Positions 1-46,733 of a stretch of 46,733 bases of DNA are shown here, one piece after another. A model generated the notes under the pieces. The model saw only the letters and a list, made by a program, of their open reading frames with translations, did no database searches and was not told the origin of the DNA. Position 1 is the first letter of the stretch. Each line of letters opens with the position of its first letter. A program made the translations under genes and the position numbers. The stretch is from an uncultured Paracoccaceae bacterium. GTDB lineage: Bacteria > Pseudomonadota > Alphaproteobacteria > Rhodobacterales > Rhodobacteraceae. Location: the NCBI GenBank assembly GCA_937995865.1, contig CALKJA010000198.1, positions 1 to 46,733 on the forward strand, in the 5' to 3' direction.

Positions 1-307
1 GCCCGGATTGGCAGTACCCGCATTGTGCCACTTGATGTGCAACCCATGCAGCCTGAACAGCGTGGAGAGTTTCTGGCGTGCCAAGGCCTTCGATCGTGGT
101 GATGTTTGCGCCTTCAAGATCGCCCACGGCCAACTGGCAGGATCGTTCCGCAACACCGTCAATATGAACAGTGCACGCCCCACATTGCGCAACGCCACAT
201 CCATATTTTGTACCAGTTAAGCCAAGCTCATCACGAAGCGCCCATAGGAGCGGCATTTGCGAATCAACGTCGACCTCCCGCTTTGCTCCATTCACAATCA
301 GTTGCAT
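1..307 (-). CDS. (2Fe-2S)-binding subunit of a molybdenum hydroxylase, IorA-like (partial, N-terminal 102 residues)
   Basis: The reading frame runs off the left edge of the window, so only the N-terminal part is seen. Residues 36-50 carry the plant-ferredoxin type cysteine cluster ([17 protein letters not shown]), followed by a fourth cysteine in the SCQLA segment. The start of the second cluster, QCGYCQSG, lies at the very edge. The QCGYCQSG form is typical of isoquinoline 1-oxidoreductase alpha subunits, whereas CO dehydrogenase small subunits usually read QCGFCTPG. Such subunits pass electrons from a molybdopterin large subunit, which would lie outside the window. The ATG start is the first in frame and has an AAAGAGC-like ribosome site. 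The gene is divergent from the AraC regulator, which may control it. The substrate cannot be told from this fragment. Confidence 0.88.
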
Positions 308-361
308 TGTTCTGCTCTTTGTATGGCCTAGCCTCGGTCACTATGAATAAACTGAACTGCA

Positions 362-375
362 GGGTTTACAAACCC
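362..375. promoter_or_regulatory. Inverted repeat in the divergent control region
   Basis: Two perfect 6-base arms, GGGTTT and AAACCC, are separated by two bases. They sit in the 119-base gap between the [2Fe-2S] subunit gene and the AraC regulator. The position suits an operator for one of these genes, but no promoter boxes are clear and no known site is matched. Confidence 0.3.
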
Positions 376-426
376 GTGAATAGCGACAATCCTCTAACAA
401 TTCGCGCCAAGTGCTGAGGAAACGCG

Positions 427-1428
427 ATGACAACCGCCCCAACACGATACAGACCCCGGAAATTCTTAGACTATGTCGCAACAGAGCTTGGCATGGCTGT
501 CCCGCAGTTGATGCTTGCCAGCGGTTTGCCGCGCCCGCTGTGTAGTGATCCCAATCCAACGCTAAGTGCGGCTCAGTTCTTTACCGTTTGGGAAACCGCA
601 GACAGGCTGGTTCCCGGCGGGATCACAGTGGATCAGGCGCGAATGGCTGTGAGGCGCTCCATTTCTCCGCAAACTTACGCCTTTTCCGCCAGCCCCAACG
701 TTCAAACCGGGTTTGAAAGGCTGGCAATTTTCAAACCTCTTACGGGACCCATCGCACTTTATCTAAGCCGGGACGCAGATACCCTTAAGATCACGGTGGA
801 CAGCCCCGATCCGACTGCGCCTTTCCCCGCGCGGATCTATGGCGTTGAGATTGTCCACCTGATTGAACTCATGCGCATGGCAACGCTGCATCGGATTGTC
901 CCTTTGGCGGTGTCTTTTCCATCCACAAATGACAGGTTGGATGATGTCAGCGCGTTTGCGGGATGCAAAGTTGATGTCGGGGTGGAATTGTCGATTACCC
1001 TATCCGCCGAAGACGCGGACCGCCCACTTCATTCCGCCAACAAGGATCAGTGGGAGGCATTTGAACCGCTGTTGCGTGGGGAACTGGCGGCGCTCAATCG
1101 CTGCCAAACCCATGCGGATCGGACCCGCGCTGCCCTGTTTGAGCTGATGCCCGCCGGGCGGGCTTCGATTGAAGATGTTGCCGCGCGGTTGGGGCTATCC
1201 AAACGGTCCCTACAACGGCATTTGAGCCAAGAATCCAGTAGCTTTGGCACGGTGCTTCAATCCGTACGTCAGGATTTGGCAACGCATTACCTTACCGAAG
1301 ATGACCTGCGGATCGAAGAGATTTCACATCTTCTTGCGTTTCGGGATCCAAACAGCTTTTACCGCGCATTCCAAAGCTGGACCGGCATGACCCCCAAAAG
1401 CGCCCGCGCCGCAAGCCGACGGTCTTGA
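427..1428 (+). CDS. AraC family transcriptional regulator
   Basis: A 333-residue DNA-binding regulator of the AraC class with an N-terminal arabinose-binding-like domain (about residues 15-200) of the type found in OruR/ArgR-like activators. The C-terminal double helix-turn-helix (about 230-330) is visible from LGLSKRSLQRHL in the first HTH and the AFRDPNSFYRAFQSWTGMTP signature in the second. GAGGAAACGCG lies directly upstream of the ATG and supports this start. The gene is divergent from the molybdenum-hydroxylase subunit and convergent with the FAD/GcvT oxidase, 20 bases away. Regulators of this type often activate a neighbouring catabolic gene, so the hydroxylase operon is the likeliest target; this is inference from position. 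Confidence 0.9.
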   Translation: MTTAPTRYRPRKFLDYVATELGMAVPQLMLASGLPRPLCSDPNPTLSAAQFFTVWETADRLVPGGITVDQARMAVRRSISPQTYAFSASPNVQTGFERLAIFKPLTGPIALYLSRDADTLKITVDSPDPTAPFPARIYGVEIVHLIELMRMATLHRIVPLAVSFPSTNDRLDDVSAFAGCKVDVGVELSITLSAEDADRPLHSANKDQWEAFEPLLRGELAALNRCQTHADRTRAALFELMPAGRASIEDVAARLGLSKRSLQRHLSQESSSFGTVLQSVRQDLATHYLTEDDLRIEEISHLLAFRDPNSFYRAFQSWTGMTPKSARAASRRS

Positions 1429-1448
1429 AGCGCGGCGCAGGATGGCGA

Positions 1449-3857
1449 TCAGCCGCGCGGCAACGTCATTTGTGGATCGAACGGCGGCTCAGAAAGCGGT
1501 GTGATCGCATAAGACACGCCACATATATCCACGGTCATTTCGCCATCCAAGTCCGGGTCCACAAAGGCAATCGCAAGGTTCTTATCCACGCGATACCCCC
1601 ACGCGCCGCTGGTCACTGTGCCAACAACCCGCCCGCCATGCTCAACAGATGCTCCGGGATGCGCGGGATGCGTGTCGCAAGAAACCTCCATCAGCATCAT
1701 CTTACGGGATGGCCCGTTTTTCTGACGCGCCTCCAAGGCGTCTTTGCCAATGAAATCCTTGGTCATCGTAACAAAGCGATCCAAGCCGGTCTCAAAGGGA
1801 TCAAATTCGGTGATTAGATCCGCTTTCCAGTGGAAGAACCCTTTTTCCAAACGCATCGATTCCACCAAACGCGCACCAAAAGGCGCCATGCCATAAGGCT
1901 CACCTGATTGGTTCAACACCTTGTAGGCAGCATAGAGTGACGGCATGGGAACATGGATCTCATATGCCAGCTCACCCGAAAAGCTCACGGCCATCACAGT
2001 GGCGGGTGCATAGCCAATGTTTGCTTCACGCACAGACAACCATGGGAACGCGGCTTTGCTCCAATCCCCACGGGATGCCGCACTAAGAATGTCTCGTGCT
2101 TTTGGGCCTGCGAGCAAAAGGATGCCATGCGTATCCGTCAAAAGGCGCATTTGCACGTCTTCGCCATCGCCGATATGGGCCGCAAGCCAATCCCAATCAT
2201 GACGGGTCGAGGCCGCAGCTGAGCCATACCAAACACGTCCGCCGGGCAGGCGCGCGATCGTAGCCTCGCCCTTAACCATGCCATGATGATTGAGAAGATA
2301 CCCCAAACCAACGCGGCCTTCTTTCTTGGGCACCCGCCCACAGATCATCCGGTCAAGGAATGTGTCCACATCTGCACCCGTCAGCTCAATGCGGTTAAAC
2401 CCGTTGACCTCAGCAATACCCGCCCCCGCGCTAAGCGTGGTTTGGGCCTCTTTCATAAGTGCGTGCACTTCTGAAAAGCCAAATGTGTGAGATTCCTCAA
2501 AATCTGCGGAGGGCTTAAAGTAGTCAACCCGCTCCCAGCCATCAACCACGGTAAACTCTGCGCCTTGGGCCTCCCAAATCGGCGTAAGCGGCGTGGTTTT
2601 CGCGTCCCGCCCGGCGGGGCGCTGCTCGTGCGGGAAATGGAACCGGAATTCGTTTTGGTAGTCTTCGATCGCCTTCAGCGCGGTCAGCTCCTGATTGGCA
2701 TGATTACCAAAGCGGCGTGGATCGATAACCCATGTGTCATAGCACGCTTCGCCATGTACGATTTGCTGCGCCAAAAGCCAGCCGTGACCCCCGCCTTCGC
2801 CCACACCCGCGCGCAGACCAATGATGCAAAACGCGTTGCGCTTTCCAGGGATCGGACCAACCAACGGTGCGCCGTCAATGGTATAGGTGATCGGACCATT
2901 TACGATGTTCTTGATGCCGACCTCCATCAGCGCAGGCATCCGCTCAAACGCACCTTCGAGCACGTCAGTAATTCGATCCAGATCATCTGGACACAGGTCA
3001 TTAGCAAATTTCGGATCGATGCCGTCCATGCCCCATGTCCGGCAGCCCTGCTCATAGAAGCCGATTAGAAGCCCGTTCTTCTCTTGGCGGGAGTAATAGT
3101 CAGAGATCGGGCAGCGCAGGAGCGGCATACGGTGGCCGGCTTCTATGATGCCGGGGATGTCCTCGGTGACGAAATACTGGTGCTCCATTGACGCGACGGG
3201 GTGCTCCACACCCATCATCGCACCCACCTCGTTCACACGGTATCCGCAGGCGTTGACCACAATCTCGGCATGGACTGTGCCTTTGGGTGTCTCCACCATC
3301 CAGCTGTCATCTTTGAGTTGGGTAAGCGATGTGACCGGCGTGTAGCGATGCACCTCAGCGCCCGCCAAACGCGCCCGCCGCGCAAGCGCCTGACACAGCT
3401 GAGCCGGGTCGATATCCCCGTCCTGTCCGTCCCAAAGACCACCCACCAGATTGTCAGTGCTGATCAGAGGGTGCCGCCGTTTGCACTCGGTAGCATCAAT
3501 GACTTCAAACTCTACACCCATACCCCGCGCCATTGAGGCAAAATGCCGATACGCTTCCATCTGTGCGTCTGTATTAGCCAGCCGGATACCTCCGTCACCG
3601 TGGTGATACCCCACGGGATAGTCGGGATCATCGCGCAGCTCTTTGTACAGCTTGATGGAGTGGCTCTTAAGGCCGACCATCGTCTGGCCCATCCCAAAAT
3701 TCGTCACCTGCGCGGCCGAATGCCATGTTGTTCCGCTGGTTAACTCGTCGCGCTCCAGCAACATGACATCGCTGCATCCTTCCTGTGTGAGATGGTAAAG
3801 GGTGGAACATCCGGCGATGCCGCCGCCGATAACAACAACCTTGGCTGATTTGCGCAT
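1449..3857 (-). CDS. FAD-dependent oxidoreductase with GcvT domain (dimethylglycine/sarcosine dehydrogenase family)
   Basis: An 802-residue two-domain enzyme of the dimethylglycine dehydrogenase/sarcosine oxidase type. The N-terminal DAO domain (about 1-390) has the Rossmann dinucleotide motif VVVIGGGIAG near residue 11 and an acidic residue after the second strand (LLERDE). The C-terminal part (about 430-800) is an aminomethyltransferase (GcvT) domain, with the ARLVESMRLEKGF and MTLPRG elements typical of the group. His46 in TTWHSAA occupies the place of the covalent flavin histidine of mammalian dimethylglycine dehydrogenase. Family members oxidise N-methyl groups and pass the formaldehyde equivalent to tetrahydrofolate. 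AAGGAGG lies 8 bases before the ATG. Next to a LysR regulator and an MttB-family gene, this suggests stepwise demethylation of a methylated amine; the exact substrate is not known. Confidence 0.87.
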   Translation of the reverse strand: MRKSAKVVVIGGGIAGCSTLYHLTQEGCSDVMLLERDELTSGTTWHSAAQVTNFGMGQTMVGLKSHSIKLYKELRDDPDYPVGYHHGDGGIRLANTDAQMEAYRHFASMARGMGVEFEVIDATECKRRHPLISTDNLVGGLWDGQDGDIDPAQLCQALARRARLAGAEVHRYTPVTSLTQLKDDSWMVETPKGTVHAEIVVNACGYRVNEVGAMMGVEHPVASMEHQYFVTEDIPGIIEAGHRMPLLRCPISDYYSRQEKNGLLIGFYEQGCRTWGMDGIDPKFANDLCPDDLDRITDVLEGAFERMPALMEVGIKNIVNGPITYTIDGAPLVGPIPGKRNAFCIIGLRAGVGEGGGHGWLLAQQIVHGEACYDTWVIDPRRFGNHANQELTALKAIEDYQNEFRFHFPHEQRPAGRDAKTTPLTPIWEAQGAEFTVVDGWERVDYFKPSADFEESHTFGFSEVHALMKEAQTTLSAGAGIAEVNGFNRIELTGADVDTFLDRMICGRVPKKEGRVGLGYLLNHHGMVKGEATIARLPGGRVWYGSAAASTRHDWDWLAAHIGDGEDVQMRLLTDTHGILLLAGPKARDILSAASRGDWSKAAFPWLSVREANIGYAPATVMAVSFSGELAYEIHVPMPSLYAAYKVLNQSGEPYGMAPFGARLVESMRLEKGFFHWKADLITEFDPFETGLDRFVTMTKDFIGKDALEARQKNGPSRKMMLMEVSCDTHPAHPGASVEHGGRVVGTVTSGAWGYRVDKNLAIAFVDPDLDGEMTVDICGVSYAITPLSEPPFDPQMTLPRG

Positions 3858-3945
3858 GATGGGAGCCTCCTTTTATGCGATGATCACAGCAGGAAACTGC
3901 CCGTTGGGCAATCAGGCCAAGCGACTACAAATCATTGATTTCGAT

Positions 3946-4884
3946 TTACTGAAGAATGCTCAAACCGCCTTCCAGAAACGGCAGCCGTGCGTCTGCTTGC
4001 TCAAGGATACGCTGGTTTAGACAGGTGCGAATATCTTCTGCCATGCGCTCTGGCAGCGTGCCCAAAGCGCCCGCGCGGGCGTGCAGCGCTAACCGGCGCG
4101 AGAACGCAGGCACAGGGAGCGGATATGGCTCCAAAAGCTCACCCGCGCGCGGGGTGCCCAGAAACGCAAGTGCGGTCGTGATCGCCCAACCGCCCAGCTC
4201 AGCCGTCATCGCGAACATGGCTTGATTGGTCGAAAACTCAAACCCCCGGTTTGGCTGTGCACCGGAACGGCGGAGCTGGGCTTCGATTTGGCGGCCAATT
4301 TGCAGGTCACTCGCATAGCGCACAAGCGGCCCGGATTGGCCCGCGCCGGGAGCAGCAACCATGATAAACGGATCGCGCAGGATCGGGTGTTGCTCCACCC
4401 AATCCGCCTCGGCCACGGTATCCACTGCCAGCATCAAATCCACAGTTCGCGCGCTCAACGCATCCAAATTCTCATGACTCGCGCCACTTGTCAGAGAGAA
4501 CGCCACATTCGGAAACGCTTTGACCAACTGCAAGAGCCACGGCGCAGTCACAGTTGCATCCAACTCTTCAATCGACGCGATGCGTACGGCCATTGGTGGG
4601 GTTTGATCGGCATCAAGCAGCCGCGCCTTGGCGGCGGTCACATCATCCAAAAGCTGGCGGGCAGGCTCAAGAAACAACTCACCCGCGCGGGTTAAGCGAA
4701 ACTGCCGCGCCGTGCGCTCAATCAATTTTGCGCCAAGCGATGATTCTAAGCCGCTTAACTGTTGCGAAACCGTTGACGGCGAAAGGCCCAAACGATGGCC
4801 TGCCCGGGTGACGGATTTCGCCTCAACCACTGCTACAAAGACCTGAGCCGCACGAAAGGTGAAAGGGGGTCCATTATTTTCCAT
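3946..4884 (-). CDS. LysR family transcriptional regulator
   Basis: A 312-residue LysR-type regulator. The N-terminal winged helix-turn-helix (about residues 8-68) contains the typical run AGHRLGLSPSTVSQQLSGLE, followed by the linker helix and an effector-binding domain of periplasmic-binding-protein fold. An in-frame ORF extends 36 codons further upstream, but that would overlap the divergent MttB-family gene, and the sequence from MENNGPPFTF matches the usual LysR N-terminus, so the inner ATG is chosen. The gene is divergent from the methyltransferase with a 79-base gap, the classical arrangement for a LysR regulator and its target. It lies in the same direction as the FAD/GcvT oxidase, 88 bases upstream of it. 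Confidence 0.9.
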   Translation of the reverse strand: MENNGPPFTFRAAQVFVAVVEAKSVTRAGHRLGLSPSTVSQQLSGLESSLGAKLIERTARQFRLTRAGELFLEPARQLLDDVTAAKARLLDADQTPPMAVRIASIEELDATVTAPWLLQLVKAFPNVAFSLTSGASHENLDALSARTVDLMLAVDTVAEADWVEQHPILRDPFIMVAAPGAGQSGPLVRYASDLQIGRQIEAQLRRSGAQPNRGFEFSTNQAMFAMTAELGGWAITTALAFLGTPRAGELLEPYPLPVPAFSRRLALHARAGALGTLPERMAEDIRTCLNQRILEQADARLPFLEGGLSILQ

Positions 4885-4895
4885 CTTGCAATCAT

Positions 4896-4940
4896 GGTTT
4901 CGGTTTTTCCGCAGCTTGTCCAGCGCGCTTGATTGAAACC
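4896..4940. promoter_or_regulatory. Possible LysR operator between lysR and the mttB-like gene
   Basis: GGTTTC and its exact complement GAAACC lie 33 bases apart within the 79-base divergent region. LysR proteins bind dyads in such gaps, but the spacing is wide, so this is a weak candidate. Confidence 0.25.
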
Positions 4941-4963
4941 GTCTTTGCGGGTCCCATTCAGGG

Positions 4964-6478
4964 ATGAGCAGACGCACAACAGGTGGCCGCAAGGCCCGAC
5001 TCGCCCAGCGCGCCGCCCCACCCGCACTTAACCCCGCGCCAAAGGGCCAGCGAGGCGGGCAATATCAACCGCTGACCGAAGCGGAGATCAAAGCGATCTA
5101 TTCCACTGCCCTGCGGCTGCTGTCCGGGCTGGGCTTAGGAGAAGTGCCACCGCGCTTGATGGCCGATCTGATCCGAGCAGGCGCAGATGATCGCGGCGAT
5201 GGCAGGGTGCGCTTTGCGCCCGCATTGGTAGAAGACGCCATTGCGGGCGCTGCTAAACGATTTCCGCTGCATGGCCGCGATCCTGATCGCACGATTGAGG
5301 TGGGCGGTGACGCTGTGCATTTCGGGACCGGCGGTGCAGCTGTTCAAACGCTTGATCTGGATAGCGGGGTTTATCGCCCCTCCACGCTTAGGGACCTGCA
5401 TAATTTTACCCGCCTTCAAGACACCCTTGAAAATGTCAGCTGGTTCACCCGGTGCTGCGTAGCAACTGACGTACCAGAGATCCGGGATTTAGATATCAAC
5501 ACAGCTTATGCGCTGATGAAGAACACAACAAAACCTGTCGCGACGTCCTTTACTCTGGCTGAAACAGTGGCGCCGATTGTGCATCTTTTTGACATCGCTG
5601 CAGGAGGAGACGGCGCATTTTCCAAACGCCCCTTTGTAAAGGCGCATATCAGCCCGATCATCTCACCCATGCGGTTTGGAGAGGATGCGGTAGAGGTGCT
5701 TTACGAATGCATCGCATACAATATCCCCGTTTCCAACATCACCGCAGCCCAATCCGGCGCAACAGCGCCTGCGACACTTGCCGGGTTTCTGGCACAATCC
5801 CTTGCGGAAACGTTGGCGTCGCTTGTGATGGTACACGCGATCAAACCGGGCTTCCCAATGGTGTTCTCAAACTGGCCGTTGGTCATTGATCTGCGAACCG
5901 GCGCTTTTGCCGGTGGCGGAGGGGAAATCGCGGTGCTCAATGCCGCTTCTGCACAGGTATCCAACTGGCTGGGTCTACCTTCAGGGGTTGCATGCTCTAT
6001 GACAGACGCCAAAGCCATCGACGCACAATATGGGGCGGAAAAGGCTTTAACCGCGCTGGCTGCGGGGCTTGGTGGCGGCAATCTGATTTATGAAAGCTCG
6101 GGGATGACCGCCTCTCTTTTGGGGGCGTCGTTCGAGGCGTTTGTGTTGGACGATGAAATGATCGGGAGCGTCTATCGCACCATGCGTGGAATTGAGGTCT
6201 CCGAAGAAACGCTCGGCTATGAAGCGATTTGCGGCGCGGTTCTGGGAGAGGGGCACTTCCTTGGGACCGATCAAACGCTTGCAGCGATGGAGCGCGACTA
6301 TCTGTATCCCAAACTGGCGGACCGCAACACACCTCGTGGTTGGGAGGAAGACGGCGCTAAGACCGCATGGGAGCGTGCAAATACCGAAGCGCGGCGTGTG
6401 CTTGCGGAACACACGCCAGATTATTTGACACCTGCACAAGATGCAGTCATCCGCGCGGCGTTCAAAATTCTAAGCTAG
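4964..6478 (+). CDS. Trimethylamine methyltransferase (MttB) family protein, pyrrolysine-free
   Basis: A 504-residue member of the MttB superfamily (COG5598). It starts with a basic tail (MSRRTTGGRKARL), then the conserved opening PLTEAEIKAIYSTALRLL and the TIM-barrel body with IDAQYGAEKALTALAAGLG near residue 350. The frame contains no amber codon, so unlike the archaeal trimethylamine enzyme it has no pyrrolysine. Characterised pyrrolysine-free relatives such as glycine betaine methyltransferase move a methyl group from a quaternary amine to a corrinoid protein. No corrinoid protein or reactivase is encoded nearby, so a partner must lie elsewhere or the chemistry differs. The gene is divergent from LysR and ends at a shared bidirectional terminator. 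Start supported by the family N-terminus; the ribosome site (CAGGG directly before ATG) is poor. Confidence 0.85.
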   Translation: MSRRTTGGRKARLAQRAAPPALNPAPKGQRGGQYQPLTEAEIKAIYSTALRLLSGLGLGEVPPRLMADLIRAGADDRGDGRVRFAPALVEDAIAGAAKRFPLHGRDPDRTIEVGGDAVHFGTGGAAVQTLDLDSGVYRPSTLRDLHNFTRLQDTLENVSWFTRCCVATDVPEIRDLDINTAYALMKNTTKPVATSFTLAETVAPIVHLFDIAAGGDGAFSKRPFVKAHISPIISPMRFGEDAVEVLYECIAYNIPVSNITAAQSGATAPATLAGFLAQSLAETLASLVMVHAIKPGFPMVFSNWPLVIDLRTGAFAGGGGEIAVLNAASAQVSNWLGLPSGVACSMTDAKAIDAQYGAEKALTALAAGLGGGNLIYESSGMTASLLGASFEAFVLDDEMIGSVYRTMRGIEVSEETLGYEAICGAVLGEGHFLGTDQTLAAMERDYLYPKLADRNTPRGWEEDGAKTAWERANTEARRVLAEHTPDYLTPAQDAVIRAAFKILS

Positions 6479-6531
6479 CGGTCTGGGCAAAGCTGAGCCG
6501 AAACCCTTGGGGCCCATACACCACTAATGAA

Positions 6532-6558
6532 AACGCCCCGCACAAAAGGCGGGGCGTT
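6532..6558. terminator. Bidirectional rho-independent terminator
   Basis: A perfect 10-base stem (AACGCCCCGC / GCGGGGCGTT) with a 7-base loop lies between the convergent ends of the MttB-family gene and the binding-protein gene. On the minus strand the stem is followed by TTTTC, which favours termination of the ABC transporter operon. It can serve both genes. Confidence 0.85.
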
Positions 6559-6588
6559 CTGTTGGCTCTTAAGAAGAGCAGGTAAAGC

Positions 6589-8136
6589 TTACGCCATCCA
6601 CCAACGCTCGGCGAGACGGGAGCTGTCCATCTGCCAAAGGTTGCCGATCACGCCAGAGTTCGCGAGCTTGGAAGAATGCGCGTCCACGTAGTTCGCGTAC
6701 ATCGGCACGATTGTGCCGCCTTCTTCGGACATGATGCTCTGCATTTCGGTGTAGATTTCCGCTCGCTTGGCTGTGTCCAGCTCGGCGCGGCCATCTAGCA
6801 GCAGCGATTGGAAGGTCTCGTTTTCCCATGACGTATCGTTCCAAGGCACACCAGATTCATAGGCAGTGGAGAACATCCAGTCTTCTGTCGCACGGCCAGA
6901 CCAGTAGCAGGCACACCAAGGCTTTTTGAGCCAAACATTCGACCAGTAGCCATCAGACGGCTCTTGAACCACTTCGATGCTGATCCCGGCTTCGACGGCG
7001 GACGCCTGATACAATTGCGCTGCGTCAACCGCACCCGAGAAGGCCGCGTCTGAGGCGGACAGCTGTACGGACACATCCGACAGGCCAGCGTCAGCGAGGA
7101 TCTTCTTCGCCATGTCTGGATCATAGTCATTTTGCGGCAGATCGGCTGCGTAGTATTGGTTCGCCGGACCGATTGGATGGTCATTACCGACAGCACCGTG
7201 GCCAAGAAGGATCTTGTCAACCATTTCCTGACGGTTGATTGCATGCTTAAGAGCTTTGCGCACAGCCATCTGATCAAATGGTGCAACATTTGTGAGCATC
7301 GGGAATGTGTAGTGCTGGTTTCCCGTCACCTCAAAGATGGTGATGTTTGGGTTCGCGCGCATCAATGGCTCGGTCTTAAAGTCAACGCGGTTGGCGGCGT
7401 CGATCTGACCGGTCATAAGGGCGTTCATACGCGCGGAGGCGTCATTGATTGCCACGAATTCGATGCTGTCAAACCAACCTGCTTCGCCATCTTTGTAGTG
7501 GCTGTCCACGCGCGTCACCACGGTGCGGACACCAGGTTCGAATGTGTCGACGGAATACAGACCCGTACCAATGCCATTAGCGATCGCTTCTTCGATCTGG
7601 CCAGCAGGATACATGAGGATGTGATAGTCGGACATCAGGAACGGGAAGTCCGCGTTGCCGGATGCCAGCGTGAAGACGATCTGATGATCGCTCATCTTTT
7701 TCATATCGCTGATCGCCGACACGATCGGCTTAGCTGCGGATTTCGCGCCTTCAGCCGTGTGCAGTTGCAGGGACGCGATTACGTCATCAGCGCCAAACGC
7801 TTTGCCGTTGTGGAACGTCACACCTTTGCGCAGGTTGAAAGTCCAAGTTTTGGCGTCGGCTGACGCTTCCCAGCTTTCAGCCAGCTCACCCTTAAGCGTG
7901 CCATCTGCCGCGACTTCGGTCAGGCAATCAAAGACACAGCCGTGCGCTGTGACGATCATATAGCTGTCTGAGTGCGTCCGACCATCCCAGCTGTCGGAAC
8001 TGTTCGCACCGGCAAGACCGATTTTAGCGGTTCCGCCGCGTTTGGGTTCCGCGCTGGCGCTTGTTGCGCCCGTTGCAGCCAGAACACCAGCGGCAGCGCC
8101 GGTCTTCAGAAGGCCACGTCTTGAAAAGTTAGTCAT
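6589..8136 (-). CDS. ABC transporter substrate-binding protein, peptide/nickel (SBP_bac_5) family
   Basis: A 515-residue periplasmic binding protein of the DppA/OppA type. Residues 1-29 form a Tat signal (SRRGLLKTG, then a hydrophobic stretch ending ATSASA). The mature part shows the family landmarks: a lipid-free start (EPKRGGTAKIGL), the ESWEASADAKTWTFNLRKGV block near residue 90, and the FHNGKAFGADDV segment. Tat export implies folding before export, which is common for this family in alphaproteobacteria. GGGAGAG upstream of the ATG is a good ribosome site. It is the last gene of the transporter operon, 49 bases after the ATPase gene, and ends at the strong terminator. Ligand unknown: the family binds peptides, opines, nickel chelates and amines. 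Confidence 0.9.
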   Translation of the reverse strand: MTNFSRRGLLKTGAAAGVLAATGATSASAEPKRGGTAKIGLAGANSSDSWDGRTHSDSYMIVTAHGCVFDCLTEVAADGTLKGELAESWEASADAKTWTFNLRKGVTFHNGKAFGADDVIASLQLHTAEGAKSAAKPIVSAISDMKKMSDHQIVFTLASGNADFPFLMSDYHILMYPAGQIEEAIANGIGTGLYSVDTFEPGVRTVVTRVDSHYKDGEAGWFDSIEFVAINDASARMNALMTGQIDAANRVDFKTEPLMRANPNITIFEVTGNQHYTFPMLTNVAPFDQMAVRKALKHAINRQEMVDKILLGHGAVGNDHPIGPANQYYAADLPQNDYDPDMAKKILADAGLSDVSVQLSASDAAFSGAVDAAQLYQASAVEAGISIEVVQEPSDGYWSNVWLKKPWCACYWSGRATEDWMFSTAYESGVPWNDTSWENETFQSLLLDGRAELDTAKRAEIYTEMQSIMSEEGGTIVPMYANYVDAHSSKLANSGVIGNLWQMDSSRLAERWWMA

Positions 8137-8185
8137 GTATCAACTCTCCCTGTTGAGTGGTGAATCGCCGTTGAAATGGTGATTC

Positions 8186-9835
8186 TTAAGTCATCTTACC
8201 AACTGCCGCGTCGCCGATGTTATCAACTCCCCGTTCATTCAGTAGATTAGTAAGCCAATCCGGGTCCATTTCTGGAACCGAGCTGAGCAATAGGTCCGTG
8301 TATGGGTGGTGGGGTGGCTTGAACATTTCGTCCTTCGTCCCCTGCTCCACCACTCGGCCATCTTTCATCACCACAACCTCATCGCTGATTGCGCGCACTG
8401 TAGCGAGGTCATGGGTGATAAACATATAGGATAGCTTCAGATCGTCCTGAAGCTTTGCGAGCAATCTCAGGATGCCTTCCGCGACAAGCTGATCAAGCGC
8501 TGAGGTGACCTCATCACAAATGATAAATTTCGGCTCCGCAGCAAGAGCCCGAGCAATCCCGATCCGTTGCTTTTGCCCCCCCGAAAGCTCGGACGGGAGC
8601 CTGTGGAAATACTGTGACGGTTCAAGTTCGATCTGATCAAGAAGCTCATCTACTCGCTTGCGCTTTGCGGCACCCTTAAGGCCCATATAGAACTCAACCG
8701 GGCGGCCGATGATCTCACCAATGCTCTTGCGCGGGTTCAGTGCAGTATCGGCCATCTGATAGATCATCTGCGCTTGCCGCAGCTGGTCTTTGGTGCGTTT
8801 GCGATAATCAAGCGGCATCGCAACACCGTCGAATTCAATCGTGCCGCTGACCGGTGGCAATAGTCCCGTGATGCAGCGCGCTGCCGTTGATTTGCCAGAT
8901 CCGGATTCACCCACAACAGCAACCGTCCGGCCCTCGTGAATATCGAAACTCACGTCATGCAGAACGGGCACAGTGCCATAGGCCGCGGTCACGTTCTGGA
9001 CAGAAATCACCGGCGTTGCCGAAGTTGGCACTGGCGGCTTCGAAGGGCGTTGGAAAGACCGAACCGCCCAAAGCGATTTTGTGTATTCTTGCGTTGGCGC
9101 GCTCAGCATGGTGCGCGTGTCAGCTTCTTCGACCTCGTCCCCTTTAAGGAGAACTTTGATCTTATCCGACATCTGCGCAACCACGGCGAGATCATGCGTG
9201 ATATAAATCGCGGCTGTGTCGAACTCCTCGACGATCTGCCGAATGCTTGCGAGCACTTCGATCTGTGTTGTCACATCAAGCGCCGTTGTAGGTTCGTCAA
9301 AGATGATCAGGTCAGGACGGCACGCCATCGCCATCGCTGTCATTGCGCGCTGCAACTGGCCTCCCGAAACTTGGTGTGGATAGCGGAACCCGATATTTTC
9401 AGGGTCTGGAAGGCGGAGCTTTTCATAAAGCTCCATCCCGTCCATTTCGCTTTCCTTTTTACCCATCACACCATGCTGGGTGGGGCCTTCGGTGTGTTGG
9501 TCAATAATCTTGTGCGCCGGATTGAAAGATGCTGCCGCGGATTGAGCCACATAGGCGATCCGCTTGCCAAGCAATCCACGCTTTACAGAGGCGGCGGCAT
9601 TCACAAGATCTACCCCGTCAAATTCAACAGTACCTTCCGAGATCCGGCAGCCATCGCGGGTAAAGCCCATTGCAGCCAGACCAACCGTGGATTTGCCTGC
9701 GCCTGATTCCCCGATAAGGCCCAGAACCTCTCCCTTCATGAGATCGATATCGACCCCATTGACGATCTGGTTCCACATCTCATCGCTGCGGCCCTCAATT
9801 TTGAGTCCGCGAATCTTTAAGAGTTGCTCAGTCAT
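8186..9835 (-). CDS. ABC transporter fused double ATPase (DppD-DppF type)
   Basis: A 549-residue protein with two complete ATPase domains, as in GsiA and YejF. The first has Walker A GESGAGKST at about 42-50, signature VSGGQ at 156-160 and Walker B LIIFDEP near 177. The second has Walker A GESGSGKST at about 309-317, signature LSGGQ near 425 and Walker B FIICDEV. Each domain ends in an HDL switch (ITHDLA). The linker around residues 250-280 corresponds to the oligopeptide-transporter C-terminal region. It powers uptake through the two permeases encoded just upstream. In the second domain the residue after the catalytic glutamate is valine rather than proline, a conservative change. Confidence 0.93.
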   Translation of the reverse strand: MTEQLLKIRGLKIEGRSDEMWNQIVNGVDIDLMKGEVLGLIGESGAGKSTVGLAAMGFTRDGCRISEGTVEFDGVDLVNAAASVKRGLLGKRIAYVAQSAAASFNPAHKIIDQHTEGPTQHGVMGKKESEMDGMELYEKLRLPDPENIGFRYPHQVSGGQLQRAMTAMAMACRPDLIIFDEPTTALDVTTQIEVLASIRQIVEEFDTAAIYITHDLAVVAQMSDKIKVLLKGDEVEEADTRTMLSAPTQEYTKSLWAVRSFQRPSKPPVPTSATPVISVQNVTAAYGTVPVLHDVSFDIHEGRTVAVVGESGSGKSTAARCITGLLPPVSGTIEFDGVAMPLDYRKRTKDQLRQAQMIYQMADTALNPRKSIGEIIGRPVEFYMGLKGAAKRKRVDELLDQIELEPSQYFHRLPSELSGGQKQRIGIARALAAEPKFIICDEVTSALDQLVAEGILRLLAKLQDDLKLSYMFITHDLATVRAISDEVVVMKDGRVVEQGTKDEMFKPPHHPYTDLLLSSVPEMDPDWLTNLLNERGVDNIGDAAVGKMT

Positions 9836-9908
9836 GTTGAAGTGCTCCGATCAGGCGCGGTTGCGCCGTGCCCGGCCTGAGATCGGCCAGTGAGGGGTGC
9901 AGGGACAA

Positions 9909-9938
9909 ATCCCCGGTTCTGTGTGCAGATCCGGGGAT
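9909..9938. repeat. Hairpin in the intra-operon gap between permease and ATPase genes
   Basis: Perfect 8-base arms ATCCCCGG and CCGGGGAT flank a 14-base loop. It lies in the 184-base gap, the longest in this operon. The same gap holds a short direct repeat of GGCATGGCG (about 9970-9993). There is no U-run, so RNA processing or stability is more likely than termination. Confidence 0.4.
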
Positions 9939-10019
9939 CGCCCAAAGTAAGAAAGAATGCCCGCCCGGCATGGCGTGTTGGCATGGCGCCGTTGCGCCGG
10001 GTGCGTAAACCCTCTTGGC

Positions 10020-11213
10020 TCATTCTTTGAGCCCCGAGGATTTATGCAGCATCCAATCCACCACAAAGTTCACGGCCACGGTCAGAAGCGCAATCGCGCT
10101 AGCGGCCAAAAGTGGGGCAGCAGCAACTTGCGGCGCAAAGGCAGCGAAGTTGATGAACTGGGACAGGTCTTTCACCATTGTGCCCCAATCGGCCAATGGC
10201 GGCTGGATACCCACACCCAAGAAACTCAGAGACGCAATCGTCAGGAACACAAAGCAGAAGCGCAGCCCAAATTCAGCCAAAAGAGGCGCCGTTGCGTTCG
10301 GAAGAATCTCTTTGAAGATGAGGTAGCTCAAACCTTCGCCGCGCAGCTTGGCCGCCTCGATATAATCCATAACCACGATGTTGAGCCCCACCGCCCGGGC
10401 AAGCCGGAAAACACGCGTGCTGTCAATCAGGGCAATGATGAGAACCATAAAGATGGTGCGATTCACACCAAGTTCGTTCGCCCAGACCGTCGCGATTGTC
10501 ATGAGCAGCAGCGCAAAGATCAGCGCCGGAATAGCCATCAAAACGTCAACTGTCCGGCTGATGACCTGATCAAGCCAACCTTGCAGCGTCGCCGCAAGAA
10601 ACCCAAGAGAGCCACCGACAAAGAACGCCAAGCAAGTTGTTACAAAGGCGATGCCAACGGTGTTTTGCGCGCCGTAGATCAGCCGTGAGAGAATGTCTCG
10701 TCCAATCTGATCTGTGCCCAGCGGATAGGCCGGATCGCCGCCAAAGGCAGGGTTGCCACCTGGAACCACATTCGCTGCGCCCAAAATCTCTTCTTGGCCA
10801 TAGGGTGCGATGACCCCAGCAAAGATCGAGACGACCGCATAGATGATGATAATCAAAATCCCGAATGCAGCAGTCGCGGGCATGTTGCGGAACAATTTCT
10901 TGGTGAACTCCGGGCCCACCTTTGTTCCCAACCATCGGAATGATATCGCCATAACAGAGAAAATTAGGAACCCGTGGATCGCGATCCGGAAAAAGAAGTA
11001 TTGGTTCGCTGCAGGCCCTTCGGCGAGCCAACTTGCAATGTAAGTCCAGACCAACCAGACCAGCACAACCGCGCCAATGACATAGCCATAGGCAACGCCT
11101 GATGGCATATCGCGGAAGCGCGGTGCGTTTCCGGTTAGCTTTTGCCCCGCCATGCGAAAGCCATAGGCCACAGGCAGAGCGACCACGAGTATTCCAAGCA
11201 ACCAGATCATCAT
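10020..11213 (-). CDS. ABC transporter permease (DppC type) with N-terminal membrane extension
   Basis: A 397-residue inner-membrane permease. The C-terminal 290 residues are a standard DppC: a helix (FGILIIIIYAVVSIFAG), then the AYPLGTDQIGRDILSRLIYGA element and the EAAKLRGEG coupling loop that contacts the ATPase. The first roughly 105 residues are extra and contain about three hydrophobic helices, while DppC proteins are usually near 280-300 residues. The start is supported because its ATG overlaps the stop of the preceding permease (ATGA), a pattern of coupled translation. A second ATG follows immediately. The extension may add a membrane anchor or partner contact; its role is not known to me. 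Confidence 0.9.
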   Translation of the reverse strand: MMIWLLGILVVALPVAYGFRMAGQKLTGNAPRFRDMPSGVAYGYVIGAVVLVWLVWTYIASWLAEGPAANQYFFFRIAIHGFLIFSVMAISFRWLGTKVGPEFTKKLFRNMPATAAFGILIIIIYAVVSIFAGVIAPYGQEEILGAANVVPGGNPAFGGDPAYPLGTDQIGRDILSRLIYGAQNTVGIAFVTTCLAFFVGGSLGFLAATLQGWLDQVISRTVDVLMAIPALIFALLLMTIATVWANELGVNRTIFMVLIIALIDSTRVFRLARAVGLNIVVMDYIEAAKLRGEGLSYLIFKEILPNATAPLLAEFGLRFCFVFLTIASLSFLGVGIQPPLADWGTMVKDLSQFINFAAFAPQVAAAPLLAASAIALLTVAVNFVVDWMLHKSSGLKE

Positions 11214-12241
11214 TTTGGGTGCCTCAGACGTGGGTTGGACAGGATACTTAAGATATCCGCCGTCAGGTTAAGCAGGATATAGGCCGCCGCAAAAATCAAG
11301 CAGCAGGCTTGAACAACCGGGATATCGCGGATCTTCACGCTATCCACGAAAAGCTGGCCAATGCCGGGATAAACAAACACCACCTCAACCACGACCACCC
11401 CTGTGATCAGATATGCAAGGTTAAGAGCGATCACGTTGATGATCGGCGCCAGCGCATTGGGCAGCGCGTGCCGGACAATCACCCGCATCGGCGACATACC
11501 TTTGAGGCGCGCCATCTCGATATACGGAGACGCCAGAAGGTTAATGATCGCGGCTCGTGTCATACGCATCATGTGCGCGGTTACAACAAGCGTCAGCGTC
11601 AACGCAGGCAGCAACGTCATCTTCAGCCGCTCACCTAGACCCATATCGTCATTCACCAAACTCAGAACCGGAAGAATTGGGTTCATAACCGCAAGGAACA
11701 AGATCAGCACATAGGCCAAAAAGAACTCGGGTGATGAAATCGACGTCAGTGTCGTAATGTTCGCAACCCGATCAAACACGGAATTGCGATAAAGCGCGGC
11801 AAGAATGCCAAGAGTTACTGAGATCGGAACCGCAATTGCAGCCGTCACTCCCGCAAGGAACATTGTATTTGCAAACCGTGGCCCAAGCATTGCCGCCACC
11901 GACCCCAAACCGCTACCAGCGTCTGTCCCGGCAAAGGCCGCGAAGTTCGCTTGTGCAAATGAGGTGCCAAGATCCCCGCGCAGCGCATCCGCCAACCAGC
12001 CAAAGTAGCGTGCAAGGTAGGGTTCATCGAGCCCAAGGTCCGAGCGGATCGCCGCTACCGCCTCGGGCGTGGCCCCTTGTCCCAAAATGGCCTCGGCGAA
12101 ATCACCGGGCAAAGCGTTCACCGCGACAAAAATCACAATGGAAACGACAAGCAGCGTCAAAAGACCTAAGCCCAAGCGCTGCAGGATAATACGTCCTACA
12201 GATCCCACGTTTCGGGTGTCCCTAGTTGTTATATTTGGCAT
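11210..12241 (-). CDS. ABC transporter permease (DppB type)
   Basis: A 343-residue inner-membrane permease of the peptide/nickel class. The N-terminal helix (LGLLTLLVVSIVIFVAVNALPGD) is followed by the conserved LGLDEPYLARYFGWLADAL and RGDLGTSF segments, and near residue 240 by the EMARLKGMSP coupling loop. It is slightly long owing to a glycine/alanine-rich periplasmic insertion after the GTSF segment. The ATG at 12241 is used; a TTG one codon earlier is possible. It is the first transporter gene, 50 bases after the prolyl aminopeptidase gene in the same direction, so the peptidase may be co-transcribed. Confidence 0.92.
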   Translation of the reverse strand: MPNITTRDTRNVGSVGRIILQRLGLGLLTLLVVSIVIFVAVNALPGDFAEAILGQGATPEAVAAIRSDLGLDEPYLARYFGWLADALRGDLGTSFAQANFAAFAGTDAGSGLGSVAAMLGPRFANTMFLAGVTAAIAVPISVTLGILAALYRNSVFDRVANITTLTSISSPEFFLAYVLILFLAVMNPILPVLSLVNDDMGLGERLKMTLLPALTLTLVVTAHMMRMTRAAIINLLASPYIEMARLKGMSPMRVIVRHALPNALAPIINVIALNLAYLITGVVVVEVVFVYPGIGQLFVDSVKIRDIPVVQACCLIFAAAYILLNLTADILSILSNPRLRHPK

Positions 12242-12291
12242 CAAGTTAACGGCTGGCCGCTATCTGTAAAGCGCTAACATTGGTTTTGGAC

Positions 12292-13287
12292 TTATAGGTC
12301 CAGCTTGTTTGGCTCTAAAGCCAGTCTATCCATGATCTGCACCAAAGCCGCCGAAATTCCGGGCTCTGACAGGGCGTGTCCAGCCCGTGGAACCAGCTCA
12401 ATCTGCGATTCTGCCCAATTTTTTGACAATTCCCAAGCAGATGAAGGCGGACAAACCATGTCGTATCGGCCCTGCACAATATAGCCTGGAATATTCTTGA
12501 GCTTATCCATCTGGTTCAGGATCTGTGAATCAGCGTCCAAAAAACCAGCGTTTTGAAAATAGTGGTTTTCAAGCCTTGCAAATGCCCTTGCATACTCCGC
12601 CGGACCATCTCCTGTTGCCCCGTCAGAGGCGATCGAAGCCAGCGCGTTTTCCCATGAGGACCAGGCACGCGCATAGCGTATTTCTTGCATTAAGTCGCCG
12701 GAGAACAGGCGGCGATGGTACGCTGCAATCAAATCGTCGCGCTCATCTTCGGGAATCAAGTCTACGAACTTTGCCCAAAGATCCGGCCAAAACTTGCCTG
12801 CGCCGCCGCCGTAGAACCAATCCAATTCGGCTTGCGTCATCAAGAAGACGCCTCGCAGGACCAAAGCCGCGGCATGCGTGGGGTGCGCTTGCGCGTATAT
12901 CAGGGATAGAGTGGCCCCCCAGCTGCCGCCAAAAACGATCCACCGCGCGATGCCAAGCGTCTCGCGGATCAGCTCGATGTCCTGCACGAGATGCCATGTG
13001 GTATTGGCCTGAACGCTCGCATGAGGCCGAGACCGGCCACAGCCACGCTGATCAAACAGGATGACCCGATATTTGGATGGATCAAAGTAGCGGCGCATGG
13101 CCGGGGAACATCCGCCACCCGGTCCACCGTGCAAAATGACAACTGGGATCCCATCGGGCCGGCCGCATTGTTCAACATACACCCGGTGGCCATCGCCTAC
13201 ATCGATCATCCGTTGATCAAACGGGTCACGTGGCGGATAAAGATATTGCCCCGCGCGCTTTTGACCTGCGATTTTGTCTATTGGCAT
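12292..13287 (-). CDS. pip: Prolyl aminopeptidase
   Basis: A 331-residue alpha/beta hydrolase of peptidase family S33, which removes N-terminal proline from peptides in the cytoplasm. The oxyanion motif HGGPGGG is at 53-59, the nucleophile Ser122 in GGSWGATL, the acid in GRYDMVCPP and the histidine in RAGHALSEP. The length matches the family. It reads in the same direction as the peptide-type ABC transporter operon and directly precedes it, which hints that the transported compound might include peptides, though pip is also found alone. It is divergent from ubiG with an 81-base gap. Confidence 0.93.
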   Translation of the reverse strand: MPIDKIAGQKRAGQYLYPPRDPFDQRMIDVGDGHRVYVEQCGRPDGIPVVILHGGPGGGCSPAMRRYFDPSKYRVILFDQRGCGRSRPHASVQANTTWHLVQDIELIRETLGIARWIVFGGSWGATLSLIYAQAHPTHAAALVLRGVFLMTQAELDWFYGGGAGKFWPDLWAKFVDLIPEDERDDLIAAYHRRLFSGDLMQEIRYARAWSSWENALASIASDGATGDGPAEYARAFARLENHYFQNAGFLDADSQILNQMDKLKNIPGYIVQGRYDMVCPPSSAWELSKNWAESQIELVPRAGHALSEPGISAALVQIMDRLALEPNKLDL

Positions 13288-13368
13288 CCTATATAGCGCC
13301 CTAAGAAGGTTTGCCCGAATTCAAAACACCGGGCTTTCCCGAAGTGTCAGACCTCAATGGAGCGCGGA

Positions 13369-14112
13369 ATGCAAGCAATGGCCAACACCGTCGACCCGGC
13401 AGAAATCGCCAAGTTTGAGGCAATGGCCGCTGAATGGTGGGACGAAGAAGGCAAGTTCAAACCCTTGCACATGCTCAACCCAACCCGGCTTGATTACATC
13501 ACCCAACAAGTGGCCGCCGAATTCGGGCGCGATCTAAGTGCCAAGGAACCGTTTGAGGGGTTGCGCATTCTTGATATCGGCTGTGGTGGCGGGTTGTTGT
13601 GCGAGCCAATGGCGCGGCTTGGCGCAACGATTGTGGGTGCGGACGCAGCTGAGCGCAACATCCCGGTTGCGAAGCTCCACGCTAAGCAATCTGGCCTTGA
13701 GATTGAGTATCGCCACACCACTGCCGAAGCGATGGCCGCTGCCGGAGAACAATTTGATGTTGTTCTTAATATGGAGGTGGTCGAGCATGTCGCCAATCCG
13801 CTCGCCTTTCTAACGGCGTGCCAGCAATTGACCCGGCCCGGCGGGCTGCATCTATGCTCGACCATAAACCGCAATCCAAAGAGCTTTCTCTTTGCGATCA
13901 TTGGTGCAGAATATGTCATGCGCTGGCTGCCAAAAGGCACCCATGAATGGGACAAGTTCATCACCCCGGATGAGCTGTTTAATCTGTTGCGGCAAGCAGG
14001 CCTCGATCCCATCGATCGTACTGGCTACGTGTTTGACAAATTGCGCTGGTCTTGGAGCTTGTCGGATCGGGATCTGTCAGTGAATTACGTCACCGCCGCA
14101 CGCAAACCATAA
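13369..14112 (+). CDS. ubiG: Bifunctional ubiquinone O-methyltransferase UbiG
   Basis: A 247-residue SAM-dependent O-methyltransferase for the two O-methylation steps of ubiquinone synthesis. The family start [20 protein letters not shown] is present, then SAM motif [15 protein letters not shown], motif [15 protein letters not shown] and the C-terminal [13 protein letters not shown]. Three start codons are possible (13357, 13369, 13378); 13369 is preferred because GGAG lies six bases before it, while the outer ATG lacks a ribosome site. Convergent with the MarR gene, only four bases apart. Confidence 0.94.
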
Positions 14113-14116
14113 AGAC

Positions 14117-14557
14117 CTAGCCCTCGGTCAGGCCCCGACGCATTTCGCGCAGAATTGGGATCATGCTGCGGACTTTCTCGGTTCCGGCATAATCGACAGC
14201 CTCTGAGATGATCGGCCCAATTGCCCCCATCGCCGCATCGCGCGCCTGACGGCCGGCGGGGCTGATCGAAACCATTTTGCGGCGTGCATCGTCACAATCA
14301 GGGCGCACATGCACGTACCCCGCCCATTCCAGCTTGCTCAGCGTATTCGTCATGGCGCCGCGCGTCAGGTGAAAGGCTTTGGCAAGCTGTGCTGGCGATC
14401 TCTCACCACCTGCCCGCGCCAGATGGTTGAGTACCGAAAAATGCGAAAGCTCCATGCCTTTGGGCAAAGCCTTGGACACGCGGTTCCGAACCATCTGATC
14501 AATGATCAGAATCTCGGAAAACAGCGCAACAGGGAGCGGGTCATTGGTCTCAGTCAT
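14117..14557 (-). CDS. MarR family transcriptional regulator
   Basis: A 146-residue winged helix regulator. Helices before the wing are seen in LSHFSVLNHLARAGGERSP, the recognition region in LAKAFHLTRGAMTNTLSKLE, and the wing in YVHVRPDCDDARRKMVSIS. The DARRK element is the usual MarR wing signature. It is the last gene of a minus-strand run (comF, grxC, amidase, marR), 31 bases after the amidase. Ligand and target are unknown; autoregulation or control of the amidase/glutaredoxin genes is possible. Confidence 0.9.
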   Translation of the reverse strand: MTETNDPLPVALFSEILIIDQMVRNRVSKALPKGMELSHFSVLNHLARAGGERSPAQLAKAFHLTRGAMTNTLSKLEWAGYVHVRPDCDDARRKMVSISPAGRQARDAAMGAIGPIISEAVDYAGTEKVRSMIPILREMRRGLTEG

Positions 14558-14588
14558 GGGGTCGGTAACGGGCCTGCTGTTGTTTTAT

Positions 14589-15434
14589 CTATTCCGGGCC
14601 ATTGAAAGGCCGATCATGGGCGAGCGATGCCACTCGTGAGCGCGACCTTTCCACATCCCCAAGGTCCAAATCAACAAACGTCATGCCGCAGCCTGTGCCC
14701 GCATCCGCGAGAACAGCCCCCCACGGAGAAACCGCCAAAGAATGTCCAAAGGTTTTTCGCGGCGCGCTGGGATCGCCTTCGTCTTGGCGTGCGTGTGTTC
14801 CGGTTTGTGCGGGCGCAAGCACGAAGCACCCCGTTTCGATCGCACGCGCTCGCAAAAGGCTGTGCCAATGCGCCTTGCCAGTGGTTTGGGCAAAAGCCGC
14901 AGGAACCGTCAGGATATCCGCCCCAGCCTGAGCCAAAGCGCGGTAAAGATGCGGAAAGCGTAGATCATAGCAGATGCTCAAACCGATCTTGCCCCAAGGC
15001 GTATCGATCACAACGGCCTGCGTTCCGGGCCGGTAGCCCGCGGATTCTTGATAGCTCTCAGTGGCTGAAAGCTGCACGTCAAACATGTGGATCTTGTCAT
15101 AGCGGGCCTGCACTTGACCCTGCGCATCGATAACAAAGCACCGGTTCGCAAAGCGCCCATCGGCATCGTCCGTCTTAACGGCCAAAGATCCGATCAGAAC
15201 CCAAATGCCGTAAGCCTTCGCTGCGGCGCACAGGGCGGCCAGGGTCGGGTCTGACGCTTCATCGCTTAGCACCGCATCTTGATGCGCACGGCTTGAGGAT
15301 ACGCAGTTCGAGACCTCGGGCGTTAGCAGCATATCCGCCCCGCCCGCCGCAGCCTCGGTTACGGCGGCGACAAGGGTTTGAGTATTTGCGGCGATATCAT
15401 CGCTTGCCGTCATTTGAAGCAAAGCAACGCGCAT
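14589..15434 (-). CDS. Carbon-nitrogen hydrolase (Nit1-like amidase, possible deaminated glutathione amidase)
   Basis: A 281-residue cytoplasmic nitrilase-superfamily hydrolase. The catalytic triad is Glu40 (LLTPEVSN), Lys113 (YDKIHMFDV) and Cys154 (LSICYDLRFP). The KIHMFDV segment resembles bacterial Nit1 proteins, which hydrolyse deaminated glutathione, rather than the plant-type nitrilases. Its start codon shares one base with the stop of the glutaredoxin gene (TAATG), so the two are translationally linked, which supports a role connected with glutathione. Omega-amidase (Nit2-type) activity is the main alternative. Confidence 0.88.
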   Translation of the reverse strand: MRVALLQMTASDDIAANTQTLVAAVTEAAAGGADMLLTPEVSNCVSSSRAHQDAVLSDEASDPTLAALCAAAKAYGIWVLIGSLAVKTDDADGRFANRCFVIDAQGQVQARYDKIHMFDVQLSATESYQESAGYRPGTQAVVIDTPWGKIGLSICYDLRFPHLYRALAQAGADILTVPAAFAQTTGKAHWHSLLRARAIETGCFVLAPAQTGTHARQDEGDPSAPRKTFGHSLAVSPWGAVLADAGTGCGMTFVDLDLGDVERSRSRVASLAHDRPFNGPE

Positions 15435-15691
15435 TACGCTTTAAGCAATGACTCAAGCTTGCCCGCACGATCGAGCGCATAAAGATCATCGCAGCCGCCC
15501 ACATGGGTTTTGCCGACAAAAATCTGAGGCACGGTCCGTCCGCCATTGGCACGCTGGGTCATCTCTGCGCGTTTTGCCGGGTCGCGGCCCACGTCAATCT
15601 CAGTGAAAGACACACCCTTTTGGGTGAGGAGCCGCTTTGCCGCGTGGCAAAAGCCGCAGATTTGGGTGGTGTAGATTTCGACAGCTTGCAT
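15434..15691 (-). CDS. grxC: Glutaredoxin 3
   Basis: An 85-residue cytoplasmic thiol-disulfide oxidoreductase that uses glutathione. The active site is CGFC at residues 12-15 instead of the usual CPYC; the cis-proline TVPQIF and the glycine pair HVGGCDDL for glutathione binding are present. Length is typical. CGFC with glycine in place of proline is a known variant in alphaproteobacteria. Positioned between comF and the amidase gene. Confidence 0.93.
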   Translation of the reverse strand: MQAVEIYTTQICGFCHAAKRLLTQKGVSFTEIDVGRDPAKRAEMTQRANGGRTVPQIFVGKTHVGGCDDLYALDRAGKLESLLKA

Positions 15692-15722
15692 ATCGGTGCC
15701 TTTGTTAGGGTCACCGCATGAT

Positions 15723-16436
15723 CTAAGGTGCTTTGGCCGCGCGCGCTAGGGTCAGCACATCAACACATGAAGCGCCGCCAAGCATTGCAGCTTTGGCGCA
15801 GGCGCTTAGGGTGGCGCCTGTGGTCATCACATCATCAACCAAGAGCACAGACCGGCCCCGCAAAACATCGCGCTTCGCGTTCGGTTGAATGGCGTGGGCC
15901 ATCACGTCAAACCGTTCATCCGCCGTAAAACTATCCAGCCGTGCCGTGCGACTGGTTCGGATCAAAGCATCAGGAGCAACAGGCACTCCTGCCGCCGCGC
16001 CCACGCCGCGCGCCAGAACAAGCGCTTGATTGTATCGCCGCTGAAGCATGCGGGACCAGTGCAGGGGGACGGGCACCAAAAGGCTATCGTCACGCAAAAG
16101 CTTCTCACTTGCGCGTGCCATCCAAAGCCCAGCAGATACGCCAATATCTTCGCGACCCGCGTGTTTAAGCAAAAGCACCAGTTTGCGCGCACGCTGTTGA
16201 TACAACATCGCAGAGCATCCGTGCCCCCAATTGCGCGGACGCCGCAAACAATCATCACAGCTGTCCATCTTGCTGATCTGTTCGCCCAACAAAGGCGCGC
16301 CGCAGGAATGACAGGCCGCACCCTCGATAAATGGGGTATCGCGCCAACATGCTGCGCACAGTCCGTTTGGGCCCTCTACAGGCTCAGAACATCCGCAGCA
16401 CTGGTTGGGATAGATCAGGTTGAGCGCCGCTTGCAT
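15723..16436 (-). CDS. comF: ComF family phosphoribosyltransferase-like protein
   Basis: A 237-residue double-zinc-ribbon plus phosphoribosyltransferase-fold protein. Cysteine pairs at 13-16, 27-30, 42-45 and 60-63 form the zinc ribbons. The PRPP loop LLVDDVMTTGAT lies at about 198-209. ComF proteins take part in DNA uptake in naturally competent bacteria, but many homologues have no proven role. It opens the comF-grxC-amidase-marR run, and its start codon is only 30 bases from that of the divergent methyltransferase gene. Confidence 0.9.
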   Translation of the reverse strand: MQAALNLIYPNQCCGCSEPVEGPNGLCAACWRDTPFIEGAACHSCGAPLLGEQISKMDSCDDCLRRPRNWGHGCSAMLYQQRARKLVLLLKHAGREDIGVSAGLWMARASEKLLRDDSLLVPVPLHWSRMLQRRYNQALVLARGVGAAAGVPVAPDALIRTSRTARLDSFTADERFDVMAHAIQPNAKRDVLRGRSVLLVDDVMTTGATLSACAKAAMLGGASCVDVLTLARAAKAP

Positions 16437-16466
16437 GTTTCCCTTGTGCCCCCTAACTCGCAGGGC

Positions 16467-17288
16467 ATGTCATCACCAACGCCCTTGTTTGATCCCATCG
16501 CACGTGCGCGCGTCCTGCGCCGCGCTGATCTGTACCGTGCAGAATTCCTGCATTCGGAAGCCCGCTTTGAAATTCAGGAAAGACTAACCGAGGTTAATAA
16601 GACGTTTACGGATGTCAGTATCGTGACCCCTTTTGCCGAATTCTGGCAAAATGCAGTTCCCGGAGCTGAGGTCATTGCTGAGTGCGAAACCCTCCCCCTC
16701 GCGCCGGAATCGCGCGATCTGGTTATTCACGCGATGGGGCTGCATTGGGCTGCTGATCCCGTGGGACAGCTAATCCAATCGCGCCGGGCGCTTCGGCCAG
16801 ATGGGCTTTTTTTGGGTGTGATGCTAGGTGGCCAAACGCTGCACGAGCTGCGAGCAGCGTTGGCCACCGCCGAAGCAGAGGTGGCAGGTGGGCTGTCGCC
16901 GCGTGTTTCCCCGATGGCGGATGTGCGAGATCTGGGTGGGCTTTTGGGCCGCGCGGGATTGGCCCTGCCCGTGGCAGATACGCTGGCACTTACGGCTTCT
17001 TATGAAACATTGCCTGCGCTGGCACGTGATTTGCGCGCAATGGGTGAAGGGAATGCGCTGGCCCAGCGCCTTCGCCACCCTTCACGCCGCGCGATCTTTG
17101 CCCGCGCAGAAGAGATCCTGAAAGCTGAGTACCCGGCTGAGAATGGCCGCTTTGCCATCAGTTTTGAGCTGATCTTTCTTGCGGGTTGGGCGCCGGATGC
17201 CTCGCAACAGAAACCCTTGCGCCCCGGATCCGCACAAACACGGTTGTCAGATGCGCTTGGAACAACCGAAAAGCCCGCAGAAGATTGA
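16467..17288 (+). CDS. Methyltransferase-fold protein related to NDUFAF5/BioC, with degenerate SAM motif I
   Basis: A 273-residue class I methyltransferase-like protein. The opening FDPIARARVLRRADLYRAEFLH, the DLVIHAMGLHWAADPVGQL segment and the ALRPDGLFLGVMLGGQTL segment place it with mitochondrial complex I assembly factor NDUFAF5. However, the usual LDLGCGxG motif for SAM binding is missing: the matching place reads FTDVSIVTPFAEFW. The frame is open far upstream, but the ATG after CAGGGC is chosen because it starts the family N-terminus and avoids overlap with comF. NDUFAF5 hydroxylates an arginine of a complex I subunit rather than methylating, so loss of the motif may be meaningful. It precedes hemH by 72 bases. 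Confidence 0.82.
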   Translation: MSSPTPLFDPIARARVLRRADLYRAEFLHSEARFEIQERLTEVNKTFTDVSIVTPFAEFWQNAVPGAEVIAECETLPLAPESRDLVIHAMGLHWAADPVGQLIQSRRALRPDGLFLGVMLGGQTLHELRAALATAEAEVAGGLSPRVSPMADVRDLGGLLGRAGLALPVADTLALTASYETLPALARDLRAMGEGNALAQRLRHPSRRAIFARAEEILKAEYPAENGRFAISFELIFLAGWAPDASQQKPLRPGSAQTRLSDALGTTEKPAED

Positions 17289-17360
17289 CCCGAACCGTAT
17301 CTCCCTTATGTGGAAGCTCGACGCCCAGACGATTGGGCAAAGAAATTTGGAACGACCCCA

Positions 17361-18440
17361 ATGAACAAAGCTAAAAGCCCTATGGCAGCCAACGCGACCC
17401 AAGGGCGTTGCCCAATGCATGCACCTTCTGATCACCCGCTGGTCAAACCTGCAAAAGTGGGAGTTCTGCTAGCAAACCTCGGAACGCCAGACAATTACGA
17501 TTACTGGTCTATGCGCCGGTATCTTGGCGAGTTTCTGAGTGATCGCCGGGTGATCGATTACAGCCCTTGGCTTTGGCAGCCGTTGTTGCAGCTGGTTATC
17601 CTGACCAAGCGCCCTTTTTCTTCTGGCGCGGCGTATAAAAGCATTTGGAACCACGAGCAGGGCGAAAGCCCACTTTTGACAATCACCAAAGATCAAACCG
17701 CTAAGATCAAGGCCCAGATGGAAGCTGATTACGGCGATCAGGTTATGGTCGATTTCTGTATGCGGTATGGCAACCCGTCAACAAAATCCAAAGTTCGCGA
17801 GATGGTTGAAGCAGGGTGTCAAAAGATCCTGTTTTTCCCGCTTTACCCGCATTACGCAGGCGCAACCTCGGCCACGGCCTGTGACAAATTCTTCAGCGCC
17901 TTGCAGGAAGAAACATGGCAGCCTTTGGCGCGCACTGTTGAACCATACTATGAGAACCCGATGTATATTGATGCGCTCGCCCAAAGCATTGAGCGGGCTT
18001 ATGCGCAGCTTGATACACGCCCGGATGTGCTTGTCTGCTCATACCATGGCGTGCCAAAGCGGTACTTGATGCAGGGTGACCCGTATCATTGCCAATGCCA
18101 AAAGACGACGCGCCTTCTGAAAGAGCGCTTAGGCTGGGCAGATACCGATATCGTCACGACCTTCCAAAGCCGCTTTGGTCCTGAAGAGTGGCTTCAGCCC
18201 TACACGGTAGAAGAAGTGGCCCGGCTGGCGGAAAGCGGCAAAAAGAACATCGCGGTCTGCGCCCCGGCTTTCTCGGCGGATTGCATCGAGACGTTGGAAG
18301 AAATCAACGAAGAGATTTGCGAGAGCTTTGAAGAAGCGGGCGGCGAACACTTCACTTATATCCCCTGCCTCAACGATGACGACGCGCATATCGCCGCTTT
18401 GTCAGAATTGATCCGCACCAATCTGGGCGGCTGGGTTTAA
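17361..18440 (+). CDS. hemH: Ferrochelatase
   Basis: A 359-residue enzyme that inserts ferrous iron into protoporphyrin IX, the last step of heme synthesis, at the inner face of the membrane. The N-terminal VGVLLANLGTPD block, the catalytic His229 in VCSYHGVPKRYL and the Glu310 region in FSADCIETLEEI are all present. A further ATG 51 bases upstream is possible but would give an unusual basic extension; the inner ATG has GGA at a usable distance. Several cysteines (244, 246, 300, 308, 336) occur in the C-terminal half; whether they bind an Fe-S cluster, as in some bacterial ferrochelatases, cannot be judged. The gene is followed by a terminator. Confidence 0.95.
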   Translation: MNKAKSPMAANATQGRCPMHAPSDHPLVKPAKVGVLLANLGTPDNYDYWSMRRYLGEFLSDRRVIDYSPWLWQPLLQLVILTKRPFSSGAAYKSIWNHEQGESPLLTITKDQTAKIKAQMEADYGDQVMVDFCMRYGNPSTKSKVREMVEAGCQKILFFPLYPHYAGATSATACDKFFSALQEETWQPLARTVEPYYENPMYIDALAQSIERAYAQLDTRPDVLVCSYHGVPKRYLMQGDPYHCQCQKTTRLLKERLGWADTDIVTTFQSRFGPEEWLQPYTVEEVARLAESGKKNIAVCAPAFSADCIETLEEINEEICESFEEAGGEHFTYIPCLNDDDAHIAALSELIRTNLGGWV

Positions 18441-18508
18441 GCGCAAAGAGACGGCCCAAGGTTGTGGCTTTGTGTCCCGCGCTGACGCAGATCAGAACAG
18501 GCCAAAGA

Positions 18509-18538
18509 AAAAGGGCGGCGCCGAAGCACCGCCCTTTT
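18509..18538. terminator. Bidirectional terminator between hemH and the small-protein gene
   Basis: Ten-base arms AAAAGGGCGG and CCGCCCTTTT around a 10-base loop, with a T-run on each strand. It lies between the convergent ends of hemH and the 61-residue protein gene and can stop transcription both ways. Confidence 0.87.
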
Positions 18539-18558
18539 CAATTCTATGCTTCCAGAAC

Positions 18559-18744
18559 TTAGGAAGAAGCTGCTGCAATCAGAGCAACAATGATCAAAGG
18601 AATGATCAGGCCGTTGGAGGAGCCGGCAGCTTCTTCAACGGTTTCGATGATCACTGTTTCTTCCATCATTGGCTCGGACATGTTGCCAGCAGAAGCGAAG
18701 GATGCAACGCCGGTCAATGCGGCGGCGAGAACGATTTTTTTCAT
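18559..18744 (-). CDS. Small exported or membrane protein of 61 residues
   Basis: A short gene with a clear ribosome site (GGAGAAAAAGT before ATG) and its own terminator, so it is likely real. Residues 1-19 form a Sec signal peptide (MKKIVLAAALTGVASFASA). The mature part is an acidic stretch (MSEPMMEETVIIETVEEA) followed by a glycine/serine hinge and a hydrophobic C-terminus (LIIPLIIVALIAAASS) that could span or insert into the membrane. I recognise no domain. Similar short proteins with a signal peptide and hydrophobic tail occur in Rhodobacterales, to my memory, but no function is known. It stands alone between hemH and an L,D-transpeptidase gene. Confidence 0.75.
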   Translation of the reverse strand: MKKIVLAAALTGVASFASAGNMSEPMMEETVIIETVEEAAGSSNGLIIPLIIVALIAAASS

Positions 18745-18892
18745 ACTTTTTCTCCAGTATTTGCGTGCCAACACAGTTATTGAGGGTGGTTGCACGCACC
18801 CAAGACTTACCTCGTGATCTTGGTAAAACAGCAAATCTGTTAGATTGCAAACCTTTGATCACGCGCGCATTCGGCTGATTGCCCAAATGTCG

Positions 18893-19519
18893 TCAAATTA
18901 GCAACACTTGCGCGCCATTGCCGACCATCCCGTAAAGCTCTTCGATATGGCTATTATACAGGCCAATGCACCCATTCGAAGAGCGGCGTCCGATCTTGCG
19001 CGTGTCATGCGTGCCGTGGATCCGGTAATAGGTCCAGCTCAGATAGAGCGCATGCGATCCAAGTGGGTTGTCTGGGCCAGGACCGACAAAGGCGGGCCAT
19101 TCTGGATTCCGTTTAAGCATCGACGGCGTTGGGCGCCATGACGGGCCTTCAACCTTTCGGATAACGCTGGTGCGTCCGCGGCGGGTTAGATCCTCGCTCA
19201 GCGGTACGGAAGTTGGGTAAAGTTTGTAGACACTCTGATCCTCAGACCAATAGTGCAAAGCGCGGCTATTGATATCAACAAGGATCGCCCCATTGCGTGT
19301 GTTCTTAAAGTAAGGCCGCCAATCAAGCGTGCGGAAGCTTGAGATGTTGCGCCGCGTTCCTTTGTAAAGATCGGCCTCAAACTCTGTCGTGTCGCCCGGT
19401 AGCGTCGATTGTGCGAATGCGGGTGCTGCCAAAAGTGCGGTTGTACCAGCCAGAAAGCTCCGGCGGGCCAGCTTGCTGCGGTCAGATTTTTCCATGCTCA
19501 TCGTGTTTTTCTTTCTCAT
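18893..19519 (-). CDS. L,D-transpeptidase (YkuD domain), Tat-exported
   Basis: A 208-residue periplasmic enzyme that would cross-link peptidoglycan stems or attach proteins to them. The signal contains twin arginines (LARRSFLAGTTALLAAPAFAQ). The YkuD catalytic site is complete: YRIHGTHDTRKIG followed by RSSNGCIGLYN with the nucleophile cysteine near the C-terminus. The start is uncertain: ATGs at 19534, 19519 and 19501 are all in frame and none has an ideal ribosome site. The signal sequence would be intact from each. A second enzyme of this class lies 2.2 kb away. Confidence 0.9.
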   Translation of the reverse strand: MRKKNTMSMEKSDRSKLARRSFLAGTTALLAAPAFAQSTLPGDTTEFEADLYKGTRRNISSFRTLDWRPYFKNTRNGAILVDINSRALHYWSEDQSVYKLYPTSVPLSEDLTRRGRTSVIRKVEGPSWRPTPSMLKRNPEWPAFVGPGPDNPLGSHALYLSWTYYRIHGTHDTRKIGRRSSNGCIGLYNSHIEELYGMVGNGAQVLLI

Positions 19520-19664
19520 GACCCTCGATTCCATAAACTTATGGCGCGAAAGTCGCAGTCGCAAATCAAACCAGCGTTATGTTGCCAGCTTACGCAAATG
19601 TGGGTTTGATAGGTCGCACCTGAAGCTTAGTGATAGGTCAAACAATATCTGTACGGGTAGTAAT

Positions 19665-20201
19665 ATGATGGATCGGCGCATTTTTCTTCTTGGCTTGCCA
19701 GCGGTTTTGGCAGCTTGCACAACCAGTGCGTCCCTCCCGGTTGGGGCGGATGGCAAACCATTGCAGCGCCTGTACCGCATTCGGGCAAGCCAAACAGGCG
19801 CCGTCCAATTCCGTCTGTTGGACGGTGTGAATGCTCTGCGACGCGCACAAGGAGCCCCAGCGCTTACGTTGAATTCTGAGCTCAATGCCGCCGCCGCCAC
19901 GCATGCGCGTGACATGGCCTTGCAAAACCGCCCTTGGCATTTTGGCTCCGATGGATCTTCGCCAATCGACCGGGTTGCCCGTGTGGGCTACCAAGGCACA
20001 CTCATCGGCGAAACGATTTCTGAGACATTCGAAACAGAGCTGGAAACGCTTGGGGCATGGATGGAAAATCCCGACACCCGCCGCGTCGTTCTTGATCCCC
20101 GCGCTCGCGACCTTGGCTTTTCTTGGTTTCAGGAAGAGACCGGCAAGATCTGGTGGACGATGGTGCTTGGCACACCTGCAGCAGATTTGACGCAAGCCTA
20201 G
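19665..20201 (+). CDS. CAP-domain (SCP/PR1-like) lipoprotein
   Basis: A 178-residue exported protein. The start is taken at the first of two consecutive ATGs because the signal then follows directly: MMDRRIFLLGLPAVLAAC, with a lipobox LAAC giving a lipidated cysteine. The rest is a CAP domain: helix with NALRRAQGAPALTLNSELN, then AAATHARDMA and WHFGSDG with the histidines that bind metal in the family, and GETISETF with the glutamate. The function of bacterial CAP proteins is poorly known; some act on the cell wall or bind lipids. The next gene starts 10 bases downstream, so the two probably form an operon. The open frame upstream of the chosen start is non-coding in character. Confidence 0.85.
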   Translation: MMDRRIFLLGLPAVLAACTTSASLPVGADGKPLQRLYRIRASQTGAVQFRLLDGVNALRRAQGAPALTLNSELNAAAATHARDMALQNRPWHFGSDGSSPIDRVARVGYQGTLIGETISETFETELETLGAWMENPDTRRVVLDPRARDLGFSWFQEETGKIWWTMVLGTPAADLTQA

Positions 20202-20211
20202 GCCAAGCCTG

Positions 20212-21714
20212 ATGCTGCAGATGATCAAAACGGGTTTCCGTCATTTCTTTCTATTCATCTCGGTTGTTGCTGTATCATTGCTATTGTCAGCCCCTGCTGA
20301 ATCGCAACCGCGGCTGACAACAGACGGGCCCTTGGTTCTGTTTATCCGCGACATCGGACCTAGCGAACGCACAGAAATTCACTGTCCCGTGGCCAACGGA
20401 CTTTGCCAAATGGTCGATACCAATGGCGACGCGCTTACCCCGGCTATGTTCAACGGCGGCTCCGGCTTTCGCGCAACGCGCCAAGAGGCGCTCGTAAAGA
20501 TCGGCAGTAAATACGGGATGCTAAGGCGTGACGGGTCATGGACCATCGCGCCTGTCTTCGAGCGCATCCGCCACTTTCCTGAAAACGAGATCGCGCGTGC
20601 CTATGTTGATGGGAAGTGGGGCTTTGTTGATCGTTCTCCCCGCTGGGTTATCCCGCCACAGTTCGAATATGCCGATGCGTTCTCGGATGGGCTGGCCAAA
20701 GTGAAACGCAACAACAAATCTGGCTTTATCAATGCACGGGGTGAAGCCATCATCCCGATCAAGTACGACACGATCTATCCAAAGGTTTTCACGCATGGTC
20801 TCGTGCCTGCATCGCTAGATGGGAAGTACGGATATTTGGACAAACGCGGGCGCTGGGTCATTGCGCCAACCTATGAGTTCACCGATGAATTCGCCACCAA
20901 CGGTCTGGCGCTGGCCGAAAAAGACGGCAAATATGGATATATCGATATCAATGGTAATTGGGCCATACCAAATCGCTTTGATAACGCGAGTGGCTTTTCC
21001 CCAAACGGTCTCGCACGGGCAAAATCTGGCTCTAAATACGGCTTTATCGACAGCACAGGGCACTTTGCGATCCCAGCGAAATTTGATGCCGCCATAAGCT
21101 TTGGCAATGATACCCTCACTGGCGTGCGGATTGGTGACAAATTCACCGTCATTGACCAATCTGGTCACGAGCGTTTTGCCCCGCGCGACTACAAGATCAT
21201 TTTTGGCTACGGCAACAGCCGCTTCGCCAAGTTCGAACAGAACAGTCGGTATGGCCTTATTGACCGGCGCGGCAATGTCATTGTGCCGGCCATATACCGG
21301 GGTCTCGCGCGCCGCGGTGACAACTTCAAAGTTACCTATGGGCCAGACGGGAGCAGCGCTGGCTTGATAAACGCCAACGGCACCCCGCTCACATTCTCGA
21401 AATCCGATTTCCAACTTGCCGAGATGCAGGCGATCCAAGCGGATCAATCCAATGATCTTCAGACCGCCAAGGCCGAAATCGCCCGCCTTCAGGCCGAATT
21501 GAACCGCGCCAAGCAAACGCCACAGCGATCCAGCGCGTGCGATCACGTGTATCAAGGCCTGCGTTTCGACGGCAAAGAACGGCTGGCCGGTTTGATCTCA
21601 ATCGGGGTCACGTATGAGGTGCTTGGCTTTTCCCCAATCACAGAAAGCGTGACAGTGCGCAGCCTGAATGGCGGCAACTCCTACAATATCCATTGCAGTC
21701 AAGTGTCACGCTAG
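20212..21714 (+). CDS. WG-repeat exported protein with C-terminal coiled coil
   Basis: A 500-residue protein. The first about 32 residues are a Sec signal (hydrophobic FFLFISVVAVSLLLSAPAES). Residues about 90-385 form seven or so WG repeats of roughly 35-40 residues, seen as GKWGFVDRS, NKSGFINARG, GKYGYLDKRG, GKYGYIDING, SKYGFIDSTG and SRYGLIDRRG, each followed by a W/A/VIP strand. A short coiled coil follows (TAKAEIARLQAELNRAK, about 420-436), then a C-terminal domain with two cysteines that could pair. WG repeats are thought to mediate protein contacts on the cell surface or in the periplasm. ATG at 20221 is an alternative start. It ends 9 bases from a convergent L,D-transpeptidase gene. 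Confidence 0.87.
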   Translation: MLQMIKTGFRHFFLFISVVAVSLLLSAPAESQPRLTTDGPLVLFIRDIGPSERTEIHCPVANGLCQMVDTNGDALTPAMFNGGSGFRATRQEALVKIGSKYGMLRRDGSWTIAPVFERIRHFPENEIARAYVDGKWGFVDRSPRWVIPPQFEYADAFSDGLAKVKRNNKSGFINARGEAIIPIKYDTIYPKVFTHGLVPASLDGKYGYLDKRGRWVIAPTYEFTDEFATNGLALAEKDGKYGYIDINGNWAIPNRFDNASGFSPNGLARAKSGSKYGFIDSTGHFAIPAKFDAAISFGNDTLTGVRIGDKFTVIDQSGHERFAPRDYKIIFGYGNSRFAKFEQNSRYGLIDRRGNVIVPAIYRGLARRGDNFKVTYGPDGSSAGLINANGTPLTFSKSDFQLAEMQAIQADQSNDLQTAKAEIARLQAELNRAKQTPQRSSACDHVYQGLRFDGKERLAGLISIGVTYEVLGFSPITESVTVRSLNGGNSYNIHCSQVSR

Positions 21715-21723
21715 GCGCGCGGA

Positions 21724-22227
21724 TTAGGGTTTAATCTCAATCGGTGTGCCGATCTTTACCATCGCATAGATATCTTCCATCTCGCGATTGGTCACAGCAA
21801 GACAGCCCCATGTCCAATCATCGGTCCTGCGGAACTTGCGCGGCGTGCCGTGGATAAAGATATCACCGCCCGGACTTTTGCCCAGCGCTGCAGCTTTGGC
21901 GCGGTCGGCGTTATTTGGATAATCGATGCCGATGGACAAATAGAACGCCGAGTTTGGGTTCTTGCGGTTAATCCGATACTTGCCCTCGGGCGTTTTTCCG
22001 TCGCCCTCGATATCCTTGTCACCCACAGGCGTGAAGCCCAGCTCAAAATCATAGCTCTCAAGGATTTCATCCTTGTGGAAAAGCACGAGCTTACGCTTTT
22101 CTTTGAACGCCATGATGTATGTGACCTCTGGCCCATCATAGGTTCGGAATTTCTGTGCACACCCGCTCAACACCAAGACCGCTGAGACGAGAAGTAAAGC
22201 CGTGACTGCCCGCATGTTTTTTCTCAT
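21724..22227 (-). CDS. L,D-transpeptidase family lipoprotein (YafK-like)
   Basis: A 167-residue lipoprotein. Residues 1-24 are a signal with the lipobox LSGC. The catalytic domain contains DIEGDGKTPEGKYRINRKNP, typical of the ErfK/YafK branch, then IFIHGTPRKF and DWTWGCLAVTN with the nucleophile cysteine. YafK of E. coli removes Braun lipoprotein from peptidoglycan, so hydrolase activity is possible as well as cross-linking. A TTG five codons upstream is an alternative start, but ATG is preferred. Its upstream gap from the channel gene contains a hairpin. Confidence 0.9.
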   Translation of the reverse strand: MRKNMRAVTALLLVSAVLVLSGCAQKFRTYDGPEVTYIMAFKEKRKLVLFHKDEILESYDFELGFTPVGDKDIEGDGKTPEGKYRINRKNPNSAFYLSIGIDYPNNADRAKAAALGKSPGGDIFIHGTPRKFRRTDDWTWGCLAVTNREMEDIYAMVKIGTPIEIKP

Positions 22228-22267
22228 TTTTGTTTGCGCCAAACACTAACTCAAAGGGCGCTGCACC

Positions 22268-22291
22268 CCACCTCACGAAGTAGTGAGGTGG
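22268..22291. terminator. Strong hairpin after the sodium channel gene
   Basis: Perfect 9-base arms CCACCTCAC and GTGAGGTGG with a 6-base loop, starting two bases beyond the channel stop codon. The T-run (TCTATTTTTTCTC) is on the plus-strand side, so as a rho-independent signal it points the wrong way for the minus-strand operon. It may stabilise the end of the operon transcript or stop antisense transcription. Confidence 0.5.
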
Positions 22292-22292
22292 T

Positions 22293-23069
22293 CTATTTTT
22301 TCTCGCGGACCTGCGAAAGCTCCGTTTCGATCGCTTTAAGACGGTCTAGCACTTCTTCACGATAGGTATCTGTGGCCTCGTTCGCCTCGGCGGCGTGAGC
22401 ATCCTGCATAGAGTTTACGATCAGACCCACAAGCAGGTTAACCACCGCGAATGTTGTGACCATGATAAAGGGCACAAAGAACGCCCACGCATATGGGAAC
22501 TCCGCCATTACTGGGCGCACGATCCCCATCGACCAGCTTTCCAGCGTCATGATCTGGAACAGTGAGTACAGCGAAAGACCCAGCGTTCCAAACCATTCTG
22601 GAAAGGCTTCGGCAAACAGCTTGGTCGCCATCACCGCACCGATGTAAAACATCATTCCCATCAACAGGAATACAGACCCCATACCGGGCAGCGCGCTGAC
22701 AAACCCTTCGACAACGCGCCGCAGGGTAGGTGCCGTCGAGATAAGACGCAGCACGCGCAAGATCCGCAAGGCACGCAGAACAGACAGCGCTTCGGACGCT
22801 GGCATCAGAGCGATACCCACAACAAGGAAATCAAAGATGTTCCAACCACTGCGGAAAAAACGGAAGCGGTAGGCGATGAATTTGAGCAGGATTTCGATCA
22901 CAAAGATTGCAAGGCACAGTGAATCGAGAACGTTAATCAGCCCGCCGATGTAAGATTTTACCGTTTCCGAGGTATCGAGCCCCAGCAGGATCGCGTTGAA
23001 CACGATCACACCCATGATGAAATTGCCCACAGAGGGCTTCTCTAGCCAGTTTTGTAATGATTGTTGCAC
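22293..23069 (-). CDS. Bacterial voltage-gated sodium channel (NavBac family)
   Basis: A 258-residue six-helix ion channel that forms a tetramer in the inner membrane. With the GTG start used here the voltage-sensor arginines fall at 99, 102, 105 and 108 (VLRALRILRVLRLIS) and the selectivity filter TLESWSM at 175-181, the same numbering as I recall for NavAb of Aliarcobacter butzleri. The pore helices S5-S6 (VFLLMGMMFYIGAVMATKLF and FFVPFIMVTTFAVVNLLVGL) and a C-terminal coiled coil (about 225-256) are present. The open frame extends upstream into the RNA methyltransferase gene, but GTG lies four bases after that stop with GGCGGGA eight bases before it. It is the last gene of a tightly packed run. 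Confidence 0.93.
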   Translation of the reverse strand: MQQSLQNWLEKPSVGNFIMGVIVFNAILLGLDTSETVKSYIGGLINVLDSLCLAIFVIEILLKFIAYRFRFFRSGWNIFDFLVVGIALMPASEALSVLRALRILRVLRLISTAPTLRRVVEGFVSALPGMGSVFLLMGMMFYIGAVMATKLFAEAFPEWFGTLGLSLYSLFQIMTLESWSMGIVRPVMAEFPYAWAFFVPFIMVTTFAVVNLLVGLIVNSMQDAHAAEANEATDTYREEVLDRLKAIETELSQVREKK

Positions 23070-23073
23070 GCGC

Positions 23074-24288
23074 TTAATCCCGCCTGAAATCCACAATACA
23101 CTCCACATGCGCGGCCCAACGGAATTGGTCAACCAAATGTAGTGCACCCATCCTGTATCCCCCGGCGCGCAAAATCGCCGCATCGCGTGCGAAAGTGGCA
23201 GGGTTACAGGACACTGCCGCGATAACAGGCACATCGCTTTCAGCAAGCGCACGCATTTGCGCATCGGCCCCAGCGCGGGGTGGATCAATCACCACTGCAT
23301 CAAGCTTTTGCAGATCCTTGGGATCCAACGGATTGCGGAATAGATCACGTTTCACCGCGCGAAACCCGTGCATATCAGGTGCACGGCGCCACGAAAGATC
23401 CGCCGCAGCGACCGCTGCCGCGTCGGATTCGTATAGCACCACTTCAGCCCGTGTGGCGAGCGGCAGAGCAAAAGTGCCAACCCCGCCGAACAGGTCCGCA
23501 ATCTGTGCGGCCCCGTCTGTAATTTTCAATACCCGCCGAAGCAGCGCCGCTTGTCCATGGGCGGTGGCCTGAAGAAACGCTGCGGGCGGTGGAAAGGCAG
23601 GCACCGTGCCAAATTGCACGGACGGGGCGGTTTCTTCTGCAATCACCTCGTTGTCATAAACGGTGCGGATAACGCCGACATCGCGCGCCCAGCCCGCCAG
23701 CGCGGCCAGTTCTGTTGGATCAAGAGGTTTGACCCCTTCGATACAGAGCTCCAACCCATTGTCACAGGCTGTTACGTAATACCCTACCTCACCCTTGCGC
23801 GATCCGATGTTCGCTGTCAGCCCCTCAAGCGCAGGGATAAGCGCGGCGATCTCGGGTAAAAGAACATGACAGGACGACGCATCCGTCACCACATGTGCGG
23901 CGCGGCCATGAAAGCCAACCGTTGCGCCCGATTTGGTGCGCTTACCGGCCAGCTTGGCCCGACGGCGGCTTTGCGGTGGGGATGTTTCGATGCCCGCAAT
24001 CTCAGCTTCGATCCCCTGAGCGGCAAAGGCATGCCGCACCACCTCAACCTTCCAACCCGAAACAAAATCGTCTGACGCGTGCTGAAGCGCGCAGCCACCA
24101 CAGGCGTTATAGGCTGGGCAAGGCGGCTTGATCCGGTCGCCCGAGGGTTCCACGATCTTGATCTGGCTAAGCTGCTGCCCGTCCAAGGTTCCGCGTACAA
24201 TTTCGCCGGGCAAAGTCCGCGCCGCATATACCGGCCCTACGGCGACGCCATCCGCACGCACGCTTAGTTTTTCAATCGTATGAGTCAC
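23074..24288 (-). CDS. Class I SAM-dependent RNA methyltransferase with Fe-S cluster (RlmD/TrmA family)
   Basis: A 404-residue 5-methyluridine RNA methyltransferase. The N-terminal 45 residues resemble a short TRAM domain (RADGVAVGPV). Cysteines 57, 63, 66 (CPAYNACGGC) and 140 match the 4Fe-4S ligands of RlmD-type enzymes. SAM motif I is IADLFGGVGTFALPL, and the catalytic cysteine is Cys361 in AVSCNPATFARD. The target may be a uridine of 23S rRNA, but the exact site cannot be told. The start is GTG: its bases overlap the TGA of the ABC exporter gene (GTGA), a four-base overlap. The channel gene follows closely. Confidence 0.92.
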   Translation of the reverse strand: MTHTIEKLSVRADGVAVGPVYAARTLPGEIVRGTLDGQQLSQIKIVEPSGDRIKPPCPAYNACGGCALQHASDDFVSGWKVEVVRHAFAAQGIEAEIAGIETSPPQSRRRAKLAGKRTKSGATVGFHGRAAHVVTDASSCHVLLPEIAALIPALEGLTANIGSRKGEVGYYVTACDNGLELCIEGVKPLDPTELAALAGWARDVGVIRTVYDNEVIAEETAPSVQFGTVPAFPPPAAFLQATAHGQAALLRRVLKITDGAAQIADLFGGVGTFALPLATRAEVVLYESDAAAVAAADLSWRRAPDMHGFRAVKRDLFRNPLDPKDLQKLDAVVIDPPRAGADAQMRALAESDVPVIAAVSCNPATFARDAAILRAGGYRMGALHLVDQFRWAAHVECIVDFRRD

Positions 24289-26129
24289 TCAGCTGCCTCG
24301 TTAAAGGTGATAAATCCGCCGGACTGGCGTTTCCAATAGCGCGCATACAAACCGTCTTGTGCCAAAAGATCGGCATGGGCACCCTCTTCGACGATCCGCC
24401 CCGCGTCCATAACAACGATCCGGTCCATGTTGGAGAGAGTCGAAAGCCGGTGCGCAATGGCAAGAACGGTTTTGCCATCCATGACTGTCTCTAACGCATC
24501 TTGAATCTGCGCTTCTACCTCAGAATCCAACGCGCTTGTTGCTTCGTCCAACACAAGGATCGGCGCGTTTTTTAGGATCGCACGCGCCAACGCAATCCGT
24601 TGCCGTTGCCCGCCAGATAACTTAACGCCGCGCTCACCCAGATGAGCATCATACCCTTTGCGACCCATATGATCAGTAAGATCTTTGATGAACGTATGTG
24701 CCTTGGCGGCACGGGCAGCTGCGATGACCTCATCTTCGGTCGCGTCCGGGCGGCCATAACGGATGTTGTCCCATGCTGATCGGTTAAACATCGCCGTTTC
24801 TTGTGTGACCATGCCAACATGCTGGCGTGCGGTTTCCTGTTTGAGATCCTGTAGATCTTGCCCGTCCATCGAAACACGCCCAGATTCAGGATCATAAAGC
24901 CGAAGCATCAACCCAACGAGTGTGGATTTCCCGGCCCCCGAAGCGCCAACCAGCCCAACCTTTTCGCCCGGAGCCAGCGTAAGCGTGACATTGTGGATAC
25001 CGTTGCGCTGAGAGCCGTAAGTATATGTCAGGTTTTCAAAAGCCACTTCGCCTTTGCGAAACTCGAACGCCACTGCATCTGATCGGTCCGTAACAGTAGG
25101 GCGCGGTGTCAGGGTGCGCATGCCATCCTCAACCTCGCCGATATTCGAATAGATCGCCATAAGCGTAAAACTCACCCAGCCAGTCATTTGTGCCAACCGG
25201 ATCGAAACTGATCCAGCGGCCGCAATTTCACCCACCGTTGCAGACCCCGCCTGCCACAACAGAACCGCGCCACCGATCAGCATCAAAGGAAGAATCCCGG
25301 CCACACCCATCAACGCAAAGCGAAAGGCCGAAGAAATCGCGCCATAGTCGAGCATCTGAAGCCGCAAGGTCTCCATCGCGTCCAGCGCAACGCTGTCCTC
25401 GTGCTGCGAATTGGCGAAGAGTTTGACTGTTTTGATGTTGGTGATCGTATCCACCAACTGCCCGCCCAGCATCGCCCGCGCCGACGCCCGGCTTTTGGAT
25501 TTGGCGCGGAGCCGTGGCATGAACCATGAGATCATCCAAAGATAAATTGCGAGCCAAACCAGCATCACCGCCGCCAGCCGCCAATCAAGGGACAGCATAA
25601 GCACCATCGATCCAGTGACCGAGGCGATCGCGAAGAACCCCACATTGATCACCTCAACGATCACATTGGTCAGCGCGTTGGTGGTCTGACCCTGCTTAGA
25701 AGCAATTCTGCCGGCAAAATCATTGTCAAAGAACTCAACCGGCTGGGTGAGCGTCCAACGGTGAAGCCGGGCCGTGATCTTCGTCGCCACTTGCGGCGCA
25801 ACAACCAGCCCTTGCCATGTTGCAGACAAACCAAAGATCAGAGGGCGGAAACCGATGAAAAAGAGGACAAAGCCCAACAGAAGCGGCCAATTGCGCGCGA
25901 AGTATCCTGCTGGATCTGCGGATGCAGAATCGACAACCTGACCAAGCAAATAGGCTGTGATCACCTCGGTAGTGCCTGCAAGACACGAGATCGCGGCTGC
26001 CAGCACCAGCATCGGCCACGCACCACGCACCGACCAACGGAAGAACGCAAACAATGTTTGCGGTGGTGGTCCTTCGGCGCGCTGGAATGGGTCAATCAGA
26101 TTGCCCAAAATCTCAATCAATTTTGTCAT
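24285..26129 (-). CDS. ABC exporter, fused membrane and ATPase domains (second subunit of a pair)
   Basis: A 614-residue half-transporter of the MsbA/MdlB type. Six hydrophobic helices occupy about 35-330. The ATPase domain has Walker A VGASGAGKST near 390, signature LSGGQRQRIALARA, Walker B ILVLDEATSALD and the switch AIAHRLSTL. All catalytic residues are present, so both sites of a heterodimer could hydrolyse ATP. It overlaps the preceding exporter gene by four bases (ATGA) and is close to it in size and sequence, which points to a heterodimer. Substrate unknown; drugs, lipids and peptides are typical of the class. Confidence 0.93.
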   Translation of the reverse strand: MTKLIEILGNLIDPFQRAEGPPPQTLFAFFRWSVRGAWPMLVLAAAISCLAGTTEVITAYLLGQVVDSASADPAGYFARNWPLLLGFVLFFIGFRPLIFGLSATWQGLVVAPQVATKITARLHRWTLTQPVEFFDNDFAGRIASKQGQTTNALTNVIVEVINVGFFAIASVTGSMVLMLSLDWRLAAVMLVWLAIYLWMISWFMPRLRAKSKSRASARAMLGGQLVDTITNIKTVKLFANSQHEDSVALDAMETLRLQMLDYGAISSAFRFALMGVAGILPLMLIGGAVLLWQAGSATVGEIAAAGSVSIRLAQMTGWVSFTLMAIYSNIGEVEDGMRTLTPRPTVTDRSDAVAFEFRKGEVAFENLTYTYGSQRNGIHNVTLTLAPGEKVGLVGASGAGKSTLVGLMLRLYDPESGRVSMDGQDLQDLKQETARQHVGMVTQETAMFNRSAWDNIRYGRPDATEDEVIAAARAAKAHTFIKDLTDHMGRKGYDAHLGERGVKLSGGQRQRIALARAILKNAPILVLDEATSALDSEVEAQIQDALETVMDGKTVLAIAHRLSTLSNMDRIVVMDAGRIVEEGAHADLLAQDGLYARYWKRQSGGFITFNEAAE

Positions 26130-27973
26130 GCGGGTGTTGTCTCATCCAAGTTCAAGAACCCGCCGGACTGCCGCGCCCAAAAGGCTGCGTATTGCCCGCC
26201 CAGCGCCAATAGCTCTGCGTGGGTGCCATCTTCAACAATCCGACCTGCATCCATCACCAAAATGCGATCCATTTGCGCAATTGTGGAAAGACGGTGCGCA
26301 ATCGCGATCACCGTTTTGCCGTCCATCATGCCGGTAAGCGTTTGCTGAATGGCGGCTTCAACCTCGGAATCCAGTGCGCTTGTTGCTTCGTCCAGAATGA
26401 GGATTGGCGCGTTCTTGAGAATGACCCGCGCCAACGCAATCCGCTGCCGCTGACCGCCGGACAACTTCACGCCGCGTTCGCCTACATGCGCGTCATAGCC
26501 GGTACGGCCTTCGGGATCTCTGAGTTCGGGGATGAAGTCATCTGCTGCCGCTTGAGCAGCAGCTTGAGCAATCTGGGCATCAGATGCACCCGGACCGCCA
26601 TATAGAATATTGTCGCGAACCGAACGGTGCAGCAACGCGTTGTCTTGCTGAACCATTCCAATCTGATGTCTTAGCGAATTTTGCGTAACTTTGGTAATGT
26701 CTTGGCCATCAATCAGGATTTGCCCGTTTTCAGCATCGTAAAACCGCAAAAGAAGCTTAACGAGGGTCGATTTCCCTGCGCCAGAGCGGCCCACCAACCC
26801 AACCTTCTGGCCTGGTTCAATGACAAGGTCGATATTATCAAGCCCGCCATGATCGCGACCATAATGGTGGCTGAGTGATACAGCTTCGATCCGACCTTCG
26901 CTTAGATCAAGCGCACGTGCGCCTTCCGTATCGATCAGCTCGATCGGCTGGGCGATCGTTTCCATCCCCTCTTTGATGATCCCAAGGTTCTGAAAGAACG
27001 AAGACATAGCCCACATAATCCAGCCGGTCATAGAGTTGAGCCGCAACACCAGCGCCGAGGCCGAAGCGACAACGCCCACCGTTGCCGCCTCTGCGGACCA
27101 AAGCCACAACCCCCAGCCCAAAACTGAAATAATCAGCAATCCGTTCAAGAAGACCAACATCACATTCATACACGTGAAAATCCGCATCTCTTTTTGAAAT
27201 GTCCGTCGGGCGCCTTCGATGGCGTCCTTGGCATAGTCTTCTTCTAATGCGTGGTGCGAGAACATCTTGACCGAATGGATATTGGTGTAGCTGTCCACTA
27301 CACGGCCCGTGACAACGCTGCGCGCGTCCGAAGAGGCCTTGGAGGCCGCGCCCACACGCTGCACCATCCACCGCACTAAGAAACCATACAGCACCAACCA
27401 TAGCAGCAAAGGCAGCATAAGCCGCGGGTCAGCCGCGCTCATCAAGAAGATCGCGCCCACAAAATAGGCCATTGAAAAGCTCAGCGCGTCAAACACCTGA
27501 AACACCGCTTCACCTGCGGCTGGGGGTGTCTGCATGATCCGGTTGGCGATACGCCCGGCAAAATCATCTTCGAACCAACCCACCGATTGCCGCAATACAT
27601 GACGATGCGCGCGCCATCGAAACACCGTTCCAACATTTGGCATGATCGAGTTGTTAAGTAGCAGAACCTGAATCGCCATCATCGCGGGCCGCACCAACAG
27701 GATAAAGAGCGTTACCAGAACCAGCTCAAACCCGTGAAGCCCCCAGAAATCGCGCGCAGAGACTGTGCTCAGAACATCAATCAGCCGTCCAAGGTACCAA
27801 ATCAGCCAAAGCTCAATCGACGCCACGATCATCGACATCACACCAGTCAGCGCAAATACCCGTTTGAAGCTGTTCAAATAGCTCCACAGGAACGGCCACA
27901 GCGCTTGCGGCGGCCGGTCTTGCGCGGGGTAAGGCGCATAGGGATCATTGAGGGACTCAAAGAAGCGAAACAC
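26126..27973 (-). CDS. ABC exporter, fused membrane and ATPase domains (first subunit of a pair)
   Basis: A 615-residue half-transporter. The membrane domain (about 30-330) is followed by the ATPase domain with Walker A GRSGAGKST at 395-403, signature LSGGQRQRIALARV, Walker B ILILDEATSALD and switch AIAHRLSTI. It starts with GTG: GAGG lies seven bases upstream, and no nearer ATG fits the family N-terminus (FRFFESLNDPYAP). It lies 43 bases after the LysE-type exporter gene. Together with the next gene it probably forms a heterodimeric exporter in the inner membrane. Confidence 0.93.
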   Translation of the reverse strand: MFRFFESLNDPYAPYPAQDRPPQALWPFLWSYLNSFKRVFALTGVMSMIVASIELWLIWYLGRLIDVLSTVSARDFWGLHGFELVLVTLFILLVRPAMMAIQVLLLNNSIMPNVGTVFRWRAHRHVLRQSVGWFEDDFAGRIANRIMQTPPAAGEAVFQVFDALSFSMAYFVGAIFLMSAADPRLMLPLLLWLVLYGFLVRWMVQRVGAASKASSDARSVVTGRVVDSYTNIHSVKMFSHHALEEDYAKDAIEGARRTFQKEMRIFTCMNVMLVFLNGLLIISVLGWGLWLWSAEAATVGVVASASALVLRLNSMTGWIMWAMSSFFQNLGIIKEGMETIAQPIELIDTEGARALDLSEGRIEAVSLSHHYGRDHGGLDNIDLVIEPGQKVGLVGRSGAGKSTLVKLLLRFYDAENGQILIDGQDITKVTQNSLRHQIGMVQQDNALLHRSVRDNILYGGPGASDAQIAQAAAQAAADDFIPELRDPEGRTGYDAHVGERGVKLSGGQRQRIALARVILKNAPILILDEATSALDSEVEAAIQQTLTGMMDGKTVIAIAHRLSTIAQMDRILVMDAGRIVEDGTHAELLALGGQYAAFWARQSGGFLNLDETTPA

Positions 27974-28016
27974 GTGCGGGCCTCATCGTCAGACCCTCTA
28001 CATAGCCGCAGTGTGG

Positions 28017-28595
28017 TCAGAGGAAAACAAGAACTGCAGAAATTGCCAAAAGCACCGCCATCGCCCGCATAAATGCCCGGAATGCGAGCGGCGTCGTCAG
28101 AAGATAGCGCAGCAGCGATCCGGCAAAGGTCCAAAAAAAACAAACGCAAAGATTGATGCCGGAAAATGCGGTGCCCAATAGAAACGCTGCCATCAAGGGT
28201 TCGGTGCCATCTGTGTAAGCAGTCGCAGCAACGGCTATCGCCCAAACCTTGGGGTTCACCCACTGAAACAGCACCGCCTCAATAAAAGTGAACGGGCGGT
28301 CTTTGCCTTGCGGTTCTCCACTGGCCTGCGCGGTCCAAAGCTTGAACGCCATGTAAAGGATCCACGCCGCCGCAAGGGTTTGCAAAACGATCTTGAGTTG
28401 CGGCAGCGCAATCAAAAGCGCGCCTACGCCAAACCCTGTCAACCCTGCGGTGATGCCAACTCCAACCGCCACACCCAACACATGCGGCAGGGATCTTTGA
28501 AACCCAAACCGTGCGCCAGACGCGGTAAGCAGGATCACATTGGGCCCCGGCGAAAACAGACCCAGAAACACAAAGATATAAAGCGGCGCGATCAT
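28017..28595 (-). CDS. LysE/RhtB family amino-acid exporter
   Basis: A 192-residue inner-membrane protein with about six helices. The family opening is seen as FLGLFSPGPNVILLTASGARFG, and the VNPKVWAIAVAATA segment near residue 115 is the second signature. Members export amino acids such as lysine, threonine or homoserine, or related metabolites. An open frame extends further upstream, but the inner ATG overlaps the stop of the CCA enzyme gene (ATGA) and gives the proper N-terminus. Confidence 0.9.
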   Translation of the reverse strand: MIAPLYIFVFLGLFSPGPNVILLTASGARFGFQRSLPHVLGVAVGVGITAGLTGFGVGALLIALPQLKIVLQTLAAAWILYMAFKLWTAQASGEPQGKDRPFTFIEAVLFQWVNPKVWAIAVAATAYTDGTEPLMAAFLLGTAFSGINLCVCFFWTFAGSLLRYLLTTPLAFRAFMRAMAVLLAISAVLVFL

Positions 28596-29734
28596 AGGAG
28601 AGCCAACAACGCGTCTTTGCTCAGCTGAAAGCGCGAGCAGATCCATTTTGATTTCAGTTGTGAAAGAGCCGCGCCGATAGCAGGGCCTTTCAGGTCATTC
28701 GGCAAATCCGCTGCACACACAGGAAAGACCGCCGCCGCTCCGGTGTCTGCATCCGCAAACTCTTGCGGCAGGACAGGCTGTTCCATCACGGCCCCGCGCA
28801 ATGCCAACGCACGTTTTGCGACATCAGCGCCATGCGCATGGCCCAGCGCACCAGCACTTTGCGTGCCAGCCAAAGCAGCGCGATAAACACTATGCTGACG
28901 TTGATCAGACTTGCTCAGGCGAAGCCTAGCTATCGCATCTTCATCTGCAATGGCGGCAAGCCGCGCCATAGGATCCACCTGCGAAACCGGATCAAGATGC
29001 AGATACGGACCCAGCGCCCGTGTTCCCGCTCCGGTGAGCGTTTGAGCAAGTACGCCACTTTGCTCCATCGCTGCCGCCGCTCGCGCTGGGTCCGGTGCGG
29101 ATAGCAATTTGATCAACTCAGACGTCACACGCTCGGCTGAAAGTTGGGAGATGCCCTTTGAAAGCTCCGCACAGGCGGCCAGCCCGTCCGGGTCAAGTTC
29201 GTCACCATACCACGCGAAAAAGCGAAAGTAGCGCAGAATACGCAAGTAATCTTCGGCGATGCGATCCCGCGCGCTTCCGATGAACCGGAAATGGCGCGCC
29301 GCCAGATCGTCTAAGCCATGCACCGGATCCACAATCTGACCACGCGCATCGGCATAAAGCGCGTTCATCGTGAAATCACGGCGCTGGGCGTCTTCCTCCA
29401 GCGTATCGGCAAAGGCAACAACAGCGCGGCGGCCATCAGTCTCCACATCACGGCGAAAGGTCGTGATCTCAAACGGCGTGCCAGTGTGGATGACTGTCAC
29501 TGTGCCATGCTCAATCCCGGTTGGCACAGCGCGTAGTCCAGCCGCCTGAGCAAGCTTCAAAACGGTCTCTGGCCGCGCATTGGTTGAGATATCCAAATCC
29601 CTGACGGGTTCACCAAGCAGCGCGTTGCGCACGCAACCACCCACAAACCACGCCTGATGGCCCGCATTTTCAAGCAACCCGCAAACCGCCTGCGCCGCTG
29701 GGTCCTTGAGCCATGGTTCGGTGATTGTGGTCAC
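28592..29734 (-). CDS. cca: CCA tRNA nucleotidyltransferase (poly(A) polymerase/CCA family)
   Basis: A 380-residue class II nucleotidyltransferase that adds or repairs the CCA end of tRNAs. The active-site motifs are FVGGCVRNALLG near 30-41, then DLDIST with the metal-binding aspartates, RRDFTMNALYAD, and RIAEDYLRILRYFRFFAWYG. The start is GTG, overlapping the NUDIX gene stop by four bases (GTGA). Poly(A) polymerase is the main alternative within the family, but the length and single-copy position favour CCA addition. Confidence 0.92.
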   Translation of the reverse strand: MTTITEPWLKDPAAQAVCGLLENAGHQAWFVGGCVRNALLGEPVRDLDISTNARPETVLKLAQAAGLRAVPTGIEHGTVTVIHTGTPFEITTFRRDVETDGRRAVVAFADTLEEDAQRRDFTMNALYADARGQIVDPVHGLDDLAARHFRFIGSARDRIAEDYLRILRYFRFFAWYGDELDPDGLAACAELSKGISQLSAERVTSELIKLLSAPDPARAAAAMEQSGVLAQTLTGAGTRALGPYLHLDPVSQVDPMARLAAIADEDAIARLRLSKSDQRQHSVYRAALAGTQSAGALGHAHGADVAKRALALRGAVMEQPVLPQEFADADTGAAAVFPVCAADLPNDLKGPAIGAALSQLKSKWICSRFQLSKDALLALL

Positions 29735-30333
29735 GCAGACACCCTTTCAGCAAGACCGCGCAGGATCCGCGCGGTTGCGCCCCAGATGTAATACGGACCG
29801 TAAGGCACTGCATAGTACCACCGCATTCCGCCTTGCCACATCCGTCCCTCTATCGCGAAATTGCCAACCCCAAGAACATGCGCCAACGGCACGCGAAAGA
29901 CTTCGACAACCTCTCCCGCTTCGCGGACAAACTCTTGAGGGCGGGTGAGCACACCCACCTGCGGCGTGACAAGAAACCCAGTGACGGTTTCATGGTTGGG
30001 CAATGTGCCCAGATAATCGATCGCCGCAGACTCTGTTCCGATCTCTTCGGATGCTTCACGCAGGGCACAGTCCCAAAGGGTTGCGTCGCCTTCATCCTGT
30101 TTGCCTCCCGCAAAGGCGATCTGGCCGGGATGGTGCTTTAGCGCAGCCGAGCGTTTGGTAAGGATCACCTCAATCCCGCGCGGGGTCTCTTCTAACAAAA
30201 CCAGTACAGCCGCAGGGCGCAATGTGCGGCCTTCGGGCAGTGTGACGTCTGGATTAAGATCAAAATCAGAAGACGACGGCGCCGCTGTTTCCAGCGCGCG
30301 CCGCACGTCGTTTAATGTGGGTTGATCACTCAA
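29731..30333 (-). CDS. NUDIX hydrolase, CoA pyrophosphatase type
   Basis: A 200-residue hydrolase. The LTKRSAALKHHPGQIAFAGG run is the signature of NUDIX enzymes acting on coenzyme A, followed by the NUDIX box GGKQDEGD..ALREASEEIG. The usual FPGG reads FAGG. No ATG is available in a sensible place; TTG at 30333 is the best start because it overlaps the HslO stop (TTGAGTGA) and gives an N-terminus typical of the family. A longer TTG start at 30372 would overlap hslO by 47 bases. It would clear oxidised or excess CoA; this fits its place next to the redox-regulated chaperone, but that link is inference. Confidence 0.87.
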   Translation of the reverse strand: MSDQPTLNDVRRALETAAPSSSDFDLNPDVTLPEGRTLRPAAVLVLLEETPRGIEVILTKRSAALKHHPGQIAFAGGKQDEGDATLWDCALREASEEIGTESAAIDYLGTLPNHETVTGFLVTPQVGVLTRPQEFVREAGEVVEVFRVPLAHVLGVGNFAIEGRMWQGGMRWYYAVPYGPYYIWGATARILRGLAERVSA

Positions 30334-31318
30334 CCTGCTTTTCCGCCTCAAACCCCAACGTTTTGGGGTCAAAGGTGTAATGCGCCCCGCAGAATTGGCA
30401 GTCTGCGGTTACTGTGCCTTCGACCGTAGTCATTGTTGCGATGTCCTTGGCTGAGTAGATGCTCAGACTTTGGCGAACTTTGTCCTCCGAGCACGTGCAA
30501 CCAAACTCCACTGGCTGCGCATCATAGACCCGCGGCGCTTCTTCGTGGAACAAACGGGTCAGAAGCTCAGTGGGTTGAACAGATGGGCCAACAAGCTCAA
30601 GCTGCTCAACTGTATCAAGCAACACATTCGCGCGCGTCCAGTTTTCACCAGCTTCGCCATCCAGAACATCGTTTGCTTCCAGCAACCCGTCATCGCCAGT
30701 ACCCCCATCTTTGGCGACAAAAGGCGATGCTTTGGGCATATGCTGAAGCATCACGCCGCCCGCACGCCATTCCGTTGCCTCACCCGGTATGGTGGACTGG
30801 CCATAAGCCAGCGCAAAACGTGTGGGCAGCTGCTCGGACTGCGCGAAATAGGACTGCGCGCAGTTCGACAGTGACTCGCCGGCAATCGGCGTGATCCCTT
30901 GATACGGCGTCATGCCCTTGCCCTGATCAATCAGGATCGCAAAGTAGCCTTTGCCGATCTGGCTGAACGGATCCGCTTTATGATCGAGCCGGTCTGCATC
31001 ATAACTGGCATAGGCGCGGATGCGGCCGGGCTTACCATCAGCCTCGGGCGCATAGTAATCTGTAGCGATCAAGCGGGCAGGCCCGTCGCCCCGCACTTGC
31101 AGCGATAGCTTCCACCGCAGCTTCATTGTTTGCCCGATCAGCGCAGTGAGCAAAGACATCTCAGCCACTAACGCTTCGATCAGAGGCGGGTAGTTGTGCT
31201 GCGCCAACACATTTTCCAAAACCCCGTCCAGCCGCGCAACGCGGCCGCGGATGTCAGAGCGATCAAGCTGAAATGGCAGGACAGTATCGTCCCACGCGAT
31301 TTTTGAACCAAGTGTCAT
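30326..31318 (-). CDS. hslO: Hsp33 redox-regulated chaperone
   Basis: A 330-residue holdase chaperone that is switched on by oxidative stress. The N-terminal substrate domain is followed by the C-terminal zinc site: FGCTCSEDKV and CQFCGAHY give the CxC and CxxC cysteines that form disulfides under stress. GAGG six bases before the ATG fixes the start; an upstream frame extension of 30 codons has no support. It is the first gene of a long minus-strand run reaching the sodium channel. Divergent from a NUDIX gene across 124 bases. Confidence 0.93.
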   Translation of the reverse strand: MTLGSKIAWDDTVLPFQLDRSDIRGRVARLDGVLENVLAQHNYPPLIEALVAEMSLLTALIGQTMKLRWKLSLQVRGDGPARLIATDYYAPEADGKPGRIRAYASYDADRLDHKADPFSQIGKGYFAILIDQGKGMTPYQGITPIAGESLSNCAQSYFAQSEQLPTRFALAYGQSTIPGEATEWRAGGVMLQHMPKASPFVAKDGGTGDDGLLEANDVLDGEAGENWTRANVLLDTVEQLELVGPSVQPTELLTRLFHEEAPRVYDAQPVEFGCTCSEDKVRQSLSIYSAKDIATMTTVEGTVTADCQFCGAHYTFDPKTLGFEAEKQVE

Positions 31319-31442
31319 GAGAAGCCTCACTGGGCGCCCGGCATCGGGCCAAGCGCATTTTGGGGTTGGCATATCGCGTCCATATAGGGACAACAAGACG
31401 CGGTCCAAGGGTCGCAGCGCTATCAGAATGTAAGGATCCGCT

Positions 31443-31916
31443 ATGCGCAGATTTGGGCACCCACCCGAAACCGGCCGCCGCTACACCCTAAGACCCGGTG
31501 CATATGCCATTTTGGTACAGGGCAATGACTTGCTTTTGACCCATCAAATGGCGCCCTGGCCAGAGTTTCAATTGCCCGGTGGCGGCATTGACCCGGGCGA
31601 AGATCCGATCCCGGCCCTTCAGCGCGAAGTGGTCGAAGAAACCGGCTATACCATAGCGCGCCCGCGCCGCATTGGCGCTTTCCGGCGATTCACCTTTATG
31701 CCGGAATATGATTTGTGGGCCGAAAAGCTCTGCACCATCTATTTGGCAAAACCTGCGCGCCGCCTTGGTCCACCAACCGAAGACGGGCATACCGCCGTTT
31801 GGATGCCAGCGCCCGTCGCCGCCGAAGCTGTTGCAGTGGATGGCGATCGGCATTTCATCCGTCAAGTTTTCGGATTGCCCGCATATTCCAAAAGCACGCC
31901 GCTTAGATCGTCTTGA
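31443..31916 (+). CDS. NUDIX hydrolase
   Basis: A 157-residue hydrolase with a perfect NUDIX box, GGIDPGEDPIPALQREVVEE, at about residues 46-65, binding magnesium for pyrophosphate cleavage. The LPGG motif precedes it and the MPEYDLWAEKLCTIYLAK strand follows. AAGGA lies before the ATG. The substrate cannot be assigned; the family acts on nucleoside diphosphate derivatives. The 3' end overlaps the phosphatase gene on the opposite strand by 55 bases, so its final residues are encoded antisense to that gene. Confidence 0.9.
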   Translation: MRRFGHPPETGRRYTLRPGAYAILVQGNDLLLTHQMAPWPEFQLPGGGIDPGEDPIPALQREVVEETGYTIARPRRIGAFRRFTFMPEYDLWAEKLCTIYLAKPARRLGPPTEDGHTAVWMPAPVAAEAVAVDGDRHFIRQVFGLPAYSKSTPLRSS

Positions 31917-33148
31917 AATCCCTCATCGGCCAGTGCCGTGCCTAGATCCCAGACCAGCGCCTCAAGCATCGCGGGGCCGCTGAGGCTGCGCGATGCCCCA
32001 AGAAGCCGCGTCAATCCAGCCTCTGCCAAGAATGTTCCATCCTTGAGCGTTGCCTCTGTGAACCCGTCTGACAGAATGGCAAGCCGGTCACCGGGGCCAA
32101 GGGTCAGCTCAATATCGGCATAGTCCGCGCCGGGAATCAGCCCAACAGGCAGGCCGCCATCCCCCACGTATCGCACCGTGCCATCAGCTGTTTGCAAAGC
32201 CGGATGCGGGTGTCCGGCCTGAACCATTGTGACCTTGCCGGTTGCGATCTCAAAATACCCAAGCAGGATGGTAAAGTAATGATCGGTTTCTAGATCTTCC
32301 ATCACCAGCTCATTAAGATCAGCTACTGCCGCCGCAGGCGAGCGGGGCCGCCATCCGCCAGCTGGATCCTCTTGAATGGCGATGTTCTGGCGTGGGTTTG
32401 TCCCGCTAAGATATCCAGCAAGCCGCGCCGTCATCAATGCTGATGAAACCCCGTGCCCGGAAACATCCAGCGCAAAAAAGCCAGTGATGCCATCGCAGAT
32501 CGGAAAATGCCCAACCAAATCGCCGCCCACATGCCCGCAGGATCGCAAGATCAAAGACAGCTTCGCCGGACCAAAATCAAGCATTCGGTCTCGCATCAGG
32601 GCCTGCTGCATCTTTCGCGCTTCGATCAAATCGGAATCCAGCGAATCAAAGCGGCCTTGAAGCTCCTTTAGCTTGGCTTGAATCCGCGTGCTTCGTTCGC
32701 GCTCACCAGCAATCCGCGCTTGGTGACGCTGAGCAACAGTAAGCAGCGTTGCAATCTCTGGGCTTCGCGGCGCGCCAGACAAAAGCGCATCTGCGCCTGC
32801 CTCAAGCGCGGCTTGGCCTTCGCCATTGGGAAGAAAGGGCGCGAAATCAAAAAGAGCTGCATTCGCAATCACAAACGGCAGCTGCGGAAGCTTTTCATCC
32901 AACAAAAGCCGCAAGAATTTCTCACCGCTCACGTCCAATGCGGTCCAATGCAAGATCAACACATCCGGTGCATAGCTTTGTGCGGCACTCAGACCGTCCT
33001 GCGCCGTTCCGGCCCGGCGGACATCCAGACCGCGAGCGCGCAAGTGACCCTCTATAACCAAGGCTTCGTTTCCGGGTTGCCCAACAAGGAGCACCCGTTC
33101 CAAGCAACCCGGCGGCTGCTCCGTTTTCGCAAGGGAGGAGACAAACAT
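31862..33148 (-). CDS. RsbU-type PP2C serine phosphatase with degenerate receiver domain
   Basis: A 428-residue signalling protein. Residues about 17-135 have the outline of a response-regulator receiver, but the phospho-acceptor aspartate is replaced (DVLILHWTALD has His67 there), the acidic pair after the first strand is lost (VLLVGQPG), and the lysine loop is changed. A coiled coil (about 142-190, RERSTRIQAKLKELQG) links it to a SpoIIE/RsbU phosphatase domain (about 195-425) with the metal aspartates in GGDLVG, FFALDVSGHG, LSDGFTEA and FQDDLSGV. Such phosphatases normally control anti-sigma/anti-anti-sigma partners, none of which is seen nearby. It follows ilvA by 73 bases. Confidence 0.87.
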   Translation of the reverse strand: MFVSSLAKTEQPPGCLERVLLVGQPGNEALVIEGHLRARGLDVRRAGTAQDGLSAAQSYAPDVLILHWTALDVSGEKFLRLLLDEKLPQLPFVIANAALFDFAPFLPNGEGQAALEAGADALLSGAPRSPEIATLLTVAQRHQARIAGERERSTRIQAKLKELQGRFDSLDSDLIEARKMQQALMRDRMLDFGPAKLSLILRSCGHVGGDLVGHFPICDGITGFFALDVSGHGVSSALMTARLAGYLSGTNPRQNIAIQEDPAGGWRPRSPAAAVADLNELVMEDLETDHYFTILLGYFEIATGKVTMVQAGHPHPALQTADGTVRYVGDGGLPVGLIPGADYADIELTLGPGDRLAILSDGFTEATLKDGTFLAEAGLTRLLGASRSLSGPAMLEALVWDLGTALADEGFQDDLSGVLLEYAGNPKT

Positions 33149-33221
33149 TTACCAGCACCTAATCACACAACTTCGGCGCAACTTGCACTCACAAGGTTTA
33201 ACGGTATGTGAAGTCCGGACT

Positions 33222-34469
33222 CTAGATTACGAAATTTGTCAGCGTCTCATCGTCTGTGATGTCATTAAACGCAAAGCCTGCAGCGGTTAGCTGTTTGAAA
33301 AGGCGGTCAAAATTCTGGGCGTTCGTGGTTTCAATACCGATCAAAACAGATCCGAAATTTCGCGCAGATTTCTTAAGATATTCAAAGCGGGCAATGTCAT
33401 CTTCGGGCCCAAGCATGCCCAGAAACTCTTTTAGCGCACCGGGCCGCTGAGGCAGCCGCAGAATCATGTACTTCTTAAGCCCGGAATATCTTTGCGCACG
33501 CTCCTTCACCTCAGGGAGGCGCTCGAAATCGAAATTTCCCCCAGACGTCACGCAAACCACAGTTTTGCCCGCAATACGGGGCCGCAGCGTGTCTAGAACA
33601 TCAATAGAGAGCGCTCCGGCAGGCTCCAGAACGATACCTTCAAGGTTGAGTATTTCCAGAATGGTCGTGCAGATCCGATCCTCTGGCGCAACGATTATGT
33701 TGTCCAAGCTTGTGCCGTTAAGCTCTGTGAACGTCTCAGCGCCGATGCGAGCCACCGCTGCGCCATCCACAAACGTATCAATCCTCGGAAGCGTCACAGG
33801 CTGACCCGCCTTGATCGCAGCAACAAGGCTGGCTCCGCCCTGTGGCTCCACAAAAATCAGCTCAGTTTGAGGGGCGATCTCTCGCAAAAGCTTGGATGCG
33901 CCAGAGCTAAGACCGCCACCACCCACTGGCAGGATCATCATATCTGGCGCGCACCCAAGCTGCGCGAGCACTTCAAGCGTTACCGTTGCCTGACCCTCAA
34001 TCACATCAGGATCATCAAAAGGAGACAGAAAATGCCCGCCTTGTTGGGCGCAAAAATCCTGCGCAGCCGCAAGGCAATCATCAAAGTAATCGCCCACAAG
34101 ACGGACCTCGACCATGCCCTTTCCGAACATTCGGGTTTTTTGGATCTTTTGCTGCGGGGTTGTCACCGGCATGAAAATCACGCCGTGCCGCTGCAAATGT
34201 TGGCACACAAAAGCAACGCCCTGGGCATGGTTGCCCGCGCTCGCACAAACAAAAAGATCCTGATCCGGCGAATGGGCCAGAAACTTGGTCATCGCGTTGA
34301 ACGCACCGCGCAGCTTGTAAGAACGTACCGGGCTCAAATCTTCGCGCTTGAGCCAAATCTCAGCGCCATAAACACCACTAAGATGGTCGTTCTTCTGAAA
34401 CGGCGTTTCAGGGAACAGGTTGCGCATGGCGGAGGCCGCCACACGCACGGATGACTCAAAATTGCTCAT
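33222..34469 (-). CDS. ilvA: Threonine ammonia-lyase (threonine dehydratase)
   Basis: A 415-residue PLP enzyme that converts threonine to 2-oxobutanoate, the first step of isoleucine synthesis. The PLP lysine is Lys52 in RSYKLRGAFNAM and the phosphate loop is VGGGGLSSG near residue 185. A single ACT-like regulatory domain occupies about 330-415 (LRLPQRPGALKEFLGML), which matches the short IlvA form. An upstream in-frame start would add 12 residues outside the family pattern. It lies 39 bases downstream of the membrane protein gene in the same direction. Confidence 0.93.
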   Translation of the reverse strand: MSNFESSVRVAASAMRNLFPETPFQKNDHLSGVYGAEIWLKREDLSPVRSYKLRGAFNAMTKFLAHSPDQDLFVCASAGNHAQGVAFVCQHLQRHGVIFMPVTTPQQKIQKTRMFGKGMVEVRLVGDYFDDCLAAAQDFCAQQGGHFLSPFDDPDVIEGQATVTLEVLAQLGCAPDMMILPVGGGGLSSGASKLLREIAPQTELIFVEPQGGASLVAAIKAGQPVTLPRIDTFVDGAAVARIGAETFTELNGTSLDNIIVAPEDRICTTILEILNLEGIVLEPAGALSIDVLDTLRPRIAGKTVVCVTSGGNFDFERLPEVKERAQRYSGLKKYMILRLPQRPGALKEFLGMLGPEDDIARFEYLKKSARNFGSVLIGIETTNAQNFDRLFKQLTAAGFAFNDITDDETLTNFVI

Positions 34470-34508
34470 GAGTGCCTGCCTGCCCGACAGGCCACGGATA
34501 CGCAAGCG

Positions 34509-35285
34509 TCAGGTCAAATCACGACCTTCAACCGCGACGCCGTAGATCGTCGTTGCAAGGCTGACCGACAACAGCGTCGAAATCAAACCAGCCGCGGCAG
34601 ATGCAATGATCAGCAGGATGGTTGAGAAGAAGAAGACGCTCGCGATCAGCTGAAGCGCAACGGTAAACGCCCCCACAATCAACGCGGCCCACAGAATCGA
34701 AAGACCCAGCGGACCGGTCAGGGTCCACGCTTCTTTCACGCCCATCTTACGGCCAATCGAAGCGGCGGGCAGGATCATGGACCACCGCGTGAACAGCCAA
34801 ATTGCGAAGAGCACAAAAACAACGGTGAACGCGGATATTACCGCGATTACGCCAGCAGAAGGCTCCTGCCCTCCACCAACTGCCGCCACACCAGCTGCCA
34901 GAATACCGAACGGCAATGAAATTGCGATCATAAGTACAAAAAGCAGGATCAGCCGACCAATATACATAAAGACCTCAGCCTTGCGGAATGCCGGGGCGTA
35001 GCCGGTTGGGTACTCCTCAGCCAAAACAAACCGGTGCCACCCAACAGCAAGCCAAGCCCCGAAAACAAGCGAGGCAATAAGGATAGTAAATTGGATCACA
35101 AATACACTGCCGCCGCGTTGCATGAGAACTTCGGGCGATGATGCATCTATCGTGCCCAACAGCAAAAACGGCACGGCAAGCGATACCGCTTGAATAAGAA
35201 TGAACGGCACAAGGCTAAGTTTAAGCGCGTCGGAGAAATTGGAAAACAGCATGCGGAACGCGTGGCTGACCATCTTAAATGACAT
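34509..35285 (-). CDS. Multi-pass membrane protein of unknown function
   Basis: A 258-residue integral membrane protein with about six hydrophobic helices (for example LSLVPFILIQAVSLAVPFLLL, FTILIASLVFGAWLAVGW, LILLFVLMIAISLPFG, VISAFTVVFVLFAIWLF). The opening AFRMLFSNFSDALKLSLVPF resembles proteins annotated only as YIP1-like or membrane proteins of unknown function in Rhodobacterales. No catalytic motif is visible. It precedes ilvA and may be co-transcribed with it; it is divergent from argG across 114 bases. Confidence 0.85.
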   Translation of the reverse strand: MSFKMVSHAFRMLFSNFSDALKLSLVPFILIQAVSLAVPFLLLGTIDASSPEVLMQRGGSVFVIQFTILIASLVFGAWLAVGWHRFVLAEEYPTGYAPAFRKAEVFMYIGRLILLFVLMIAISLPFGILAAGVAAVGGGQEPSAGVIAVISAFTVVFVLFAIWLFTRWSMILPAASIGRKMGVKEAWTLTGPLGLSILWAALIVGAFTVALQLIASVFFFSTILLIIASAAAGLISTLLSVSLATTIYGVAVEGRDLT

Positions 35286-35399
35286 GGTGAATTCTTTCTA
35301 AGCGATTGGATATAAGCCGTGCCGCTTTCTAGCCCATCTTGCCGCCCCGTTCAAAACCCGATAACCGCCCCGTGAACCCAAAAAACGCGGGAGTGTTCC

Positions 35400-36620
35400 A
35401 TGTCTGCACCAAAGAAAGTCGTTCTGGCCTATTCTGGAGGTCTTGATACGTCGATCATTCTGAAATGGTTGCAAACGGAATACGGCTGCGAAGTGGTGAC
35501 GTTCACGGCCGATCTTGGCCAAGGCGAAGAGCTTGAGCCAGCGCGCAAGAAAGCAGAGCTTATGGGCGCGTCCTCGATCTATATCGAAGACCTCCGCGAA
35601 GAGTTCATCCGCGATTTTGTGTTCCCGATGTTCCGCGCAAATGCGCTGTATGAGGGCCTGTATCTGCTAGGCACATCTATCGCGCGCCCGTTGATTTCCA
35701 AACGGTTGGTTGAGATTGCCGCCGCCGAAGGCGCGGATGCGGTCAGCCACGGTGCAACCGGCAAAGGCAATGATCAGGTGCGGTTCGAACTGGCGGCCTA
35801 TGCCCTCAACCCTGATATCAAAGTAATCGCGCCTTGGCGGGAATGGGATCTGTCCTCGCGGACCCGGCTTCTGGAGTTTGCTGAAAAGAACCAAATTCCG
35901 ATCGCCAAAGACAAACGCGGCGAAGCGCCGTTTTCGGTGGATGCAAACTTGCTGCATACCTCGTCCGAGGGCAAAGTGTTGGAAGATCCCGGGCAAGAAG
36001 CACCGGACTATGTCTATCAGCGTACCGTCGCCCCTGAAGACGCACCTGAAACGCCCGAAATGGTGGAAGTCACATTCGAGCGCGGCGATGCCGTGGCCAT
36101 TAACGGCGAAGCAATGAGCCCGGCCACGATCCTGACCAAACTCAACGAATTGGGCGGCAAGCATGGTGTGGGGCGCCTTGATCTGGTGGAAAACCGCTTT
36201 GTTGGCATGAAATCCCGCGGCATCTATGAAACGCCGGGCGGCACCGTCCTGCTGGAAGCGCATCGCGGCATCGAACAAATTACGCTTGATAGTGGCGCGG
36301 GCCACCTCAAAGACAGCATCATGCCGCGTTACGCAGAGCTGATCTATAACGGGTTCTGGTTCTCACCCGAACGCGAAATGATGCAGGCGCTGATCGACAA
36401 GAGCCAGGAGCATGTAAGCGGCACCGTTCGGGTGAAGCTTTACAAAGGCTCAGCCACCACCGTAGCCCGCTGGTCAGACCATTCGCTTTATTCCGAAGCA
36501 CATGTAACCTTTGAGGATGACGCCGGTGCCTACGATCAGGAAGACGCCGCAGGCTTCATCCAGCTCAACGCGTTGCGCCTGAAGTTGCTGGCCGCACGGG
36601 ATCGCCGCTTAGAAAAATAG
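35400..36620 (+). CDS. argG: Argininosuccinate synthase
   Basis: A 406-residue enzyme that joins citrulline and aspartate using ATP in arginine synthesis. The ATP pyrophosphatase loop [16 protein letters not shown] is at residues 9-24, and the [13 protein letters not shown] segment near residue 118 is the second signature. Length is typical. GGGAG lies six bases before the ATG. It stands alone, with a possible terminator 35 bases downstream. Confidence 0.97.
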
Positions 36621-36652
36621 GCTCTAAACAGGCCCAATCCTATGACCCGCTC

Positions 36653-36694
36653 AAAGGGCATTCCCTCTCCTTTTGCAGAGAGCGATACCCTTTT
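36653..36694 (+). terminator. Possible terminator after argG
   Basis: Outer arms AAAGGG and CCCTTT, inner arms CTCTC and GAGAG, separated by an internal loop, end in CCCTTTT. The stem is imperfect, so this is a weak call. Confidence 0.35.
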
Positions 36695-36774
36695 GCCTGC
36701 GAAGTGATCCAGCGTCACGATTGCTTAACTTGCCTCAGCCACATACCGCGGTGAGGCATCAAAAAGGATCACCT

Positions 36775-37059
36775 ATGCTCACCGAGATCACAGACAAGCT
36801 GAACCGGGGGCTACAAAAAGTATCCCTTGAAGACACGCTCAAGTTCGATTGTGGGGGGGACGGCATCATTGTTCTGGCCGATGGTCAGGCAACAAATGCG
36901 GACCAAGACACGGACTGCACGATCCGCATCTCGGAATCGAACCTGTCAAAACTGATCGCTGGTGATCTAAACCCAATGACCGCCTTTGCGATGGGTAAGA
37001 TCAAAGTTTCGGGCGATATGTCTGTAGCGATGAAGCTGGGTCAGTTGCTCAAAGGCTAA
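36775..37059 (+). CDS. SCP2 sterol-binding domain protein, single small domain
   Basis: A 94-residue protein that is one SCP2 (sterol carrier protein 2-like) domain from end to end: TDCTIRISESNLSKLIAGDLNPMTAFAMGKIKVSGDM is the family core, here cited in two parts around residue 50-85. Such domains bind lipids or acyl-CoA in a hydrophobic tunnel. AAAGGATCACCT before the inner ATG supports this start; the frame is open 34 codons upstream without a ribosome site. Its stop overlaps that of the next gene, which is on the other strand, by a few bases. Function in bacteria is unproven. Confidence 0.88.
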   Translation: MLTEITDKLNRGLQKVSLEDTLKFDCGGDGIIVLADGQATNADQDTDCTIRISESNLSKLIAGDLNPMTAFAMGKIKVSGDMSVAMKLGQLLKG

Positions 37060-37490
37060 TCGTTGGATTGATCCTCAGACGGTTCGGGCATTTCAGCCTC
37101 TTGCGTCCAATGATCCATCTTCTTTGCGATTGATTTGAGCCCATCCGCAGAGGGCTGGATGGGCGCTGCTTTCGCTGCGCTGCTCATAAATGCCGAAGTG
37201 CGGAAAAGCGGCGCCAGAACACGCGCCGCCCCGCTGGCCGCGGGCGCAGAGGTTATCCCTTTGGCGTGTAACCGCGCCATGAGGGTAACAGATTGGGCAG
37301 TGGAAACCTTGATACTCTTTACTAAAACACCCGCTGACACACTTGACCGCGCTCGAGCGGTTGCCACAGCCCAAGCATACTGCCCGGGTGTGACAACCGC
37401 CGCCTGAGTGGAGGCGGCAAACATGCTTGCAGGGGCAGAAACAACACTGACCGCAGCAAGGCTGGAACTCATAAACTCTCTACGCTTCAT
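37056..37490 (-). CDS. Tat-exported small protein of unknown function
   Basis: A 144-residue protein. The N-terminus MKRREFMSSSLAAVSVVSAPASMFAA has twin arginines and a hydrophobic run ending at an alanine-rich cleavage site, so Tat export to the periplasm is likely. The mature part is rich in alanine, serine and basic residues (ATARARSSVSAGVLVKSIKV) and ends in an acidic tail (EAEMPEPSEDQSND). No known domain is recognised and no ribosome site is obvious. The signal makes a real gene likely, but it could be a remnant. No neighbour suggests a role. Confidence 0.6.
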   Translation of the reverse strand: MKRREFMSSSLAAVSVVSAPASMFAASTQAAVVTPGQYAWAVATARARSSVSAGVLVKSIKVSTAQSVTLMARLHAKGITSAPAASGAARVLAPLFRTSAFMSSAAKAAPIQPSADGLKSIAKKMDHWTQEAEMPEPSEDQSND

Positions 37491-37712
37491 GGGTTGTATA
37501 TCGGTACATGACAGCTTTTTTCATGGGGAAAGGCGGCCGCAGTTTTCCCCGCACCCTAGAGTTGTCACCGATTCAAACGTTTGGATTTGAGTAAGGTTTG
37601 CACCGGACGGTCCAGTGCAGGAAATCATATGTATGGTTTGTGCATCGGATGTGTACGGGTTGTGTATGTGGCGCTAACGCAACTGTTGCGCCGCCCGGTT
37701 CTCAAGCCCGCG

Positions 37713-38414
37713 TTAACCAATGCGCAGTGATTTCGCGCGCATCTCTTCGTAACTGGTAAGCGCGTCGTGGATCATTGGCGCAAAATCAGATGGCACATCA
37801 GGGATAGGACCTTCGGCGCTGTCAAATCCCGTTGAGCGGTGAACAGCGTCATACCAATGCGGTGCCCAAGCGCCATCGAATGGTCTTGGTCCTGCATCCC
37901 AAAGCAGCATTGCCGGATCAAAAGGAAGGCCCAACGCCGCGCAAAGGGCTGACAAAGCGGCTTTTGGATCCCGGCGGATATCGGTGCTGTCAATGACAAT
38001 AGGGTCCTTAACCGCTTGATAAATCGCGTCAATCATCGTGAATCCAAGATCCTCGGCCGTGGGAGCCTCGCGCTTGCGCAAGTAGCTGGCCAATACCCGC
38101 GCGGGATGGCGGATCAAGATGACATTGCGAACATCTTTGGCCCAATCCATTGGAAAGCTGGGCAGCATGTGATGTGCCATATATTTCTCATATTGGTGCG
38201 GCGTATCAAAGCGCCGCAACCCATCAGGGACGCGGGCGGGATCACACTCCATCGCGTCCATAGTCTCTTGGCCCAAAGGGTGCTCGATTTGGGAAACCTT
38301 AAGAAATGCGCCGTAAAAAGGCTCATCCACGGCAGTCATATCTGCACGATTACCAAAGCTATACATAAGCGCCGTCGATAGATTCCGCGGCCCTGACCAA
38401 ACAGCGACCCTCAT
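37713..38414 (-). CDS. Sulfotransferase family protein (P-loop)
   Basis: A 233-residue protein with the 5' phosphosulfate-binding start AVWSGPRNLSTALMYSFGNR at residues 4-23 and the ILIRHPARVLASYLR segment (about 98-112), which is the 3' phosphate-binding element of sulfotransferases. A catalytic base is not identifiable. Its ATG overlaps the stop of the class IV aminotransferase gene by four bases (ATGA), so the two are coupled. Plant BCAT-like proteins, as I recall, join a similar P-loop domain to a class IV aminotransferase in one chain. Substrate unknown; PAPS-dependent sulfation is assumed from the family only. Confidence 0.85.
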   Translation of the reverse strand: MRVAVWSGPRNLSTALMYSFGNRADMTAVDEPFYGAFLKVSQIEHPLGQETMDAMECDPARVPDGLRRFDTPHQYEKYMAHHMLPSFPMDWAKDVRNVILIRHPARVLASYLRKREAPTAEDLGFTMIDAIYQAVKDPIVIDSTDIRRDPKAALSALCAALGLPFDPAMLLWDAGPRPFDGAWAPHWYDAVHRSTGFDSAEGPIPDVPSDFAPMIHDALTSYEEMRAKSLRIG

Positions 38415-39316
38415 GCGCAGTCCTTTGCTATTAACGATTTGTAAAGGTTTCGAAGCCTCTCCGTCATGGGGCCCATTTCACCGCGTCCGATTTGCCGCCC
38501 ATCAATCTCGGACACCGGCGTTTGTGCTCCGAATGTTCCGGTGAGAAAGGCTTCATCCGCACCATAGGTATCCACAAGCGAATAGTTGCGTTCATAAACC
38601 GGGATTCCATCGGCACGACACAGATCAATCACCTTTTGCCGGGTGATCCCATTCATGCAGTAATCCCCTGTTGAGGTCCAAACTGCCCCGTTTCTTACAA
38701 TGAAAAAGTTACAGGCATTGGTCGTATTCACGAACCCATGAACATCCAGCATCAACGCTTCGTCCGCGCCAGCCTTTTCCGCAGCAATACACGCAAGGAT
38801 GCAATTGAGCTTGGAGTGAGAGTTCAGTTTCGGATCCTGTGTCATCGGCAACCCACGCTGATGCGGCACAGTTGCCAGACGAATAGGGCGCGGGATCTTG
38901 GGCTTGGAATGCTCCATAATGATCACCATTGTCGGCCCGGATCGGGAAAGGGCCGGGTGCTGAAAGGGGCGGATCTTAACGCCACGTGTGACCATCAATC
39001 TGGCATGGGCATCTGTGTGCATTTCATTGGCCAAACGCGTGTTTTCTAAGGCTTCACGCACCCCGGCGCGATCCAAATGCAGCTCAAGATCAATCGCTTT
39101 CGCGGCTTCAAACAGCCGGTCCAGATGCTCCTCCACAAAGGCCCAGCGCCCGTTGTAAAGCCGCAGCCCCTCCCACACGCCATCGCCCAGCATAAAGCCA
39201 CTGTCATAAACGCTAACCCGCGCTTGATCCTTGGGAACAATCGCGCCATCCAAATAGATCAGGATGTCTTCGTTGCGGGTGTCTTCATCGGCTTGGTGAG
39301 TTGTAATTTTGTCCAT
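38411..39316 (-). CDS. PLP-dependent class IV aminotransferase (BCAT/D-amino-acid transaminase-like)
   Basis: A 301-residue fold-type IV PLP enzyme. The opening IYLDGAIVPKDQARVSVYDSGFMLGDGVWEGLR, given here in part, is typical of the fold, and EALMLDVHGFVNTTNACNFF near residue 195 with NGITRQKVIDLC near 235 are the other signatures. The family includes branched-chain and D-amino acid transaminases and 4-amino-4-deoxychorismate lyase. A TTG start 12 codons earlier is possible; the ATG is favoured. Because it is fused in reading order to the sulfotransferase gene, its substrate may be a compound that is then sulfated, but this is inference. Divergent from msrA. Confidence 0.88.
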   Translation of the reverse strand: MDKITTHQADEDTRNEDILIYLDGAIVPKDQARVSVYDSGFMLGDGVWEGLRLYNGRWAFVEEHLDRLFEAAKAIDLELHLDRAGVREALENTRLANEMHTDAHARLMVTRGVKIRPFQHPALSRSGPTMVIIMEHSKPKIPRPIRLATVPHQRGLPMTQDPKLNSHSKLNCILACIAAEKAGADEALMLDVHGFVNTTNACNFFIVRNGAVWTSTGDYCMNGITRQKVIDLCRADGIPVYERNYSLVDTYGADEAFLTGTFGAQTPVSEIDGRQIGRGEMGPMTERLRNLYKSLIAKDCA

Positions 39317-39440
39317 GGTTCTGAGGTTTGACGTGTGGATCAAAACTTTCAAGCGGTAACTTGGGCGTGACCTCCCGGCCCCGTGAATTCCTATTTCAAC
39401 GCATACAGCGTTAACGTGGATTCAACGACAGGAGGCATTC

Positions 39441-40103
39441 ATGCTGAACCCAACACATCAACCCCGTCCCTTCCTTGCGGCGCTGGCCATTGGCATTGCC
39501 GTACTCTTGCAAACCGCACAGGCCCATGCCCGAGACGTGCAAACCGTCATCCTTGCTGGCGGCTGTTTCTGGTGCATCGAATCCGATTTTGAGAAAGTCA
39601 AAGGCGTGCTTGGCGTCAAAAGCGGCTTCTCTGGTGGATCGGTTTCTAACCCCACCTATAAGCAAGTCACATCCGGCGGCACCGGCCACTACGAAGTTGT
39701 CGAGGTCCGTTATGACGCCGATCGCGTTTCTTTGGACTCTCTGCTCAGCGCGTTCTTCCGCTCTATTGATCCAACGGATGCGGGCGGCCAATTCTGTGAC
39801 CGGGGGGATAGCTACCGCTCTGCGATCTTCTATGGCTCAGCATCGGAAAAGGCTGTGGCGGAGCAAGTGAAAGCAAGCGCTCAATCCGCGCTGGGGCGCA
39901 ACATTGTCACCCCAATCCTGCCGAAAAAGCCCTTCTATGCGGCCGACGAGTACCATCAGGATTACTATAAAAAGGATGAAATCATCCTCACCCGCTTCGG
40001 GCCACGCTCCAAGGCAGAAGCCTATAAGCGCTATCGTGCAGCATGTGGCCGCGACGACCGCGTGAAACAGCTTTGGGGCAGCCAGGCCGCATTCACACAC
40101 TAA
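39441..40103 (+). CDS. msrA: Exported peptide-methionine (S)-S-oxide reductase
   Basis: A 220-residue MsrA with an N-terminal signal peptide (cleaved after about residue 30, QAHA), so it repairs oxidised methionines in the periplasm. The catalytic cysteine is Cys42 in [11 protein letters not shown]. The [15 protein letters not shown] and DQ-type core follow, with a resolving cysteine near the C-terminus (AACGRDD). ACAGGAGGCATTC before the ATG is a strong ribosome site. The last bases overlap the convergent ribokinase gene. Confidence 0.94.
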
Positions 40104-40984
40104 GTGCGGGTCTGCTTACAAAACGCGTTAACTTCATCGCGGCTCGGAATGGCGTCTGCTGTTCCGGGCCGTGTGACTTTGAGCGCACCTGCCCCTGCGG
40201 CCAGCGCCAAAGCATCAACCGTTGAAAGGCCCTGATCAAGACCACCAACAAAAAAACCGAGAAACGTATCGCCGGCGCCTGTGGTGTCCACTGGTGTTAC
40301 GGGCACGGCATCCGCATGGCTGGTCTGTTTGGTAGTCAGGTCGATGTAATCGGCACCGTCGGCGCCGCGTGTTATGACGATACCTTGCACGGGTAGCTCT
40401 GCAATCGGTTTACCGAAAGCCGCTTCAAGCTGCTGTGCCTCAACATCATTCACGACAATCACATCAACAAACGGCAGCACCGCACGCACGGCATCCGCAT
40501 CAAAAGGTGCAGCGGAGTAAATCACCTCTAATCCCTGTGCCTTAGCGGCTTTTGCGGCCTCAGGCTGGTGAGACGTTTCGTTTTGCAAGATCAGACGATC
40601 GCCGGGTTTTGCCTCGGCCAAGGCGGCCTCTATCGCTTTGGTAGACTGGATGAGATTTGCGCCAGAATAGATGATGATCGCATTCTCACCATCTGAAGCG
40701 ACTGAAATAATCGCATGGGCTGTTGGTGCGTCCACGGTTTTAATATGCCGGACATCAACGCCAAGATCTTGCATGCGATCCACGGCCCAAGCGCCATCCG
40801 TGCCGACCGCGCCAATATGGATCACATTAGCACCAGCCTGAGCCGCTGCGACGGATTGGTTCGCGCCTTTGCCCCCCAAACCAATTTTGTGGTCGGTGGC
40901 TGCCAATGTTTCACCCGGTGCCACGATGTGTGGCACCGAATAGAAATGATCGGCGTTGATTGAGCCTAAGCAGAATATTGTCAT
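40100..40984 (-). CDS. rbsK: PfkB-family ribokinase
   Basis: A 294-residue sugar kinase. The substrate-side motif [18 protein letters not shown] is at about residues 36-53 and the ATP-side signature [17 protein letters not shown] near 237 carries the catalytic aspartate. It most likely phosphorylates ribose, but other PfkB sugar or nucleoside substrates cannot be excluded. Its start overlaps the stop of the malic enzyme gene by four bases (ATGA), an unusual coupling as no ribose transporter is nearby. Confidence 0.9.
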
Positions 40985-43236
40985 CGTATGTTACAGGCGG
41001 CGATGATCGCCATTGTCAGGATATCATTTGCCGTTGAGACGTTCGAGCAAAGCTGAACAGGCTTATCGATTCCGGTAAGAATTGGTCCGATCACCGTTGC
41101 ACCAGCCATTTCCTGCATCAGCTTAACTGAGATCGAGGCCGAATGCCGGGCCGGGACAACAAGCACGTTGGCAGGGCCAGACAATCGACAGAAAGGATAA
41201 TTCGCCATCGCCTTAGCATTGAGGGCCACGTCGACAGTCATCTCGCCTTCAAATTCAAAATCAACACCGCGCTCTTCAAGCACTTTGGGGGCTTGATGCA
41301 TTTTCTCCGCCCGTTCTGATACCGGGTACCCAAAGGTTGAGAAGCTTACGAACGCTACACGGGGCTCAAGACCCAGTGCCGCCGCCACACCAGCTCCACG
41401 CTCAGCGATATCTGCAAGGTCATGCTCATCAGGCCATTCATGGACAAGAGTATCCGCGACAAGCACGATCCGCCCCCGGTGAAGCAGCGCGGTCACACCT
41501 ACGGCTCCTTGTGACGGCTGTGCGTCAAACACGTGATTGATCAGCTCAAGGATATGAGCGCTTTTTCGGGTTGCGCCCGTGACCACGCCATCCCCGTGCC
41601 CATGTGCCGCCATCAGGGCCGCAAACACATGCCGATCCCGCGCCGCAAGCCGATGGATGTCTTGCCGGTCAAAGCCCTTGCGTTGCAGGCGCGCAGAGAG
41701 AAAATCCTTGTAGGTCTCAAGGTGCTCTGTGTTTGCCGCATTTGCGATCTCAAGCTCATCACATGCATCCCCAAGGCCCAACGCATCAAGATCCGCTTTC
41801 ACTTCGGCTTCTCGGGCAATGACAATCGCTTGGCCCATGCCCTGCCGCTGATATTGAACCGCTGCACGCAATACTCGCGGATCGTCCCCTTCGGCAAAGA
41901 TCATCCGTGCTTGGGCCGCGCGCGCCCTCTCATTGATTCCAGACATGATCGAGGCTGTTGGATCCATCCGCGCCTTGAGGCCAAGCTCATAGGATTCCAT
42001 GTCCACAATGGGCCGTCTGGCGACGCCTGTATCCATACCTGCGCGAGCCACCGCAGGCGGAATGCGGTGGATTAGTCTCGGATCAAAAGGTGTGGGGATG
42101 ATATAATCACGTCCAAAGGACAGCTCTTTCCCATATGCAATTCCAACCTCATCCGGAACGTCTTCACGGGCAAGATCCGCCAAAGCCCGCGCGCAAGCGA
42201 TCTTCATTTCATCGTTGATGGCGCGAGCATGAATGTCCAACGCACCACGGAAGAGATATGGAAAACCCAGCACATTATTGACCTGATTGGGGTAATCAGA
42301 CCGCCCGGTTGCAACAATCGCATCCGGACGTACGGCTTGTGCATCTTCTGGCGTGATTTCCGGATCCGGGTTCGCCATTGCAAAGATTACCGGGTCTTTG
42401 GCCATGCTTGCGACCATCCCCGGAGTGACTGCCCCTTTGACAGAAACGCCCAGAAACACGTCCGCGCCGTCCATTGCCTGCTCTAATGTTCGCAGGTCTG
42501 TTGAAACGGCATGGCCAGACTTCCACTGGTTCATCCCTTGAGTTCGGCCCTGGTAGATCACGCCTTTGGTGTCGCAGACGATACAATTTTGATGCTGCGC
42601 ACCCATCGACTTGAGCAGCTCGATACAAGCAATACCCGCAGCACCTGCGCCGTTGAGAACGATCTTCACATCTTCGATCTTCTTTCCCGAAAGCTTCAAC
42701 GCGTTCAGAAGGCCGGCGGCACAAATCACCGCCGTGCCGTGCTGATCATCATGGAAGACGGGGATATCCATTTCTTCCTTGAGCCGCTGCTCGATGATGA
42801 AGCATTCAGGCGCTTTGATGTCTTCAAGATTGATCCCGCCAAAGGATGGACCCATCAACCGCACAGCATTTACGAAGGCGTCAACGTCTTCGGTGTCCAG
42901 TTCCAGATCGATAGAGTTCACATCAGCAAATCGTTTGAAGAGAACCGATTTGCCCTCCATCACGGGTTTCGATCCCAATGCACCAAGATTGCCCAAACCA
43001 AGAACGGCTGTACCATTGGAAATTACAGCAACAAGATTGCCCTTGTTGGTATAGTCATAGGCCAGTTCGGGGTTATCCGCGATTGCAAGGCAAGGATGTG
43101 CAACGCCGGGCGAATAAGCAAGGCTCAAGTCCCTCTGTGTTGCCATTGGTACAGTCGCCTGAATCTCAAACTTCCCCGGTGATGGCTCCATGTGAAAATG
43201 AAGCGCGTCCTCAGGCGTGACTTTGATGTTGGACAT
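40981..43236 (-). CDS. maeB: NADP-dependent malic enzyme with C-terminal phosphotransacetylase-like domain
   Basis: A 751-residue two-domain protein of the MaeB type. The N-terminal part (about 1-430) is malic enzyme with the active-site run FHDDQHGTAVICAAGLLNAL near 160 and the dinucleotide motif VLNGAGAAGIACIEL. The C-terminal part (about 445-750) is a phosphotransacetylase-like domain (MIFAEGDDPRVLRAA) that in this family is regulatory rather than catalytic. It turns malate into pyruvate and NADPH in the cytoplasm. AGGGAG six bases before the ATG. Divergent from mutS across 119 bases. Confidence 0.95.
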   Translation of the reverse strand: MSNIKVTPEDALHFHMEPSPGKFEIQATVPMATQRDLSLAYSPGVAHPCLAIADNPELAYDYTNKGNLVAVISNGTAVLGLGNLGALGSKPVMEGKSVLFKRFADVNSIDLELDTEDVDAFVNAVRLMGPSFGGINLEDIKAPECFIIEQRLKEEMDIPVFHDDQHGTAVICAAGLLNALKLSGKKIEDVKIVLNGAGAAGIACIELLKSMGAQHQNCIVCDTKGVIYQGRTQGMNQWKSGHAVSTDLRTLEQAMDGADVFLGVSVKGAVTPGMVASMAKDPVIFAMANPDPEITPEDAQAVRPDAIVATGRSDYPNQVNNVLGFPYLFRGALDIHARAINDEMKIACARALADLAREDVPDEVGIAYGKELSFGRDYIIPTPFDPRLIHRIPPAVARAGMDTGVARRPIVDMESYELGLKARMDPTASIMSGINERARAAQARMIFAEGDDPRVLRAAVQYQRQGMGQAIVIAREAEVKADLDALGLGDACDELEIANAANTEHLETYKDFLSARLQRKGFDRQDIHRLAARDRHVFAALMAAHGHGDGVVTGATRKSAHILELINHVFDAQPSQGAVGVTALLHRGRIVLVADTLVHEWPDEHDLADIAERGAGVAAALGLEPRVAFVSFSTFGYPVSERAEKMHQAPKVLEERGVDFEFEGEMTVDVALNAKAMANYPFCRLSGPANVLVVPARHSASISVKLMQEMAGATVIGPILTGIDKPVQLCSNVSTANDILTMAIIAACNIR

Positions 43237-43355
43237 TCGGGTCTCCCTCCCCGTTTTTTTCGCAAGCTATCGGGCGTTTTCATCCCACACAACCGAACCT
43301 GCCCTTTTCGCCGGATGTTAGCGACGATACTGTTTGCGGCAGGGGGATGCCGCAG

Positions 43356-45995
43356 ATGAGCAGCACAGCGACCGTGACGCCAATGATGGCACAATTCCTT
43401 GAGATCAAGGCGGACTATCCGGACGCGCTCTTGTTCTATCGGATGGGCGATTTTTATGAATTGTTCTTTGACGATGCCGTAGCGGCAGCGGCGGCCCTGG
43501 ATATTGCATTGACCAAACGCGGCAAGCATCTAGGCGCTGATATCCCGATGTGCGGTGTGCCGGTGCATGCGGCTGAGAATTATCTTTTGACCCTGATCCG
43601 CAAAGGATTTCGGGTTGCCGTTGGGGAGCAGCTTGAAAGCCCAGCGGAGGCCAAAAAGCGTGGATCCAAATCAGTCGTGAAGCGTGGCGTGACAAGGCTT
43701 GTGACGCCCGGCACTCTTACTGAGGAATCCCTTTTGGATGCTCGGCGAAATAACTTTCTCGCTGCGTTTGCCACTGTTCGAGATGTTGGTGCGCTAGCTT
43801 GGGTCGATGTTTCAACAGGTGAGCTCCGCGTTGCGACGTGTCCGCGCGTGAAACTGGGCCCAGAGCTTGCACGTCTTACACCTGCTGAAGTTTTGCTCAG
43901 TGAGGCGCTTTTTGTCGAATTAGAACCTGTAATCTTGGAACTTGGGGGTGCTGCTACAGAGCTGGTTCGCGGGGCATTCGACAGTGAGCAAGCATCGGAG
44001 TTGGGTAAGCGAATCTTTGGTGTGGCCAGCCTTGAGGTATTCGCCCCATTTACCCGGGCTGAAACCTCGGCGCTGGGCGCGTTGCTCAATTATCTTGAAC
44101 TCACTCAAAAAGGGAAACTGCCACTTTTGCGGCCTCCCGTGCGCGAGACTCAAAACCAAACTGTTGAGATTGACAGCGCAACGCGACGCAATCTTGAGCT
44201 AACACGCGCGCTGAATGGCGCAAAGTCTGGCTCGCTTTTGGCAAGTATCGACCACACACAAACAGCGGCGGGCGGGCGAATGCTGGAGCGGCGTCTTTCA
44301 AGCCCCTCTCGCGATCTTGACCTCATTCACCAGCGGCAGGACGAAACCGAAGCACTTGTGGAGCAGGGTTTGCTGCGGGGAGATTTGCGGGCCTGCCTCA
44401 AGGAGTGTCCAGATCTTGAGCGGGCGATGTCTCGTCTTTCACTAGAACGCGGCGGGCCACGTGACTTGGCGGTTGTATCGCGAGCGATCGGAGCTGCAGA
44501 GCGTTGCGCCGCGATTGTTGGTAATCATGCGGACGCTTTGGCGAGATATAACCCGACTCTTAAAGCGCTCCCAGACCTTGCGAAGCTTTTGGATGATGCG
44601 TTGGTTGCGGAACCCTCTTTGTTGGCCCGTGACGGTGGGTTTGTGGCCACTGGGTATGACGCCGAGCTAGATGAGCTTCGTAACTTGCGGGATGAAGGTC
44701 GCAGCGTGATTGCCCGCCTACAAAGCGATTATTCAGGTCAAACCGGGATCCCGTCGCTTAAGATCAAGCATAACAATGTGCTGGGTTACTTCATCGAAAC
44801 AACAGCGACACATGCTGAAAAGATGCTGGGTCCACCTCTGAATGAAGCGTTCATCCATCGGCAAACAACCGCGAACGCCGTGCGCTTTACGACAGTAGAA
44901 CTGTCTGAGTTAGAGACTAAAATCCTAAATGCAGGGCAAGAGGCCATTGCAATCGAACTGCGGTTCTTTGCCATGCTCCGCGACGAGATCCTTTCAAAGT
45001 CAGCCGGTCTTGCCGATCTTTCAGAATCTCTGGCTGCTTTGGATGTGGCTGCGAGCCAAGCAGAGTTAGCAAGCCGCTCCAATTGGGTTCGGCCAGAAGT
45101 TACTGCGGGATTGGAGTTTGAAATCTCGGGAGGGCGGCACCCGGTTGTAGAGGCTGCATTGGTCACAAGCGGTGCACCCTTTGTGGCGAATGATTGCGCA
45201 TTGGGCGAAGGAGGGCGTGTTTGGCTGATCACGGGCCCAAACATGGCGGGTAAATCGACATTCCTGCGTCAGAACGCTCTGATTGCAATTCTTGCGCAGA
45301 TGGGGGGGTTTGTGCCCGCCAATAGCGCCCGGATTGGGGCGGTTTCACAAGTCTTTAGTCGGGTTGGCGCTTCGGATGATCTGGCACGTGGACGATCAAC
45401 TTTTATGGTCGAGATGGTCGAAACTGCTGCGATCCTCAATCAAGCTGACGACCGGGCGCTTGTTATCCTTGATGAGATTGGGCGCGGCACATCCACTTAT
45501 GACGGGCTTTCCATTGCATGGGCTTCACTAGAACACCTGCATGACGTGAACCAAAGCCGTGCTCTCTTTGCGACGCATTACCATGAAATGACTGCGCTCT
45601 CGGCAAAACTGGATCATGTGGAAAACGCAACAATGGCAGTTAAGGAACATGCCGGTGATGTCGTGTTTTTGCATGAGGTGCGCAAAGGGGCTGCGGATCG
45701 GAGCTATGGCGTACAAGTGGCGAAACTCGCCGGTCTTCCACCACGTGTTATTGATCGCGCGCGTGTCGTATTGGAAGCTTTGGAAAAGGGTGAGCGCGAA
45801 GGCGGCGGCACCCGAGCGGCCCTGATCGATGATCTTCCACTTTTTGCGAATGTCGCAAGCCCCGTGCGCAATGACCCACATAAAACATCTGAGGTCGAGG
45901 AAAAGCTCGCCGGAGTTCATCCCGACGAGCTGACAGCGCGTGCCGCGCTGGATCTTGTGTATGAATTGACGGCGCTCTTACGTCGGGTTGGATGA
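43356..45995 (+). CDS. mutS: DNA mismatch repair protein MutS
   Basis: An 879-residue mismatch-recognition ATPase. The mismatch-contact phenylalanine and glutamate lie in MGDFYELFFDDA near residue 35. Walker A GPNMAGKSTFLRQ is near 625 and Walker B ALVILDEIGRGTSTYDG near 700, with the dimer helix-turn-helix at the C-terminus. Two ATGs are possible; the second is preferred because AGGGGG sits nine bases ahead of it and touches the first ATG. It overlaps the convergent grpE gene by 18 bases. Confidence 0.97.
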   Translation: MSSTATVTPMMAQFLEIKADYPDALLFYRMGDFYELFFDDAVAAAAALDIALTKRGKHLGADIPMCGVPVHAAENYLLTLIRKGFRVAVGEQLESPAEAKKRGSKSVVKRGVTRLVTPGTLTEESLLDARRNNFLAAFATVRDVGALAWVDVSTGELRVATCPRVKLGPELARLTPAEVLLSEALFVELEPVILELGGAATELVRGAFDSEQASELGKRIFGVASLEVFAPFTRAETSALGALLNYLELTQKGKLPLLRPPVRETQNQTVEIDSATRRNLELTRALNGAKSGSLLASIDHTQTAAGGRMLERRLSSPSRDLDLIHQRQDETEALVEQGLLRGDLRACLKECPDLERAMSRLSLERGGPRDLAVVSRAIGAAERCAAIVGNHADALARYNPTLKALPDLAKLLDDALVAEPSLLARDGGFVATGYDAELDELRNLRDEGRSVIARLQSDYSGQTGIPSLKIKHNNVLGYFIETTATHAEKMLGPPLNEAFIHRQTTANAVRFTTVELSELETKILNAGQEAIAIELRFFAMLRDEILSKSAGLADLSESLAALDVAASQAELASRSNWVRPEVTAGLEFEISGGRHPVVEAALVTSGAPFVANDCALGEGGRVWLITGPNMAGKSTFLRQNALIAILAQMGGFVPANSARIGAVSQVFSRVGASDDLARGRSTFMVEMVETAAILNQADDRALVILDEIGRGTSTYDGLSIAWASLEHLHDVNQSRALFATHYHEMTALSAKLDHVENATMAVKEHAGDVVFLHEVRKGAADRSYGVQVAKLAGLPPRVIDRARVVLEALEKGEREGGGTRAALIDDLPLFANVASPVRNDPHKTSEVEEKLAGVHPDELTARAALDLVYELTALLRRVG

Positions 45996-46541
45996 AACCC
46001 CAACCTGCGCAGGCCGAAGCAAGCGATCGTGGAGCATGAAGCCTTCGGCAGCGACCTGAATAATCTCACCCGCTTTTGTGCCCGGAACAGGGGCTTCAAA
46101 CATCGCTTGGTGATGTTGAGGGTCAAATTTATCGCCAACGTCCGGCGTGATCGGTTCAATTCCGTGCTTGGCAAATGTATTCACCAGCTCGCGCATGGTA
46201 AGCTCGACGCCTTCCATCAAGGCGGCATCTGCTTCGCCCTCGGCTTCAGAGGCAGCCTGAATTGCGCGCTTCATATTGTCAAAAACAGGAAGCAGATCGC
46301 GGGCAAGCTTGGAGCCGCCATAGTTCTCAGCCTCTTTGCGATCACGTTCTGACCGCTTGCGCGAATTCTCGGCATCAGCCAATGCACGCATAAATTTGTC
46401 TTGAAACGAGTCCCGTTCCGCGCGCAGCTGGTCTAGCTCAGCAGCTTCTTCGGTAATCTCTGCCGTTTCTTCGGCCATCTCTTCGGCCTCTGCCTCATCG
46501 ATGTCATCCAGAAACTCGTCCAGTGAGTCCTTGTTCGCCAT
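45978..46541 (-). CDS. grpE: GrpE, DnaK nucleotide exchange factor
   Basis: A 187-residue co-chaperone that releases ADP from DnaK. The acidic N-terminal coil (about 1-55, rich in Glu) is followed by the long dimer helix RDKFMRALADAENSRKRSERD-like segment (about 47-65) and the C-terminal beta domain with VGDKFDPQHHQAMFEAP. AGAGG lies five bases before the ATG. It follows hrcA at 9 bases, so the two share a transcript; heat-shock control would be by HrcA at an operator outside the window. Confidence 0.95.
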   Translation of the reverse strand: MANKDSLDEFLDDIDEAEAEEMAEETAEITEEAAELDQLRAERDSFQDKFMRALADAENSRKRSERDRKEAENYGGSKLARDLLPVFDNMKRAIQAASEAEGEADAALMEGVELTMRELVNTFAKHGIEPITPDVGDKFDPQHHQAMFEAPVPGTKAGEIIQVAAEGFMLHDRLLRPAQVGVSSNPT

Positions 46542-46550
46542 GTTATCCTC

Positions 46551-46733
46551 TTAGCCTCGCTCAGTGAGCACGCGACCCACCAGTTCTGCTGTATAATTCA
46601 CAATGGGCACGATGCGCCCGTAATTAAGGCGCGTGGGTCCAATTACTCCGACGGCTCCCACGACCTTACGGTCTGCGTTCATATAGGGAGACACCACCAG
46701 AGAGGAACCCGAAAGTGAAAAGAGTTTGTTCTC
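46551..46733 (-). CDS. hrcA: Heat-inducible transcription repressor HrcA (partial, C-terminal 60 residues)
   Basis: The gene continues beyond the right edge, so only the end is seen. The visible residues include [38 protein letters not shown], the typical HrcA C-terminus. HrcA represses groE and related heat-shock genes at CIRCE operators. Immediately upstream of grpE in the same direction, the common alphaproteobacterial hrcA-grpE order. Confidence 0.93.

What the first reader, a model, noticed from the sequence alone, without database searches (positions are those of the whole stretch)
22293..23069. NavAb-like sodium channel numbered residue for residue when started at GTG
With GTG as start, the four S4 arginines (99, 102, 105, 108) and the TLESWSM filter (175-181) take the positions recalled for NavAb. 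This is strong support for the start and suggests a functional voltage-gated channel. Its place behind an rRNA methyltransferase and an ABC exporter pair is not an obvious functional link.
Basis: partly seen in the sequence, partly recalled or inferred. Interest (0 to 1): 0.55.

Follow-up and report, generated by a model that had tools for sequence, protein, structure and literature searches.

The report
Bacterial sodium channel; sister in T6SS
The window encodes an ordinary bacterial voltage-gated sodium channel, a relative of channels already studied, but the same genome carries a second such channel inside the gene cluster of a bacterial "harpoon" weapon (type VI secretion), an arrangement seen again in related bacteria.

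Summary
Minus strand 23069-22293 encodes 258 aa from GTG; R99/102/105/108 and TLESWSM 175-181 are present, and NavAb aligns gap-free with residues 6-235. It is an intact BacNav, about 52% identical to NavMs and 48% to NavAb; 194 of 295 family genomes have a match. Equal numbering is weak evidence for the start: 21 of 100 relatives share it; the nearest relative's ATG at the same codon is better. The methyltransferase lies directly upstream in 50 of 80 named loci, but 29 of 80 carry the channel elsewhere. Motility is unlikely: fliF has no match in this genome or its congener.

Outside the window, the genome's second Nav lies in a type VI secretion cluster behind tssH. The 29 top-ranked family matches of this type all lie beside T6SS genes; they form one clade and track T6SS core proteins. 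Fourteen of 43 clusters of this T6SS type show no Nav, so it is not essential. My searches listed no paper on it. Window gene: new member of a known kind; the T6SS clade is the novel part.

The parts
22293..23069 (-). BacNav voltage-gated sodium channel, 258 aa from GTG (stop codon included)
   Evidence: (PF00520 E 2.7e-42)
22527..22547 (-). selectivity filter TLESWSM (residues 175-181)
   Evidence: identical in 102 of 102 distinct proteins
22746..22775 (-). S4 stretch from R99 to R108 with R99, R102, R105, R108
   Evidence: the four arginines conserved in 102 of 102
23074..24288 (-). TrmA/RlmD-type RNA (uracil-5-)methyltransferase; its stop ends 4 nt before the Nav GTG
   Evidence: PF05958, 46 bits; best model RlmD PRK13168, 190 bits, below its cut-off of 458
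24285..26129 (-). ABC exporter half; overlaps the methyltransferase ORF by 4 nt
26126..27973 (-). ABC exporter half; overlaps the next ABC ORF by 4 nt
21724..22242 (-). YkuD-domain protein downstream of Nav; also hit downstream in 43 of the 50 methyltransferase-context loci
   Evidence: PF03734; LdtF/DpaA/YafK model, 56 bits, below its cut-off of 365

Best explanation
The gene encodes one subunit of a homotetrameric voltage-gated Na+ channel of the bacterial Nav (BacNav) family. S1-S4 with four arginines sense the membrane voltage; on depolarisation S4 moves and S6 opens; the TLESWSM filter passes Na+ into the cell; a helical C-terminal tail probably holds the tetramer together. It follows a same-strand run ABC-ABC-methyltransferase and starts at the GTG 4 nt behind the methyltransferase stop. 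Shown here: sequence family, filter, arginines, conservation, gene order. Inferred: tetramer, gating, Na+ selectivity, co-translation. In this host, which shows no fliF, the likely task is Na+ entry on depolarisation for ion and voltage homeostasis rather than motility (inference, weak). A second, separate Nav clade in the same genome is tied to a type VI secretion cluster.
For: Gap-free alignment with NavAb over 230 residues and best hits to NavMs; 51.6% identity to NavMs (a mutant chain), 47.8% to NavAb over the compared stretches. Pfam Ion_trans. In 102 distinct proteins the filter TLESWSM, R99/R102/R105/R108, D49, E59 and D80 never vary. A model from 17 aligned sequences matches NavAb/NavMs structures, best E 4.7e-15. 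194 of 295 family genomes have a match at E<=1e-10, four of them distant. Start: ATG at the same codon in the nearest relative.
Against: No current was measured. The model is a monomer of moderate confidence (pLDDT 69, pTM 0.45). N-terminal length varies among relatives (proteins of 254-280 aa), so the exact start could be off by a few codons; no Shine-Dalgarno test was run. The physiological role is not shown; 101 of 295 family genomes have no match at E<=1e-10.
Confidence: 0.9

Rival explanations
1. The channel serves flagellar motility and chemotaxis, as reported for NaVBP of an alkaliphilic Bacillus (Ito et al. 2004, title seen in a reference list only).
For: Precedent: the reference title seen.
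Against: fliF has no match in G000 (87% complete) nor in its congener G230 (99% complete). Over 295 genomes, Nav other than the T6SS type (176 genomes; 14 without one and 4 with only distant matches set as negative) and fliF are independent: 129 both, 47 Nav only, 86 fliF only, 33 neither, Fisher p 0.89 (not corrected for kinship). One flagellar gene only was tested.
Confidence: 0.05
2. The channel works together with the ABC exporter pair and the methyltransferase as one functional unit.
For: Methyltransferase directly upstream in 50 of 80 named loci, an ABC hit before it in 49 of the 50; spacing -4 to 35 nt in 45 loci.
Against: 29 of 80 loci have the channel behind an epimerase/SDR-like gene, 27 of the 30 non-methyltransferase loci with dxs and 27 with ispA on the other side (families checked on one example each), and one of 80 has neither. 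RNA methylation and ABC export suggest no shared substrate (inference).
Confidence: 0.1
3. It is a Ca2+ or non-selective channel rather than Na+-selective.
For: The same fold family includes CavAb and CavMr (title of PMC7041947); human Cav3 channels match.
Against: Filter identical to NavAb/NavMs TLESWSM in 102 of 102 proteins; the filters of CavAb and CavMr are recalled to differ.
Confidence: 0.05
4. For the second Nav (outside the window): it is a cargo, an injected effector of the T6SS, and not a resident of the attacker's own membrane.
For: It lies next to a slot with variable ORFs, one family of which has alpha-pore-forming proteins (MakA, Nhe) as best PDB matches (E about 6e-4), and upstream of tssCL/vgrG. 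A T6SS effector that forms ion-selective, voltage-sensitive channels is described (Tse4, PMC12169545, listing and start of abstract only).
Against: The channel is constant while the neighbouring ORFs vary or are missing (12 of 31 loci have none); its distances track TssH and TssF; six-span tetrameric channels seem unlikely spike cargo (inference). Immunity genes were not searched for.
Confidence: 0.15

Closest known systems
NavMs (PDB 5hvx, 6sx5)
   Same: Best solved match, E 5e-80, 51.6% identity, same filter and S4 arginines
   Different: NavMs has a one-residue insertion near window residue 70; tails diverge
NavAb (PDB 3rvy, 5yua)
   Same: Gap-free over window 6-235, same filter, same four S4 arginines, 47.8% identity
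   Different: Residue 49 is D here and in 102 of 102 proteins, while NavAb mutants titled N49K show N there. No alignment beyond about residue 235
NavSp1 (Silicibacter/Ruegeria pomeroyi) and NavRosD (Roseobacter denitrificans)
   Same: Roseobacter-group BacNavs with published electrophysiology (PMC6363421, PMC7125111, PMC4493117: listings; PMC5071848: passages). Probably orthologues: the Ruegeria loci fetched lie in the methyltransferase context
   Different: Their sequences were not compared here. 7pgf_C ('Ion transporter', pore piece, E 1.1e-61) is recalled to derive from Sp1
Roseobacter group-3 T6SS with TssCL (PMC9515649; section 12 read, passages)
   Same: Same cluster type in which the second Nav sits
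   Different: The paper describes TssCL; the terms ion transporter, ion channel and sodium occur 0 times in its main text

Membership tests
BacNav (bacterial voltage-gated Na+ channel) | single six-helix Ion_trans domain | tested here: met
   PF00520 over 15-226, E 2.7e-42; model matches NavAb/NavMs
BacNav (bacterial voltage-gated Na+ channel) | selectivity filter T-L-E-S-W-S-M | tested here: met
   residues 175-181; same letters in NavAb and NavMs
BacNav (bacterial voltage-gated Na+ channel) | S4 arginine at every third position and countercharges in S2/S3 | tested here: met
   R99, R102, R105, R108; D49, E59, D80 in 102 of 102; the role of the acidic residues is recalled
BacNav (bacterial voltage-gated Na+ channel) | C-terminal helical bundle | tested here: inconclusive
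   Model shows one helix 192-257 (S6 plus tail), pLDDT 56-79 per block, monomer only
BacNav (bacterial voltage-gated Na+ channel) | homotetramer with voltage-dependent Na+ current | not testable with these tools
   needs expression and patch clamp
CavMr/CavAb-type Ca2+ channels | filter that differs from TLESWSM (recalled) | tested here: not met
   filter is TLESWSM
T6SS-embedded Nav clade (described here) | gene lies beside T6SS genes, behind tssH, and falls in the T6 clade | tested here: not met
   The window gene is behind the methyltransferase and outside the T6 clade. The genome's other Nav, G000:C21:763-1656, is behind tssH and inside the clade

The most novel reading that the evidence does not exclude
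A distinct clade of voltage-gated sodium channels is a dedicated part of the roseobacter-type T6SS. Boldest form: it sits in the attacker's inner membrane and turns depolarisation (for example from an incoming pore-forming attack) into a Na+ signal that sets T6SS assembly or firing, next to the kinase, phosphatase and FHA genes of the same cluster. The window gene would be the housekeeping sister against which this use can be told apart. The tie to the T6SS locus is shown by gene order and shared history; the sensor role is inference.
Probability: 0.5. Interest if true: 0.8.

Novelty: new member of a known kind. Interest (0 to 1): 0.5.

Why it matters
The window gene alone adds one more member of a well-studied channel family. 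What it leads to matters more. Outside an alkaliphilic Bacillus, what bacterial Nav channels do for their owners is largely unsettled (my reading of the field). Here a clade of them lies inside a T6SS cluster in 29 sampled family genomes and shares the history of its core genes, which names a concrete process in which to test a bacterial Nav: contact-dependent competition. It also offers a contrast within one genome: the same filter and gating charges in two gene contexts, with 14 near-fixed differences between the two types, gate-region residue 217 among them.

Tried and rejected
Motility link: tested by fliF only; no association, and no fliF match in the host. Numbering as proof of the start: not a family rule. 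Operon partners as a functional unit: kept as a low rival, since 29 of 80 loci have another context; these do not form one clade in a single FastTree (MRCA holds 96 of 101 tips, support 0.90), so I draw no history from it. T6SS Nav outside the family: 19 class-level loci (L249-L267, two of them from the same family) showed no T6SS protein within their flanks of about 1.5 kb; a weak negative, as the flanks are short.

Results against the T6SS reading. Of 43 roseobacter-type clusters, 14 show no Nav (one of these cut by a contig end just after tssH); of the 38 where tssH to vgrG was seen (L149 lacks tssH on its contig but is counted), 22 have Nav and TssCL, 3 Nav only, 4 TssCL only, 9 neither (p 0.0006; not corrected for kinship). 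One of the three 'Nav only' loci (L172) has a TssB-like hit behind Nav, so may hold part of TssCL. Five roseobacter-type clusters cut by contig ends were dropped from that table (4 with Nav, 1 without). Roseobacter type was set by TssH identity of 68% or more to Leisingera TssH; of the 31 other places none has a Nav hit, but several are on short contigs. The 29 T6SS Navs were taken by rank; from rank 30 on (G203: 56% to this query, 64% to the window protein) places were not read with wide surroundings, except near the ClpV genes.

Slot proteins: Pfam and NCBIfam gave nothing at E<=0.01 for the own genome's three and only weak scattered Pfam hits for five others. Profile A1 gave MakA and Nhe chains at E 6e-4 to 7e-4; A2 gave long-helix and coiled-coil chains (best E 2.5e-5); A3 gave weak unrelated hits. 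The pore-former reading thus covers one of three multi-member slot families and is marginal.

Full report
The observation. The finding gives no strand; the gene is on the minus strand, 23069 down to 22293, and reads 258 codons from GTG. Counting GTG as 1, arginines are at 99, 102, 105 and 108 and TLESWSM at 175-181. The printed alignment with NavAb (5yua_A) has no gap from query residue 6 to 235, and 6juh_A matches 6-235 to 6-235.

What the protein is. Pfam gives Ion_trans at E 2.7e-42. The best solved structures by sequence are NavMs (E 5e-80), then NavAb; identity is 51.6% to NavMs (a mutant chain) and 47.8% to NavAb over the compared stretches. A model from 17 aligned sequences reached only pLDDT 69 and pTM 0.45, but its best matches in the PDB are NavAb and NavMs, best E 4.7e-15. 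In 102 distinct proteins (the window, its paralogue, 29 loci from family genomes and 80 named loci, nine duplicates dropped) the filter, the four arginines, D49, E59 and D80 never vary. It is an intact, constrained BacNav. One difference from NavAb: residue 49 is D; NavAb mutants titled N49K show N there.

The start. Of 100 relatives, with starts predicted by my rule (nearest ATG), 21 have the aligned residues at 99 and 177; 57 have R99 at 101. About one relative in five would show the match, so it says little. Better reasons to accept GTG: the nearest relative (L033, Shimia ponticola, 79% identical) has ATG at exactly this codon, two bases after the stop of its methyltransferase gene; in the window the distance is four bases; and in the 45 of 50 loci where I placed both ends (the five others are duplicates) the distance runs from -4 to 35. 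A start a few codons away cannot be excluded.

The neighbourhood. In 50 of 80 named loci (the 80 best of 334 confirmed relatives) the methyltransferase lies directly upstream; an ABC-exporter hit precedes it in 49 of these (the other is cut by the contig), and in 43 the YkuD protein follows the channel. In 29 of 80 the channel instead follows an epimerase/SDR-like gene, and 27 loci have dxs and 27 have ispA on the other side (one example of each checked by Pfam); one of 80 has neither. So the order is conserved, but the channel does without it elsewhere.

Motility. fliF gives no candidate in this genome (87% complete) or in its congener G230 (99% complete), while 215 of 295 family genomes have a match. 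Across the 295, a Nav other than the T6SS type (176 genomes; 14 genomes without one and 4 with only distant matches set as negative) is independent of fliF: 129/47/86/33, p 0.89 (no correction for kinship, one flagellar gene). Motility is not a good guess for this host.

Leaving the window: the second channel. The same genome has another Nav, 51-55% identical, at G000:C21:763-1656. Before it on its strand lie TssF, TssG and TssH (TssH 1251 bits against a cut-off of 885), then three ORFs without a Pfam or NCBIfam match, then Nav, then a TssB-like stretch at the contig end. A search with this protein over the same 295 genomes gave a top group of 29 genomes, this one included (the other 28 at 55-80% identity); from rank 30 on the matches are closer to the window's type or unclear. 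I read the surroundings of all 29: all 29 have T6SS genes beside the channel, 28 with tssH upstream on the same stretch; in the other (L149) the contig begins just before the channel, and TssCL, vgrG and more follow. Three annotated plasmids, of 22 plasmid records at 60-80% identity, show a large cluster: tssA-B-C, hcp, tagJ, tssE-F-G-H, hypothetical, 'ion transporter', TssC-like, vgrG, hypothetical, PAAR, tagH, tssK, icmH/tssL, tssM, tagF, PP2C, with a serine/threonine kinase beside it. One of them (Qingshengfaniella) has the length of the contig behind L165 and is probably the same replicon.

How tight the tie is. TssH scores over its cut-off in 73 of 295 genomes, 74 places. Twenty-nine are the genomes above. 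The 45 places in the other 44 genomes (L204-L248) have no Nav hit at E<=1e-4 in the stretches read. By TssH identity the 74 divide into 43 of the roseobacter type, 29 of them with Nav, and 31 others, none with Nav. Fourteen roseobacter-type clusters lack it (one of them cut just after tssH), so the channel is not needed for every such T6SS. Where the interval up to vgrG is seen (38 clusters), Nav goes with the fused sheath protein TssCL: 22 both, 3 Nav only, 4 TssCL only, 9 neither (p 0.0006, uncorrected). In 12 of 31 loci Nav follows tssH with no ORF of 90 aa or more between, at 39 to 307 bases. The 32 T6SS Navs (29 genomes and three plasmids, one probably double) form one clade with nothing else in it, support 0.98, in one FastTree. 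Their pairwise distances correlate with TssH at 0.81 and with TssF at 0.83, as TssH does with TssF (0.825), in 28 genomes. In the 15 genomes with both types, the T6SS Nav correlates with TssH at 0.825 and TssF at 0.869, TssH with TssF at 0.855, but the T6SS Nav with the other Nav only at 0.615. It thus shares its history with the T6SS more than with its sister. Fourteen of the 29 genomes have no Nav of the window's type; two of these (G137, G272) have a further, more distant Nav match. Filter and four arginines are unchanged in all 32; 14 positions are near-fixed differently from the window type, among them 217 (I/V against L), 220, 225 and 236.

What is known. The roseobacter T6SS paper that describes TssCL (PMC9515649; section 12 read, passages) has no occurrence of ion transporter, ion channel or sodium in its main text. 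PMC11556119 (whole text) names no channel; in PMC4337385 (passages) the terms ion transport, sodium channel and ion channel occur 0 times. Searches that pair type VI secretion with sodium-channel terms (25 of 86, 20 of 269 and 15 of 75 papers listed) showed no paper on this; the nearest is Tse4 (PMC12169545, listing only), an injected toxin that forms voltage-sensitive channels. The library is open-access papers; an unread paper may have it.

Mechanism of the second channel, inferred. It keeps what is needed to sense voltage and pass Na+, it is constant where the neighbouring ORFs change, and the three annotated clusters carry a kinase, a PP2C phosphatase and an FHA protein, the parts of threonine-phosphorylation control of T6SS (recalled). 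One of three multi-member neighbouring ORF families has MakA and Nhe, alpha-helical pore-formers, as its best PDB matches at E 6e-4, which is marginal. I think a resident sensor or ion-balance channel of the T6SS-bearing cell more likely than an injected cargo, but neither is shown.

Verdict. The window gene: an ordinary, probably functional BacNav, new member of a known kind. The trail from it: a T6SS-bound Nav clade that seems undescribed and is testable, the reason for the score.

Noticed in passing
L112 (G000:C21) 763-1656, minus strand: Second Nav channel of the same genome behind tssF-tssG-tssH and three unknown ORFs; the 29 top-ranked family matches of this type all lie beside T6SS genes.
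   Followed up: yes
L143:18675-19922 and relatives (alignment A1): ORF between tssH and the T6SS Nav whose family profile has MakA and Nhe pore-forming chains as best PDB matches (E about 6e-4); other clusters have different ORFs or none in the slot.
   Followed up: partly
L032, L038, L040 and 26 other named loci: A second conserved context of the window-type Nav: behind an epimerase/SDR-like gene, mostly with dxs and ispA converging.
   Followed up: partly
window 20212-21714, + strand: WG-repeat protein between the CAP-domain and YkuD genes; no match in the 80 named loci at E<=1e-8, so possibly a lineage-specific insertion.
   Followed up: no
G477:C71:46967-48690, G570:C53:7167-8905, G647:C29:30427-32141: Two Nav-like genes in tandem in three genomes of one other alphaproteobacterial genus.
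   Followed up: no
L206, L210, L215, L219: Four roseobacter-type T6SS clusters with TssCL but no Nav hit; natural comparison strains.
   Followed up: no
window 18893-19564 and 21724-22242, minus strand: Two YkuD-domain proteins on either side of a CAP-domain protein next to the Nav, an order seen in many methyltransferase-context loci.
   Followed up: no
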